From assembly GCF_008801925.2 (NCBI RefSeq), contig NZ_CP062803.1:3596001-3660000 (forward strand): a stretch of DNA of 64,000 bases. The letters run 5' to 3'. Source of the stretch: Cupriavidus basilensis (GTDB lineage Bacteria > Pseudomonadota > Gammaproteobacteria > Burkholderiales > Burkholderiaceae). The translations under genes were made by a program, and so were the position numbers. Shown here piece after piece: positions 1 to 64,000 of this stretch (position 1 is its first letter; each line of letters opens with the position of its first letter). The notes beneath the pieces are model-generated. The model saw only the letters and a program-made list of their open reading frames with translations, was not told where the DNA came from and did not search any database.

Positions 1-2214
<2,214 letters not shown>

Positions 2215-2246
2215 CGTTAAGAAAGGGGCAAACAAGCGGCAAACAA

Positions 2247-2271
2247 GGGCGCCGGACCACGTCCGGCGCCC
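2247..2271 (+). terminator. Hairpin terminator after katG
   Basis: An 11-bp perfect GC-rich stem (GGGCGCCGGAC / GTCCGGCGCCC) with a 3-base loop lies 32 bp downstream of the katG stop, between convergent katG and ggt. The T-run is poor (TTCC), so this may be a weak intrinsic or bidirectional terminator. Confidence 0.6.
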
Positions 2272-2391
2272 TTCCGGGCCAATCGTCAATTGCCAATTGA
2301 TCGTGGTAGATTCGATCGTCATCCTCTATCACGTAGCCTTATGTCGCCACCCCGTTGAACGCAAAGCGTGCAACCAACGTGCCATGCCGAA

Positions 2392-4128
2392 TCAATAACC
2401 GGCCGCCAGCCCGGTGTTGCGGCGCGGGTCGTTGGCGCCATAGAAGCGGTTGTTGCCGACCGGCTTGCCACCGAGAGCCGGTGCGCCGACGATGATCGTC
2501 GCCAGGTGGTTGGCAGGCTGTGGCGGGCCGAGCCGATGCCCCATGTCCTCCAGGATCTTGCGCGTATCCGGGGACAAAGCGTAGTCCTCCACATTGGTCA
2601 GGTCCGGCAGCCATTGCTGATGAAAGCGCGGCATGTCCACGGCTTCCTGCACGTTCATGTTGTAGTCGATGGCGTTGATCATGGTCAGCAGTACAGCCGT
2701 GATGATACGACTGCCGCCTGGCGTGCCCACCACCATCACCGGCTTGCCGTCCTTGGTAACGATGGTCGGACTCATCGAGGACAGCGGGCGCTTGCCTGGG
2801 GCAATGGAGTTAGCTTCGCCCTGGACAAGGCCATACAGGTTCGGCACGCCGACCTTGGCGGTAAAGTCGTCCATCTCATCGTTCAGGACCACGCCTGTCG
2901 TGGCCGCAGTGACCTTCGCGCCAAACCAGTCGTTGAGCGTGTACGTGACGGAAACGGCGTTGCCATCCTTGTCGGCAATTGAGTAATGCGTGGTGTTGCT
3001 GCCTTCATGCGGCTCCACGCCGGGCTTGATGTCCTTCGAAACGCCTGCCTTCTTCGGGTCGATTGCCGCGCGAATCCTGGCGGCGTAGTTCTTGTCCAGG
3101 AGGCGGTCCAGCGGGTTTTTCACGAAGTCCGGATCACCCAGGTAGCTGTTGCGATCGACATAGGCGTGGCGCATGGCTTCGATCTGGTAGTGCACGGCCT
3201 GCGCAGAGTGGTAGCCCAGTTCCTTGAGCGGGTAGCCTTCCAGAATGTTCAACATCTCGCAGATAACCACGCCGCCCGAGCTCGGCGGAGGTGCCGACAC
3301 GACGTGATAGCCGCGATAGTCGCATTCGACCGGCGCAAGCTCGCGCGTCTTGTAGGCGTCAAGATCTGCCTGCGTGATCAGGCCCTTCCCAGCCTGGCTG
3401 GAGGCGACGATTGCCTTGCCAACCCAGCCTTGGTAGAAGCCTTCGGTTCCCCCGTTACTGATCGCGCGCAGCGTCTTGGCAAGGTCACGTTGAACCAGCT
3501 TCTGGCCCACCTGGAACGGTTGCCCCTTGTTCAGGAAGATTGCGCCGGAGGCAGGGTCTTCCTGGAAGTCCTTGGTTGCGGTGAGCAGCATATCCACATC
3601 GCCCTGCTCTAGCGTGAAGCCGTTCTCAGCAAACTTGACGGCAGGGGCAATCAGGTCCGCGCGCTTCATCGTTCCATACTTCCGGCGAGCGTACTCCATG
3701 CCGGACACGGTGCCGGGCACGCCCACGGCCAGATGTCCCTTGGTGGAGGCGCCCTTGATTACGTTGCCGTCCTTGTCCAGGTACATGTTCGCGGTCGCAC
3801 CCTTCGGCGCAACCTCCCGGAAATCAAGGAATGTCTTGCGGCCGTCGGCCAGTTGGATGGTCATGAATCCGCCACCGCCGAGGTTGCCCGCGGCCGGATA
3901 CACCACCGCCAGGGCGTACCCCACCGCCACGGCGGCATCGACAGCGTTGCCACCGCGCTTGAGCACATCGACTCCAACCCTGGTAGCCAGGTGCTGCGCG
4001 GTGACGACCATGCCGTTCTCGGCGGCGACCGGCGCCACCGAAGCAGCGTACGACGACGGCGCGAAGCTCGTCGTCAGACAAAGGGATGCAATCGCGGTGA
4101 ACCACCGCAATCCTGATCTCGGATTCAT
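2392..4128 (-). CDS. ggt: Gamma-glutamyltransferase (gamma-glutamyltranspeptidase)
   Basis: Periplasmic Ntn-hydrolase that transfers or hydrolyses the gamma-glutamyl group of glutathione and related compounds. The 578-residue precursor begins with a signal peptide of about 29 residues (cleavage near SSYA-AS). The conserved autoprocessing site SNTTHYS lies near residue 379, where Thr becomes the nucleophile of the small subunit. Downstream are the family motifs TYTLNDWFG and GTPGGSRIIT. Length and motif order match intact GGT, so an active heterodimer is expected. It converges with katG and has no obvious operon partner. The ATG at 4128 is preceded in the mRNA by CAGGAGACTCC, a good ribosome-binding site. 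Confidence 0.96.
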   Translation of the reverse strand: MNPRSGLRWFTAIASLCLTTSFAPSSYAASVAPVAAENGMVVTAQHLATRVGVDVLKRGGNAVDAAVAVGYALAVVYPAAGNLGGGGFMTIQLADGRKTFLDFREVAPKGATANMYLDKDGNVIKGASTKGHLAVGVPGTVSGMEYARRKYGTMKRADLIAPAVKFAENGFTLEQGDVDMLLTATKDFQEDPASGAIFLNKGQPFQVGQKLVQRDLAKTLRAISNGGTEGFYQGWVGKAIVASSQAGKGLITQADLDAYKTRELAPVECDYRGYHVVSAPPPSSGGVVICEMLNILEGYPLKELGYHSAQAVHYQIEAMRHAYVDRNSYLGDPDFVKNPLDRLLDKNYAARIRAAIDPKKAGVSKDIKPGVEPHEGSNTTHYSIADKDGNAVSVTYTLNDWFGAKVTAATTGVVLNDEMDDFTAKVGVPNLYGLVQGEANSIAPGKRPLSSMSPTIVTKDGKPVMVVGTPGGSRIITAVLLTMINAIDYNMNVQEAVDMPRFHQQWLPDLTNVEDYALSPDTRKILEDMGHRLGPPQPANHLATIIVGAPALGGKPVGNNRFYGANDPRRNTGLAAGY

Positions 4129-4537
4129 GGAGTCTCCTGATGAATGCTGCGCAACCGAACCCTGCTAACGACATCGCACAAGACGCCAATGCATAACCTT
4201 GCCTATGGTCTGGTTTTGGCAAGTATGAGAAGCACCGGGCGCAACACGGCACCCGGACATCATTCGCGGCGCTTGTGGCGCACAATCTTCTCATAAAGGC
4301 TCCCTCCGCTCCAAGGGGAGAGATTCCGTTCGGCATCTGATGATGTTGGCCGGGCCGGCCGGGAAGAGACCTCGGTCATCGGGCAGCCGGCCGTCGCTTC
4401 CCGACTGCGGATTCAACCGGTCTCCGCGACGGCAATGTCCGTTCTCAAATTCTAACGGCCCTTCGTTTACGCCGGGGCGCCTGCCGTTTATCGGCCAAGT
4501 CGTTCACTTGACCAAACACTGCCCCCCTGACTGGTGC
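4129..4537. other. Non-coding stretch upstream of ggt
   Basis: About 400 bases between ggt and the recombinase relic. No convincing coding sequence, repeat or RNA was seen. It presumably contains the ggt promoter at its left end. Confidence 0.4.
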
Positions 4538-4591
4538 ACCGTGCGGCACCTCGGGATCGAGGTGGATGACGCTCTGGCGATCTCAGAGTAG
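4538..4591 (+). pseudogene. C-terminal relic of a tyrosine recombinase
   Basis: The last 17 codons of a small frame read TVRHLGIEVDDALAISE then stop. This matches the C-terminal tail of tyrosine recombinases, usually TVRYLG.EVDDALEI.E, but the catalytic Tyr position reads His. Nothing upstream in frame resembles the family, so only a tail remains. A second, less decayed relic of the same family lies at 8327-8545 on the other strand. The call rests on motif recognition over a short span. Confidence 0.55.
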
Positions 4592-4775
4592 GCACAGATC
4601 CAGCAAGCAGCCCTGTGAGCCGACCGGTCGCTTTGGTAAAGGGGAGTTGCGGCGGGAGAACAGTTGTCCCTGGTCTAGGTCCTTCGCCAGCTCTGCTGCC
4701 GGCGACCGCGCGTCGGCCAGCACGGGCAGTCGTTGACTGCCTCGCACCAGGCAGCGAGGTTTCCTTTGCGCTTCC

Positions 4776-6251
4776 TCAATTCGATTTCACGGCTGGCGGT
4801 GGCGTCCATTTGCCATTCAGCACGGCTGCTTCCGGCCAGTAGGCTCGCACGTACAGGGAAAAATCCTCTCCCTTCGGTGCCGGCAGCCAGTTGCTCTCCT
4901 TGTCGCCGCCCGGCGAATCGGGTTGGATATAGAGCGTCAGCGAGCCATCGGCGTTGTACTTCAGATTCTTGTTCTTCGTGCCGATCGAATAGCGCTTGAG
5001 CGCATTCTCCGAAAAGAAATGGTGCTGGTTGTAGAGCGTGAGCGACCAGAAGCCCTTTACAGGCGGCTCGGCGCCTTTGGCAAAGGTAATGGTGTACTTG
5101 CTTGCACCGTTCAGGCGTCCACCGGCGGCATCGAGATCCTGGTAGAAGTATTTGGTCTCGTTCTGCTTGTTGACGAAGATATTGGATTTGGCCGCAGCGG
5201 TGCGGCTGAAGTAGTCCGTGCCAAAGGCGGCGCCGTTGCTGATCGTGCTCCAGTGGTCGGGCAATTGCAGGCCGTAGTTGCGGAACTGGAAGAGCGGATC
5301 CACGATCTCGCTGTCCGCCTGCGCGGCCGCTTTGATCAGAACCTCCTTGATACGGGGATCCTTGGCCGCGGCGTCGACCAGCGCGAGGGCTTCGGCGTAG
5401 CGGGCTTGTTCGCCCGGCAGCGGCCGGGCGTCCTTCAGCACCAGCGGCAGCGCATCCCAGAATTTCTCCGGCACCACCCATTTGGTTTCGGCGTCTCCCG
5501 TGCTCTGGTTGGGGAATTTGGGCAGCTTCGTCCAGTCCCGCGTCTGCATCTTGCCCGTGTATTCGGCCAGCGGGTAGAGATTCACGCCTGAGAGCGAGGA
5601 CTGGACCGCCTGCTTGTCGGCGGGGGCGTCGTCCTGGAATACGCGTGGGATAAACACACCAGTGTTGCTTTTGGCCCGGAACACCTTGGTGATGCCCTTC
5701 GGCACGGCCCCCTTCCAGTCTGGGCCGACCAGCAGGTAGAAGCCCGGTTTGGTGCCGTACATCTTGCCGAACTCGGCGAAGCTGTCGGTGCGCAGATCCA
5801 CCACCTGGTAGACCCAGAACCGCTTGCCGAAATCGGGCACCTGCACGACTACGGGGCTCTGGTCGAGTGCCAGCACGCTAAAGCCATAGACAACGTCCTG
5901 GTTGGGGCAAGCCACCAGGCGTTCATCCGGCGCGATGTAGTCGGTCAGCATCGACAGTCGGTTGGACGGGGCGATCGGTACCGTGCCCCCCATCAGGCCT
6001 GGCTCGGGTAGATCCTTGAATGCAAGGCGGCGATTGTAGACATTGATCATTGGCCACGCCCAGAAATAGATGTTCCGGGCCGCCATCTGCAGATAGGCAT
6101 CAGTCATCTTCGTACCCGCAACCGGGCCGGTCACCGCCGCCGGAGAGTCTTGCGTCGCCAGCGCCCCGACAGGAGTCGCGACCGCGACCAGCGACGCCAG
6201 CGCCACTGAGAGGAGCGGGGAGGAGAACTTAATGCGCAACAGGCTACTCAT
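4776..6251 (-). CDS. Exported DUF1254/DUF1214 protein
   Basis: A 491-residue protein with an N-terminal signal peptide (MSSLLRIKF..., cleavage near ALA-TQ), a DUF1254 domain in the first half (AWPMINVYNRR, then a conserved segment around residues 90-150) and a DUF1214 domain near the C terminus (GFWSLTLYN, LYIQPDSPG). The molecular function of this family is unknown; it is expected in the periplasm. The start at 6251 is chosen over the longer frame at 6371 because GGAGGT sits 8-9 bases upstream and the signal peptide then begins at residue 1. It lies just downstream of a paralogue on the same strand, with a 237-bp gap. A third paralogue lies at 35476. Confidence 0.85.
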   Translation of the reverse strand: MSSLLRIKFSSPLLSVALASLVAVATPVGALATQDSPAAVTGPVAGTKMTDAYLQMAARNIYFWAWPMINVYNRRLAFKDLPEPGLMGGTVPIAPSNRLSMLTDYIAPDERLVACPNQDVVYGFSVLALDQSPVVVQVPDFGKRFWVYQVVDLRTDSFAEFGKMYGTKPGFYLLVGPDWKGAVPKGITKVFRAKSNTGVFIPRVFQDDAPADKQAVQSSLSGVNLYPLAEYTGKMQTRDWTKLPKFPNQSTGDAETKWVVPEKFWDALPLVLKDARPLPGEQARYAEALALVDAAAKDPRIKEVLIKAAAQADSEIVDPLFQFRNYGLQLPDHWSTISNGAAFGTDYFSRTAAAKSNIFVNKQNETKYFYQDLDAAGGRLNGASKYTITFAKGAEPPVKGFWSLTLYNQHHFFSENALKRYSIGTKNKNLKYNADGSLTLYIQPDSPGGDKESNWLPAPKGEDFSLYVRAYWPEAAVLNGKWTPPPAVKSN

Positions 6252-6488
6252 TGGACAAGACCTCCAGGTCATTGGGTTGCCAGGCTGGTGGGCAGCGCCA
6301 TGCGCAGCCCGTACGTCATTCGATACAACGTCACCCCGGATCTCTCGGTCCACCCTTCCGAATGAAGGCACTGAGCCGGGTCGAGCAAATGGCCATGACT
6401 CAGACGAAGTAACGGCTCAGGAAGGCGATGCCGGGGCCTAGCCTGCGCAGGCCAGCAGCCGGCACGCCCCTGCGGCAAGAGTCGACAG

Positions 6489-7850
6489 TTACTTCACCAG
6501 CCGGATTGGTGCCGGAAACCACTCGCCTCGCTGGACATCTTCCTTCGGCACATAGGTGCGGAAGTTCAGCGAGAAGCCCTTGCCCGCCGGGGTGGGCAGC
6601 CAGTTGCTTTGGGGCACTTTGTCGGGTCGCACTGGTGCAAGCCAAATGCTGGTGCTGCCGTCTGCATTGGCCTTCAGATGCGAGACGTTGTTCAGGTTGT
6701 AGCGGTGCATCGGATTGGGTACCACACGATAGTCCGGCACGCTGTACAGCGTCGTGGACCAAAATCCGTTGACGTGTGCGTCCGGCTTTTCGCCCTTCGG
6801 AAACCGGATTTCGTAGGTCTTGCTGCCGTCGAGCGGCTGCTTGTCGCTGTCGGTCAGGCCGATAAAATAGAGTGCCTCGCTGATGACATTGGCCCACAAG
6901 CCGCCATAGTTGACGATATCGCGGGCCATGACGTCGTTACCAAATTTCCCAGCCACATACGTCACCGACCACCCGCCCTTTTGCGTTCCGAATCCCTTCG
7001 CGCCCACCAGGAAAGCGGGGATTGCCTTGGTCTGGACAACGTCATCCACCCGTTTGCGCGCGGCGTCGTTGCCATTCATATAGTTGGCAACGCTGAGCGC
7101 CGAGGCCTGGAACTCTGGCGCCTTCGGCATGACGTCGGGATAAGTGGCCAGCACTGCGGCTACGTTGTCGAAGATCTCCGCGCGAATCGGGGCGGCCGGG
7201 GTAAAAGCCGGCACCGGATGCGGCAAATCGATGCTGATGCCGGCAGGTACATCCAGCGTGAACTGGTGCTGCAGCCGCTTGGCCGTCTCAGGCGTACCCT
7301 TGATCTCCACGCGCGCCAGCATCTTTGCCTTGGCCGACGGCAACTCGATCCTGACCGCGTCAGCCGGCACCGGGGGATTGGTTCCCTTGATCACCAGCGC
7401 AAACTTGCCATACGGGTGATCCGGATACGTACGCTCGTTGATATTGGTGATGACTTCGCCCCACCCGTCGAGCAGTTGGGCGGTGTAGTAACGCCCCTTG
7501 ATTTTTGGAACATTCAGGATGACGGCGTGATCGTTGTCTGTGGCGAGCCAAGCTTCCAGATAGGCCACGTCGAGGTTCGGATTCACGAACTGGGCGGAAC
7601 CCAGCGGGTTGTACTTGATCCTGTTGTAGCCGACCTTCTCGATGTTGATGTCGTAGTTCTCTTGCTGCAGAACCAGGTAGCGCCCGTACAGATACGTCCA
7701 GGCCGAGACGATCTGCTCATCGGAGGGAGCGGCGGCGCTCGCAGTCGCACTGCTCGCGGTCGTGCTCGTACTGGGTGAGCTGCAGGCGGTCATGCCAAGG
7801 CCTATGAAGCCTGCTGCGATTGAGGTCACAATCCATTTGGGAGCGCGCAT
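6489..7850 (-). CDS. DUF1254/DUF1214 lipoprotein
   Basis: A 453-residue paralogue of the neighbouring DUF1254/DUF1214 protein. The N terminus MRAPKW... has a hydrophobic core ending in a lipobox (GMTAC, lipidated Cys near residue 23), then a Ser/Thr/Ala-rich linker, so it is probably membrane-anchored. The DUF1254 domain follows (SAWTYLYGRYLVLQ, FVNPNLDVAYLEAW), with DUF1214 near the end (GFWSTTLYSVPDYR, IWLAPVRPD). The frame is open to 7895; 7850 is chosen because it places the lipoprotein signal correctly, although neither start has a strong ribosome-binding site. Biochemical role unknown. Confidence 0.83.
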   Translation of the reverse strand: MRAPKWIVTSIAAGFIGLGMTACSSPSTSTTASSATASAAAPSDEQIVSAWTYLYGRYLVLQQENYDINIEKVGYNRIKYNPLGSAQFVNPNLDVAYLEAWLATDNDHAVILNVPKIKGRYYTAQLLDGWGEVITNINERTYPDHPYGKFALVIKGTNPPVPADAVRIELPSAKAKMLARVEIKGTPETAKRLQHQFTLDVPAGISIDLPHPVPAFTPAAPIRAEIFDNVAAVLATYPDVMPKAPEFQASALSVANYMNGNDAARKRVDDVVQTKAIPAFLVGAKGFGTQKGGWSVTYVAGKFGNDVMARDIVNYGGLWANVISEALYFIGLTDSDKQPLDGSKTYEIRFPKGEKPDAHVNGFWSTTLYSVPDYRVVPNPMHRYNLNNVSHLKANADGSTSIWLAPVRPDKVPQSNWLPTPAGKGFSLNFRTYVPKEDVQRGEWFPAPIRLVK

Positions 7851-8326
7851 GGCGTTGGTCGTCCGTTCCGGTTTTGTCAGTTTGCTTTGTGGCATATCCG
7901 CAGCGAAGATGCGGGCTTCCCACTATGGCCGACAACCGGGGCGGGGAGAACTTAGTTTTCTTGCGGGAGATTTAAGTTCCTTCGTTTTTTTGGGGGGCAT
8001 CTTCATGCCATAGCGCGCTAGCCTGCACTAATTCGGCTGCCTGCAGACGCTGTGGTGGGGCAAGTCTTCTGTTATTTAAAACTCGGGGCCCCGCAGGCTT
8101 CATCAGATTTTCGAGCCGCCGGCGATGCGGGGCGAGCGATCAACACCAGACCGGCAGCGTCGAACACAGATGTGTAAGTCCGCAAAGGCCCATGACGCGA
8201 CGAGAGTGATATGCGAGTGAACGTTCGCTGCTTGCTGCGGAACGGCCGTTTGAGTGTCTGCGGGGCGCACGCCGGCGAAAGGCAGGAGATGGCCGGCAAG
8301 CGACCGCTCTGCGGCCCTTGCAAGCC
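7851..8326. other. Non-coding stretch between lipoprotein gene and recombinase relic
   Basis: About 475 bases without a convincing gene. It contains homopolymer tracts (TTTTTTT then GGGGGG near 7986-7998). It should hold the promoter of the DUF1254 lipoprotein gene; I cannot place it confidently. Confidence 0.35.
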
Positions 8327-8545
8327 TTACACCCCTGTTTGTTCGGCCATTTCGAGGGCGTCATCTACCGCAGTGCCGAGGTATCGGACCGTGATTTCGC
8401 ACTTCATGTGCCCAAGCAGCAACTGTACCGCCCGAAGATGCCTTGTCCGCCGGTAGGTCAACGATGCCTTCGTGCGTCGCATGGTGTGCGTGCCGTAAGC
8501 CGTGTCGTCGAGCCCGATTGACACGCCCCCCCCCCGGTGTACCAA
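8327..8545 (-). pseudogene. Tyrosine recombinase, C-terminal catalytic fragment
   Basis: A 72-codon frame carrying the C-terminal third of a tyrosine recombinase: box II GTHTMRRTKAS (His and Arg), LLGH (second His) and TVRYLG with the catalytic Tyr, ending VDDALEMAEQTGV. The DNA-binding N-terminal part and the first catalytic Arg are absent. The frame breaks near an eight- to nine-base C run (about 8526-8535), a possible frameshift site. It probably derives from an integrase of a lost mobile element. It is related to, but clearly diverged from, the relic at 4538-4591. Confidence 0.8.
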
Positions 8546-8686
8546 CCGGGCCTATTGTTATCTGCCAATGTCACGCGCCAAGGCGGCAACATCTGTGGGG
8601 GGCTGCGTCGGATGACAAGGATAAAAGGCGGTAGCCCCCAGACATGCCCGTGGGGCTACCGGCGTCGACTCGACGACAGGAAAGGA

Positions 8687-9670
8687 TTACAGCGGCTTGG
8701 GGGCATACAGCGCGCTTTGGAATTCGGGCACGTACTCGTACTTGAGCATCTTGCCTAGCTCCAGGGACTTAATGAACGTCGATAGACTTCCTTCTGTCAG
8801 GCTGAGGCTCACCGCCTCCGCACTTGTGCTGGAGGCATGACTGAGCTGACGGGAAATCGCATAACCCGTGGTTAATCGCCCTTGCTGATCGACATTTGTA
8901 AAGCTATTGGTCACCGTGGAGATCTTTTTTGAAAGATCGTCCAGCCTCCTGGCTTCGATGGTGACATCGACCTTGCCCGTCTCGCTGTCAAAGATCTCGA
9001 CGACAACTGACTCGTCGGTTTCCCGGTAGTTAATGCCCGTCAGCCACTTGGGTAGATTGTAGCCAACAACACCCCGTACCCTGGCAAGCTCGGTATTGAC
9101 CGGAAGCTTCAGTACGTAGCCCCAGAAGTCGTTCGACATCGCCTGACGCATCAAGGTCAGCGGCCCGAGATTGGCGCTACCCGGCCGATTCGTGATGACG
9201 GAGAGACCAATCTCGTTGTAGCTGTCGTTGTCGCAATAGTCATAGGCGTAAGCGGTGAGTGCGACAAGGCCCCTGCCCGGCCAGACCTGGAGCGGTTGAA
9301 CCTTCTCCAGGACTTGGGCAGGCATCAATTCCCGAAGCTTGTTCAAGTCGGCGGTGAAGATGACCGTCACCCTGCTGTTCTTGTAGTAGAAGTTGGGCGA
9401 ATGGGATTCAAAGCCGATATTCACTGTCTCCTTCCTGAGTTCTTTGAACCAACTCAAGTCAACGTCTGGCGCTTCGGACGCAATGACGGAAAGCGGAGGA
9501 TTGGAGCGATAGCGGTCATACAGCCCGCCTTTGACCACAGGGACCTCATGGCCGGCGATGCTGATTGTTGTGCTTTCGGTTTGCCTGGTTTCCGATGTCT
9601 CATCGGCCCATGCAGGATTCAAGAAGACACTCATGATTACCCCTGCTGCAGCAAGATTGCTGATTTTCAT
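8687..9670 (-). CDS. Exported acetoacetate decarboxylase-fold protein
   Basis: A 327-residue protein with a signal peptide (MKISNLAAAG..., cleavage near AWA-DE), followed by a domain of the acetoacetate decarboxylase superfamily. NLPKWLTG near residue 208 places a Lys after Pro, as in the Schiff-base Lys region of that family. Classical acetoacetate decarboxylase is cytoplasmic, so an exported member is probably not a metabolic decarboxylase; related proteins act on other keto-acids or have unknown roles. The start at 9670 is chosen for the signal peptide; the frame extends to 9853 but the extra residues look non-native. No strong ribosome-binding site is visible. Confidence 0.65.
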   Translation of the reverse strand: MKISNLAAAGVIMSVFLNPAWADETSETRQTESTTISIAGHEVPVVKGGLYDRYRSNPPLSVIASEAPDVDLSWFKELRKETVNIGFESHSPNFYYKNSRVTVIFTADLNKLRELMPAQVLEKVQPLQVWPGRGLVALTAYAYDYCDNDSYNEIGLSVITNRPGSANLGPLTLMRQAMSNDFWGYVLKLPVNTELARVRGVVGYNLPKWLTGINYRETDESVVVEIFDSETGKVDVTIEARRLDDLSKKISTVTNSFTNVDQQGRLTTGYAISRQLSHASSTSAEAVSLSLTEGSLSTFIKSLELGKMLKYEYVPEFQSALYAPKPL

Positions 9671-9935
9671 CTTGACGATACTTTGGGTGCTTAAGTTGAG
9701 AACGGGAATGGATCCCGGGTGCCCGACAAGCGCCCCTCGAAATCGGATAAGCCCGTGACGCGTCGACCACTGCCTGGCGACTCGGGTAGTCCGCGTGATT
9801 AGTGACGACAACCGGCACGCGCGCACCTTGCGCGGCAACATCCTGTGAACCACGGGCCTGTGCTTGCCCCAGCAGGGGAAGCATAAGCACGGATGTCATC
9901 ACGAGGGCGAGCACGTTCGTCAGCGGTGCGTTCAT
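9600..9935 (-). CDS. Small ORF with signal peptide, possible relic
   Basis: A 111-codon frame starting MNAPLTNVLALVMTSV with a clear hydrophobic segment and a signal-peptidase-like AQA-RG site. After about 55 residues the sequence loses any recognisable character and it overlaps the start of the decarboxylase-fold gene by 71 bases. It could be a genuine small secreted protein or the 5' remnant of a deleted exported protein. I do not recognise a family. Confidence 0.3.
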   Translation of the reverse strand: MNAPLTNVLALVMTSVLMLPLLGQAQARGSQDVAAQGARVPVVVTNHADYPSRQAVVDASRAYPISRGACRAPGIHSRSQLKHPKYRQDENQQSCCSRGNHECLLESCMGR

Positions 9936-9989
9936 GGATGCTTGGGGTCCGAAGGGTCCGGGCATCAGCTTGCAGCGTTGTCTGGCCGG

Positions 9990-11225
9990 TCAGGCATGGA
10001 CGCGCTGCGCCACCCAGCGCCGGTATTGGCGGACGCGGCATGCGTTGGACACCTGTTGCAGGATCAGCGCACGCAGTGGTGACACCCTGGGATCCGTGGC
10101 CTTGCCTCGGCTTAGCTGGCGCAGTTGAAACTTGACTGCCGCCATGTTGGCCAATGCGGCCAGCGGCTTGTTCTTCCAACTGATCGGCAGCAACGCAGGC
10201 GCACTGTCTTTGCCAGCGCGCCAGTCGCGCGGCAGATTGGGGTCAATGGCCAGGGCGGTACCGATGCCAACCATGTCCACGCCGCTCCTGACCACTTGCT
10301 CGGCCACCGGCCGACGGCGGATGCCGCCTGTGACCATCACTGGCATCTCCGCCACCGTGCGGATGTCGCGGGCGAACTCGACAAAGTAGGCCTCGCGGGC
10401 GAGCGTGCTGCCGTCGCGGGCTTCACCCTGCATGGCCGGGGCCTCATAGCTGCCTCCCGACAACTCGACCAGGTCAACGGCAAGCGCGTTGAGCATCATC
10501 ACAACCTGGCGGGCGTCATCCGCGCTGAAGCCGCCACGCTGGAAGTCGGCAGAGTTCAGCTTGACGGCAACGGCGAATCCGGGCGAGACCACGGCGCGTA
10601 CGGCCTTGATGATCTCAAAGAGCAAGCGAGCGCGGTTTTCCAGCGGGCCACCCCACGCATCTGTTCTTTGGTTGCTCAACGGCGAGAGGAACTGGCTCAG
10701 CAGGTAGCCGTGCGCCGCGTGAATTTCGACGCCCGTGAAACCTGCCTGTTCCCCCAGTTGCGCCGTACGGGCAAAGCGCTGGATCACGTCCTCGATCACC
10801 TCCTGCGTCATCGCCTGCGGCGTGTTGAAGTGCCTGGACATATTGCCCAGGTTCATTGACACGGCGGAGGGAGCCCAGGTGGGCTGCCCCAGATTGGCAG
10901 GCATCTGGCGGCCGGGATGGTTGATCTGCAGCCAGAACTGCGCCCCCTTGGACCGGCCGACCCGTGCCCAGCGCCTGAACCGGTCCAGGTGCCTGGCGTC
11001 TTCCAGCACGACGCCGCCGGGCCCCGTCATGGCACGGCTGTCCACCATCACATTGCCGGTCATCAGCAGGCCGGCCCCCCCCTCTGCCCAGGCCTCGTAC
11101 AGGCGCATCAGCGCCTCGGAGGGTGCGTGGTCAGCGTCCGCCATGTTCTCTTCCATGGCGGCTTTGGCGATGCGATTCGGAACGATTGAACCGTTACGAA
11201 GGGTCAACTTGTCGAACACGTTCAT
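9990..11225 (-). CDS. NADH:flavin oxidoreductase, Old Yellow Enzyme family
   Basis: A 411-residue FMN-dependent TIM-barrel ene-reductase. Visible motifs are NRIAKAAMEENMAD near the N terminus, LQINHPGRQ, the active-site and FMN segment HAAHGYLLSQFLSP followed by N-R-TD-WGG, and the phosphate-binding GGI and GIGTALAIDP segments. It lacks the C-terminal FeS and FAD domains of 2,4-dienoyl-CoA reductase, so it is the short form. The start at 11225 has GAGGTGA 8 bases upstream. A promoter with a 19-bp spacer lies immediately upstream (11254-11284), divergent from the saccharopine-dehydrogenase-like gene, suggesting MerR control. Substrate unknown; an activated alkene or enone is likely. Confidence 0.9.
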   Translation of the reverse strand: MNVFDKLTLRNGSIVPNRIAKAAMEENMADADHAPSEALMRLYEAWAEGGAGLLMTGNVMVDSRAMTGPGGVVLEDARHLDRFRRWARVGRSKGAQFWLQINHPGRQMPANLGQPTWAPSAVSMNLGNMSRHFNTPQAMTQEVIEDVIQRFARTAQLGEQAGFTGVEIHAAHGYLLSQFLSPLSNQRTDAWGGPLENRARLLFEIIKAVRAVVSPGFAVAVKLNSADFQRGGFSADDARQVVMMLNALAVDLVELSGGSYEAPAMQGEARDGSTLAREAYFVEFARDIRTVAEMPVMVTGGIRRRPVAEQVVRSGVDMVGIGTALAIDPNLPRDWRAGKDSAPALLPISWKNKPLAALANMAAVKFQLRQLSRGKATDPRVSPLRALILQQVSNACRVRQYRRWVAQRVHA

Positions 11226-11253
11226 GGAGTCACCTCGTTTTGATCGTGATTCG

Positions 11254-11284
11254 ACTTTAAGGTTGAAGTCAACTTTAATGTCAA
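11254..11284 (-). promoter_or_regulatory. MerR-type promoter of the OYE gene (19-bp spacer)
   Basis: On the minus strand, -35 TTGACA (11279-11284) and -10 TAAAGT (11254-11259) are separated by exactly 19 bp. The spacer holds an imperfect palindrome, AAAGTTGACTTCAACCTT. A long spacer containing a dyad is the hallmark of promoters untwisted by MerR-family activators. The -10 lies about 28 bp upstream of the ATG at 11225. A merR gene lies 2 kb away. Confidence 0.7.
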
Positions 11285-11567
11285 TGCCTTTTGCGAGGTG
11301 ATGTATATGCATCGCCGCGCATGGCTGCGAGAACTGGACACCGAACACGGGCCTTCCGGGCATCCCGGTCGTCAGCACTGGGTGCGCCGACCGTGATGGA
11401 AGAAAACCACCTGTGCGTCACGTGGCCCCAGCCTTCGTAGAAGATCTCAACGCCATGCATTGTTGTCACGTATCCCCTCTTCGCTTCTCCTATGTAGCGC
11501 ATAAGCCACTTTCCCGCCCACAAGGTGACCGGAATGGGGCCAACCTGAACGATCCGCATCTGGATGC

Positions 11568-11598
11568 TTGACCTTAAAGTTGCGTTTAACCTTAAAGT
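11568..11598 (+). promoter_or_regulatory. MerR-type promoter facing the saccharopine-dehydrogenase-like gene
   Basis: -35 TTGACC (11568-11573) and -10 TAAAGT (11593-11598) are separated by exactly 19 bp. The spacer (TTAAAGTTGCGTTTAACCT) closely matches that of the divergent promoter at 11254-11284. The -10 lies about 190 bp upstream of the ATG at 11788, leaving a long leader. Confidence 0.65.
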
Positions 11599-11600
11599 GC

Positions 11601-11621
11601 TGGCTACTGGCTACTGGCTGC
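11601..11621. repeat. 7-bp tandem repeat (TGGCTAC), 3 copies
   Basis: Two perfect copies of TGGCTAC and one with a single change (TGGCTGC), directly after the -10 box of the rightward MerR-type promoter. Confidence 0.8.
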
Positions 11622-11787
11622 CGGCTGTGAGTTGGCTCGCCTCGGGCACTGCGTAGCGGGTCAATCATCGAGAAAGCGCAATGAAGACGGATAGGCGGTT
11701 CACACGGATCGAATTCGGACCGATGGAAGGTGAGCCGGAAGGCTTGAATTCCAGCCCCTCGGCAATCTGCGCCGCTAGGGAGCGCCC

Positions 11788-13032
11788 ATGACCGCCCCAG
11801 ACTATGACGTCGTCGTCTTTGGCGCCACCAGCTTTGTTGGCCAGATCCTGACGCGATACCTGGCGGAATACCTCTCGGCTCAGGCTGAAACCTTGCGCTG
11901 GGCCATTGCGGGCCGATCCGAAGCGAAGCTTGAGGACGTCAGGCGCTCGCTGGGCGCGGCGGGGCAATCCCTGCCCATCATCGTGGCGGACGCTGCGAAC
12001 GAAGCCCAGTTGCAGGCCCTGTGCGCGCAGACCCGGGTGGTGGTGTCCACCGTCGGCCCCTACGCGCTGTATGGCGAACCGCTGATCAAGGTATGCGCGC
12101 AAAGTGGCACGGACTACTGCGACCTCACGGGCGAGACCCAGTGGATCAAACGGATGATCGAGAAATATGAGGCCACGGCCCAGCAATCGGGGGCGCGCAT
12201 CGTGCATTGCTGCGGCTTCGATTCGGTGCCCTCCGACATGGGCGTCTATTTCTTGCAACGACAGGCGATGCGGCATTTTGGTGCCCCGGCCGCCCACGTC
12301 AAGATGCGCGTCAAGACACTCAAGGGCGGCGCTTCAGGCGGCACGGTGGCCAGCATGATCAACGTGGTCAAGGAGGCCGCTGCCGATCCTTCCTTGCGCA
12401 AGGAGCTGGTCAACCCCTATGCGCTTTGCCCCACAGGCCACAGTCTCACGGCGCGCCAGCACTACGTTAGCGCCGCTGAATTCGATACCGACTTCGATGC
12501 CTGGATAGCCCCCTTCGTCATGGCGGCGATCAATGAGCGCGTGGTTCACCGCTCCAACGCTTTGTCCGGTAAGGCCTATGGCAACTCGTTCACGTATGAC
12601 GAAGCGATGCTGACGGGGGTGGGTTTCAGAGGCCGCTTGACTGCACTGACGATCGTGGCGGGTCTCGGTGCGTTCCTGGCGGGAGCCGTCGTCAGCCCCA
12701 TACGTGCCGTGATGGAGCGCTTCTTGTTGCCCAAGCCCGGTGAAGGGCCAAGCCCTGCGGCACAGCTGGCCGGTCGCTACGATCTGCGCTTCCTGGGTCG
12801 AACCGCAGGGGGCCAGACCTTACGTGTGAAAGTCACGGGCGATCGCGATCCGGGTTATGGTTCCACCAGCAAGATACTTGGCCAGGCGGCGGCCAGCCTG
12901 GCACTGGATCACGTTAAGAACGGCATCAAGATCGGGCGCGGTGGCGGCTTCTGGACACCGGCGACGATGTTCGACGAGCGCTTTATCGACCGCCTGACGC
13001 GCCATGCTGGTTTGCGCTTCGAGGTGATATGA
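11788..13032 (+). CDS. Saccharopine dehydrogenase-like NAD(P)-binding oxidoreductase
   Basis: A 414-residue protein of the saccharopine dehydrogenase/trans-acting enoyl reductase family. The N terminus has the Rossmann motif VVFGATSFVG (residues about 8-17), then AIAGRSEAKL, VVSTVGPYALYG and YCDLTGE, typical of this family; CCGFDSVPSDMG follows. A hydrophobic segment (about residues 285-310) is usual for these proteins. Bacterial members are mostly uncharacterised oxidoreductases and are not lysine-biosynthetic enzymes. A GGGAG sequence precedes the ATG. It diverges from the OYE gene and sits upstream of merR, and both divergent genes have matching MerR-type promoters, suggesting a shared pathway. 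Confidence 0.85.
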   Translation: MTAPDYDVVVFGATSFVGQILTRYLAEYLSAQAETLRWAIAGRSEAKLEDVRRSLGAAGQSLPIIVADAANEAQLQALCAQTRVVVSTVGPYALYGEPLIKVCAQSGTDYCDLTGETQWIKRMIEKYEATAQQSGARIVHCCGFDSVPSDMGVYFLQRQAMRHFGAPAAHVKMRVKTLKGGASGGTVASMINVVKEAAADPSLRKELVNPYALCPTGHSLTARQHYVSAAEFDTDFDAWIAPFVMAAINERVVHRSNALSGKAYGNSFTYDEAMLTGVGFRGRLTALTIVAGLGAFLAGAVVSPIRAVMERFLLPKPGEGPSPAAQLAGRYDLRFLGRTAGGQTLRVKVTGDRDPGYGSTSKILGQAAASLALDHVKNGIKIGRGGGFWTPATMFDERFIDRLTRHAGLRFEVI

Positions 13033-13281
13033 CGAAGCACCTGACAAATGCCACGAAATGCCACGCGCGTTCCGCCTGCAAGCCAGGATGGCGCTGGCCA
13101 AACGCTGAAAACGGAGAAGCCAAGGCATGGCAGCATCGGATCAAGCGCAAGCGGTTCGTCCGCGGGACGAGCTCGACATAGCGGCAGTCGATAGTGCGTT
13201 TTAACTGATGTATAGAGCCAGAGACGATAGAGTCAGAGATTCTTGAGGGCGACTTCAAACTGTTTGAGGAGTGTGGTGAAC

Positions 13282-13764
13282 ATGAAGATCGGGGAACTGG
13301 CGGAGCGCACTGGCCTTGCCCCGTCGCGCATCCGCTTTTACGAAGGCATCGGCCTGTTGAAGGTCGAGCGTCAGCCGAACGGCTACCGGACCTATCCACC
13401 TCAGGCGGTGCTGGTGCTCGAGCTGATCGCGACTGCGCAGCAGGCCGGCTTTAGTCTGGACGAGATTCGTACGCTGCTACCGCCCGACCTGGCGCGCTGG
13501 GAGCATGGCTCGTTGATTGAAACGCTCCGCAGCAAGGTGCAGGACATCGAGGCGCTGGAGAGGCGGCTTGCGCAGAGCAAGGCGCACCTCGTCGCACTCC
13601 TGGCGCAGATCGAGGCGAAACCTGAGGAAATTGACTGTGCTACCAATGCGGGCAGGGTGTTGTCGTGGATACGATCCGGGGAATTGGAAAGCCCAGCCCT
13701 GGCGACCGGCGATGTCACTACCCTTCGCAAGGCGAGCCGGCGCCGGTCAGGCAGGACTGGCTGA
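13282..13764 (+). CDS. MerR family transcriptional regulator
   Basis: A 160-residue DNA-binding activator. The N terminus MKIGELAERTGLAPSRIRFY is the classical MerR winged helix-turn-helix, followed by YEGIGLL and the second-wing NGYRTY motif. A coiled-coil dimerisation helix follows (about residues 75-115). The C terminus is short with one Cys and no metal-binding Cys pair, so a small organic ligand or redox signal is more likely than a metal. The ATG at 13282 has GAGGAG upstream and is preferred over the frame start at 13243. Its likely targets are the two promoters at 11254-11284 and 11568-11598; iorA follows 93 bp downstream. Confidence 0.9.
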   Translation: MKIGELAERTGLAPSRIRFYEGIGLLKVERQPNGYRTYPPQAVLVLELIATAQQAGFSLDEIRTLLPPDLARWEHGSLIETLRSKVQDIEALERRLAQSKAHLVALLAQIEAKPEEIDCATNAGRVLSWIRSGELESPALATGDVTTLRKASRRRSGRTG

Positions 13765-13857
13765 TGCACCGTCGATGGTCGGCGCAACTGTGCGGCCAAA
13801 GCGCTCGGCATGCGCGACAAGCCAGCATGCATTTCGGTAAGGGCAAGGAGATAACAC

Positions 13858-14325
13858 ATGATTCTGGACGTGAACCACCAGCCGGTCAGCGTTGAATGCG
13901 ACCCTGCCACCCCCTTGCTGTGGGTGCTGCGGGACCACCTGAACCTGACAGGGACGAAGTTCGGCTGCGGCGTCGCGGCTTGCGGCGCGTGTACCGTGCA
14001 TCTGGATGGCACGGCGGTGCGGTCCTGCGTCCTGCCCGTGGCGGCGGTGGCCGGCAAGCGCATCACCACGATCGAAGGGCTGGCCAGCGCACCGGGCAAG
14101 CGCCACGCGCTACAGCAGGCCTGGATTGACGAACAGGTGCCGCAATGTGGCTACTGCCAGTCGGGCATGCTGATGGCGGCGGCGGACCTGCTGGCCCGGC
14201 AGCCAGACCCTAGTGATGCCGACATCGATGTGGCCATCACCAACCTGTGCCGCTGCGGCACCTATCCGCGCGTGCGTACCGCCATCAAACGTGCCGCGAA
14301 GGCGCTGCGCGAGGGCCACGCATGA
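13858..14325 (+). CDS. iorA: (2Fe-2S) subunit of a molybdenum hydroxylase (IorA-like)
   Basis: A 155-residue electron-transfer subunit of an isoquinoline 1-oxidoreductase/aldehyde-dehydrogenase-type enzyme of the xanthine oxidase family. It carries two [2Fe-2S] sites: a plant-ferredoxin-like cluster with Cys at about 37, 42, 45 and 57 ([13 protein letters not shown]), and a C-terminal cluster (QCGYCQSGM and NLCRCGTY). The stop overlaps the start of the molybdopterin subunit in ATGA, showing translational coupling. No separate FAD subunit is present, as in IorAB-type enzymes that pass electrons to a cytochrome. The true substrate is unknown, so the symbol denotes family only. Confidence 0.9.
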
Positions 14326-16619
14326 GCCGCAACGCAACGACCCCGCGCCGTGGACGGCGCCGATTCCTGCTGGGGGCGCTCGGCCTTGGCGGCGCGCTGG
14401 TGGTGGGCTGGGGCGTGATGCCCCCGCGCAGCCGGCTTGGCGGTCCCGAGGTATTCCCTGAAAAGTCCGGCCAGATTGCCCTGAACGGCTGGATCAAGAT
14501 CACGCCGGGGGGCAACGTCATCCTGGCCATGCCGCGGGTAGAGATGGGCCAGGGCATCCACACCGCGCTCTCGATGCTGGCCGCTGAGGAACTCGATATT
14601 CCGCTGGCGCGGGTGAGCATCGAGTCGTCGCCCATCGAGCGAATCTATGGCAATGTCGTCGCCATGGGCGACAGCTCGCTGCCGCTGCATCCGGACGACG
14701 CTGACAAGACCTGGGCGCGCGCGCTGCACTGGATCATGGCAAAGAGCGCGCGCGAGATCGGCCTCATCATCACGGGCGGCAGCAGCAGCGTGGCCGACGG
14801 CTGGCAGCCCGTGCGCGAGGCCGCCGCAACTGCGCGCGCCACGCTGGTGGAAGCGGCTGCGCGCGAATGGGGCGTGCAGGCGGCGCAGGTAACGGTGCGG
14901 GAAGGCCAGCTCATTGGCCCGGGCGGCAAGCAGATGCCTTTCTCTTCGGTCGCGCGCAAGGCGCGCGACATTGCGCCGCCATCGAGCGTCACGCTCAAAC
15001 CGGCTGCGCAATATCAACTGATTGGCAAGCCTGCGCCGCGCAATGACATCGCCGACAAGACGGATGGCAGCGCACGCTTTGCCATCGATGTGCGGCCGCC
15101 TGGCATGTTGTATGCGGCGGTCGTCATGTGTCCGGTGTTTGGCGGCAAGCTCAAGACCTTCCAGTCGAAGGCGGCGCTTGCCATGCCCGGTGTGCGGTAT
15201 GTCGTGCCGTTCGAGGGCTCGGCGGGTGGCGCACCGGGCGTGGCCGTGGTGGCCGACCACTACTGGCAGGCGCGACAGGCCCTGGAAAAGCTCGAACCGG
15301 TCTGGGACAACGGGCCGCATGCCTCGCTCGATTCCGCGGGCATCCGGCGCCAGCTCGTTAGCGCGCTCGACAGCGACAAGAGCGGCTTCACGTACCGTTC
15401 GATGGGCGATGGCCTGAAGGCCTTTGACAAGACGGGTGGCGCAACCATCGTCGAGGCCGAATACAGTGTGCCGTACCTGGCGCATGCCGCCATGGAGCCG
15501 ATCAACTGCACGGCGCAGGTCAGCAAGGATGGCGTGCAGCTATGGGCGCCCACCCAGGTGGCCACGCTGGCGCAACTGGTCGCCGCGCGCGCCGCAGGTG
15601 TGAGCCGCAACCAGGTGCAGATCGACATCCCGCTCATTGGCGGCGGATTCGGACGGCGGCTGGAGTCGGATTTCATCGGCCAGGCCGTGTCGATCGCCAC
15701 CAAGACCGAGGGCCGCCCGGTACAGGTGATCTGGACGCGCGAAGACGACTTCCGCCACGACTTCTATCGCCCGCAGGCCATCGCACGGCTGAAGGCACGC
15801 GTCGAGCATGGCAAGGTGACGGCCATCGCCTCGCGCAGTGCCGCGCAGTCGATCCTGGCCGGCGAGCTGGAGCGTCTGTTCGGCGTGCCGTCGCCCGGTA
15901 TTGACCGCTATACAGCCGAAGGCCTGTTCGACCTGCCGTACGAGATCGAGCACGAGCACATCGCGCACATGGTGGTCGATTTGCCGGTCCCGATCGGGTT
16001 CTGGCGCAGCGTCGGCCATTCCTACACCGGGTTCTTCCTCGAGGGCTTCCTGAACGACGTGGCGGCCGCTGCCAAGCTTGACCCGCTGGCGATGCGGCGC
16101 GACTTGCTCAAGGCGCACCCGCGTGAGCTGAAGGTGCTCGACACCCTGGCGCAGGCGGCAGGCTGGGGCCAGCCACTGGCACCAGCCGCAGACGGTGCGC
16201 CGCGTGCGCGCGGGCTCGCGCTGCACAATGCGTTTGGCTCGGTGGTGGCGCAGGTGGCGGAAGTGTCGCTCAGGGACGGCAAGCCGCGTGTACATCGCGT
16301 TGTCTGCGCCGCGGACTGCGGCACGGTGATCAACCCGGACATCGTTGCGCAGCAGATGGAAAGCGGGATCATCTTCGGGCTGACTGCGGCACTGTACGGC
16401 CAGGTCCAGATCAAGGACGGGCAGGTCGTACAGGCCAACTTCCCCGACTATCCGCTGCTGAAGATGGGGGAGACACCGGTGATCGAAACCCACCTCGTGC
16501 CCAGCACGGCCGAGCCCAGCGGCGCTGGTGAAATCGCCGTGCCCCCGGTTGCGCCGGCCGTGGCACATGCCGTCGCCCAGCTCACCGGCAAACCGGTGCG
16601 ACAACTGCCGATTGCGTAA
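14322..16619 (+). CDS. iorB: Molybdopterin-binding subunit of a molybdenum hydroxylase (IorB-like)
   Basis: A 765-residue large subunit that binds the molybdenum-cytosine-dinucleotide type cofactor and hydroxylates an N-heterocycle or oxidises an aldehyde. It begins with a twin-arginine-like signal ([18 protein letters not shown]), so it is probably exported folded or membrane-anchored with its partner. Family motifs are [12 protein letters not shown], the substrate/Mo-site segment GGGFGRR, and the late [11 protein letters not shown] with the likely catalytic Glu. The start at 14322 overlaps the iorA stop. Paired with iorA and preceded by merR; no cytochrome c subunit gene follows. Confidence 0.9.
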
Positions 16620-16967
16620 GGCAAAGGCAAAAGCAAAGTGGATATTTCGCGGCGTCGGCCACGGAGAGTGGCCGGCGCAGCAATATCAGCGGTCTGTGAC
16701 GACAATCCTGGCAATATCGAACGAGTCCGCCGTCCGCGAAAAGGCTGCTCTTGCCTGAGTCGCGCAAAGCACCTTCATCGAATCGCCGTCTGCGCATCCG
16801 CTGCGCGTCGTTCCCTACCGAGCCACACGTAAAGCTTCGGCATGTAAGCGCACTGGAAATCGTTCGATGAGCCCCCCTCCGCGCGCTATATCGCCGGATA
16901 AAAAAACGCCAACCCGCTTTGGGTTGGCGTTGTGTTTTGGGGCGTACTACTGGTATCAGAACTGGTA
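16620..16967. other. Gap between iorB and aceA
   Basis: About 350 bases with no supported gene. It contains the aceA terminator and a 12-bp tandem repeat, both listed separately. Confidence 0.5.
16899..16931 (-). terminator. Intrinsic terminator of aceA
   Basis: An 11-bp perfect stem (AACGCCAACCC 16905-16915, GGGTTGGCGTT 16921-16931) with a 5-base loop. On the minus strand it is followed by six T residues, a textbook rho-independent terminator 37 bp past the aceA stop. Confidence 0.9.
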
Positions 16968-16972
16968 TCAGA
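16949..16972. repeat. 12-bp direct repeat at the aceA 3' end
   Basis: ACTGGTATCAGA is present twice in tandem, followed by a partial third copy (ACTGGTTC) that includes the last aceA codons. It looks like a slippage duplication that regenerated the end of the gene. Confidence 0.8.
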
Positions 16973-18548
16973 ACTGGTTCATGGTGTTGTCCTTACCTGC
17001 CGCCTTCAGGGCTGCTTCGCCGCTGAAATACTCCTTGTGGTCGTCGCCGATGTCCGAGCCGGACATGTTCTGGTGCTTGACGCAGGCGATGCCCTGGCGG
17101 ATTTCCTTGCGCTGCACGCCGGCCACATAACCCAGCATGCCCTGGTCGCCGAAGTATTCCTTGGCCAGGTTGTCGGTCGACAGTGCGGCGGTGTGGTAGG
17201 TCGGCAGCGTAATCAGATGGTGGAAGATACCGGCTTCGCGCGACGAGTCGGCCTGGAAGGTCCGGATCTTTTCGTCGGCGAGCTTCGCCAGTTCGGTCTG
17301 ATCGTATTCCACGTTCATCAGCTGGCTGCGCTCGTATGCCGACACATCCTTGCCCTCGGCCTTCATCGCGTCATACACCTGCTGGCGGAAATTCAGGGTC
17401 CAGTTGAACGATGGGCTGTTGTTGTACACCAGCTTGGCGTTCGGGATGACTTTGCGAATCTCGCTGACCATGCCGCCGATCTGGGCGATATGCGGCTTTT
17501 CGGTCTCGATCCACAGCAGGTCAGCGCCGTTTTGCAGTGCGGTGACGCAATCCAGCACGCAGCGCGCTTCGCCCGTGCCGGCGCGGAACTGGAACAGGTT
17601 GCTAGGCAGGCGCTTGGGACGCAGCAGCTTGCCGTCGCGCTTGATGATGACGTCGCCATTGCCCAGTTCGTCGGCCGACAGTTCTTCGCAATCGAGGAAG
17701 GAATTGTATTGATCGCCCAGGTCACCCGCCGTGTTGGTCACGGCGATCTGCTTGGTCAGGCCAGCGCCCAGCGAGTCGGTACGGGCCACGATGACGCCGT
17801 CGTCCACGCCCAGTTCCAGGAAGGCGTAGCGGATGGCGCGGATCTTGGCCAGGAAGTCCTCGTGCGGCACGGTGACCTTGCCATCCTGGTGGCCGCACTG
17901 CTTCTCGTCGGACACCTGGTTTTCGATCTGAATGCAGCAGGCGCCCGCTTCGATGAACTGCTTGGCCAACAGGTACGTTGCTTCGGCGTTGCCGAAGCCC
18001 GCGTCGATATCCGCGATGATGGGCACAACGTGGGTGACGTGGTTGTCGATTTTTGCCTGGATGGCGGCCTTGGCGGGTCCCTGGGCAGCATCCAGTTCGC
18101 GGAACAGGCCGCCCAGTTCACGGGCGTCGGCCTGGCGCAGGAAGGTGTACAGCTCGCGGATCAGCGCGCTGACGGAGGTCTTTTCGTGCATCGACTGGTC
18201 CGGCAGCGGGCCGAACTCGGAGCGCAGTGCGGCCACCATCCAGCCGGACAGGTAAAGGTAGCGGCGCTCGGTGCTGTTGAAGTGCTTCTTGATGGAGATC
18301 ATCTTCTGCTGGCCGATGAAGCCGTGCCAGCAACCCAGCGACTGGGTGTACTTGGACGAATCGGCATCATAGGCGGCCATGTCGGCGCGCATGATCTTGG
18401 CGGTGTACTTGGCAATGTCCAGGCCCGTCTTGAATTTGTTCTGGGCACGCATGCGGGCAGCATACTCGGGGTTGATGGCATTCCATGCGCTGCCGTGGTT
18501 CTCTTTCAAACCGGCAACTGCCTTGATGTCGTCTTGATACTGGGCCAT
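16968..18548 (-). CDS. aceA: Isocitrate lyase
   Basis: First enzyme of the glyoxylate shunt: it cleaves isocitrate to succinate and glyoxylate for growth on acetate and fatty acids. At 526 residues it is the longer form found in many proteobacteria. The catalytic signature reads EKQCGHQDGK (catalytic Cys and His), preceded by the Mg-binding segment PIIADIDAGFGNAEATY and followed by VARTDS; C-terminal TLPTYHTAALS is also typical. The mRNA has GGAAT upstream of the ATG. No malate synthase gene is adjacent. A perfect 14-bp palindrome 115 bp upstream of the start could be an operator. Confidence 0.96.
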   Translation of the reverse strand: MAQYQDDIKAVAGLKENHGSAWNAINPEYAARMRAQNKFKTGLDIAKYTAKIMRADMAAYDADSSKYTQSLGCWHGFIGQQKMISIKKHFNSTERRYLYLSGWMVAALRSEFGPLPDQSMHEKTSVSALIRELYTFLRQADARELGGLFRELDAAQGPAKAAIQAKIDNHVTHVVPIIADIDAGFGNAEATYLLAKQFIEAGACCIQIENQVSDEKQCGHQDGKVTVPHEDFLAKIRAIRYAFLELGVDDGVIVARTDSLGAGLTKQIAVTNTAGDLGDQYNSFLDCEELSADELGNGDVIIKRDGKLLRPKRLPSNLFQFRAGTGEARCVLDCVTALQNGADLLWIETEKPHIAQIGGMVSEIRKVIPNAKLVYNNSPSFNWTLNFRQQVYDAMKAEGKDVSAYERSQLMNVEYDQTELAKLADEKIRTFQADSSREAGIFHHLITLPTYHTAALSTDNLAKEYFGDQGMLGYVAGVQRKEIRQGIACVKHQNMSGSDIGDDHKEYFSGEAALKAAGKDNTMNQF

Positions 18549-19071
18549 GTCGAATTCCTAAGCGTGTTTGAAGAAAGGGGTGCTTGTGCCGCTACGGATC
18601 TATGAATGTCGAAGCAGGCAGCGTGGAATCATTGTATGGCGCTTCTGGTGCACTGCGGTGAAGTCTTATATAAGACATAAGAGTTGGTTTTCCCTTATTT
18701 TTCAATGAGATAGGCATTTAATTTCGCGATGCGGAACGCGTTTTCGAGGAACGAAAACAAAACACCGCGGAAACCCGGCGTGAATTCCGCAATGTGAAAA
18801 GCGCTTTCAGTGGCTAGAAGTGAAGGCAAGCCCAGATGGCTTGAGCAACGATAGTTGGGGGGATTTTGTAGACGCCTGTCGAACGAACAGGGTCATGAGG
18901 CGATGCAGAAACGAAACGTGTGGCTGTCTTCGTGCCTGCTGCGATCATTCGATCTCGGGCGAGAATCGTCGCGAACTGGCCGAACCCGGAAGTTCGTCGC
19001 CGGCCAGTGCTCGATCGCCCCGACTGAACTACGAACTTCCGTGGTCGCCGCCAAAGCGGCCGGTGAATATC
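18549..19071. other. Non-coding region upstream of aceA
   Basis: About 520 bases. The part nearest aceA is AT-rich and holds a palindrome (18663-18676), so it is likely the aceA control region. The part from 18800 to 19070 has no feature I can support. Confidence 0.45.
18663..18676. promoter_or_regulatory. Perfect 14-bp palindrome upstream of aceA
   Basis: GTCTTATATAAGAC is a perfect dyad without spacer, 115-128 bp upstream of the aceA start in an AT-rich stretch. This looks like the binding site of a dimeric repressor or activator. The regulator is not identifiable from this window. Confidence 0.5.
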
Positions 19072-20745
<1,674 letters not shown>

Positions 20746-21058
20746 AGGGAGCCACTTCGGAGAGGAATGGCATGATAGCCGACCGGACGTGCAGGACCGT
20801 CGCTTTTCTGGCCGCACGCCGCAAAGCGCCGCTTGCGCCTTGCGGCGCCCACCGGCCACAAAGCAAGGCGATCAACAGCATCGACCACCGGCTCAGGCGT
20901 ATTGCGCGAGCCCTTTGCCAAGGGACCAATTCGCCTTTGCGACCTCGACAAGGCTAGCCACGCGATGCGCTTGCCGTGCTTTCAGCCGCCTTCAGGAGTG
21001 CGGTACGAGGCTAGCAACTAGCCGGTCGCATATGCAATGAGCGGCAAGTTCAAGGGCT
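20746..21058. other. Non-coding stretch
   Basis: About 310 bases between the ABC-F gene and a GST relic. No gene, RNA or repeat that I can support. Confidence 0.35.
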
Positions 21059-21361
<303 letters not shown>

Positions 21362-21436
21362 TCAGATTTCTACGAACCGGCCATTTGCTCGTCGGCGTGC
21401 AATAAGGCTACTGTCCCAGCGGGAACGAACCGAAGC

Positions 21437-21464
21437 GGCGAATGGCGAATGGCGAATGGCGAAT
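21437..21464. repeat. 7-bp tandem repeat (GGCGAAT), 4 copies
   Basis: Four perfect consecutive copies just past the 3' end of the LysR gene and next to the truncated GST relic. Confidence 0.9.
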
Positions 21465-21472
21465 GGCAACGC

Positions 21473-22357
21473 CTACGCCAATCGCAGCCCCCACAACACA
21501 TCAAGCACGTGTTGCGTGGAACGCTCAACGTACCCCGCACGATGTGCAATGCCGAGCCGGCGCCACAACGCCGGGCGCAGCGCACGCATGACGATGCGCC
21601 CATCGGGCAATGGCGTAGTGGCCTCATGGGGCAACAGCGCTGCGCCGTAGCCTGCCGCGACCAGACTTTTGATCGCGTCGTTGTAGTTGAGCTGAATGCG
21701 CGGGGCAGGATGGTGCCCCGCGGTCGCGAACCACTCCGCGGTCAGTCGCGAGAGTCGCGTGGTCGCGTCATTGAGAATCAGAGGTTGGGCAGCGAGCCAT
21801 TCAGGCGTGACGCGGGCCGGACACCGCCAATGCGCCGGCAAAAAGGCCATCACGGGGTCGCGGCGCCAAGGCTTTATCACGAGTCCAGCCACCGGGGGCT
21901 GAGGCAGTGCGATCAGCCCGACATCCAGCCTGCCATCCGCCAGCCGGGACAGCGTTTCTTGCGAAGTGAGTACGGCAACCTGAATGTCAATAGCGGGATG
22001 GTCCTGGCGCAGCACCTCAAGCGCTTGCGGCAACAGGTGCGCGATCACCCCGGTCGACGCACCGAGCCGCGCGCGCCCTTCGAGCCCTTGCACCTGGCGT
22101 TGAATATCGTCTAACGCCTGCTCCGCATCGGCCAGCAGCCGGCGCGCGCGCTCCACCAGCACCTCTCCTATCGCCGACGGCCTGACATGTCCGCGCTTGC
22201 GTGACAGGAGTGGCGCCCCGATGCGGTCTTCGAGTTCAGCGATGTGGAGGCTGACCGTTGGCGGCGCCAGGTGCAATGCACGCGCCGCTTCGACAAATGA
22301 GCCACGGTCGGCAATGGCGACCAGAGTGCGCAAACGGTCCAGGCTGATCTCTCGCAT
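21473..22357 (-). CDS. LysR family transcriptional regulator
   Basis: A 294-residue regulator. An N-terminal winged helix-turn-helix (residues about 3-60, FVEAARALHLAPPTVSLHI then LEDRIGAPLLSR) is followed by a linker helix and a periplasmic-binding-protein-like effector domain. It is transcribed divergently from argC with a 129-bp gap, the usual layout for a LysR regulator controlling its neighbour, so argC is the likely target. Effector unknown; a compound of arginine or ornithine metabolism is a guess. Confidence 0.9.
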   Translation of the reverse strand: MREISLDRLRTLVAIADRGSFVEAARALHLAPPTVSLHIAELEDRIGAPLLSRKRGHVRPSAIGEVLVERARRLLADAEQALDDIQRQVQGLEGRARLGASTGVIAHLLPQALEVLRQDHPAIDIQVAVLTSQETLSRLADGRLDVGLIALPQPPVAGLVIKPWRRDPVMAFLPAHWRCPARVTPEWLAAQPLILNDATTRLSRLTAEWFATAGHHPAPRIQLNYNDAIKSLVAAGYGAALLPHEATTPLPDGRIVMRALRPALWRRLGIAHRAGYVERSTQHVLDVLWGLRLA

Positions 22358-22370
22358 GTTGGCGTCCAGA

Positions 22371-22400
22371 TTCAGAAAAACTGAATATTCACGTTATGAA
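22371..22400. promoter_or_regulatory. Candidate LysR binding dyads between lysR and argC
   Basis: Two adjacent dyads lie 14-43 bp upstream of the lysR start: TTCAGAAAAACTGAA (22371-22385) and TTCACGTTATGAA (22388-22400). Such interrupted palindromes in a divergent gap are typical LysR-type sites. Confidence 0.45.
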
Positions 22401-22486
22401 ATACAACTTTCTCTATTCTAGCGGTCCGTGGAACATAGGGGCTCGTTCTCCTTGTCAAAACCCGCAGTCACCGGAGTATTTCACGT

Positions 22487-23416
22487 ATGCGCTTTCCCCT
22501 TGTTTTCATCGACGGCGACCAAGGCACCACGGGGTTGCAAATCCACGAACGGCTGCGCGACCGGACCGACCTCAGGCTGTTCACGCTTGCCGCTGCGGAG
22601 CGCAAGGATCCGCGCCGTCGCGCAGAAGCCATCAACGCCTGCGACATCGCCATCCTCTGTTTGCCGGATGCCGCCGCGCGCGAGGCGGTGCACGCCATTG
22701 TGAATCCTGCCGTCAGGGTCATCGACGCAAGCTCCGCCCACCGCACACAGCCCGACTGGACATACGGTTTTCCGGAAATGACGCAGGGACAGGCTGAGCG
22801 CATTGCCAACGCACGTCGGGTCACCAATCCCGGTTGCTATCCGACCGGCGCCATTGGCTTGCTGCGTCCGCTGTTGCAAGCTGGGCTCATACCAGCGGAC
22901 TACCCTATCAGCATTCATGCGGTGTCGGGCTACTCCGGACGCGGTCGTGCCGGCGTGGAGGAACATGAGGGCCAGGGTGCCGCCAACGCGCTTTCATACC
23001 AGGTATATGGCCTGGAACTCGCGCACAAGCACACCCCGGAGATCCAGCAGCACGCCGGGCTCGCGCAGCGTCCCATCTTCATCCCTGCGTTGGGTGCGTT
23101 CCGCCAGGGCATCGTGCTGACGGTGCCCTTGGCGCTGCGGCTGCTGGCACCCGGCGTGGATGGCGCTACGTTACACGCATGCCTCGCACGCCACTACGCC
23201 GAGGCTGCCCACGTCCATGTCTTGCCGCTGCACGAATCGTGCGCCTTGAAACACCTGGATCCACAAGTGCTGAACGGCACGAACGACATGCGCTTGAGCG
23301 TATTTCCCAACATGGAACACGGGCACGTCCTGCTGTCCGCGGTGTTCGATAATCTTGGCAAAGGCGCATCCGGCGCTGCGGTTCAGAACCTGAACCTGAT
23401 GCTCACGCAGCAATAG
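22487..23416 (+). CDS. argC: N-acetyl-gamma-glutamyl-phosphate reductase, short form
   Basis: NADPH-dependent reduction of N-acetyl-glutamyl-5-phosphate to the semialdehyde, third step of arginine synthesis. At 309 residues it matches the shorter class 2 ArgC. Motifs are [10 protein letters not shown] at the nucleotide-binding N terminus, [12 protein letters not shown] with the catalytic Cys, SGYSGRGR, and HKHTPEI near the active-site His. No other arg gene is nearby and a LysR regulator diverges from it. In related bacteria a second, longer argC often exists elsewhere, so this copy may be conditional or serve another pathway. Confidence 0.92.
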
Positions 23417-23976
23417 TGGCCGATGGCTTGAGCTAACGTTCGGCCGCCCCATATGCCAACAATTGTTGGCCATTCTGGTCGCGGCCGCCGCCGGGTTCCT
23501 CGCCTCGATCCGCTTGCCGGGTTCGAGCAGCACCTGGTCCACGGATAGCACGCGTTGGGACATGACAGACTCCGGTTTCCTGATGGCGGTTCGGGAAGCC
23601 ACCGTGACCGGGTGCTTGCCCCACTCCCCCCTGCCTCACGCCGCGGCCGTCAGCACTATTTTGACGTTGCCATAGGCCATGTCGACCAGTCTGGATGATG
23701 AACTTGAACGCGCGAGTTTCCACCGGCTTGATGGTGCACGGCCACGCCAGGCGTCGGTACGCTGGCGTACCCGGTGATGCGAAGCTGGCCCACCAGGCAG
23801 CGCAAGTGCCAGCTCCAGCAGCCCCGGGACGCACATTTGACCAATGGGAACTTCCTGGGCTATGTTCTAGTGTCGGCGAAGAAGAGAGTCGTGGAAGCAC
23901 TTCAACGGAAACGGGGACCATGCGTCACGACGCTTGCGCCCTGCTATTTGCAACTGCACGGAGGACCGAGGCACCT
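23417..23976. other. Non-coding or decayed region after argC
   Basis: About 560 bases. Several broken frames occur on both strands but none shows a family I recognise. A 16-bp perfect palindrome lies at its left end. Confidence 0.35.
23455..23470. repeat. Perfect 16-bp palindrome
   Basis: GCCAACAATTGTTGGC is a perfect dyad 39 bp after the argC stop. It has no following T-run, so it may be a protein-binding site or a degenerate terminator. Confidence 0.5.
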
Positions 23977-24207
23977 ATGTCAAAGACCACCAAGAAGCAA
24001 TACCTGAAGGCACTCAACCGGCGCCTGAAGAAGGAATCGGCAGGCAGGTTCGATACGGAGTTTGTGTGCTATCCGGTCGGCTCAAAACCGAAGGACGCGA
24101 CTGGCGTGACAGCAAGTGCACCCGCCGATGCGCAGGTGCTCGCCGTCATGGATGCGGTCCAGGCTCGGGTGTTTGCCAAGTTCGAGGGCTCGGCAAAACA
24201 GGGATAG
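23977..24207 (+). CDS. Small basic hypothetical protein
   Basis: A 76-residue protein starting MSKTTKKQYLKALNRRLKKE, with a very basic N-terminal helix and a neutral C-terminal half (ADAQVLAVMDAVQARVFAKF). I do not recognise a family. The start at 23977 is chosen because GGAGG lies about 12 bases upstream; the frame is open to 23695 but the extra part looks non-coding. The basic helix could bind nucleic acid. It converges with the ribbon-helix-helix-like gene. Confidence 0.5.
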   Translation: MSKTTKKQYLKALNRRLKKESAGRFDTEFVCYPVGSKPKDATGVTASAPADAQVLAVMDAVQARVFAKFEGSAKQG

Positions 24208-24312
24208 GCCGATGCTTCGGCAACGGCAGGCCGCGCAGGCGCGCGACGAGCGCCTGGCGTGGCCCGAGGCGCTTTGTCCGCAACCGGAGCCCGCCGGCCC
24301 ACGGCGCGACGC

Positions 24313-24804
24313 TTAAGCCTTCGCGGGACGCCCGGTCTTGATGGCTTCGACTTTCGAGACCGCGGCCAGCAATTGCTTCGGCGAGCTTGCGGCAAGCAGC
24401 AGCAAGCCGGCGCGCAGGATCTCGCTCTTCTTGATTTGCACGCCCGCGTCCACGCACCGCTGCTTGAGCTCGGCGATTTTCGCGTAGTCGGACTTCGGCA
24501 TCGTGAAGCTGTCGCGCAGCACCTTTTCCTTCTTGGCGCCCTGCGCTTTTTTCGGCACGGCCACATCGGCGCGAGCTTCCACCTTCGATGGCTTGCTCTT
24601 CTGCGGTTTCGTCTCGGCCTTGGTCCCGGCCTTCGTTGCAACCTTGGTCTGCGCCTTCGTCGCAACCTTGGACACTGCCTTCTTGCTGCCCGAGACCCTT
24701 GGCGTCTTCTCCTTGGGGGCGGCTGCGCCGCTGTCGGCTACTTGCACGCTCGTCGGAAAATAGAAGACCTCGTTCGTCGGCGGCTTGATGATGGGTGAAT
24801 TCAC
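24313..24804 (-). CDS. Lys/Ala-rich protein with RHH-like C-terminal domain
   Basis: A 163-residue protein in two parts. Residues about 28-90 are Lys/Ala/Thr-rich with repeated KxATKAxTK units, like the tails of histone-H1-like proteins. The C-terminal part (VLRDSFTMPKSDYAKIAELK, then VQIKKSEILRAGLLLLA) resembles ribbon-helix-helix DNA-binding proteins found widely in Burkholderiales. The GTG start at 24804 is chosen because GAGAG lies about 8 bases upstream. A 22-bp near-palindrome sits 26 bp upstream of the start, suggesting autoregulation. Probably a nucleoid-associated or regulatory DNA-binding protein; the exact role is unknown. Confidence 0.7.
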   Translation of the reverse strand: MNSPIIKPPTNEVFYFPTSVQVADSGAAAPKEKTPRVSGSKKAVSKVATKAQTKVATKAGTKAETKPQKSKPSKVEARADVAVPKKAQGAKKEKVLRDSFTMPKSDYAKIAELKQRCVDAGVQIKKSEILRAGLLLLAASSPKQLLAAVSKVEAIKTGRPAKA

Positions 24805-24829
24805 GGCAACTCTCAAAATCAAAAACAGG

Positions 24830-24851
24830 CTAAACAGTATATACCGTTTAG
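24830..24851. promoter_or_regulatory. 22-bp near-perfect palindrome, candidate operator
   Basis: CTAAACAGTATATACCGTTTAG is a dyad with a single mismatched pair, 26 bp upstream of the RHH-like gene. Position and symmetry suggest an operator overlapping the promoter. Confidence 0.55.
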
Positions 24852-24908
24852 CGACGGGTATCAGGTGGCCCCCGCTTCCGCCACCGTCGCCCGTGAGGGT
24901 CGCCTCGG

Positions 24909-25595
24909 TTACTTGCTAGTGGCGTCGACAGGGATCCCGGCGTTGCTGCCGGCCGCGCCGCCTCGCGCGGGCCGGCGCACGGCTCTCACCTTCCCGCTGT
25001 CGCCGCCTCCGCAGAAGAACTGGTCGCCGCCATTGGATTCGAGCCCCGACACGCCGACGCCGCCTGGCATCTCGATGCTCTCCAGGACCTTTCCCGTTTG
25101 GGGATCGACCTTGCGCAACTCGCTCTGCTCGCCTTCCCAGGTGCCGTGCCAGAGCTCTCCTTCGACCCATGTGACCCCGGTGACGAAGCGATTGGACTCG
25201 ATGGTGCGAAGAATCTCCCCGGTCTGGGGATCGACCTGATGGATCTTGCGCTCCCGGTACTGCCCCACCCAGAGCGTGCCTTCGGCCCATGCGAGTCCCG
25301 AGTCGTTGCCGCCGCCGGGCGCCGGAATCGTGGCGACCACGCGGCCGGTCTGCGGATCGATCTTCTGGATGCGATCCTCGGCAATCTGGAACAGGTGCTG
25401 GCCGTCGAAGGCGGTTCCCGCGTGTGAGGCGACATCCATCGCGCGCAGCGTCTTCCCGCTCGCCGGGTCCAGCGCGATCAGCTTGTCGCCGGTGGCAAAC
25501 CAGACTTGCTGGCCGTCATAGGTAACCCCATGCACGCTGTCGACACCCGGAAAGGGACCATACTCACGGATGATTTCGGCCGCTGATCGTTTCAT
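24909..25595 (-). CDS. Small beta-propeller protein, glutamine cyclotransferase/YncE-like
   Basis: A 228-residue protein built of repeated blades of about 45 residues with the pattern IDPQTGKVL: ALDPASGKTL, KIDPQTGRVV, QVDPQTGEIL, KVDPQTGKVL. This is the YVTN/glutamine-cyclotransferase-type propeller. No signal peptide is visible, so it is probably cytoplasmic. The start at 25595 (MKRSAAEIIREYGPFPG) has GAGGATGGA upstream. The function is unknown in bacteria; the last 20 residues look unstructured. It is 63 bp downstream of the HTH regulator on the same strand and may be cotranscribed. Confidence 0.7.
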   Translation of the reverse strand: MKRSAAEIIREYGPFPGVDSVHGVTYDGQQVWFATGDKLIALDPASGKTLRAMDVASHAGTAFDGQHLFQIAEDRIQKIDPQTGRVVATIPAPGGGNDSGLAWAEGTLWVGQYRERKIHQVDPQTGEILRTIESNRFVTGVTWVEGELWHGTWEGEQSELRKVDPQTGKVLESIEMPGGVGVSGLESNGGDQFFCGGGDSGKVRAVRRPARGGAAGSNAGIPVDATSK

Positions 25596-25658
25596 GTTTC
25601 CATCCTCATGACGCTGCAGTGAAGGGCAATCGATGAAGGGCAATCGATGCAGTGCATT

Positions 25659-26879
25659 CTAGTCACCCGGCAGTGGCGCGGGGAGTAACAAGGTCGTCGC
25701 GAATCCAGGCACGGGCGGCGTCAGCCAGCGGCGCGCGCGCCCGCGGCCAAACGACTGCACCTTGCCTGCTGCCGCAAGCGCGTCGAGTGCGCGCTGCACG
25801 GTGCGCTGGCTGGCGCCAAGGGCCACTGCCAGGGCCGAGCTAGACCATGACTCACCGTCCGCAACGACAGCGAGCACCGCCGCGTGCGCCTCGTCGACGG
25901 GCCTCGCCAGCACGACAACCTCGCGGGCGACGTGCGGCACCAGCGCAAACCCGCGCCGGGTCGCGCCCACGCCGGCCAGCGGCCCAAGCAAGGTGCGAAG
26001 CCGCCCGATTTCAACGCGTAGCCGCGCGCGATGCGACGCATCGGCGTGCCGGGCACGGAATGCCCGCGCAATCAGCGCGTCCCTCGGCACGTCCGCAGGC
26101 CACGCTTCGGCCAGCGCGCGTGCGAGCGCGAACAGCACCGGACGCCTCGCCAGCGAGACCACCGTGCCCGCCTCACGCACGGCATGACGGCACGCGTCCA
26201 CAACCAGCGCCTTGGATGCCAGCAACGCTTCCACCTCATCGAGCAGCAGGAACCGCTCTTGGCCACGCGCAATCAGGCGCGCCGCGGGCGTTTGCAGGAC
26301 GAGGAATGCGCTCTGGACCTCCGCCGTCAGCGCAGGGATGCCGGCGTGGCGCGCGGCGTGCTCAGCCCGGGCAAGCGCGGCGCGTGCCGCCTTTGTGCGC
26401 AGGCGCCGCAGCGCGATCCCCGCAACGACCAGCGCATGGACGGCGCTGGACGCGGGCGGAAAGGGCGCGGGGTCGAGCTGGGCCAGCGTCAGCTCGGCCT
26501 CGTCGAGGCGCCCGATCAGCAGGAGGCGCCTGGCTTCGAGAAACCGCGCGTGCGCGGCGTTCACCGGGTCGCCGTGCGCCTCCAGGGTGGCGCGCGCTGC
26601 GTCGAGCGCCTTCGCCGGCCAGCTCAGGTCGCGCGAGGCCAGCGCGATCTCGGCCTCGGCGACGACGCACCGCGCGCGGGCCACGGCCTCTTTCGGGCCG
26701 AAGGCGCGCGCCGCGCTTCGCACCAGCGCCTTCGCGCGCACGAGATCGCCAAGCTGCGCCATCGCGATGCCACGCAGCGCAAGCGCTGGCGCGTCGTCGC
26801 GCAAGGCGACCCGGTTCAGCGCACCAAGCGGGTCACCCGCCGCGAGCGCGCGCGCCGCGGCCGTGATCAGCGAATCCAT
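25659..26879 (-). CDS. HTH-containing regulator with helical repeat domain
   Basis: A 406-residue Ala/Arg-rich protein. The first two thirds are alpha-helical repeats resembling TPR (for example LALRGIAMAQLGDLVRAKAL). The C-terminal part has a helix-turn-helix (SSSALAVALGASQRTVQRAL, then LDALAAAGKVQSFGRGRARR). It diverges from the DUF899 gene with a 137-bp gap and so probably regulates it. I recognise the architecture, but no named family or signal. Confidence 0.7.
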   Translation of the reverse strand: MDSLITAAARALAAGDPLGALNRVALRDDAPALALRGIAMAQLGDLVRAKALVRSAARAFGPKEAVARARCVVAEAEIALASRDLSWPAKALDAARATLEAHGDPVNAAHARFLEARRLLLIGRLDEAELTLAQLDPAPFPPASSAVHALVVAGIALRRLRTKAARAALARAEHAARHAGIPALTAEVQSAFLVLQTPAARLIARGQERFLLLDEVEALLASKALVVDACRHAVREAGTVVSLARRPVLFALARALAEAWPADVPRDALIARAFRARHADASHRARLRVEIGRLRTLLGPLAGVGATRRGFALVPHVAREVVVLARPVDEAHAAVLAVVADGESWSSSALAVALGASQRTVQRALDALAAAGKVQSFGRGRARRWLTPPVPGFATTLLLPAPLPGD

Positions 26880-27016
26880 CTGAATCCCAATCGCGCCACA
26901 CTTGTCACTCCCGCCGTTCGGATGCCCGGCACTAATCTATCACGACCACCAACCCGCACATCGTCCCTGGTAGCTGGTACTGAGCGAACGACGATGGACA
27001 CCCAACGGAGGAAAGC

Positions 27017-27784
27017 ATGATGACGCAACACATCACCGCGACACGCGAAGAGTGGCTGGCAGCGCGGCTCGCGCTGCTCGAGGCGGAAAAGGACCTGACG
27101 CGGCGCAGCGACGAGCTCGCGCGGCGACGCCAGGCGCTGCCATGGGTCCGGGTCGACAAGGCGTACCGGTTCGAGACCGACGAAGGCAGCGCCTCGCTGG
27201 CAGACCTCTTCCGGGGGCGCTCGCAGCTCCTCATCTACCACTTCATGTTCGGGCCCGACTACACAGCGGGGTGCCCATCCTGCTCGTCGATCGCGGACGG
27301 GTTCGACGGCGTCGTGGTTCACCTGGCAAACCACGACGTCACGCTTGCGGCGGTGTCGCGCGCACCGCTGGCGAAACTGCAGGCGTACAAGCAGCGGATG
27401 GGCTGGACGTTTCCCTGGGCGTCCTCGCTCGGCAGCGACTTCAACTTCGATGCCAACGTCTCCTTCACCGAGGCGCAACAGCGCGACGGGTTCGTCGAAT
27501 ACAACTACAAGCGCGGCGGCCACGCGATGGACGCCACACCGGCCCCGGAACCCGTCGCCCGGTTCGCAGCCACATGCGGCACCGACGCAGCCACGTACTC
27601 GCGCGATCGGCCGGGCCTGAGCGCATTCGTGCTTGAGGATGGCGTGGTCTATCACACCTACTCCGCCTATGCGCGCGGGGTGGACGGCCTTTGGGGCATG
27701 TACCAATGGCTCGACCGCGCCCCCAAGGGACGCAACGAGACGGGCATCTGGTGGCGCCGCCACGACGAGTACGGCGAGCGCTGA
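27017..27784 (+). CDS. DUF899 thioredoxin-like protein
   Basis: A 255-residue cytoplasmic protein of the DUF899 family, which has a thioredoxin fold but uncharacterised activity. A CPSC motif lies at residues about 86-89 (AGCPSCSSIADGFDG), as in the family's presumed redox or metal site. The N terminus REEWLAARLALLEAEKDLTR and the C-terminal WLDRAPKGRNE are also characteristic. GGAGGAAAGC precedes the ATG pair at 27017/27020. A DUF2182 membrane protein starts 9 bp after the stop, so the two are an operon. Confidence 0.88.
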   Translation: MMTQHITATREEWLAARLALLEAEKDLTRRSDELARRRQALPWVRVDKAYRFETDEGSASLADLFRGRSQLLIYHFMFGPDYTAGCPSCSSIADGFDGVVVHLANHDVTLAAVSRAPLAKLQAYKQRMGWTFPWASSLGSDFNFDANVSFTEAQQRDGFVEYNYKRGGHAMDATPAPEPVARFAATCGTDAATYSRDRPGLSAFVLEDGVVYHTYSAYARGVDGLWGMYQWLDRAPKGRNETGIWWRRHDEYGER

Positions 27785-27792
27785 GCCAGGCC

Positions 27793-28629
27793 ATGGGCAA
27801 CGCAGGCGCCGCCGAGGGAGCGCAGGCGCAACGAAGCATGGTCTCCGGGCGAGCCTTCCTGGGCACGTCGGCGCTGCTCTTCTTGGCCTGCACGGCGGTG
27901 ACGATCGCCTGGTCCGCGTCCATGTCAGCGATGGGCGCGATGCCGATGCCCGGCGGCTGGACGATGTCGATGGCGTGGATGCGGATGTGCGGGCAGACGT
28001 GGCCCGGCGTTGCGGCGTCATTCCTCGGCATGTGGGTCGTGATGATGGCAGCGATGATGCTGCCATCCCTGATGCCCATGCTGTGGCACTACCGCCAGGC
28101 AGTCGGCACAACAGGCCGGACGCACCTGGGCTGGCTGACCGCGCTGGTGGGCGTGGGGTACTTGTTCGTGTGGGCCGTGCTCGGCATAGCCACCTTTGCG
28201 CTGGGCGCCGCGCTGGCGGCGCTCGAGATGCGGCTGCCGGCGCTGGCGCGCGCGGTTCCGGTCGTGGCTGGTGCGGTGGTCCTGAGCGCCGGCGCACTCC
28301 AGTTCACCGCCTGGAAGGCGCACCACCTTGCCTGCTGCCGGGAGATGCCTGGGCACGGATGCGGGCGGCGGGGGGACGCCGGTGCGGCGCGGGGGAATGG
28401 GCTGCAATTCGGCCTGCGATTCGGCCTGACCCTCGGCCTGCACTGCGTTTGCAGCTGTGCGGGCCTGATGGCAATTCTCCTTGTCATCGGGGTCATGGAC
28501 CTGCGCGCGATGGCTGCCGTGACGGCAGCCATCACCGTCGAGCGTCTCGCACCGTCCGGCGAGTGCGCCGCGCGCGCCATCGGCGCCGTCATCATTGGGG
28601 CAGGGTTGATCCTGATCGCGCTGGCGTGA
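27793..28629 (+). CDS. DUF2182 integral membrane protein
   Basis: A 278-residue multi-pass membrane protein with about seven hydrophobic segments. It has the family's Met-rich first loop (SAMGAMPMPGGWTMSMAWM) and MWVVMMAAMMLPS, followed by WKAHHLACCREMPG with adjacent His and Cys. These clusters fit the annotation of the family as a predicted metal-binding membrane protein, probably for copper or another soft metal. The start at 27793 is 9 bp after the DUF899 stop; a longer frame overlaps DUF899 and is less likely. It probably works with DUF899 in metal or redox homeostasis (inference). Confidence 0.85.
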   Translation: MGNAGAAEGAQAQRSMVSGRAFLGTSALLFLACTAVTIAWSASMSAMGAMPMPGGWTMSMAWMRMCGQTWPGVAASFLGMWVVMMAAMMLPSLMPMLWHYRQAVGTTGRTHLGWLTALVGVGYLFVWAVLGIATFALGAALAALEMRLPALARAVPVVAGAVVLSAGALQFTAWKAHHLACCREMPGHGCGRRGDAGAARGNGLQFGLRFGLTLGLHCVCSCAGLMAILLVIGVMDLRAMAAVTAAITVERLAPSGECAARAIGAVIIGAGLILIALA

Positions 28630-28698
28630 GCACCATGTTCAAGGGCACCCCAATGCCGTGCCTCAGCGCGCAGCCCGCGGAACCAAGGATGAACAACA

Positions 28699-28953
<255 letters not shown>

Positions 28954-28964
28954 CTACCGCACGG

Positions 28965-28991
28965 GTGCGTGAGGTGCGTGAGGTGCGTGAG
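28965..28991. repeat. 9-bp tandem repeat (GTGCGTGAG), 3 perfect copies
   Basis: Three identical consecutive 9-bp units just outside the left end of the insertion sequence, beyond the aldo/keto reductase relic. Confidence 0.9.
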
Positions 28992-29011
28992 CCAGGTTAC
29001 GTCAGCTACAC

Positions 29012-29028
29012 AGTCGGTCCTGCAAAAT
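29012..29028. repeat. Left terminal inverted repeat of the IS
   Basis: AGTCGGTCCTGCAAAAT; matches the right end at 15 of 17 positions. Confidence 0.75.
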
Positions 29029-29073
29029 TGGCTTGAGCTGCAAAAGAGGTGATAAAGGGCGGCACCGGCAGTT

Positions 29074-30555
29074 TCAGTCCCGCAGCTTCGGCAGGGCGAG
29101 CTGGCCGACGGGCACAACGGTTCGGCCAAGCAAGCGCAGCAGCAGGAAAACAAAAAATACCGCCGACAGTCCCAGGCGGACGATGGCCCGCAGCAGCCAG
29201 CGCAGATTGAAGCCAGCAGCACAAAGGATCGGATGCAGTGCGTCACCAGCTTCGCCCTTGAGCCAGTTGCGCCGTAGTCCGTGATCCGCCTTGACGTGCC
29301 CGATAACGGGTTCGACAGCCTGGCGCCGCTTGAGCATTCTGCGCTGGACTTGGTTCATCGTCTTGATTCGCCCGCGATGCACGATCTTCACCGGAGCCAC
29401 CTCGGCATCCACGCCGCGATATCCCAGATCGACGATAGCCGTGTTGGGTTTCGGGGCGCCGGGCAGCTCCTGCAGCAGGATGGTGGTCTGCTCGAGCTGG
29501 GCATGCAGTGTGTGGCCGTCGTAGGGATTGCCGGGGAAGCTGCGTGCACCGACGATCAGGCCTTGGCTCGCAGTAACTGCCAGGCTGACCTTGACGCCGA
29601 ACTCATACGGCTGGCGCGCCTTGCCCTTCGAGATGCACTCGACTTCCGGGGCGTGCAAGGCATAGAGCTTGTTCTTGTCCTTCGGACGTTGCCGACAGAT
29701 TCGCCACGCCCGCTCGATCCATGGCTGCATCGTGGCTTGCATGGCGTCCGATGTCCCGGACAACTTGCGCTCGATATCCCGCAGGATCCGGCCGAGAATG
29801 GTGCGCTGGCGTTTGAGCACTCGACGCAGTCGCTTGAACTGTTTGGCGTGCGCGTATCCGCCCGCACTGCGGCGCAGCTTCTTGCCCTCGCGCTCGAAAG
29901 TCTGCTTGAGGTTCAGGCCTGCACGCTTGGCCAGGCGGACCAGTTTGGCACGCGCCACATCCAGCAATCGACTGTCGGTCGGATAGGCGATGGCCTTCTC
30001 CTGGACCGTGGTGTCGACGATCACACACTCGAACTCAGCCGGCTTGATCGCGCCCATCTGCACGGCAGCGGCAATCGTGGTCGCCAGCAACTCCTCGACG
30101 CCGGCCTCGCCCAATGCCTGCCGGAAGCGCACCAGATTGGTCGGGTCACATGGCAGACGGGGCTCGAAGTATTCCTGGCCGCTGAAATATTGGTAGTAGA
30201 CGTCTTGCGCCCACCGCTCGCACACCGACTCGTCACTCTCGTTGTATGCATGCTTGAGGTACAGCAGTGCGACCATCAGACGGATCGGCAACCGCGGCCG
30301 ACCCGCGGCACTGATACCGGCACCCGCCACCGCCAGGGTCGGGCCGAACAGATCCTCGCCCACCTCCAACTGTCCGTCTCGCGCCTGGCGTGCGAACACT
30401 GGCGCCAACGTCGCCTCGATCTGCGGCCACGGCATACGCATGGCCAGAACCGCCAGCGGATGGCGCAGGTCGATCATGGCGTCAAGGCGGCTACGGAAAA
30501 AGTCGGGCGTGCTCATCGGCAAGTCGAAAACTCCCAGAAAGGGGATCAGATTCAT
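29074..30555 (-). CDS. DDE transposase, IS5 family type
   Basis: A 493-residue transposase. An N-terminal DUF772-like domain (IRLMVALLYLKHAYNESDES, VYYQYFSGQEYF) is followed by the DDE nuclease: first Asp in CVIVDTTVQEKAIAYPTD, second Asp in AIVDLGYRGVD, Glu in VEPVIGHVKADHGLRR. The C terminus has the usual hydrophobic end (NLRWLLRAI). It is full length without frameshift. An internal start at 30516 (MSTPDFFRSR) is possible and looks more natural than MNLIPFLG. Confidence 0.93.
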   Translation of the reverse strand: MNLIPFLGVFDLPMSTPDFFRSRLDAMIDLRHPLAVLAMRMPWPQIEATLAPVFARQARDGQLEVGEDLFGPTLAVAGAGISAAGRPRLPIRLMVALLYLKHAYNESDESVCERWAQDVYYQYFSGQEYFEPRLPCDPTNLVRFRQALGEAGVEELLATTIAAAVQMGAIKPAEFECVIVDTTVQEKAIAYPTDSRLLDVARAKLVRLAKRAGLNLKQTFEREGKKLRRSAGGYAHAKQFKRLRRVLKRQRTILGRILRDIERKLSGTSDAMQATMQPWIERAWRICRQRPKDKNKLYALHAPEVECISKGKARQPYEFGVKVSLAVTASQGLIVGARSFPGNPYDGHTLHAQLEQTTILLQELPGAPKPNTAIVDLGYRGVDAEVAPVKIVHRGRIKTMNQVQRRMLKRRQAVEPVIGHVKADHGLRRNWLKGEAGDALHPILCAAGFNLRWLLRAIVRLGLSAVFFVFLLLRLLGRTVVPVGQLALPKLRD

Positions 30556-30621
30556 ATTCCTTCTGGGAGTTCTCCATCACCCCAATTCTCGCCATGGCCT
30601 TGCCACGCTTGGCTTCGTAAC

Positions 30622-30638
30622 ATTCTGCAGGACGGACT
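30622..30638. repeat. Right terminal inverted repeat of the IS
   Basis: ATTCTGCAGGACGGACT, the inverted counterpart of 29012-29028 with two mismatches. Confidence 0.75.
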
Positions 30639-30691
30639 ACACACGGGGGCGAATATAATGCCAGGTTAGCTCTCCTGCCCCGCATCCACCC

Positions 30692-31060
30692 ATGAAGAAC
30701 GCCGCATTGTTGACCTTGGCGCTGGCCTTGCACGCCACCGCGCAGGCCGCCGGTGACGCGCAGGCCGGCAAGGCGGTATTCGCCTCGAAGTGCGCGTCCT
30801 GCCACAGCGTCGGGCCCTCGGCGCGCGCCGCCTTTGGCCCCCAGCTCAACGGGATCTTCGGCAGGGTCGCCGGCAGCACGACCGACTACAAGTACTCTCC
30901 CGAGATGAAGCAATCGGGCGTGGTGTGGTCCGAGAAAACCTTGAGTGCGTTTATCCAGTCGCCCAGCAAGGTTGTGCCCGGCACCAGGATGCGCTTCTGG
31001 GGGATCAGCAACGAGCGGCAGATCGCGGACCTGCTGGCCTACCTGCATGCGTACCAGTAG
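30692..31060 (+). CDS. Class I cytochrome c, periplasmic
   Basis: A 122-residue exported monohaem cytochrome. The signal peptide ends near AQA-AG (residue 19-20), the haem attachment motif CASCH is at 34-38, and the axial Met is probably 100 (GTRMRFWG). The arrangement resembles mitochondrial-type cytochrome c2 proteins (FGPQLNGIFGRVAG, YSPEMKQSG). It probably carries electrons between periplasmic dehydrogenases and an oxidase. The insertion sequence ends 54 bp upstream, so native promoter sequence may have been displaced. Confidence 0.92.
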   Translation: MKNAALLTLALALHATAQAAGDAQAGKAVFASKCASCHSVGPSARAAFGPQLNGIFGRVAGSTTDYKYSPEMKQSGVVWSEKTLSAFIQSPSKVVPGTRMRFWGISNERQIADLLAYLHAYQ

Positions 31061-31063
31061 CGA

Positions 31064-31090
31064 GCACTACAAGCACTACAAGAACTACAG
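31064..31090. repeat. 9-bp tandem repeat (GCACTACAA), 3 copies
   Basis: Two perfect copies and one with two changes (GAACTACAG), starting 4 bp after the cytochrome c stop. Confidence 0.85.
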
Positions 31091-31174
31091 AAAGAATCAA
31101 ACGCTCCGTAACCGATAGAATAGGTGCCGGCGCCACATGGCATGGCGCCCCCACAGATCTGATCCGGAGTTGGC

Positions 31175-31549
31175 ATGGAACCCCTCTCATTCGAGATTGT
31201 CACCGTCGAGGAAGCGAGGCTGATCCTGGATGGCGCCGTGCCCGCCCATGGCGAGCCCGACTGGGCTGGCCGGCGGCAACCCGAAACCGCGGAAGCGAAA
31301 ACCCTCTCGGCCACCGCGCTCAAATGGCTGGCTGTGCTGCCGCCGCAGGCGCGGCCCCTGGAGCTGTGCCGCAGCTATCCGCGCATCGGCAACCAGCTGG
31401 CAGCGCTTTGGGCCGACCCAGCCGCGCTCTCGGATTTCCTGGCCGACCTGCTGATCGACAAGCGCGGCGGCCGCCAGGGGTTCCCCGGCGGCATCGCGCT
31501 TGAATTGTCGCAACTGCAGGAGCACCTTCTGCGCACGATGGAGCCGTGA
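31175..31549 (+). CDS. Hypothetical protein
   Basis: A 124-residue acidic soluble protein starting MEPLSFEIVTVEEARLI, with no signal peptide or membrane segment. The middle (ALKWLAVLPPQARPLELCRS, then YPRIGNQLAALWADP) is conserved-looking and helical, and the codon use is native. I recognise no catalytic motif; the composition suggests a conserved small protein of unknown function in Burkholderiales. Confidence 0.7.
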   Translation: MEPLSFEIVTVEEARLILDGAVPAHGEPDWAGRRQPETAEAKTLSATALKWLAVLPPQARPLELCRSYPRIGNQLAALWADPAALSDFLADLLIDKRGGRQGFPGGIALELSQLQEHLLRTMEP

Positions 31550-31593
31550 CCACGTCAGCGCATCAGGCCAGAATCTTTTTTGGAAATGGCGTC

Positions 31594-32001
31594 TTAGTGC
31601 GCTCGTCCCGGCGTGCAGTCTTCGACCATGCCGGAGATGCGGCTGGCGCTCATCAACGGGTGCCACTCCCCGGAGCTGCGGATCTCCACGTCGGAGCCTT
31701 CGGCGCCGTCGGCAGCGCGGCGCAAGCTGATCAGGTGGAAGAACTTGTATTCATCCGCGTCCGCGCGCCCGACCCGGATATCCACCTTGCCGGGTTCCGG
31801 GTACGCGATCACGGTGGCGTCGTCACCCAGCCGCTGCTTCAGGCACAGGACCAGGTCGCCTACGCTGGCCTTGGAGTGCGCGCGCTTCGGATCCATCGCC
31901 TGGATGGAATTGGCGGTCACGCCGCCCGAACAGGCAGACAGCAATTGCGCCGCCATCGCGACTACCATCAATACCCGTGCCCGTACCCGACCTTTTGACA
32001 T
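31594..32001 (-). CDS. Hypothetical lipoprotein
   Basis: A 135-residue protein starting MSKGRVRARVLMVVAMAAQL with a lipobox LSAC (Cys near residue 24), so it is a membrane-anchored lipoprotein. The mature part is rich in charged residues (DLVLCLKQRLGDDATVIAYP, then ISLRRAADGAEGSDVEIRSS) and contains further Cys residues. The start at 32001 has AAGGAGCGGGA upstream and is chosen over the longer frame at 32112. No family recognised. Confidence 0.65.
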   Translation of the reverse strand: MSKGRVRARVLMVVAMAAQLLSACSGGVTANSIQAMDPKRAHSKASVGDLVLCLKQRLGDDATVIAYPEPGKVDIRVGRADADEYKFFHLISLRRAADGAEGSDVEIRSSGEWHPLMSASRISGMVEDCTPGRAH

Positions 32002-32108
32002 TCCCGCTCCTTGGCTAGATGAGTCGGGTGATGTTACATCAAGTGAATTCGGATGCTGATGCTCTCGCCGTGCGCGAGACACAACGCGGTAGAAGCAAAA
32101 AACAAAAA

Positions 32109-32140
32109 GCAAAAGGCCTGCACGGATGCAGGCCTTTTGC
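32109..32140 (-). terminator. Strong intrinsic terminator after tRNA-Leu(CAG)
   Basis: A 14-bp perfect stem (GCAAAAGGCCTGCA / TGCAGGCCTTTTGC) with a 4-base loop, followed on the minus strand by TTTTTG. It lies 10 bp past the tRNA 3' end. Confidence 0.9.
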
Positions 32141-32149
32141 TTTCAATCT

Positions 32150-32236
32150 TGGTGCCCAGGAGAGGACTCGAACCTCCACAGTGTTGCCACCGCTAGGACC
32201 TGAACCTAGTGCGTCTACCAATTTCGCCACCTGGGC
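32150..32236 (-). tRNA. tRNA-Leu(CAG)
   Basis: On the minus strand a full tRNA of 87 nt including encoded CCA folds as a class II (long variable arm) leucine tRNA. The acceptor stem is GCCCAGG/CCTGGGC, the anticodon arm CTAGG-TTCAGGT-CCTAG has anticodon CAG, and the T arm has GGTTCGAGTCC. Confidence 0.96.
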
Positions 32237-32571
32237 TAGGTGAGGTTGCGAATTCTACCCAACGTAACGAAATTTGCAAGTACTGGCCGCGCTGAATCAT
32301 AAGAAAAGTCCAACTTTCCCCGAGCACCGCCCGCTGCCGGCCCCCGCTTGCGTCCGTCCGGCCCAGGGAAATGAACAAGCGGCCGAAAGATTCCCATTCA
32401 TCACTTGGCGCGCAGTGCACGGCCCACACCGGTTGGCCGCCCTCCCAGCCCCGCGTATTTTTTCTGGCATTCCTCCCATGCCCTGTCGATTTCGACCGCT
32501 CCCGTTCGTCGTCCCAATGGCGGCGCGCACAAGGCTCGCCGCTTCGCAGGCAATCCCAAAGGAGATCAGAC

Positions 32572-32922
32572 ATGCATTACATCGATGGATTTGTTCTCGC
32601 CGTGCCCACGGCCAAGCGCGACATCTACCGCGCGTACGCCGAGGCTGCCGCCGTGGTGTTCAAGGATCATGGCGCGCTGGGGCTGGTCGAGTGCTGGGGC
32701 GACGATGTGCCCGAGGGCAAGCTCACCTCGTTCCCGATGGCCGTCAAGCTGGAGAAGGACGAGACCGTGGTTTTCTCCTGGATCACCTGGCCATCGCGCA
32801 AGGCTCGGGACGAAGGCATGAAAGCCACGATGGAAGACCCCAGGCTGCACAGCCAGGGGCCGATGCCGTTCGACGGCAAGCGGATGATCTTTGGCGGCTT
32901 CGAGATGATCGTCAACGCTTAG
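32572..32922 (+). CDS. DUF1428 family protein
   Basis: A 116-residue soluble protein of the DUF1428 family (YbaA-like), with a predicted dimeric alpha/beta-barrel fold. The opening MHYIDGFVLAVPTAKRDIYR, then VECWGDDVPEGKLTSFP and MPFDGKRMIFGGFE are hallmarks. The ATG at 32572 has AGGAGATC upstream. The activity of this family is unknown. It stands alone between tRNA-Leu and a DUF2199 gene. Confidence 0.9.
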   Translation: MHYIDGFVLAVPTAKRDIYRAYAEAAAVVFKDHGALGLVECWGDDVPEGKLTSFPMAVKLEKDETVVFSWITWPSRKARDEGMKATMEDPRLHSQGPMPFDGKRMIFGGFEMIVNA

Positions 32923-33101
32923 CGGCTTGGCGGCGGTGGGTTGATTGACCTTGCCCGGGGCTCCCGGGCTGGGATCGTTTTGGCCAACGGGGCATTTTCG
33001 CGCGGTGGCGGGCAACATCGGCGCGCAAGGCAATCGGCCAGTTAGAATATTCGGGTCGATTCGCGGCCGCATGGCTTGCGGCTTGCTACCCCGAGCACTC
33101 C

Positions 33102-33638
33102 ATGGACCCCGCCGAACAAAACATGCCCTTCTCTTTCAAATGCGCGTCATGCGGCGAGATCCACGAGGGCATGCCCAGCCTGGACGCTGACGCTCCGCTG
33201 TCCTACTACAGCATCCCCGAGGAAGAGCGCGAGCGCCGCTGCGACCTTGGCAGCGATGACTGCGTGATCGACGAGAAGGCCTTCTACGTGCGGGGCTGCA
33301 TCGAGATCCCCGTCCACGGGCAGCCCGATCCGTTCACGTGGGGCGTGTGGGTATCCCTCAGCTTGGCCAGCTACACGGAGTGGGTCAGGACCTTCGAGCA
33401 GGCCAAGCGAGCCCACGCCGGGCCGTTCTTTGGCTGGCTCAATGCCTCCCTGGCACCCTATCCGGACACGGTCAACCTCAAGACGCGGGTGCATCTCAGG
33501 GACGACGGCATCAGGCCGGCGATCGAGCTGGAACCCACGGACCATCCGCTCGCCATGGAGCAGCGCAATGGCATCTGCGCCGCGCGGGTGGCGCAGTTGT
33601 ATGCATTGGCGGTGCATCCTGCCGACAGCCCGCCTTGA
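33102..33638 (+). CDS. DUF2199 family protein
   Basis: A 178-residue soluble protein. An N-terminal zinc-ribbon-like CASCGEIHEGMPSL is followed by the DUF2199 core: RCDLGSDDCVIDEKAFYVRG, then PFTWGVWVSLS and FFGWLNASLAPYPDTVNLKT. These are the conserved segments of the family, whose function is unknown. Alternative start at 33123 (MPFSFKCASCG) fits family length equally well. Confidence 0.88.
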   Translation: MDPAEQNMPFSFKCASCGEIHEGMPSLDADAPLSYYSIPEEERERRCDLGSDDCVIDEKAFYVRGCIEIPVHGQPDPFTWGVWVSLSLASYTEWVRTFEQAKRAHAGPFFGWLNASLAPYPDTVNLKTRVHLRDDGIRPAIELEPTDHPLAMEQRNGICAARVAQLYALAVHPADSPP

Positions 33639-33741
33639 AGCAGGCTGACGTGACCTTACTCACGCACCGCGAGCGGCACGATGCTAGCCCAGGCTGTCCC
33701 CCATCGACGTCTTCATCGCACAATTGCGGAGCGCTGAACCC

Positions 33742-35322
33742 ATGCCAACAAGAATCATCCGGGGCCGGCTGACAGGCTGGCGGCTGCTGTCCATTTCGTT
33801 GGCCGCCGCGCTGCCGTTTCTCGTGATGTTGCCGCTGGCTTACTACGAGTCCGAGCGACAGGCGCAAGCGCAAGCCAATGCCGCCAACGAGATCGTGCTG
33901 CGCCAGGCCGAATCCATCCTCAATCAGGCGGCGAACCTGTCAGCCACCCTGACGACGCTGGCAGGACAGCCCTGCGATCAGGTCAAGGACCAGCTCCAGC
34001 GCATTGGCACATTCAGGCCTTATTTTCGCGCCCTGGTACTGGTACGCGAGCACGGCCTCTACTGCTCGTCGGCTACGGGGGAGTTCCGCCAGCCGGTGTC
34101 CGAACTCACCGGCCATCCCGGCCCGCTGCCGGTAGGCCAAGCCCTTTACCTCCTCCCCGGCACGCCCATGGTGCCCGACCGCCCCGCCTTGCTGGTCACG
34201 CTCGGCCTGGAAGACGGGCGCGGCGTCATCGCCGCGCTGGACGGCCAATACCTGCTGGATATCCTTGCCGCCGCCGGCCCCCGGGATCGCTTCTCCATGG
34301 CCATCGCGCTGAAAGGCTCGGACAACATTCTGGCAGGGCCCGGCGGCTCGCCGCAGGACACCCCGGGCCTGGACCGGCTCCCTGCGCTGACGTCCGAGCG
34401 CTACCCGATCTCGGTGCTCACCGGCGTGCGGCCCGCCGTGATCGTGGCCCTGCGCGACGCGCTGCTGGTGCGCTACGCGCCGTTCGTGCTGCTGGCGTCG
34501 TTGCTGCTCGCGTACGCGGCCTACCGCCTCCATAGGCAACGTCTGTCCATGGTCGCCGAGATCCGGCGCGCCATGCGCAACGACGAATTCCACGTGCATT
34601 ACCAGCCTGTGCTGGAGCTCGCCACGGGCCGATGCTCCGGCGTGGAAGCCCTCATCCGCTGGGACAAGCCAGGTACCGGGCCGATCCGGCCCGACCTGCT
34701 TTTTGCGGTGGCGCAAGACAATGCCCTCGCCCTTCCGCTTACGCGCCACCTGTTCGGATTGATACAACGTGACGTGGAAACACTGGCGATTCCGCCCGGC
34801 TTCCATATTGGCGTGAACATCACCGCTGAACATCTGGCCAGCACGGACATGATTGCCGACGTACAACGGTTGCAGCAAGGACTGCGGGACAAAGCACCGC
34901 GACTGGTGCTGGAGATTACCGAGCGCAAGGTTGTGCCGGATACTGACGTTGTGCTGAAGAACATGCAGGCACTGCGCGCGGCCGGCGTGCAATTCGCCAT
35001 TGACGACTTTGGCACGGGGCATAGCTCGCTGGCATACCTGGAGAGATTCACGGTTGACTACATCAAGATCGATCGGGGCTTTGTCTCGGTGATCGATACC
35101 GATGCGGTCAACGCGCCGGTGCTGGAGCTGATCATCTCGCTGGGCGCACGGCTTGCGGTCACGCTGATCGCGGAAGGGATCGAGACGCAGACGCAAGCGG
35201 CTTACCTGCGCGGAAAAGGCGTGAAGTATGCGCAGGGATTCCTGTTTGCCAAGCCGATGGCTGCGGCTGCGCTAGGGACCTGGCTGGCGAGCCAGCCTTT
35301 GCAGGAGGCGGCAGGCAGTTGA
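33742..35322 (+). CDS. CSS-motif EAL-domain c-di-GMP phosphodiesterase
   Basis: A 526-residue inner-membrane enzyme hydrolysing cyclic di-GMP. Layout: first transmembrane helix (about residues 12-32), a periplasmic CSS-motif sensor domain (YCSSATG, with a partner Cys in GQPCDQ) that senses periplasmic redox through disulfide state in this family, a second helix (about 240-262), then EAL. Catalytic motifs are intact: EALIRW near 303, the NIT segment, LEITER, IDDFGTGHSSLAYL near 420 and AEGIET. There is no GGDEF domain. It should lower c-di-GMP and favour motility over biofilm. Confidence 0.93.
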   Translation: MPTRIIRGRLTGWRLLSISLAAALPFLVMLPLAYYESERQAQAQANAANEIVLRQAESILNQAANLSATLTTLAGQPCDQVKDQLQRIGTFRPYFRALVLVREHGLYCSSATGEFRQPVSELTGHPGPLPVGQALYLLPGTPMVPDRPALLVTLGLEDGRGVIAALDGQYLLDILAAAGPRDRFSMAIALKGSDNILAGPGGSPQDTPGLDRLPALTSERYPISVLTGVRPAVIVALRDALLVRYAPFVLLASLLLAYAAYRLHRQRLSMVAEIRRAMRNDEFHVHYQPVLELATGRCSGVEALIRWDKPGTGPIRPDLLFAVAQDNALALPLTRHLFGLIQRDVETLAIPPGFHIGVNITAEHLASTDMIADVQRLQQGLRDKAPRLVLEITERKVVPDTDVVLKNMQALRAAGVQFAIDDFGTGHSSLAYLERFTVDYIKIDRGFVSVIDTDAVNAPVLELIISLGARLAVTLIAEGIETQTQAAYLRGKGVKYAQGFLFAKPMAAAALGTWLASQPLQEAAGS

Positions 35323-35475
35323 GCTCGATGCGCCGCCCGCCAACACCCCAATGAAACGGCTTATATCACTGGAGCAATCTTTCTAATTCACTTTCCCCCG
35401 CGCACCGGCGAAAGTGGTGTCTGCAGGAATCCCGCTCGCCAATGCGCGATGCCAACAGACCAAAAGGGCGTGAAG

Positions 35476-36516
35476 ATGAAACTGACCGCCGCTTGCATTT
35501 GCGCCGCCGCCCTGTCGATGGCCAGCGTCGCCCACTCGCAGCCAGCCGCCTCGCCCTCCAGTGGTGCCCCCGTTCCGGTGTCCGTCGACAACTTCGTCCG
35601 CGCGGAGAGCGACATGTACTTCGCCGGGCTGGCCAAGCAAGGCGGCGTGGGCAAGCTGCTGCATCGGCGCGAGCCCGCATCGATCGATCACCAGACCGTG
35701 ATCCGCCTGAATCGCGACACGCTCTATACCTCCGGCATCTTCGACCTCGAAGCCGGCCCGGTGACGATCACCATGCCCGACCCGGGCAAGCGCTTCATGG
35801 CGCTGCAGGTTATCAATGAAGACCACTACGTGCCAGATGTGTTCTACGGCGCGGGCGCCCATACGCTCACCCGGGAGAACGTCGGCACCCGTTACGTGGC
35901 CGTCGCGGTGCGCACCCTGGTCAACCCGAACAGCCCGGACGACATCAAGCAGGTCCACGCCTTGCAGGACGCCATCAAGGTCAGCCAGAAGGGGCCCGGA
36001 AAGCTCGAAATCCCCAACTGGGATCCGGTCAGCCAGAAGAAGATCCGCGATGCCCTGCTGGTGCTGTCCTCGACACTGCCCGACTTCAAGAAGGCATTCG
36101 GCACCCAGGCGGAGGTCGATCCCGTGCGCCACCTGATCGGCTCCGCATCGGCCTGGGGCGGCAACCCGGACAAGGATGCCACCTACCTCAACATCACGCC
36201 GGCGAAGAACGACGGCAAGACCGTCTATCGGCTCAACGTCAAGGATGTGCCGGTGGATGCCTTCTGGTCCGTGAGCGTCTACAACGCCGAGGGCTATTTC
36301 CAGAAGAACCCGGGCAACGCGTACACACTCAACAACCTCACGGCAGAGAAGGCCGGCGACGGATCGATCACGATGCAGTTCGGTGGCTGTGAAGCGCAGG
36401 CAGCCAACTGCCTGCCGATCGTCCCGGGCTGGAACTACACTGTGCGGCTGTACCGCCCGCGCGCGGAGATACTGAGCGGCGCCTGGACATTCCCGCAGCC
36501 TCAGCCGGTCAATTGA
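35476..36516 (+). CDS. Exported DUF1254/DUF1214 protein, short form
   Basis: A 346-residue protein with a signal peptide (MKLTAACICAAALSMASVAH, cleavage near AHS-QP), then DUF1254-like (NRDTLYTSGIFDLEAGPVTI, FMALQVINEDHYVPDV) and DUF1214-like (DAFWSVSVYNAEGYF, LYRPRAEILSGAW) regions. It is more compact than the two paralogues at 4776 and 6489. Expected in the periplasm, function unknown. The start at 35476 is chosen for the signal peptide. It precedes the TAXI receptor gene by 90 bp on the same strand. Confidence 0.85.
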   Translation: MKLTAACICAAALSMASVAHSQPAASPSSGAPVPVSVDNFVRAESDMYFAGLAKQGGVGKLLHRREPASIDHQTVIRLNRDTLYTSGIFDLEAGPVTITMPDPGKRFMALQVINEDHYVPDVFYGAGAHTLTRENVGTRYVAVAVRTLVNPNSPDDIKQVHALQDAIKVSQKGPGKLEIPNWDPVSQKKIRDALLVLSSTLPDFKKAFGTQAEVDPVRHLIGSASAWGGNPDKDATYLNITPAKNDGKTVYRLNVKDVPVDAFWSVSVYNAEGYFQKNPGNAYTLNNLTAEKAGDGSITMQFGGCEAQAANCLPIVPGWNYTVRLYRPRAEILSGAWTFPQPQPVN

Positions 36517-36606
36517 TCGACCCTCCCACAAACGATCAGGCGGCTAGCATGATCCCGCGTCCTCCTTGGCCCCGCGTGGGAGGGACCTGACGACAGAGGC
36601 CGAACC

Positions 36607-37950
36607 ATGCCCAGGCACAACCCAGCGCTGCATCGTACCCAGAAGGCCCCCATGACACCGGGGCAGCGGCGGCTTATCATCGTCAGCGCGATGCTGCTGC
36701 TGGCCGCGCTGGGCTGGGCGCTGACGATCGTGCTCAGGCCCGCCATCCAGCGCACGATCGTCATCACCACCGGAGCGGACAAGGGCATCTATCGCGGCTT
36801 TGCCGAGCGCTATGCCCCCATCCTGAAGCGCGACGGCATCAAACTGGATATCCGCGGCTCGTCCGGGTCGATCGAGAACTATGAGCGATTGAAGAATCCG
36901 GACAGCGAATACGAAGCAGGCTTCATCCAATCGGGCACCGCCACGCCGCAGGAAACAGACGGCCTGCAAACCATCGCCGCGGTCTCCTATGAGCCGATCT
37001 GGGTGTTTTACCGGGGCGAGGCCACCGTGGACCGGCTGGCACAGCTGCGCGGCAAGCGGGTCGCCATCGGCGTTCCCGGCAGTGGCCTGCTCAACGTCGC
37101 CCGGGTATTGCTCACATACAGCGGCATCACGGCCAGCAATACCGAGCTGCTGGAAATGAATGCCATGAAGGCCTATCAAGGTCTCGAAGAGGGCCAGCTG
37201 GATGCGGCCTTCTTTATCGGCAGGCCTGATGCCGAGATGCAGCAAACGTTGCTGAACAGCAATCTGAAACTGATGAGTTCTGCCCAGGCCGATGCCCTCG
37301 TGCAGAAATTCCCGTCGCTGTCCAAGATTGTCTTTCCGCGCGCCTCCACCAGTATCGTCAACGATCTTCCGCAGGCCGATGTCACGCTGCTTGCTGCCAC
37401 GGCCCTGCTCGTCTCCAAGGACACCCTGCACCCCGCCCTGGTCTACCTGCTGCTGGAAGCCGCCAGATCCGTCCACGGCGGCGATGATTACTTCACGCCG
37501 CTCGGCACGTTTCCCAACCTGAATACCAGTGAGTTTCCCGTTTCCGACGAAAGCACGCGCTACTTCAAATCGGGGCGTCCCTTCCTGCAGCGCTACCTTC
37601 CGTTCTGGCTTGCCAGCTTTATCGAGCGGCGCTTGCTGATCCTGCTCCCCTTCATGGCCTTGCTGCTCGGCTTGCTGCAGGCATTGCCGCGCATGGCGCG
37701 AGCGCGGATAAAAAACCGGCTGGTGGTCTGGTACCGGGAGATCAAGGCGCTCGAGGATGAAATATGGATGAACACGCAGCCAACCCCCGACCAGATTGCG
37801 CAATGGCGCGATGAGATCGAGAACATCGATGCGCATGCCAGCCGGATACGGATTCCGGAGCGCTATTTTGAGGATGTCTACGCGCTCAAGCAGGCGATCG
37901 GCGTCGTGCGGGACCGGATTGCCCAGGCGGCGGCGAAAGTGAAAGCGTAG
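36607..37950 (+). CDS. TAXI-family TRAP transporter solute receptor, membrane-anchored
   Basis: A 447-residue protein of the TAXI (TRAP-associated extracytoplasmic immunogenic) family. An N-terminal membrane anchor (about residues 22-42) is followed by the binding domain with TTGADKGIYRGFAERY, DIRGSSGSIENY, RGKRVAIGVPGSG and the EGQLDAAFFIGRPDA segment. A second hydrophobic segment near residues 340-360 and a cytoplasmic helical tail (ALEDEIWMNTQPTPDQIAQW) follow. Most TAXI receptors are free periplasmic proteins beside a fused TRAP permease; no permease is nearby. It may supply a distant permease or act as a sensor. Confidence 0.88.
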   Translation: MPRHNPALHRTQKAPMTPGQRRLIIVSAMLLLAALGWALTIVLRPAIQRTIVITTGADKGIYRGFAERYAPILKRDGIKLDIRGSSGSIENYERLKNPDSEYEAGFIQSGTATPQETDGLQTIAAVSYEPIWVFYRGEATVDRLAQLRGKRVAIGVPGSGLLNVARVLLTYSGITASNTELLEMNAMKAYQGLEEGQLDAAFFIGRPDAEMQQTLLNSNLKLMSSAQADALVQKFPSLSKIVFPRASTSIVNDLPQADVTLLAATALLVSKDTLHPALVYLLLEAARSVHGGDDYFTPLGTFPNLNTSEFPVSDESTRYFKSGRPFLQRYLPFWLASFIERRLLILLPFMALLLGLLQALPRMARARIKNRLVVWYREIKALEDEIWMNTQPTPDQIAQWRDEIENIDAHASRIRIPERYFEDVYALKQAIGVVRDRIAQAAAKVKA

Positions 37951-38253
37951 CTGCGGATACGCCGGCGCGTCCTTTGGAGCCGCCTCGGACAGCGCTGTCT
38001 TGCCGACGGCGGGCTGGATTGTTCGTCCGTGGAATTCCGGATGTGCACCTTTGCCGGCGCGCAGCCTGGCCGAACTCGGCGGACTGAACCTGATGGCTGC
38101 CGCGGCTTCCATCAAGTGCGCCATCATCTCGGTTGAACAAGCCGCGGAGAGCATCGGGCAAGCCGGTATCCGCGTCGGTTGGATGGCCGCACAAGGCAAT
38201 GCGGATCGCGTCACAGACGCAAGGCACGACGCGATCCAGGCGTTGCTACGGCC
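37951..38253. other. Non-coding stretch
   Basis: About 300 bases between convergent genes. No supported gene, RNA or repeat. Confidence 0.35.
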
Positions 38254-38595
38254 TCAGCCCCGGCGTACCGCGGTCACCTTGCCGTCCTTGACGTCCAGCG
38301 TGCGGCGCTGCGGGTTGTAGTCCATGGTGCCTGGCATCTGCTGGCCTTCCCGCTTACCAAATCGCCAGGCGCAGCCGTTGAGCAAGGCGACGGCATTGGC
38401 CTCGCTCTTGCCGATCAGGGCTTCGTCCCCAAGCTTGTCCGCCTGGCAACCCTCCGGCGTGCCGCGGCCGCCCTGCGGGCCCGGGTCGGGCACCGCACTG
38501 GCGGGGGGCCGGGCGGCGCATCCCGCCATGAGCGTTGCGAACACGATCGCGCCCGCCGAGACATGCCGGGCCCATGTGCTTTGCTGTTTTGGCAT
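38254..38595 (-). CDS. I78-family protease inhibitor lipoprotein
   Basis: A 113-residue protein with an N-terminal lipoprotein signal (lipobox LMAGC, Cys near residue 25). The mature domain matches the peptidase inhibitor I78 family: CQADKLGDEALIGKSEANAV, then TMDYNPQRRTLDVKDGKVTA. Members inhibit serine proteases. Its envelope location would fit protection of periplasmic proteins. The start at 38595 is chosen because it begins the lipoprotein signal and has CAGGGA upstream. Confidence 0.85.
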   Translation of the reverse strand: MPKQQSTWARHVSAGAIVFATLMAGCAARPPASAVPDPGPQGGRGTPEGCQADKLGDEALIGKSEANAVALLNGCAWRFGKREGQQMPGTMDYNPQRRTLDVKDGKVTAVRRG

Positions 38596-38726
38596 TCGAT
38601 TCCCTGATGGTGAGGTGGAAAAAGCCAAGTTTAGAGCAGAAAGGCGCCGCCAGAGCGCCTTGGTGCGCATGCGTTAACACGGCCTCAACACAGCCTCAAC
38701 CGTCATGAACTGCCCTAGGCTTCGCC

Positions 38727-39164
38727 TTAGCTTGTCTTCTTCGCAGCATCTTGCGCCTGCGCCCACAAGCGCTCCTCCTGGGCCCGCAGCTCGGGCGTGA
38801 GCTCGGCACCAAAATCGTCGAGTTCGAACAGCGGACGAATCTCGATCTCGGAATCGCTCTGCATGGGGTTGGGGCAGCGCTTGACCCATTCGACGGCCTC
38901 GTCCATGGACTTGACTTGCCACAGCCAGAACCCGGCGACCACCTCCTTGGTCTCTGCGAACGGTCCGTCGATCACGGACCGCTGGCTGCCAGAAAATCGC
39001 ACCCGCTTGCCTTTGGCGCTCGGGTGCAGGCCCTCGCCCGCGAGCATCACACCGGCCTTGACGAGTTCTTCATTGAAGTTGCCCATTGCGGTAAGCAGCT
39101 CCGTGCTGGGCATCTCGCCAGCTTCTGATTCTTTCGTTGCCTTCACCATCACCATGACACGCAT
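38727..39164 (-). CDS. YciI/DGPF-domain protein
   Basis: A 145-residue cytoplasmic protein with the YCII-related (DGPF) fold. Motifs: MVMVKATKESEAGEMP, MGNFNEELVKAGVMLAGEGL, and the signature DGPFAETKEVVAGFWLWQV. The family is often found next to ECF sigma factors; none is present here. The role is unknown, possibly enzymatic through conserved His/Asp. AAGGAG lies 8 bases before the ATG at 39164. The C-terminal tail (AELTPELRAQEERLWAQAQD) is charged and helical. Confidence 0.92.
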   Translation of the reverse strand: MRVMVMVKATKESEAGEMPSTELLTAMGNFNEELVKAGVMLAGEGLHPSAKGKRVRFSGSQRSVIDGPFAETKEVVAGFWLWQVKSMDEAVEWVKRCPNPMQSDSEIEIRPLFELDDFGAELTPELRAQEERLWAQAQDAAKKTS

Positions 39165-39452
39165 CGTCGCTCTCCTTGAGTGGATTGAGGGTGCCGCACG
39201 TCCCGAGCCCGGATCAGGATTGACGGGCGGCACTGATACTACGACGAATCGGGATACCGGAAATCGACACCGCCACCAAAGTATCTGGCGGCAAGCCTGC
39301 CCGGCCCGACTCGACCCAACGTGGCCTGAATTGGCCTGATGCGGCCGCGAGACGCGACAATCACATCCGATCGGTTTTTTTAAGCCTCGCTTAAGACTCG
39401 GCCCGTAGACTGCGATCACACAAGACAACCCGGACCCCGGATAGGAGCTGCC

Positions 39453-40151
39453 ATGACCCCCCAAGAGATGCAAGCGCTGGAAGGCTTCCTGACCCAACTC
39501 ACGCAGGCCAGGGCTGGCGCCAAGGACCCCCAGGCGGACGCCCTCATCGCCGACGCGGTTGCCAGGCAGCCGGATGCTGCCTACCTGCTGGTCCAGCGCG
39601 CCATGATGCTTGACCATGCCCTGGCGACGGCAAAGGCGCAGATCGCCACATTGCAGAGCCAGTTGCAGATGGCGCAGGCCAACGGCGCCAATCGCTTCCT
39701 CGACCCGGAGAACGCCTGGGGCAATAGTGCCAACCGCGTGGCACCCAGCCCCGTCATGCCGCCGCCGATGGCCGCGCCCGTGGCAGTGCCGCAGGCCGTC
39801 CAGGCACCCCAGCCTGCGCCCGTGCAGCCATCCCGGCCCGGCTTCCTGAGTGGTGGCCTGGGTGGCGCGCTGGGTGGCATTGCCACGACGGCAGCCGGCG
39901 TGGCCGGCGGCGCGCTCCTGTTCCAAGGCATCGAGAACATGTTCCATCGCAACGGCAATGGCAACGGCGCAAGCGGCTTTCTGGGACAGCCAGGCGCGGG
40001 GGCGCAGCCAACGGAGACGGTCGTCAACAACTACTACGGCAATGACGACCGCTCGCCACTGGGCTCGCCGGATGCGGCACTGGACAGCGGCCTTCTGGAT
40101 GACGCATCGGGCAACGACGACTTCCTGAGCGACGACACCTGGAACGCCTAG
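39453..40151 (+). CDS. DUF2076 family protein
   Basis: A 232-residue protein of the DUF2076 family. The N-terminal helical part MTPQEMQALEGFLTQLTQAR with AYLLVQRAMMLDHALATAKA and a coiled-coil (QIATLQSQLQMAQAN) is followed by a Pro/Ala/Gln-rich linker, a Gly-rich hydrophobic segment (about residues 132-160) and an Asp/Ser-rich tail with YYGNDD. The family is sometimes named periplasmic ligand-binding sensor protein, but no signal peptide is visible and the role is unknown. AGGAGCT precedes the ATG. Confidence 0.88.
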   Translation: MTPQEMQALEGFLTQLTQARAGAKDPQADALIADAVARQPDAAYLLVQRAMMLDHALATAKAQIATLQSQLQMAQANGANRFLDPENAWGNSANRVAPSPVMPPPMAAPVAVPQAVQAPQPAPVQPSRPGFLSGGLGGALGGIATTAAGVAGGALLFQGIENMFHRNGNGNGASGFLGQPGAGAQPTETVVNNYYGNDDRSPLGSPDAALDSGLLDDASGNDDFLSDDTWNA

Positions 40152-40210
40152 CGCGTTGGGGGGCTTGCCAGGCGTGCATGGCAGCGGCCTGGCAGCCCCC
40201 ACCGCTCTGA

Positions 40211-41251
<1,041 letters not shown>

Positions 41252-41437
41252 TCGTCCTGGCGCTGCCAGCCCTGGGCGGCACAGCACCGGCGGCGCCGAA
41301 GCGGACTTTTGATGGCCGGCGGTTGGGATCTTGAACACCCGTGTCCTAGACTTGAAGACCGCATTGCCACCCCCCGGCTGCGCATTGGCCGGCGGATAGC
41401 AAAGCGGCATTCAAGGCTCTCACCGACAGGGTGCACT

Positions 41438-41818
41438 ATGGAATTCCTGAACTCCGGCAAAGTCCTCCCCGCAGGGCTGCCATTCTCCGAGGCGGTGCGC
41501 GTTGGCGATATGCTCTACCTCTCCGGGCAGATGGGCATCGTCCACGGCAGCACGCGCCTGGTGCCCGGCGGCATCCGCGAAGAAGCCAAGCAGGCGCTGA
41601 TGAACATCCGCATCACGCTGGAAGCACACGGCCTGTCGCTCAAGCACGTCGCCAAATGCACCATCTTTCTGGCCGACATCAGCGAGTGGCAGGTGTTCAA
41701 CGAGGTCTACAAGGAGTTCTTCCAGGCGCCCTATCCGGCACGCAGTGCGCTTGGGGCGAATGGCTTGGCGCTCGGGGCCAGGGTGGAGGTGGAGTGTATT
41801 GCGGTGTTTAGTGGCTGA
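41438..41818 (+). CDS. RidA family protein
   Basis: A 126-residue RidA/YjgF/UK114 protein, a trimeric enamine/imine deaminase family that removes reactive intermediates of PLP enzymes. Motifs: LPFSEAVRVGDMLYLSGQMG, KQALMNIRITLEAHG, the AKCTIFLADISEW strand and C-terminal GARVEVECIAV. The usual active-site Arg in PARSALGANGLA is present. AGGGTG precedes the ATG at 41438. Confidence 0.93.
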   Translation: MEFLNSGKVLPAGLPFSEAVRVGDMLYLSGQMGIVHGSTRLVPGGIREEAKQALMNIRITLEAHGLSLKHVAKCTIFLADISEWQVFNEVYKEFFQAPYPARSALGANGLALGARVEVECIAVFSG

Positions 41819-41907
41819 GTTGAGTTGCTGGGTGGCTGATACAGCGGCTACGAGCGGCCACTCCCCCGCTTGCGGGAGGGTGGCACAACTCGCCCTGCCG
41901 CGCTGGC

Positions 41908-42156
41908 CTAGAGCATGCCTTGCACGCGGTTCAAAGCCTCATCCAGCTGCTGCTTCAACGGGGTTAGGAGGCAGTGCAGACCGTGGCTGTCCTCCACATC
42001 GTCGCTATCAAAATCCAGCAGCCTGAGAACAGCACCAAGCCCTGCACTGACGCGCAGCAGGTCGGCGCAGCTATCTTGCGCGATGCTTTGCGCACGGCTA
42101 CGAAGGTCCTCGAGTTGGTAGGCTAGTTCCTGGACGCTGAGACGAGACTTGCTCGC
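41908..42156 (-). pseudogene. 3' part of a small helical protein cut at the palindromic element
   Basis: On the minus strand a frame of about 83 codons encodes a plausible helical protein (LSVQELAYQLEDLRSRAQSI, LGAVLRLLDFDSDD, LLTPLKQQLDEALNRVQGML, stop). It has no usable start codon: the frame runs without ATG, GTG or TTG into the palindromic element that begins at 42157. It therefore looks like a gene whose 5' end was removed or displaced by the element. Family not recognised. Confidence 0.5.
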
Positions 42157-42323
42157 TTGTAGCCCCGCTGACGCGGGGGGTGTCTCTTGGGGGCGGGGTT
42201 TTACTGCTTCTAGCTGCTGGCGCGGCTTTGCGGTGTTGGCCGTTTACACACGTGTGAGATGTCACTTTTCTTTACTCGTAAAGAAAAGTAACCAAGAGAA
42301 AGCGATCCTTGCAGGAGGCTGGC
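42157..42323 (+). repeat. Left arm of the palindromic element
   Basis: 167-bp arm with two internal hairpins. A frame inside it (SPADAGGVSWGRGFTASSC...) also occurs in the other arm and reflects the repeat rather than a gene. Confidence 0.85.
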
Positions 42324-42791
42324 TTGTCGGGGTTGCGTAGCCCGGTAGTTTCGTCGTCAGGCCCCGGGTTTTAATAGCCTCATGCCGTTACCGGTTTGCA
42401 TGGCCACGATCCTGCGGATGGCGCTGGTTTCGTGGTGAGGCTGCTCGGTAGCGGCATCCTTGCTCATTCGCACATCTACCGGTACCGGCTCCGAGCACCG
42501 CGATATATCACGCCGTGATGGTTTCGTGGTGAGGTGGGCGCGGTGGAAGAATTCTTCGACCAATCAAGTCGGTGCCACCGCGCCCACGACGAAAACGGGA
42601 CGCTTGCAACTTCGTGGCCGGTCACCCCGCGAGCGACAGACGGCTTGACATTCGTGGTGGTGGCTACCGGTGGGGGCCACCACGAAACCCTGGGCACTAG
42701 CAAGGTCGTGGTGGTCTAAACTGGTAACGGCACGAGTCCATCAGCACCCGGGGCCGTACGACGAAACCATTGGGGTCCCCAATGACGCCAC

Positions 42792-42958
42792 GCCAGCCTC
42801 CTGCAAGGATCGCTTTCTCTTGGTTACTTCTCTTTACGAGTAAAGAGAAGTGACATCTCACACGTTCTAAATCGGCCAACACCGCACAGCCGCGACAGCA
42901 GCTAGAAGCAGTAAAACCCCGCCCCCAAGAGACACCCCCCGCGTCAGCGGGGCTACAA
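42792..42958 (-). repeat. Right arm of the palindromic element
   Basis: Inverted copy of 42157-42323, about 95 percent identical by eye, with a compensatory base-pair change in the internal hairpin. Confidence 0.85.
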
Positions 42959-43049
42959 ACCTCGCACGTCAGCAGCTTACTCAACACGCCCCCAAACCCG
43001 CATGCCACCCGCCAAGGGCAACACCAAGAATTACCGCACTCTCCTTGCC

Positions 43050-43871
43050 CTACCCCCGAACAAACTCAAGCAAATCCTGATTGATCAATTCAGGATGGGT
43101 AGTACACATGCCATGCGGCAACCCCTTATAAACCTTCAGCGTGCCCTGCTTCACCAGCTCCGCCGACAACAACGCCGAATCCGCAATCGGCACGATCTGG
43201 TCATCGTCCCCATGCAGGATCAGCACCGGCACATCGATCTTCTTGAGGTCTTCCGTAAAGTCCGTTTCCGAGAACGCCTTGATGCAATCGTAGTGCGCCT
43301 TGATCCCGCCCATCATGCCCTGGCGCCACCAGTTCGCCATGATGCCTTCAGATGGCTTGACCCCCTCGCGGTTGTAGCCGTAGAACGGAAATGGCACGTC
43401 CTTGTAGAACTGTGCCCGGTTGGCAGCCAGCTGCCTGCGAAAGCCGTCGAACACCTCCATCGGCAGGCCGCCCGGGTTGGTGGCGCTCTTGACCATGATC
43501 GGCGGCACCGCGCCGATCAGCACCGCCTTGGCTACGCGGCCGGCGCCGTGCTGCGCGACGTAGCGTGCCACCTCGCCGCCGCCGGTGGAGTGGCCGATGT
43601 GCACGGCGTTTTTCAGGTTCAGATGGGCGGCCAGCGCGGCGACATCCGCGGCGTAGGTGTCCATCTCGTTGCCGGTGTCGGTCTGCGTGGAGCGCCCGTG
43701 GCCGCGGCGGTCGTGTGCGATCACCCGGAAGCCCTTGGAGAGGAAGAAGAGCATCTGCGCGTCCCAGTCGTCCGCGCTGAGCGGCCAGCCGTGATGGAAC
43801 ACGATGGGCTGGCCCGTGCCCCAGTCCTTGTAGAAGATGTGCGTGCCGTCCTTGGTCGTGATCTCACTCAT
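43050..43871 (-). CDS. Alpha/beta hydrolase, cofactor-free haloperoxidase/arylesterase type
   Basis: A 273-residue cytoplasmic hydrolase. [15 protein letters not shown] supplies the oxyanion region, DRRGHGRS follows, the nucleophile elbow GHSTGG has Ser 95, the acid is in HGDDDQIVP and His in GLPHGM. These motifs are typical of non-haem chloroperoxidase-like esterases, which act as esterases and show perhydrolase activity. It is followed on the mRNA by nothing obvious; the dienelactone hydrolase gene lies 39 bp upstream on the same strand, so they form an operon. Confidence 0.93.
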
Positions 43872-43910
43872 GGAATGACCTCCTTGTGGGTTGCTACGGG
43901 ACTTGCCGGA

Positions 43911-44606
43911 TTACTGCATCGCCTGGAAGAAAGACAGCGTCCGCGCGTTGGCGGCCTTGGCCACGTCGGCGTTGTAGTGCACGCCAGCGTTGCGCGCGAA
44001 GGCGTGCATGCAGCCGGGGTATGTGTGGATTTCCACCTTGGGGCGCTCGCGCAGGGCTTCGATGATGGTTGCGCGCGCCTGCGGTGGCACGAACTCGTCG
44101 TCTTCGGCGATGTGCATCAACAGCGGCGCTGACAGCTTGCTGGCTTCGGCCAGATGCTGGTCGATGCCAACGCCGTAGTAAGACACCGCGGCATCCGCGT
44201 TGGTGCGCACCGCGGTCAGGAACGCCAGCAGGCCGCCAAGGCAATAGCCGACCGTGCCTACGCCGCCGCGCACGCCCGGGGCCTTGCGTGCGGCCTGAAT
44301 GGTGGCATCGAGGTCTGCCACGCCTTTGTCCACGTCGAACGCGGTGTAGAGCGCCAGCGCCTTTTTCCATTCGGCCTCGGTCTTGTCGGTCAGCTCCACA
44401 TTGGGTTCTTGCCGCCAGTACAGATCGGGGCAGATGGCAACGAAGCCCTGGCTGGCAAAGTCGTCACACGTCTGCCGCATGTCCGCGTTGATGCCAAAGA
44501 TCTCCTGGATCACGACGATGGCGGTGCCGCGCGCGTTGGCGGATGGCGTGGCCAGATAGGCGGCAAAGCTGCCGTCGGCCACGTCGATGGTGATGCGCTT
44601 GCCCAT
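43911..44606 (-). CDS. Dienelactone hydrolase family protein
   Basis: A 231-residue alpha/beta hydrolase of the DLH family. The catalytic triad is visible: Cys 122 in GYCLGG, Asp in AEDDEFVPP, His in MHAFARN, plus Glu 36 in VIQEIFGIN that normally restrains the Cys. Such enzymes hydrolyse dienelactone in chloroaromatic or aromatic breakdown, although many paralogues have other ester substrates. No other catechol-pathway gene is present. The ATG at 44606 has GGGAG upstream. It is first gene of a two-gene operon with the haloperoxidase-type hydrolase. Confidence 0.93.
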   Translation of the reverse strand: MGKRITIDVADGSFAAYLATPSANARGTAIVVIQEIFGINADMRQTCDDFASQGFVAICPDLYWRQEPNVELTDKTEAEWKKALALYTAFDVDKGVADLDATIQAARKAPGVRGGVGTVGYCLGGLLAFLTAVRTNADAAVSYYGVGIDQHLAEASKLSAPLLMHIAEDDEFVPPQARATIIEALRERPKVEIHTYPGCMHAFARNAGVHYNADVAKAANARTLSFFQAMQ

Positions 44607-44657
44607 GGAAAGTCTCCCTTGCATTGGTGTGCCGGACGTACCAACGTACAGTTATAG

Positions 44658-44820
44658 GCGAAATCGTTGGAGACGACAGACCAAGTTGCGTGCGCCGGGC
44701 GACACCGGCTGCCAGCACGCGAAGTTTGCCGGCGCGGTGGTACGCCACGAAGGTGGTGGTAGCATCCATGCCGGCGGATATCTGGTTGCCCATCATGTCC
44801 GTGAATTGCCTGGTGCCCAA
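44658..44820 (-). pseudogene. Fragment of a Bug-type tricarboxylate receptor
   Basis: About 54 codons (FTDMMGNQISAGMDATTTFV, then AYHRAGKLRVLAAGVARRTQ) match the middle of Bug/TctC periplasmic receptors, where the pattern is ..DMM.GQ........L.HI..GKLR.LA......R. Start, signal peptide and both lobes' remaining parts are missing. It is a relic wedged between the DLH gene and the DUF6817 gene. Confidence 0.6.
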
Positions 44821-45405
44821 ATGACGGCAAGCAAGAAAATGAACCGTGAGATCACCGACGCAGCCACGCTGCGGGACGCGCTATCAGCGTTGGGGGCCGA
44901 TGACATCGATCACCACGGCCGCCCCCTGTCTGTGCATCTGATCGGAACCTATGCGCTTCTTGGCGCCTGGGGCAATCCCGACTTCGTTGCACTAGCCGGA
45001 GCGTTCCATAGCATCTACGGCACGGAAGAGTTCGCAGCCAAGGCACAGCCGCTTTCGCGCCGCGGGACGATTGCCGGCCTGATAGGGACCGAGGCGGAGA
45101 AACTTGCCTACGCCTTCTGCATCGCCGACCGCAGAGCGCTATACAACGTGCCGATCGAGGGCCCCTTTCACATGGTGACGCCAGCGCATGGGCAGCGGGT
45201 TGCCATCAGCAGAGGCACCTATGCGGCGCTGTTGGAAATCGAGGTGGCCAATATTGTCGAGCAAGCTGCAAACCAGAAGGGCGTGCCTCAAGCCGTGGTT
45301 CAATTCTGGCTGCGCGCATTTGAGTCACGGCGGCTGTTTCTTTCGCGTGGCGCCGTCGCGGCCTATCGGGTGGCACTAGCTGATTACGAGGCTCGTGGGG
45401 CGTAG
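44821..45405 (+). CDS. DUF6817-like protein
   Basis: A 194-residue soluble protein. LIGTYALLGAWGNPDFVALA, then GAFHSIYGTEEFAAK and GLIGTEAEKLAYAFCIADR contain the His, Asp and YGT patterns seen in DUF6817 proteins, suggesting an HD-like helical metal-binding fold. Function unknown. The start could be 44821 or 44839; neither has a strong ribosome-binding site. Confidence 0.65.
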   Translation: MTASKKMNREITDAATLRDALSALGADDIDHHGRPLSVHLIGTYALLGAWGNPDFVALAGAFHSIYGTEEFAAKAQPLSRRGTIAGLIGTEAEKLAYAFCIADRRALYNVPIEGPFHMVTPAHGQRVAISRGTYAALLEIEVANIVEQAANQKGVPQAVVQFWLRAFESRRLFLSRGAVAAYRVALADYEARGA

Positions 45406-45442
45406 AAAAACCCGCATCAGCCATGGACGTCCCCCGGCACCA

Positions 45443-45979
45443 ATGCACTCCATCGACAAGCCTGCCATGCCAGAGACCCTGAAAATCCGGAAAGCAACCA
45501 AGGCAGATGCCCCGGCGCTTTGCTCGGCCGAGCGGACAACGGCCGCCACCCCCGGCCTGCTTGTATCGCAGCCCTATGAGTTCTACGAATCCACATTCGC
45601 GCAAAAGATCGAAGTCCTCTCGACAAAAGGCGTCTATCTCGTAGCCGAGGTCAACGGCGAGCCGGTGGGCCACGCACTGCTTGAGCCGTTGGGACTGGAG
45701 TCCATTGCGCACGTGTTCACGCTGACGATCGTCGTCTATCCCGGGCACCTTGGCCTAGGGATCGGAACCGCGCTGATGACAGCGTTGCTGGAATGGGCGG
45801 ATCGCACGCCGGCCGTCGAGAAGATCGAACTGCGGGTGCGTGCATCCAACAACCGGGCTCGCGTTCTCTATGCGCGTTTTGGCTTTGTTCAGGAAGGACG
45901 TTTCGAGAAGCGGATACGCCTGCCCGACGGGTCATATCTGGACGATATCTCCATGGCCAGGTTTCCTCAGCCTGGATAA
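45443..45979 (+). CDS. GNAT family N-acetyltransferase
   Basis: A 178-residue acetyl-CoA-dependent acetyltransferase. The fold elements are visible: LKIRKATKADAPALC at the N terminus, the central strand VYLVAEVNGEPVGHALL, the acetyl-CoA loop YPGHLGLGIGTALM, and VRASNNRARVLYARFGFVQE with EGRFEKRIRLPDGSYLDDIS. The last segments resemble proteins acting on amino groups of small molecules or protein N termini. Alternative start at 45467 (MPETLKIRK). Confidence 0.9.
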   Translation: MHSIDKPAMPETLKIRKATKADAPALCSAERTTAATPGLLVSQPYEFYESTFAQKIEVLSTKGVYLVAEVNGEPVGHALLEPLGLESIAHVFTLTIVVYPGHLGLGIGTALMTALLEWADRTPAVEKIELRVRASNNRARVLYARFGFVQEGRFEKRIRLPDGSYLDDISMARFPQPG

Positions 45980-46191
45980 AGTCCGGCCCGGCTGCCCCCC
46001 AAAAGCGAAGCCGGATGCACGCAGCTCCAGCCACCTCGCCCGGCACCAGAAGTCGCGTGCGAGCGACTCGACCTGCACCGCCTGCACTTCGCGACACCAT
46101 CCGGCGTTTCGTCGCACTGACCCGCACACCGAGCTGGCGTCAGCCGAACATGAGCACCATCGCGTTTCCCCTGACAAGACTGGACGCTCCC

Positions 46192-46704
46192 ATGCTCACC
46201 GAAATCCTCCACCACACGCCCCGATGGGTCTGGATCCTCCTCGCGGGCCTGGTCGCGCTCGGCCTCTCGCAAACCGTCCCCAGGCGGATGACGCCAGCAC
46301 GCGCCACGGCGGTGCCCGTGGCCATGGCGGTGGTCTCGCTGGGCGGCGTCATCTCGGCCTTTTCAGCGCAGCCGCTCGCGCTGCTTGGATGGGGAGTTGG
46401 CGTTGCTGTCGCGCTGGCGCTGGCCCATGCCATCGGCGCCTGGAGCGGCATTCGCTGGCTGGAGGCCGATCGCCGCCTGCTGGTGCCCGCAAGCTGGGTG
46501 CCGCTGGCGTTGATCCTGTGCCTGTTCATCACCCGCTACGGCGTGAGCGTGGCCATGGCGGTAAATCCCGGTTTGCTGTGGCACGGCGGCGTGGCGATGC
46601 CGATCGGCTTTATCTATGGCGCCGTTAGCGGTATCTTCCTCTCACGTAGCCTGGTGACCTGGAGGCTGACCCGGCAGGCAATGCCCAACAGCGTGCCGGG
46701 CTGA
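46192..46704 (+). CDS. DUF6622-like integral membrane protein
   Basis: A 170-residue protein with about five transmembrane helices starting MLTEILHHTPRWVWILLAGL, which is typical of the family. Further helices run through VAMAVVSLGGVISAF, LLGWGVGVAVALALAHAIGA, VPLALILCLFITRYGVS and MPIGFIYGAVSGIFLSRSL. No catalytic motif is visible; function unknown. A longer start at 46150 is possible, but the family normally begins at MLTEIL. Confidence 0.75.
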   Translation: MLTEILHHTPRWVWILLAGLVALGLSQTVPRRMTPARATAVPVAMAVVSLGGVISAFSAQPLALLGWGVGVAVALALAHAIGAWSGIRWLEADRRLLVPASWVPLALILCLFITRYGVSVAMAVNPGLLWHGGVAMPIGFIYGAVSGIFLSRSLVTWRLTRQAMPNSVPG

Positions 46705-46778
46705 TCACTCAGGCCGCTACTGAAACCAGCCACTGAAGCCAGCAACCGCTGCCCCGAACCACGTCCAGGCGTACAGCC

Positions 46779-47081
46779 ATGAATGCACTCGATCAGTTTC
46801 AGCTGTTTATCGCTGCTCCGTTGGTACTGGCATTCGCCTTGATCGAGGCCATCGTCTTGTCGCGCCGCCAGCGCATCGAGAGCGCGAATCCGTTGCGCAT
46901 CGAGTTCACGCAGTGGGTGCATCTGTTGCGCGACCTGGCCGGGGCGCGCAGCTTGCGCGCGTTCCTTGGGTACTTGTTCATGCCGCCGGGCTGGACACCG
47001 CATGGCGAGGGCAGTACCACGGCGAAACCGCGCGCGCGGCGCCCGCAGGCTGAGATGCCGCAAGGCGCTGCCGGTGGCTGA
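46779..47081 (+). pseudogene. Internally deleted sterol desaturase-like ORF
   Basis: A 100-residue frame. Its N terminus (MNALDQFQLFIAAPLVLAFA, first transmembrane helix) and C terminus (FLGYLFMPPGWTPHGEG) resemble the two ends of sterol desaturase/fatty-acid hydroxylase family proteins, which are normally about 300 residues with three His clusters. All His clusters are missing, consistent with an in-frame internal deletion. It could still make a small membrane protein. It slightly overlaps a possible GTG start of the downstream kinase. Confidence 0.5.
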
Positions 47082-47100
47082 CATCCGGCCACGGCGCATC

Positions 47101-48177
47101 ATGCGCTATCCCGCCAGGGAACTGGCCTGGCTGTTTCGCGAACTGCGGATTGGCGTGCCCGTGGCGTTCGGCTCCGCCGCCTTCTTCTCCGTCGTATTCC
47201 GCGAACCGTTTGGCATGAACCTGGCCTATGCCCTGTGCATCACGATGATGATTCAGGCGCTGGTGAAGCTGGGCCGCTATGGCCTCACGCGCCGGCTGCC
47301 CGATGCCTCGCCGGGCGCTCCCACCACGCCGCGGCGCTGGCCGGACTGGAAATGGATGTTTCCGTGGATCGTCGTATCTGGCGTAGCGGGCTATTTTGGC
47401 GGGCATGCGATTGCCAACATGCTCACCGGCAGCCATGGCTCGCCGTTGGATCTGATGCGCAATCCGCGCGCCCTGCTGCTGAGCATGACGGTGGCGCTGG
47501 TGCTGGCGCTCGGCATCTCTTACTTCCACTATGCGCGCGGGCGCATGGCGGCTGCGGAGGCGCGGGCGCAGGCGGCCATGCGCAGCGCCGCGGAGAACCA
47601 GCTGCGCTTGCTGGAGTCGCAGCTGGAGCCGCACATGCTGTTCAATACGCTGGGCAACCTGCGCGTGATGATCGGGCAGGACCCGCAGCGCGCGCAGGAG
47701 ATGCTGAACCAGGTGATCTCGTTCTTGCGCGCCACGCTGCAGGCGTCGCGCTCCGGCTCGCATCCGCTGTCATGCGAGTTCGATCGCATCGCCGACTACC
47801 TGGCGTTGATGCAGGTGCGCATGGGTGCGCGGCTGCAGGTCGAGCTCGACCTGCCCGCCACCCTGGCCAACCTGCCTGTGCCGCCGCTGCTGCTGCAACC
47901 ACTGGTTGAGAACGCCATCAAGCACGGGCTGGAGCCCATCGTCGCGGGCGGCTGGATCAAGGTGACGGCCCGCCGCGAAGGCGGCACGCTGGTGCTCGCC
48001 GTGCGCGACACCGGCGTGGGCTTGAGCGACCTGCCGCCCGGCTCGGATTGCTTTGGCACATCGCAGGTGCACGAACGGCTCGCCCAGCTCTATGGCAAAG
48101 CCGCGAGCTTCCAGCTGCTGGGTGCCGACGATGGCGACGGCGGCACGCTGGCCATCGTGCGCCTTCCGCTATCCTGA
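47101..48177 (+). CDS. LytS-type sensor histidine kinase
   Basis: A 358-residue membrane kinase. Four hydrophobic segments occupy about residues 15-150 (FGSAAFFSVVF, MNLAYALCITMMIQAL, WMFPWIVVSGVAGYFGG, LLLSMTVALVLALG). They are followed by the His_kinase domain with the phosphoacceptor in SQLEPHMLFNTLGNLR (His near 178) and the ATPase N-box in PLVENAIKHG. It lacks a PAS or other sensor domain. Start alternatives: ATG 47101 or GTG 47074. The LytTR regulator begins 4 bp after its stop, so they are a cotranscribed two-component system. Confidence 0.92.
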   Translation: MRYPARELAWLFRELRIGVPVAFGSAAFFSVVFREPFGMNLAYALCITMMIQALVKLGRYGLTRRLPDASPGAPTTPRRWPDWKWMFPWIVVSGVAGYFGGHAIANMLTGSHGSPLDLMRNPRALLLSMTVALVLALGISYFHYARGRMAAAEARAQAAMRSAAENQLRLLESQLEPHMLFNTLGNLRVMIGQDPQRAQEMLNQVISFLRATLQASRSGSHPLSCEFDRIADYLALMQVRMGARLQVELDLPATLANLPVPPLLLQPLVENAIKHGLEPIVAGGWIKVTARREGGTLVLAVRDTGVGLSDLPPGSDCFGTSQVHERLAQLYGKAASFQLLGADDGDGGTLAIVRLPLS

Positions 48178-48181
48178 TTGA

Positions 48182-49030
48182 ATGCCGCCCACCCTGCCCG
48201 ATATCGCCTCCATGCAAACGACTGCCCTGATCGCCGAAGATGAAGCGCTGCTGGCCGCGGACCTCCAGGCTGAGCTGGCCCGCTTGTGGCCGGCGCTGAG
48301 CATCGTCGCAACCGTAGGCGACGGCGAGGCCGCTGTGGCGCAGGCGCTCGCGCTGCAGCCCGATCTGCTGTTCCTGGATATCCGCATGCCGGGCATGAGC
48401 GGGCTGGAGGCGGCGCAGACCCTGGCCGAGGACTGGCCCGACTCAGCCAAGCCATTCCCGCTGATCGTCTTCGTGACGGCCTACGACACATACGCCTTGC
48501 ACGCATTCGAGCATGCGGCTGTCGATTACGTACTGAAACCCGTGCAGGCCGACCGCCTGGCAAAAACCTGCGCGCGCCTGCAAGCCACATTGCAACAGCG
48601 TGCGGCCCCGCAAGGCGCGCCGCCATCGCTGGACGCCGCCATGGATCAGTTGCGCGCGCTGCTTGGCGTTGGCATGCCCGCGCCGCCAGCCGCACCGGCG
48701 GCCAACCCGTTGCAGGTGATCCAGGCCAGCGCCGGCAATACCATCACGATGGTGCCGATTGACGAGGTGCTGTATTTCGAGGCCGCGGACAAGTATGTGC
48801 GGGTGGTCACCGCGCAGCGCGAGCACCTGATTCGCATGTCGCTGCGGGAGCTGCAGATGCGGATCGATCCGGCGTGCTTCTGGCAGGTCCACCGCAGCAC
48901 CATCGTACGCTGCACGGCCATCGCCAGCGCGCTGCGCGATGACAGCGGCAAGCTCACCCTGACCCTGCGTGACCGGCCGGAAAAGCTGGGCGTCAGCCGG
49001 CTTTATGCGGACGCGTTCAAGGGGATGTAG
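48182..49030 (+). CDS. LytTR family response regulator
   Basis: A 282-residue two-component response regulator. The receiver domain has the acidic pair (AEDE), phosphoacceptor Asp 66 in DLLFLDIRMPGMSG, the Thr in FVTAYDTYALHAF and the Lys in DYVLKPVQADRL. A Pro/Ala-rich linker is followed by a LytTR DNA-binding domain (DEVLYFEAADKYVRV, CFWQVHRSTIVR, LTLRDRPEKLGVSRLYADAF). Partner of the upstream LytS-type kinase. Targets unknown; LytTR proteins often bind imperfect direct repeats. Alternative start at 48212. Confidence 0.94.
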   Translation: MPPTLPDIASMQTTALIAEDEALLAADLQAELARLWPALSIVATVGDGEAAVAQALALQPDLLFLDIRMPGMSGLEAAQTLAEDWPDSAKPFPLIVFVTAYDTYALHAFEHAAVDYVLKPVQADRLAKTCARLQATLQQRAAPQGAPPSLDAAMDQLRALLGVGMPAPPAAPAANPLQVIQASAGNTITMVPIDEVLYFEAADKYVRVVTAQREHLIRMSLRELQMRIDPACFWQVHRSTIVRCTAIASALRDDSGKLTLTLRDRPEKLGVSRLYADAFKGM

Positions 49031-49239
49031 GCAGCGCGTAGACGCGTGCACATTGCTCCGCCTCTATCAGCGCGATGCATGACGGTCTGTCGGCAGGCGC
49101 ATGACCTGGATTTCCGGCCCCGTACGCGTTTCCCAGGAACTTGCTACATTGCTGATTCTTCCGGCAAGAGCGGCCTCACGTTGCCGCCTTGCCTATCTCA
49201 TATCGCACACCGTACACCGACAGATCAAGGAGCCATCGA

Positions 49240-50376
49240 ATGCGCACCGGCCTTCAACTTCGTTCGCAAATCAAGAGCAGCGGTGAACTCGTGCTGTCGC
49301 TAGACAGCGTCGACACGCCGCAACCCGGCCCGGATGAAGTGCTCATCCGCATCGAAGCCTCGCCCCTCAACCCGTCAGATCTTGGCCTGCTGTTCGGTGC
49401 GGCGGACATGAGCACGGCCAAGGCCAGCGGCACGGCGGAGCGCCCCGTGGTCACCGCGCGCGTCCCGCAAGGGGCCATGCGCAGCATGTCCGGCCGCATG
49501 GATGCGTCCATGCCGGTTGGCAATGAGGGCGCGGGCGTGGTCGTCGACGCAGGCTCGTCCCCCGCGGCGCAGGCGTTGCTGGGCAAGACCGTGGCTGCCA
49601 TCGGCGGCGCGATGTACTCGCAGTACCGCTGCATTCCGGCGGACCAGTGCCTGGTCCTGCCCGAAGGCGCCACGCCCGCCGATGGCGCGTCGTCATTCGT
49701 CAATCCGCTCACCGCGCTGGGCATGGTGGAGACCATGCGGCGCGAAGGGCATAGCGCCCTGGTGCACACCGCCGCGGCTTCCAACCTGGGCCAGATGCTC
49801 AACCAGATCTGCCTCAAGGATGGCATCAAGCTGGTGAACATCGTGCGCAAGGAAGAGCAGGCGGACCTGCTCAAGGCACAGGGTGCGGTCTACGTGTGCA
49901 ACACCGCATCGCCCACATTCATGCAGGACCTCACCGAGGCACTCGTCGCCACTGGCGCAACCATCGCGTTCGACGCCACCGGCGGCGGCAAGCTCGGCGG
50001 CCAGATCCTCACCTGCATGGAAGCGGCCTTGAACAAGACCGCACGCGAGTACAGCCGCTATGGCTCGGCCACCCACAAGCAGGTCTACCTCTACGGCGGC
50101 CTGGACACCAGCCCGACGGAGTTCAACCGCAGCTTCGGCATGGCGTGGGGCATGGGCGGCTGGCTGCTGTTCCCGTTCCTGCAGAAGATCGGGCGCGAGC
50201 GGGCCAACGAACTCAAGCAGCGCGTGGTGGCGGAACTGAAAACCACCTTTGCCAGCCATTACTCGAAGGAGATCTCGCTGGCCGAGGTGCTGGACCTGAA
50301 CGTGATCGCCGTCTACAACAAGCGCGCGACGGGTGAGAAGTACCTGATCAACCCGAACAAGGGCCTGGCAGGCTAA
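49240..50376 (+). CDS. Zinc-type alcohol dehydrogenase-like MDR oxidoreductase
   Basis: A 378-residue medium-chain dehydrogenase/reductase. The GroES-like N-terminal domain has EASPLNPSDLGLLFG and VGNEGAGVVVDAGS; the Rossmann domain has ALVHTAAASNLGQM and IAFDATGGGKLGGQ. Catalytic zinc ligands of alcohol dehydrogenase (Cys-His) are not evident, so it is more like the quinone reductase/enoyl reductase branch. AAGGAG lies 9 bases before the ATG at 49240. Substrate not deducible. No neighbouring partner. Confidence 0.88.
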   Translation: MRTGLQLRSQIKSSGELVLSLDSVDTPQPGPDEVLIRIEASPLNPSDLGLLFGAADMSTAKASGTAERPVVTARVPQGAMRSMSGRMDASMPVGNEGAGVVVDAGSSPAAQALLGKTVAAIGGAMYSQYRCIPADQCLVLPEGATPADGASSFVNPLTALGMVETMRREGHSALVHTAAASNLGQMLNQICLKDGIKLVNIVRKEEQADLLKAQGAVYVCNTASPTFMQDLTEALVATGATIAFDATGGGKLGGQILTCMEAALNKTAREYSRYGSATHKQVYLYGGLDTSPTEFNRSFGMAWGMGGWLLFPFLQKIGRERANELKQRVVAELKTTFASHYSKEISLAEVLDLNVIAVYNKRATGEKYLINPNKGLAG

Positions 50377-50436
50377 GTCATCCCGGGGCGCCTAGCGCGC
50401 CCACCGTGTCAAGTATCAGCCGCCGCGCCGCGGCCA

Positions 50437-50562
50437 GCGGCGCTGGTCGGCTCCGTGGATCCTGGCAACTCGGCCACGGCGCTGTCTGGCGGCGCCAAGT
50501 ACGGCTATCGCCTGCTGGTCGTCATGGCCGCGTCCAGTCTCGCCGCCATGCTCCTCTACAAT
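50437..50562 (+). pseudogene. N-terminal relic of an Nramp-type manganese transporter (MntH)
   Basis: A frame contains VDPGNSATALSGGAKYGYRL then LVVMAASSLAAMLL, matching the conserved first helix of MntH/Nramp proteins, which reads [21 protein letters not shown], with the metal-binding DPGN intact. After about 40 residues the similarity ends. No other part of the transporter is present, so this is a relic between the MDR gene and the ABC receptor gene. Confidence 0.65.
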
Positions 50563-50682
50563 GGATCACCGAGCGCGTTCAAGGCGTGGACCGGTAATGT
50601 GCCGGGCGCGCATCGGAGAATCGGGAGCGGTAGCTGGCCGCTGCCGAATTACATAACGAGAAACACAGAGGAGAGACAACCC

Positions 50683-51858
<1,176 letters not shown>

Positions 51859-51879
51859 GGATTTGCAAGGATATTTGAG

Positions 51880-52749
51880 ATGAGCAATACGACGATTGGC
51901 TTTATCGGCCTTGGTGCCATGGGCACGCCGATGGTGCGCCACCTGCTCGCCGGCGGCCACGCCGTGCGCGCCTATGTACGCCGCCCCGAGGCCGCCGACG
52001 CAGCCCGCGCGCTTGGCGCCGTGCCCTGCAGCACGCCGGCGCAAGCCGCGCGCGGCGCCTCGGTGGTGTTTACCAACGTCACGTCATCGGACGACGTGCA
52101 GGCCGTGCTGCTGGGCGAGCACGGCGTGATCGAGGGCGCGGCGCCGGGCACCATCTGCATCGACCACAGCACGATCTCGCCCATCGTCACCCGCGAGATC
52201 GCCGCCAGGCTGGCCGAGCGCGGCATCGAAGCACTGGACTGCCCGGTCTCCGGCGGCACGGTCGGCGCCGAGGCCGCCAGCCTCACCATCATGGTGGGCG
52301 GCAAGGCCGAGATGCTGGAGCGCGTGCGGCCGCTGCTCGCGCTGCTCGGCAAGACCATCACCCACATCGGCGACCATGGCGCGGGGCAAGTCGCCAAGCT
52401 GTGCAACCAGATCGCGCAGGTGGTCAATATCGAAGGCATTGCCGAAGCCATGCGCTTCGCGCAGGCGCAGCAGGTAGACAGCGGCCGCGTGCTGCAAGCC
52501 ATGGCCACCGGCATGGCTGGCAGCCGCATGCTCGACATGATGGGACCGAAGATGGTCGCCCACGACTTTGCCCCCGGTATCGAAGCGCGGCTGCACGACA
52601 AGGACTTCGGCCTGGCCGCGCAGATTGCGCGCCAGCTCGGGCTGGAGCTGCCGGCCATGCAAGCCACCTCGCGCCAGCTCGGCACGCTGATGGAAAAGGG
52701 CTGGGGCAAGGACGATACATCGTCGCTACTGCGGGTGCTGGAGGGCTGA
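51880..52749 (+). CDS. NAD-dependent beta-hydroxyacid dehydrogenase family protein
   Basis: A 289-residue 6-phosphogluconate dehydrogenase/3-hydroxyisobutyrate dehydrogenase family enzyme. Rossmann motif GFIGLGAMGTPMVRHL (8-23), substrate segment DCPVSGGTVGAEAASL with the conserved Ser-Gly-Gly, and catalytic Lys near 173 in GQVAKLCNQ. It oxidises or reduces a small 2- or 3-hydroxyacid. The AAGGAT upstream and 22-bp gap suggest cotranscription with the ABC receptor, so the ligand of that receptor may be the enzyme's substrate or precursor (inference). Confidence 0.93.
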   Translation: MSNTTIGFIGLGAMGTPMVRHLLAGGHAVRAYVRRPEAADAARALGAVPCSTPAQAARGASVVFTNVTSSDDVQAVLLGEHGVIEGAAPGTICIDHSTISPIVTREIAARLAERGIEALDCPVSGGTVGAEAASLTIMVGGKAEMLERVRPLLALLGKTITHIGDHGAGQVAKLCNQIAQVVNIEGIAEAMRFAQAQQVDSGRVLQAMATGMAGSRMLDMMGPKMVAHDFAPGIEARLHDKDFGLAAQIARQLGLELPAMQATSRQLGTLMEKGWGKDDTSSLLRVLEG

Positions 52750-52800
52750 ATGGCCGAGGAGTGGGCGAAGCGTGGCCAAAGAGTGGCCAAAAAGGAGGCG

Positions 52801-53730
52801 CTAAGCCACCCCCATCATCCGCCGCACAGCCAGCAGCAGCGGGCTGTCCTTGTCGGCGAAATCGTGCATCACGTTGAAATGGTGCCTGTCGGGCATCGGC
52901 ACATGCGCCGCGCCCGGTGCCTGCGCGTTGGCAGGCCAGCCGGCGCGCAGCAGATCGGTCTGCCGGTGGTATTCGCCCGGCTCCAGCCCGCCCACAGCAG
53001 TGACCAGCGGCGCATCCGTGGCCGGCGGCAGGAAGGCCGGCGAGAGCCGGTCAACGTCGCGCGCCGATAGCTTCAGGTCGACCTGCAGGAAATCCGCCCG
53101 GCGCAGCGGCTCCAGGTCATGCAGGCCGCTGACCGAGACCACGCCCTTGACCAGGTCGGCCGGCAGATCGCTGCCTACGCGCGGCCATAGCGTGGTGAGC
53201 ATCATCGCGGCCATGTGGCCGCCGACGGAATGCCCGCCCACGAAGATGCGCGCTTTGTCGTGGCCAAGCCGGCCCGACTCCCGGTACAGCCACGCCACGC
53301 TGCGCACGGCCTGCAGCACGATGGTCTGCACCGTCACCGCCGGGCACAGCGAGTAATTGATCACCGCCACCGACACGCCGCAGTGCGGCAACGCATTGGC
53401 CACCAGGCTGTGGTCGCGCTTGTCCAGCGCGCGCCAGTAGCCGCCGTGAAGGAACACCAGCAGCGGCGGCGGCCCATCGGTGGCGCCCGGCTCGGCCGGG
53501 AAGTAATCGAGCCGCTCGTCCGCCGCGTGCGGGCCAGGCTCGGCACCGGCATAGCTCAGGTCCTCCAGCCAGCCGGCGCGCTTGCGCACCTGCCGCGACA
53601 ACGCCGCCCAGTGGGCCATGTGGGCGGCATTGTCGGGCACGTTGGCCCGGTTGTTGTATTCGCGTGCGTAGAAGGCGGGATCCTGCGACGGCAGCTGTGC
53701 AAGGCTGGCGAAGGAGGGCTGGGCTGACAT
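52801..53730 (-). CDS. Alpha/beta hydrolase, kynurenine-formamidase-like
   Basis: A 309-residue cytoplasmic esterase/amidase of the BD-FAE family. HGGYW (residues about 104-108) is the oxyanion motif characteristic of kynurenine-formamidase-type and carboxylesterase-type hydrolases, followed by nucleophile elbow GGHSVGGHM and the His in PDRHHFNVMHDF. N-terminal DPAFYAREYNNRANVPD is also common in the group. It may cleave N-formylkynurenine or another small amide/ester; no kynurenine genes are adjacent. The ATG at 53730 follows GGAGCC. Confidence 0.88.
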   Translation of the reverse strand: MSAQPSFASLAQLPSQDPAFYAREYNNRANVPDNAAHMAHWAALSRQVRKRAGWLEDLSYAGAEPGPHAADERLDYFPAEPGATDGPPPLLVFLHGGYWRALDKRDHSLVANALPHCGVSVAVINYSLCPAVTVQTIVLQAVRSVAWLYRESGRLGHDKARIFVGGHSVGGHMAAMMLTTLWPRVGSDLPADLVKGVVSVSGLHDLEPLRRADFLQVDLKLSARDVDRLSPAFLPPATDAPLVTAVGGLEPGEYHRQTDLLRAGWPANAQAPGAAHVPMPDRHHFNVMHDFADKDSPLLLAVRRMMGVA

Positions 53731-54421
53731 GTGGCTCCGGGGTGGATGGGAGAAACCGGGCGGCGCCACGGCTGCAAGCATGCTAGCGCGTTCGCACAGC
53801 TTCAGATATCGACAACTTCCCGGATATCTGCCCTACCGTCCCCACCGCCCCATCGTCGTCTAACGCCATCCGCGCGCCGGCCAGGACCACCTGCCGGGTC
53901 CGGGCCCCTGGCGCTTCGCCCGTGTAAAGGCATCGCCTCGCGCTGAAAATTGGGGTGACCACAAGGGTGTCCCCACACCCATACCCCTCCCCGTACCCCT
54001 ACCAATACCCCTGCCAATATTGCCGCGAAATTCAAGACTTTTCCTATTCTATTTTTTTCCCGCGGAAAATATACTGCAGTTGCGCGATCAAGAGCCGTTG
54101 CATCGCCTATGCACTGCCGGCACGCAAGAAGAGGGGAGTTCCGAACGTTGCCAGCAGATTGAGGCGACCTGCCCAGTAACGTCAACGCATTGATCTAAAT
54201 CGCCACTTAAGCCGAATTCCACAGCAGAAATCGGGAGGCGAAATATTCGCGCAACTTGCACGGGATGCGAGACGAGAAGCTGTGGTTACAGCAGCGCCTG
54301 AAATCAGATTTTTTCTCGGCTAAAAATAATTTGCGCATGCTTGCTGGCTCCTGGACTAGTCACAACGGGTGATTCGCCTTGTGACGATGTCTTGGCCGAA
54401 CCTTGTCTATTTGGTGGAATG
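53731..54421. other. Non-coding region upstream of the fimbrial adhesin
   Basis: About 690 bases with falling GC content toward the adhesin gene. It holds a 12-bp tandem repeat array (53978-54025) and AT-rich tracts that could be promoter. No supported ORF. Confidence 0.45.
53978..54025. repeat. 12-bp tandem repeat array, 4 imperfect copies
   Basis: Units CCCATACCCCTC, CCCGTACCCCTA, CCAATACCCCTG and CCAATATTGCCG. They lie about 400 bp upstream of the fimbrial adhesin start. Changes in copy number could alter promoter spacing. Confidence 0.7.
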
Positions 54422-55450
54422 ATGAAGAAACTGATCCGAATTTTTGCCTTTTTTAGCATCGCAATTTTGTTGAATGCAATACCTTCAATAGCACAAGCCC
54501 AATTCCCACCTCATCAATCATGTCCTTACAAAACGCTTATGTCACCGCCGTCGACAATCGCTTTCGACCCAGGGGTCCCGGACGGAACAGTACTATGGAG
54601 TGGAAATCTTCAGACTAATTATCGGAGTTCCAACGCATCCACTGGTGGTTACGTGTGCCCCTCAAGTGCCTTTAACATACATTTCGAGGGAACAACACCC
54701 TACTTGGGCAACAATCTTTACACGACTGGCATTCCCGGTATTTCGTATCGCTTCAAGATGACTGGCCCGACAACTGGCCCGATTATTTATCCGTCGTGTT
54801 TTCTGCAGAAATATTTTCCGCACATCTGCTGGATCAATGAACTCGGGGCCGGAATGACGAACCATACGTTGTCCGTTGAACTTATAAAGACAGGCTCAAT
54901 TACCGGCGGCGGTGCACTGTCAGGAGTGTTTGCACACTGGTTCGTACAGTTAGGGAGGTCCTATGCCACCTACTCCTGGGGGGGAAGCGTTGTGATACAG
55001 CCAACTATCCCCACGTGCAAGGTGTCGATGCCATCGATTGCGGTCCGTCTTCGAGACGTAAACGTAAACGTCTTTACCGGAGTCGGAAAAACGTCACCAA
55101 GCCAGCCATTTGATATCGTGCTGCAGTGCTCTGGCGGAAATACCGGCACAAGCACAGATGTCTATACGACGCTGACCGACCAGACCGATCCAAGTAACGT
55201 TTCAGATACCCTGTCCCTTACCAAGGACTCCACTGCATCCGGTGTTGGCATTCAGGTTTTAAATGGGACCACGGTGATCAAATATGGCCCGGATTCCAGC
55301 GCCGCGGGCAATAAGAATCAGTGGAAGGCAGGTTCAACTGGTAATGGCACATTCACTATACCGCTGACAGCCCGGTACATCCAGACCACGCCCTCGGTGA
55401 AAGCGGGAACTGCAAATGGTCGTGCGACTTTCACGATGAACTATCAGTAA
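54422..55450 (+). CDS. Fimbrial tip adhesin-like protein (type 1 pilus family)
   Basis: A 342-residue exported protein. Signal peptide of about 26 residues (MKKLIRIFAFFSIAILL..., cleavage near AQA-QF), an N-terminal receptor-binding-like domain with several Cys, then a C-terminal pilin domain of the fimbrial superfamily (CKVSMPSIAVRLRDVNV, FDIVLQCSGGNT, and a terminal strand ARYIQTTPSVKAGTANGRAT ending FTMNYQ). The two-domain layout fits a FimH-like tip adhesin. No chaperone, usher or major pilin is in the window. Its AT content is markedly above its neighbours, suggesting acquisition. GGTGGA precedes ATG at 54422; an ATG three bases earlier is also possible. Confidence 0.82.
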   Translation: MKKLIRIFAFFSIAILLNAIPSIAQAQFPPHQSCPYKTLMSPPSTIAFDPGVPDGTVLWSGNLQTNYRSSNASTGGYVCPSSAFNIHFEGTTPYLGNNLYTTGIPGISYRFKMTGPTTGPIIYPSCFLQKYFPHICWINELGAGMTNHTLSVELIKTGSITGGGALSGVFAHWFVQLGRSYATYSWGGSVVIQPTIPTCKVSMPSIAVRLRDVNVNVFTGVGKTSPSQPFDIVLQCSGGNTGTSTDVYTTLTDQTDPSNVSDTLSLTKDSTASGVGIQVLNGTTVIKYGPDSSAAGNKNQWKAGSTGNGTFTIPLTARYIQTTPSVKAGTANGRATFTMNYQ

Positions 55451-55819
55451 AGAACAGATATGTGATTAAAAGTGTGAAGCCAGGGTGAACGGACCGCCCT
55501 GGCCATGGACCTGCTCTGCCGCCAGAAGACCCATGCCGTCTTCACCGAGGCCACCGGCCCGCGCCTGCCACGATTCGGCGCGCCTGCGCGTCTAGCCCAC
55601 CATCGGCGATTTCATCCGCCGTACAGCCCCGAAGCCGCCTGAATCCTGCGATCGCAGCCGGGCGACGCGGGACAAGCGGACGCGCCAGGGCTGCGGATGG
55701 GGCGCGTTGGGGGTCCGCTACCGGGGCCAGTTGTGGCCTGGCAGGATTTGCGGCATAATTCCCGGCTCAGCACCGTGCTGGTACGCCGGACTCCCGGCAA
55801 ATCCGCCAGCACCCACTCC
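55451..55819. other. Non-coding stretch before tRNA-Leu(CAA)
   Basis: About 370 bases. Composition returns to high GC. Broken frames occur but none is identifiable. The tRNA promoter must lie at its right end. Confidence 0.35.
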
Positions 55820-55904
55820 GCCCGGGTGGTGAAACAGGTAGACGCAGGGGACTCAAAATCCCCCGCCGCAAGGCGTGTCGGTTCGAGTCCGACCCCGGGC
55901 ACCA
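55820..55904 (+). tRNA. tRNA-Leu(CAA)
   Basis: An 85-nt class II tRNA including encoded CCA. Acceptor stem GCCCGGG/CCCGGGC, anticodon arm GGGGA-CTCAAAA-TCCCC with anticodon CAA, long variable arm, T arm GGTTCGAGTCC. Confidence 0.95.
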
Positions 55905-55995
55905 CTATATTTCCCAAAAAAAACAAGCAGATACGCTCGAGGGCGGGCGCAGCTTCACCACACGCTTATGTTCCGTACAGCGTCCTGGCCCGAAG

Positions 55996-56901
55996 CTATG
56001 CGGGAAAAAACTCAACCCGCTCCCCCGCGCCAGCCATCGACTGCCCGAACGTAATCCAGCCGTGCCCTCTGAGCGCGACCTCATCACGGCGCAGGATGAT
56101 TTCGTCATCGCCATCGATGGCGACATGCGTGCCATTCGCGCTTCGGTCGATCAGCATGTATTTACCCGCGCGGAACTCGACCATTGCATGGAACCGCGAG
56201 GTCTGCGGATCCGCGACGACGATCGTCATCGCGGCGTCGCGCCCTAGCGTGACCGGCGGCGAGGCGCCGTTCATGCGGACCTCCATCTCCCGATACCGCA
56301 GCGTTAGCAGCGCGGGGCGGATCGCGCGCTGGCTGACATCGGCCAGAATGGTCAGGTCGGCGTTCTGCTGCCATATCGCTTCGAACAACTCCACGGGCAC
56401 GTCCTTGCCGCGCACCTGTATCGGGTAGAGGTAGCGCATCGCCTGGCGCAGGCTTGCCGGCAGATGCGCCACGGCGTCCTTGCTGGTGATGATCTGCCCC
56501 TGCGATGCGAGCTTGGTGAGGCGCGCGGCAAGGTTCACTGTGTCGCCGAACACGTCGCCCGATGCATCCTGCAGGAGCGGGCCGTGGTGAAAGCCGATAT
56601 GGATGGACATGGGGATGCCGGATACGGGCGGCAGCGCTGCAATCGCCATCTGCATGTCGAGTGCAGCCTGCATGGCATTCTCGGCGCAGGGGAACACCGC
56701 CATGACTTCATCGCCGATGGTCTTCACCACGCGGCCTTGCTGCGCCGATGAACAGGACTTCATCAGGGCAATGCACTGCCCGATTGCACCGAAGGCGGCC
56801 GTGTTGCCTGCCTTTTCATACAGCTTGGTGCTGCTGCTGATATCCGCGAACAGTACGGAACCGTCACCGTCGGACATCGCAGGCATCGATTCCCGGCCCA
56901 T
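55996..56901 (-). CDS. Adenylate/guanylate cyclase-domain protein with C-terminal FHA domain
   Basis: A 301-residue cytoplasmic protein. The class III nucleotidyl cyclase domain (about 10-170) has VLFADISSSTKLYEKAG with the metal-binding Asp, VVKTIGDEVMAVFP with the second Asp, and FGDTVNLAARL with Asn and Arg. The FHA domain (about 220-300) has VTLGRDAAMTIVV, SRFHAMVEF and DRSANGTHVA, which bind phosphothreonine. This links cyclic nucleotide production to Ser/Thr phosphorylation. The start at 56901 has GAGG in front; the start region lies in a 12-bp tandem duplication. It follows the patatin gene on the same strand by 86 bp. Confidence 0.9.
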   Translation of the reverse strand: MGRESMPAMSDGDGSVLFADISSSTKLYEKAGNTAAFGAIGQCIALMKSCSSAQQGRVVKTIGDEVMAVFPCAENAMQAALDMQMAIAALPPVSGIPMSIHIGFHHGPLLQDASGDVFGDTVNLAARLTKLASQGQIITSKDAVAHLPASLRQAMRYLYPIQVRGKDVPVELFEAIWQQNADLTILADVSQRAIRPALLTLRYREMEVRMNGASPPVTLGRDAAMTIVVADPQTSRFHAMVEFRAGKYMLIDRSANGTHVAIDGDDEIILRRDEVALRGHGWITFGQSMAGAGERVEFFPA

Positions 56902-56923
56902 ATGCACCTCAATATGCACCTCA
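56900..56923. repeat. 12-bp tandem duplication at the cyclase start
   Basis: ATATGCACCTCA is present twice in tandem. On the coding (minus) strand it duplicates the ribosome-binding site GAGGTGCAT that precedes the ATG at 56901. Confidence 0.85.
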
Positions 56924-56987
56924 ACCTGTTCGCTCGCCGCGCGCCTCGCGCGGCGCCCTGCACTGATGGTAGTACGCGCCAGAACGC

Positions 56988-58022
56988 TCAAAGGAATGTT
57001 TCAGCGATATCGATCGATGAGCGCTGGCCGAGTGCCTCGAAGTTTGCCGCGAGCCAGGCGTCGGCCCGCTCGCGCCCGAGCGTGAACAGGCCGCGCAGGA
57101 AGGCCCAGTCCGCGTTGAACTTGCTGGGCGCGCCCAGCCGTGCCATCTCGGTTTCGGCATCGATGCCGTGGATCAGCATGCGGCGGTAGCGTGACGGGTC
57201 GAGCGCGCCTTCATCGATCAGCCGGGTGATGAACTCGATGGCGCGCATCTCTCGCATCAACGAGGAGTTAAAGCTGAGCGTGTTGATACGGTCCAGGATT
57301 TCGCGTGCCGTAACAGGCACCCGGGGAATGTGGATCGGGTTGAGGCGGATGATCAGCACATCGCGGCTGTCGGTCTCATAGATCAGCGGATAGATCGGCG
57401 GGTTGCCCATGTAGCCGCCGTCCCAGTAATACTCGCCGTCGATCTCCACGGCCTGGAACAGCGTCGGCAGGCAGGCCGAAGCCATCACGGCCTTGGCGCA
57501 GACCTCGCCAGTGCTGAACACGCGGATGCGCCCGCGCAGCACATTGGTTGCGCACAGGAACAGCTTGACGCTCTTGCTGCGGCGCAGCACCTCGAAATCG
57601 ATGGTCTCATCCAGGAGGTTCTGCAGCGGGTTGAGGTTGCAAGGATTGAGCTGGTAAGGCGAGTAAAAGCGCGTGAGATGGTCGAACATCATCCACGCGG
57701 GCGACATCTCCATACTGCCGCCGGCGCCCATCAACCGGTCCAGCCAGGTAGGTTGCAAGGGACTCAGCTTCGCGCAGTCGGACACCTTGCGCCAGCACGT
57801 CTCCAGGGCCTGCCGCGCGCCCTGCGGCCCACCGCTTGCCAGGCCGTAGGCGAGCACGGTGGCGTTGACGGCACCGGCGCTGGTGCCGCTGATGCCGTCG
57901 ATGCCGATGCGCTTGTCTTCCAGCAGCCGGTCCAGCACGCCCCAGCTGAATGCCCCATGGGTGCCGCCGCCTTGCAACGCGATGTTGATGTGGCGGATCG
58001 CGGGGGATTGCGTGGCTTGCAT
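56988..58022 (-). CDS. Patatin-like phospholipase
   Basis: A 344-residue lipid acyl hydrolase with the Ser-Asp dyad: oxyanion loop LQGGGTHGAFSWGVL (about 17-30), nucleophile Ser 48 in GISGTSAGAV and Asp 201 in YYWDGGYMGN. No signal peptide or autotransporter barrel, so it is cytoplasmic or peripheral; targets may be membrane lipids or PHA/acyl esters. The start at 58022 has GGAGG 7 bases upstream; the longer frame to 58298 is non-native. It is followed by the cyclase-FHA gene on the same strand, probably cotranscribed. Confidence 0.93.
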   Translation of the reverse strand: MQATQSPAIRHINIALQGGGTHGAFSWGVLDRLLEDKRIGIDGISGTSAGAVNATVLAYGLASGGPQGARQALETCWRKVSDCAKLSPLQPTWLDRLMGAGGSMEMSPAWMMFDHLTRFYSPYQLNPCNLNPLQNLLDETIDFEVLRRSKSVKLFLCATNVLRGRIRVFSTGEVCAKAVMASACLPTLFQAVEIDGEYYWDGGYMGNPPIYPLIYETDSRDVLIIRLNPIHIPRVPVTAREILDRINTLSFNSSLMREMRAIEFITRLIDEGALDPSRYRRMLIHGIDAETEMARLGAPSKFNADWAFLRGLFTLGRERADAWLAANFEALGQRSSIDIAETFL

Positions 58023-58233
58023 GGTGGCCTCCGGTTTCAGTGCCTCAGTGCCTCGGCGCCGCAGTGCTTCCGTACCGGGGAGCGGCGCTGGCTTCGCGGC
58101 GAGCGAGGAACATCTCCGTATGGTAGATGCGGGCGAACAATCCGCAGTGGCGTCATCTCCAGAGGCTTGCGCCGGATGCCTGTCGAACAAGTACCCCATC
58201 GAGCATGGCCATGCATCCAGACCAGGCACTTCC

Positions 58234-59103
58234 CTACCCCTCCCCCACCAGCCCCTTGATCCAACCGTGTACCACCCGCACCTCTGGCGAGGACTCAAGC
58301 CGTTCCGACGCCATCAGATAGTACGAATGCGCCGATGACAAGCTGACCGGCGACAACCGCACCAGTTGCCCGGACTTGAGCAGATGCAGCAGCAGCGAGC
58401 GGCGTCCGTACGCGATGCCCTGCCCGCGCATGGCGGCGTCCAGCATCAGGCCGGTGTCGGTGAAAGTGGTCACCCGGTGGCTGCGCGGCATCGGCAAGCC
58501 AGCTTCCCGGAACCAGGGCTCCCAGGCGTGGCGGCTGTGCGAGAGCAGCATGGCCTCACTGAACAGCTTGGGCAGGGCGCGCTGCCTAAGCGTGGCGAGA
58601 TAGGACGGGGCCGCCACCGGAAACCACTCGTCATGGCCAAGGTCCAGATGCGGCTCGACCGGCTTGGCACGGGCAAAGCGCAGCGCGATGTCCGCCTCGC
58701 CATGACGCGGTACCACCATCTGGCTCGTGGGGTTGAGCTCGATGGCGATCTGCGCATGGCTGCGCTGAAAATCGGCCAGCGCGGGCACGACACGGAAGCG
58801 GGCAAAGGAGGGGAGGACGCTGACGCGCACTGTGCGCTCGCCATCCATCTGGCCAAAGGCTTCGCCCAGCGTGGACAACGCTTGGCGCACGGATACCAGC
58901 AGGCGTTCGGCAGCTGGCGTGGGAGTCACCGTGCGGGTGGTCCGCGCAAACAGCACCATCCCGCTCAGTCGCTCCAGTTCCCGAATGCGGTGGCTGACCG
59001 TGCTGTGGGCGAGGCTAAGTTCCTCGGCGGCCTTGTGGAAACTCCGCAGCCGGGCTACGGCGTCAAAAGCGAGCAGCAGCGGAATCGGCGGGATGTGCTT
59101 CAT
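58234..59103 (-). CDS. LysR family transcriptional regulator, GcvA-like
   Basis: A 289-residue regulator. Helix-turn-helix near residues 8-50 (LLLAFDAVARLRSFHKAAEE, SLAHSTVSHRIRELE) and an effector domain with GEADIALRFARA and the GcvA-subfamily YYLMASERLESSPEVRVVHG end. It lies upstream of the patatin gene on the same strand with a 211-bp gap, and downstream of a small membrane protein. Target genes are uncertain. Confidence 0.9.
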   Translation of the reverse strand: MKHIPPIPLLLAFDAVARLRSFHKAAEELSLAHSTVSHRIRELERLSGMVLFARTTRTVTPTPAAERLLVSVRQALSTLGEAFGQMDGERTVRVSVLPSFARFRVVPALADFQRSHAQIAIELNPTSQMVVPRHGEADIALRFARAKPVEPHLDLGHDEWFPVAAPSYLATLRQRALPKLFSEAMLLSHSRHAWEPWFREAGLPMPRSHRVTTFTDTGLMLDAAMRGQGIAYGRRSLLLHLLKSGQLVRLSPVSLSSAHSYYLMASERLESSPEVRVVHGWIKGLVGEG

Positions 59104-59178
59104 GAGGGAGTGCGCGGGGCTGGCGCTGGCTTGGCGCCGGTTGGGAATGGCTGGATCGAAGCGCAGCGCGATGCGCGA

Positions 59179-59433
59179 TCATAGCGCACGCGCAGTGCGC
59201 CAGGCCCAGCCGAGCATGCCGGCGAACGCGAGCGGGCCCCACACAAACATCAGCTCGCCCAAGTCGGGCACCAGCGCGCGATGCGGCAGCGCGGCACTGC
59301 CCGCGCGCGCCCAGTCGGCTGCCAGAAGGGTCAGGCATGCCGCCTGCAGCAGGATGCTGCGGGCGGCGCGCTCCATGCCAAGCGCCGCGGAGGCGGCCAG
59401 GGGCACAAGGCCGAAAGTCAGGGCGGAAAGCAT
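59179..59433 (-). CDS. Small membrane protein
   Basis: An 84-residue protein with two to three hydrophobic helices (MLSALTFGLVPLAASAALGM, LLQAACLTLLAADW, ELMFVWGPLAFAGMLGWAWR). The start at 59433 is chosen because GGGAG lies 6-7 bases upstream. No family recognised; it is likely an inner-membrane protein. Located upstream of the LysR gene on the same strand. Confidence 0.6.
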   Translation of the reverse strand: MLSALTFGLVPLAASAALGMERAARSILLQAACLTLLAADWARAGSAALPHRALVPDLGELMFVWGPLAFAGMLGWAWRTARAL

Positions 59434-59776
59434 GGGCATCTCCCATCTCGTTAGTGGAGGAATGCCGCCACTGTAGACCCGGATCACCCGTGCTTTGATG
59501 AAAGATGCGGCCCGATTGTGCGATGCGGTCGACTAATCATCGCCTGATCGCCGACTGATCCGCCTGGCTTGCAGCACCTCCATGACGCGTTGACGCCGTT
59601 TAAATCAGAAACAAAAGCTTTCAGCACGCGCACCAAGTAGCCGCAGTGATAATGGCCCACGCCAAATCTGCGCGGTGCCCGCCGGGAAGGATCGCGGGCT
59701 GACGCCCGTGTCGCGCCCCCGTTGCGCCGGTACCCCGTGGACCCTGTGATTCCGCTCTGACAGCCGCCGCTGCTCC
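59434..59776. other. Region upstream of the aspT cluster with possible structured leader
   Basis: About 340 bases. The last 130 before aspT (59640-59776) are GC-rich with stem potential, for example CGGGC-TGAC-GCCCG within 59694-59710. No known RNA class could be assigned. The cluster promoter should lie here. Confidence 0.35.
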
Positions 59777-61489
59777 ATGGAAACCATTGTCCACCTGCTA
59801 GCCACGCAACCCGAGATCGCCCTGTTCCTGGCGCTGGCCATGGGGCACGCCGTGGGTGCGGTCAAGGTGGGGCCGTTCCAGTTCGGCGGCATCTGCGGCA
59901 CGCTGATTGCCGCGCTGGTGATCGGCCAAAGCGGGGCGCGGATCGACACCGATGTGCGTAACGTCTTCTTTGCCCTGTTCATCTTTGCGCTGGGTTTCAC
60001 CGGCGGCCCGCAGTTCTTTGCCAACGTCGCGCGCAGCTGGCGCATTGGCCTGCTATCGGTCGTCGAGGTGAGCGTGGTGCTGGCGCTGATGGCGCTGGCG
60101 GTGGTGGTGCTGAACCTGGACCAGGGCACCGCGGCGGGCTTGCTGGCAGGCGCCGCGACGGAGTCGGCGGTGATCGGCACCGCTTCCGAGGCCATCGGCA
60201 GGCTGGGCCTGTCCCCCGACCGGATACGCGAGCTGCAGACCAATATCGTCACCGCCTACAGCGTGACCTATCTGTTTGGGCTGATCACGATCGTGTTGTT
60301 CACCAGCCAGCTGGCGCCACTGCTGTTGCGCATCAACCTGCGCGAGTCTGCCGCAGCACTCTGGCACCGGCTCGGTGGCGAGTCCGATATGGGGGCGCGC
60401 CAGTACAGCGCGCTGCCGCGCCTGGTGGGACGCGTGATCGAGGTGCGGACCGCCGCGGGCCAGACTGTGCTGGCGGCCGAGCAGGCGGTGGCGCTGGGCG
60501 TGACGATCCGGCGCATCCGGCGCGATGGCCAGACCTTCAAGCCATCTCCCGACGAATTGCTGCGCGCCGGCGACGTGGTGCTGGCGTATGGACGGCGCGA
60601 CGCCATGGTGCCCTTCATGCAGGCGGTGGGCATCGAGCTGCCCGAGGCGCCGGAAGCTGCCGGCGAAGCCAGCATGGACATGGTGGTGCAGGCCGAGCAG
60701 GACGTGTTGCTGACACGCCGCGCGGTGAGCGGCCTGACGCTGTCCGCGCTGCGCGGCATGGCGGATGTGGGCATGGGGCGCGGCGTGTACATCGACGCCA
60801 TCCGGCGCATGGAGCGCCCCATCCCGCCGTTGCCCAACACGGTGCTGGAGCGTGGCGACGTGGTGAGCCTGAGCGGGCCGGCCGAAGCCGTGGAGCGGGT
60901 GGTGCCGGAGCTGGGCTATCGGGTCGTGCCCACCGTCAAGACCGATTTTGTGTTTCTCGGCGTCGGCGTGCTGCTGGGCATGTTGCTGGGCAGCCTGAGG
61001 CTGAAGGTTGGTGGCGCGGAGCTGACGCTCGGCACAGGCGGCGGCTGCCTGGTAGCGGGCCTGGCCTTTGGCTGGCTGCGCGCGCGGGTGCCGCTGATGG
61101 GCTCGCTGCCGTCGCCGGCGGCGGAGATACTGAAGGATTTCGGGCTGGCTACGTTCATCGCCGCGGTGGGCCTGTCGGCCGGGCCGGACGCGATCAAGCT
61201 GGTGAAGACCTACGGCCTGGCGCTGCCCGTGGCCGGGGTGTTGATCTCGATCGTGCCCGCGACGTTGTCGCTGCTGGTCGGCCACTGGTGGCTGAAGATC
61301 GAAGCCCCGATCCTGCTTGGCGCGGTGGCCGGCCAGCAATGCAGCACGCCCGCGATCATGGCGCTGACCAATGCGGCCGGCAACAGCACGCCGGTGATTG
61401 GCTACACGATCACCTATGCCATCTCCAACGTGCTGTTGCCGTTGATGGGACCGATCGCTGTCGGCGTGGCCGGCGCGCTGGCGCATTGA
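59777..61489 (+). CDS. aspT: Aspartate:alanine antiporter family protein, first copy
   Basis: A 570-residue inner-membrane carrier of the AAE family. Layout: about five N-terminal helices (IALFLALAMGHAVGA, VFFALFIFALGFTGGPQFF), a central cytoplasmic region with two RCK/TrkA-C-like segments (GRVIEVRTAAGQTVL and DVLLTRRAVSGLTLSALRGM), then about five C-terminal helices ending ITYAISNVLLPLMGPIAVGV. AspT exchanges aspartate for alanine, and with AspD conserves energy as a proton gradient. Followed by a second copy after 114 bp and by aspD. Confidence 0.92.
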   Translation: METIVHLLATQPEIALFLALAMGHAVGAVKVGPFQFGGICGTLIAALVIGQSGARIDTDVRNVFFALFIFALGFTGGPQFFANVARSWRIGLLSVVEVSVVLALMALAVVVLNLDQGTAAGLLAGAATESAVIGTASEAIGRLGLSPDRIRELQTNIVTAYSVTYLFGLITIVLFTSQLAPLLLRINLRESAAALWHRLGGESDMGARQYSALPRLVGRVIEVRTAAGQTVLAAEQAVALGVTIRRIRRDGQTFKPSPDELLRAGDVVLAYGRRDAMVPFMQAVGIELPEAPEAAGEASMDMVVQAEQDVLLTRRAVSGLTLSALRGMADVGMGRGVYIDAIRRMERPIPPLPNTVLERGDVVSLSGPAEAVERVVPELGYRVVPTVKTDFVFLGVGVLLGMLLGSLRLKVGGAELTLGTGGGCLVAGLAFGWLRARVPLMGSLPSPAAEILKDFGLATFIAAVGLSAGPDAIKLVKTYGLALPVAGVLISIVPATLSLLVGHWWLKIEAPILLGAVAGQQCSTPAIMALTNAAGNSTPVIGYTITYAISNVLLPLMGPIAVGVAGALAH

Positions 61490-61550
61490 TGGCGCACGGC
61501 CCGTGGGCAGCATCGGTGCCCGGCCAGCGCGCTCGCCCGGCTTCCACTTA

Positions 61551-61574
61551 CCTGATTTCCTGATTTCCTGATTC
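61551..61574. repeat. 8-bp tandem repeat (CCTGATTT), 3 copies
   Basis: Two perfect copies and one ending in C, in the gap between the two aspT genes, 29 bp before the second start. Confidence 0.85.
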
Positions 61575-61603
61575 ATCGATTTTTCAAGCAGCAGGAGCAA
61601 ACC

Positions 61604-64000
<2,397 letters not shown>

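Follow-up and report, generated by a model that had tools for sequence, protein, structure and literature searches.

The locus studied here raises the question of what a near-palindrome of 802 bp is, lying between two genes that both read towards it, and of what maintains its arms. The element is located in the window, by which we mean the whole stretch of 64,000 nucleotides of Cupriavidus basilensis DNA that was analysed. A preliminary description had reported inverted arms of 167 bp, about 95 percent identical, an interior that stays partly palindromic, the motif TTTCGT(C/G)GT three times forward on the left and three times inverted on the right, and in each arm a hairpin differing from its partner by a paired T-A to C-G change. 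All these features were confirmed, the six motifs at each of their positions (Table 1). The outer 167 bp of the two arms are identical at 158 positions (94.6%) with no gaps. The ungapped match extends to 246 identical positions over the outer 296 bp, with 210 nt between the arms, and the interior beyond these arms is still partly palindromic. Variants of CTTGTAGCCCCGCTGACGCGGGG at the terminus are the common end of the subfamily to which the window element belongs, hereafter subfamily A.

As also stated in that description, no transposase gene was seen in the window element. The single ORF of at least 80 aa that overlaps it (42697-43008, - strand, 103 aa) crosses the right end and is taken as spurious. 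Folded as RNA, the element reaches -580.9 kcal/mol as compared to -311.3 ± 7.3 kcal/mol for 20 dinucleotide shuffles. Five matches to the intrinsic-terminator consensus were found in 41600-43300, four of them inside the element, versus 1.4 ± 1.0 in shuffled sequence; their T tails are weak. At gathering score, Rfam matches in the whole window were two tRNAs only, with no family on the element. In 42100-43000, nothing came near a cut-off, the three matches at E <= 1 being microRNA families far below theirs. The window also holds the remnant of a DUF1484 gene at about 41910-42141, the whole gene being present in another genome, G023 (L086).

Table 1. Features of the window element and of its neighbours, in window positions, and full copies of the IS481-family element in the same genome (C1 and C2 positions).
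Feature	Positions	Strand	Remarks
Whole near-palindromic element	42157..42958	.	802 bp; subfamily A copy
Left terminal GC hairpin	42163..42178	+	CCCCGC-TGAC-GCGGGG, TTGTAG before it; terminator-like by consensus scan
Right terminal GC hairpin	42937..42952	-	inverted copy of the left one
Left arm hairpin	42261-42292
Right arm hairpin	42823-42854
Left module, pyrimidine tract Y	42266..42273	+	TTTTCTTT
Left module, purine tract R	42280..42287	+	AAAGAAAA; pairs with Y
Left module, second purine tract R'	42294..42301	+	AAGAGAAA; 6 nt past R, mirror match 7/8
Right module, Y	42842..42849	-	TTCTCTTT, read on the - strand
Right module, R	42828..42835	-	AAAGAGAA, read on the - strand
Right module, R'	42814..42821	-	AAGAGAAA, read on the - strand, mirror match 8/8
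Interior, forward TTTCGT(C/G)GT	42349..42530	+	three, at 42349, 42428, 42522
Interior, inverted TTTCGT(C/G)GT	42586..42766	-	three, at 42586, 42679, 42758
Left neighbour gene	41309..41818	+	Ribonuc_L-PSP (PF01042) protein; reads towards the element
Right neighbour gene	43050..43871	-	alpha/beta hydrolase; reads towards the element
IS481-family full copies	C1:188538, 407987, 738989, 1020259, 3165066
IS481-family full copies	C2:1013206, 1015055, 1031851, 1213579, 2784873

A dispersed family of palindromes at gene 3' ends

The genome from which the window comes (G000, the source genome) was searched with the left arm, which gave 35 matches, and with a second copy, which gave 101, in each case among the best 40 candidates scored. 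Merging these matches led to about 34 places, all on the two largest contigs, the window copy (L056) being one of them. The arms are not unique to this locus, and membership of a dispersed repeat, as had been proposed, is supported. An inverted self-match of at least 184 bp is present in 24 of the 34 places; the remaining 10 include several fragments and several copies that insertion sequences have interrupted. Uninterrupted palindromes in Cupriavidus measure about 0.7-1.05 kb. The two main subfamilies, A and B, have the arm hairpin and TTTCGTGGT motifs in common and differ in their outer sequence. A third subfamily was found in G021 (L053, L055), and a fourth (L197, 628 bp, 82%) was met in a control piece of the source genome.

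In the same orientation, 11 A copies are 83-94% identical. When the window element is compared in the opposite sense with itself or with other long copies, identity is 72-75%. The two arms are therefore old, distinct halves and the dispersed unit is the whole palindrome. The view that the arms themselves are the copies of a dispersed repeat had to be amended accordingly: the dispersed family exists, but in Cupriavidus its unit is mostly the whole giant palindrome, solo arm units occurring in other genomes.

The genes around the elements were located by a simple codon-based gene finder, for which 18 control pieces of the source genome served as training set. The count excludes L128, which could not be classified, and L121 and L122, the two smallest of the fragments. 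The 31 loci classified, of 32, consist of 18 convergent, 13 tandem and 0 divergent gene pairs. In contrast, control gene pairs with a gap, taken from the 18 control pieces and the window, comprise 49 convergent, 202 tandem and 44 divergent cases (n = 295). The convergent excess at element loci corresponds to a binomial p = 2e-7. Moreover, all 31 loci have a stop codon facing the element at a distance of at most 128 bp, and in 28 of them this distance is at most 64 bp. In other genomes, 19 of 35 module loci could be classified, as 9 convergent, 9 tandem and 1 divergent; this count used the codon table of the source genome, has no control set, and includes one place of G355 twice (L176, L227). 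Overall, the elements are located at the 3' ends of genes.

As concerns their position on the chromosome map, no element was found in C1 of the source genome across 1.87 Mb (1.30-3.16 Mb), a gap as large being obtained in 33 of 20000 random placements. The GC skew of the control pieces flips sign inside this stretch, which therefore probably surrounds the terminus.

Covariation of the Y-R-R' module

Arm hairpins from all sources share one layout: a GC hairpin (in most units), AC-Y, a loop, R-GT, about 6 nt, and R'. R complements Y, and R' repeats R in mirror image. In the window, it is the purine tract located 6 nt beyond the arm hairpin that mirrors the 3' side of this hairpin.

The stem was first considered with a pattern in which the inner CTTT/AAAG was fixed and four Y and four R positions were free. 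An 8-bp stem, in four stem sequences, is complete in 162 of 168 strand readings (64 loci, each hairpin being read twice). With a looser pattern having five free positions per side, stems are complementary except in G751, among the matches listed. Homologues do carry the hairpin covariation, and the earlier suggestion that the hairpin is maintained is borne out by compensatory changes across copies, genera and families.

The relation of the third tract to the stem was scored on units chosen for a purine tract after the stem. This filter was passed by 46 of 108 distinct hairpins, about half being expected to drop as a result of reading both strands. The mirror rule relating R' to R is perfect in 37 of 55 distinct units, with a mean of 7.58 of 8, and is below 7 of 8 in five of the 55. 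With partners swapped between classes, 1.2% are perfect. None of 2000 label shuffles matched the observed fit, a count that is no probability because the units share ancestry. A direct repeat of R was also considered for R' and rejected, since it is perfect in 7 of 55 units as compared to 37 for the mirror. The direct form fits swapped partners in 37.6% of cases because R of one common class is the mirror tract of the other. Two tract classes of the seven, CTTTCTTT (5 units) and CTTCTCTT (2 units), are nevertheless fitted as well or better by a direct repeat.

Over ten Y tracts, the mirror is perfect in 32 of 43 distinct rows, 29 of them with R' exactly 6 nt past R. Six of these tracts discriminate between the two forms (TTTTCTTT, TTTCTTTT, TCTTCTTT, TTCTCTTT, TTTTCTT and TTTCTT), and there the mirror accounts for 26 of 35 rows versus 1 of 35 for a direct copy; the other four (CTTTCTTT, TTCTCTT, TTTCTTT and TTTTTT) do not discriminate. 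Perfect mirror rows come from families f1, f5, f8, f15, f49, f186 and f219. Near the palindrome ends, modules face inward as pairs in L194, L193, L183, L234 and L235, which come from other families, and in L197. In L251 and L182 (G355), module pairs stand in direct order, not inverted. The natural variants, in which three tracts covary, constitute an evolutionary test of the importance of the third strand and a ready compensatory set for experiments.

Could these regularities arise with no selection at all, the palindromes and hairpins being kept by copying between arms (gene conversion or template switching at quasi-palindromes) and the covariation being mutational? In 11 disjoint copy pairs, 278 one-sided and 65 two-sided changes between arms were counted, the latter exceeding the 16.6 expected by chance, as copying would predict. 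Watson-Crick pairs are swapped in 40 of the 65, 24 of these 40 coming from one copy pair. Within an arm, linked sites seem to change together, block by block, and copies inside one genome are roughly as similar as orthologues, both of which also agree with copying. Since differences are mostly one-sided, the long palindrome is without tight constraint. The arms exchange sequence or are weakly constrained. However, copying yields inverted or direct repeats, not mirror repeats, and so leaves unexplained why R' follows R; in addition, solo units that have no partner arm obey the mirror rule. Orthologous loci point in part the same way: the window copy and its G040 orthologue are 90% identical as compared to 71-83% at fourfold sites of two neighbouring genes, whereas at another orthologous element locus the element is not slower (0.88 versus 0.85-0.92). 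We consider it improbable that copying without selection explains the element.

Constraint at the RNA level would be another possibility, transcripts from either flank giving a rod-like hairpin for 3'-end processing (by RNase III) or a structured RNA. The very stable fold and the location at gene 3' ends are in line with this view, and so is the slightly better fold of subfamily A on one strand in 11 of 11 copies; these 11 copies are nevertheless related by descent and not independent. In subfamily B, neither strand is consistently favoured: 7 of 14 copies fold better one way and 6 the other, with one tie. An excess of G-U pairs (110 versus 24 in A, 62 versus 32 in B) was discarded as a sign of RNA-level selection because it is biased, RNAalifold having chosen the pairs. 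In an unbiased count on DNA, G-U and A-C arm mismatches are nearly even (385 versus 309), arguing that there is no clear selection at the RNA level. Together with the Rfam result, this makes an RNA element quite unlikely.

Filled and empty loci, distribution and resident insertion sequences

Presence and absence of the element were compared between relatives. The joined flanks of four B loci were used to locate the same gene pairs. The spacers, of 915, 880, 1070 and 1058 bp in the source genome, are of 2389, 774, 283 and 5611 bp in G040, of 110, 24, 74 and 60 bp in G023, and of 35, 205, 462 and 61 bp, with other sequence, in G046. Draft genomes gave 238 bp (first locus) and 193 bp (fourth locus) in G063, 188 bp with NN (second locus) and 92 bp (third locus) in G072, and 389 bp (first locus) and 119 bp (third locus) in G021, their other spacers being at contig ends or unresolved. 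Assembly could have produced the small spacers of G063 and G072 (420 and 260 contigs; NN in L149), and more weight was therefore given to G023, G040 and G046 wherever this could be done. Two of the G023 spacers retain what looks by eye like a scar of the outermost layer, and the 283-bp spacer of G040 holds one module of another type. In G046, inspection by eye of the 205-bp spacer (L152) showed a palindromic insert of another kind, with TAGTGTCCTGTTCCG close to one end of the spacer and its inverse close to the other.

A loci were compared as well. At the L120 site, the source genome and G063 have the element. G040, G072 and G023 lack it and show there, by eye, a short GC-rich hairpin resembling those of ordinary terminators. 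G040 is also empty at the L113 site, and the element that it carries at the L089 site is missing from G063, G023 and G072. At the L130 site, filled in G072, G023 retains just a 36-bp hairpin built from both element ends. At the window locus, G040 has the element in reversed orientation. A clean empty site for the window copy was sought in G023 and not retained, the match to the left flank running up to 15 bases before the element and not beyond. Overall, the filled, empty and reversed syntenic loci indicate that copies have been gained or lost, and inverted. In one copy of G040 (L145, 1959-2603), the right arm is in tandem repeat with a period of about 390 bp.

These loci are the sole support for the earlier idea of a non-autonomous mobile unit, and they suggest that the element may be mobile; neither a target duplication nor a mobiliser nor any recent jump was recognised. 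The syntenic loci revealed neither a clean duplication nor a rule of joining, and no target-site duplication was made out by eye at the four A-type loci compared, where the flanks have changed as well. Long inverted arms, empty sites in relatives and the tandem arm amplification in G040 would also fit a MITE or a foldback derivative of an insertion sequence. This origin appears very unlikely to us, as the copies have no transposase ORF in common, no target-site duplication was recognised at those four loci, and insertion sequences break arm hairpins that are intact elsewhere. No autonomous relative with the same ends was noticed in passing among the loci examined.

Insertion sequences are residents of the palindromes, and their being the origin of the element was ruled out since the hairpins they interrupt are intact in other copies. 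In the source genome, all ten full copies found of a 1.29-kb IS481-family element (best 40 of 60 candidates scored) are at palindrome places (Table 1), in or beside the arm hairpin where the break was read. This element is apparently target-specific. An IS3-family element (167 + 343 aa) breaks the arm hairpin of the subfamily A copies L113 and L119, and also of L132. In the 5.6-kb syntenic spacer of G040 (L148), a copy of the palindrome carries an IS5-family transposase and the reverse transcriptase of a group II intron; an additional ORF there is by eye an IS3-type transposase as in the subfamily A copies.

Sequence resembling subfamily A was found in at least 7 of 60 genomes sampled in the genus (G000, G021, G023, G040, G063, G065 and G072). 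Palindromes with the same module are present in another family of the order, in G352 (L193, 554 bp; L192) and G108 (L194, 672 bp), with interiors that have no long similarity to A or B. Outside the order, G705 has a palindrome of 481 bp (L215, 66%) that carries the hairpin close to each end. Modules also occur singly, with no long palindrome around them, in G355, in G113 and on Burkholderia replicons. A search of the order for one exact form of the hairpin found it in 9 of 399 genomes, and a search of the class for one form of the module found it in 3 of 274. In the family to which G355 belongs, 13 of 43 genomes carry the hairpin in a looser form. The distribution is patchy. A pattern scan of genome contigs gave one matching record, Cupriavidus basilensis OR16 contig110. 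No match was found for the window element in the plasmid collection or for a subfamily B copy in phages, and two module patterns gave 2 and 0 stretches in viral contigs. Two loci have inverted module arms on either side of other sequence. In G343 (L190, 1178-1459 and 4190-4471), the arms, 97.5% identical over 282 bp, flank about 2.7 kb with ORFs, one for a PAAR-motif protein; in G754 (L239), they are 84% identical over 208 bp and flank about 4 kb.

Taken as a whole, the element is in our view best explained as a member of a family of giant 3'-end palindromes built from PIT-type modules, a reading that we hold with moderate confidence. The giant non-coding near-palindrome would consist of two inward-facing hairpin modules, Y - loop - R - about 6 nt - R'. 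The inverted repeat Y/R shares its purine tract with the mirror repeat R/R', which makes a potential intrastrand triplex layout. In single-stranded or negatively supercoiled DNA, the module hairpin could form with R' lying along R in a purine-type triplex, and the other strand of the module might adopt a pyrimidine-type triplex. The arms may pair as a long cruciform or, in RNA transcribed from either flank, as a long hairpin. The folded element would stop or protect the 3' ends of flanking transcripts, and if so it could replace the short hairpin found there in some relatives. It would spread and be lost as a selfish repeat tolerated at 3' ends. More tentatively, Y-R-R' might be selected for a three-stranded structure, its tracts covarying in mirror register across seven families of the class, mostly with a turn of 6 nt; the giant palindromes would be its paired form, a separate class capturing bidirectional 3' ends and replacing terminators. 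The persistence of near-palindromes of up to about 1 kb at gene 3' ends would bear on how transcription units end, on the tolerance of palindromes and on the landing sites of insertion sequences.

Comparison with known repeat systems

Literature on palindromes and repeats, on the letters of the module, on palindromes as insertion sequence targets and on Cupriavidus repeats or RAYTs contained no description of the element in the titles and abstract openings of the matches listed, mainly from open journals. The systems to which it can be compared are REP-type repeats and triplex-type motifs.

Within the REP type, the element could be a giant REPIN, in which the two GTAG-tagged units of a REP dimer enclose a long palindromic spacer and a RAYT/IS200-like Y1 transposase mobilises the whole by cutting hairpin ends that carry GTAG. 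Indeed, at most ends of subfamily A the sequence (C)TT(G/C)TAG precedes a GC hairpin, on the left and the right side alike, and a RAYT-like Y1 protein is present in the source genome (L028, C1:4076407-4076715), beside a gene that we take to be dgt. However, inspection by eye of subfamily B and of further palindromes revealed no end combining GTAG and a hairpin. Cupriavidus genomes match PF01797 in 59 of 60 cases whether or not they have the element, so that this match does not track it. The chromosomal Y1 protein is under the NCBIfam REP cut-off (44.7 versus 80 bits), and the three Y1 loci of the source genome showed no repeat match, among the matches listed. As described in the available text of PMC3733652 and PMC1525189, REPs lie mainly between convergent or same-direction genes and attract insertion sequences, which the element does as well. 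In contrast to the REP/BIME/REPIN type of PMC3733652, it is several times longer than a REP dimer, palindromic throughout and without a linked RAYT, and its subfamily B ends differ. Units of 20-40 bp and dimer spacers mostly of 20-100 bp define the REPIN size, as compared to 802 bp here. We regard a giant REPIN as unlikely. With regard to REP-targeting insertion sequences (IS1397, ISKpn1 and others; PMC1525189), the likeness is that every full copy found of one insertion sequence is in the repeat. Here it belongs to the IS481 family, whereas the available text of PMC1525189 gives IS3, IS110, IS4, IS256 and IS5.

The triplex-type motifs are closer. PMC4666352, which catalogues potential triplex motifs of bacterial genomes, describes TM-ECO (BoxC, PIT) as a G/C-rich Y-R-R' motif in 262 proteobacterial genomes. 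According to the same available text, its triplex forms in vitro, no stable triplex being seen in vivo, and most potential triplexes in scrambled genomes are A/T-rich. TM-ECO clusters origin-proximally in the replichore halves of E. coli K-12; in E. coli MG1655 it forms five inverted pairs, every one of them a mix of two types. No promoter or terminator activity is cited there for the G/C-rich motif, and the main text leaves Cupriavidus, Ralstonia, Burkholderia and Xanthomonas unmentioned.

The exact TM-ECO consensus CCCTCNCCC..GGGNGAGGG..GGGNGAGGG is absent from the window. In the loci examined, the exact pattern gave 8 matches at 4 places: one in G037, two in the palindrome of G108 and one in the source genome (L205). 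In the palindrome of G108 (L194, 627-1298), an A/T-rich module pair lies outside and an inverted G/C-rich TM-ECO (BoxC) pair inside, as nested triplex-type pairs.

The modules of the element have the PIT-type layout, with Y, loop, R, short linker and R' on one strand and R' in mirror register. As TM-ECO is depicted in PMC4666352, both are intergenic, patchy among close relatives and sometimes found as inverted pairs of two types. They differ in that tracts of the element are A/T-rich, although the genomes are GC-rich, and mostly AAAGAAAA or AAAAGAAA, whereas those of TM-ECO are GGGNGAGGG, and in that the second linker is mostly 6 nt in the element and 3 nt in TM-ECO. The modules are mostly preceded by a GC hairpin and paired into palindromes of about 0.5-1 kb. 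Finally, the element lies strongly at gene 3' ends whereas TM-ECO is commoner upstream of ORFs. On the best reading of these comparisons, the element is most closely filed as a new, A/T-rich variant of PIT-type repeats in giant paired form.
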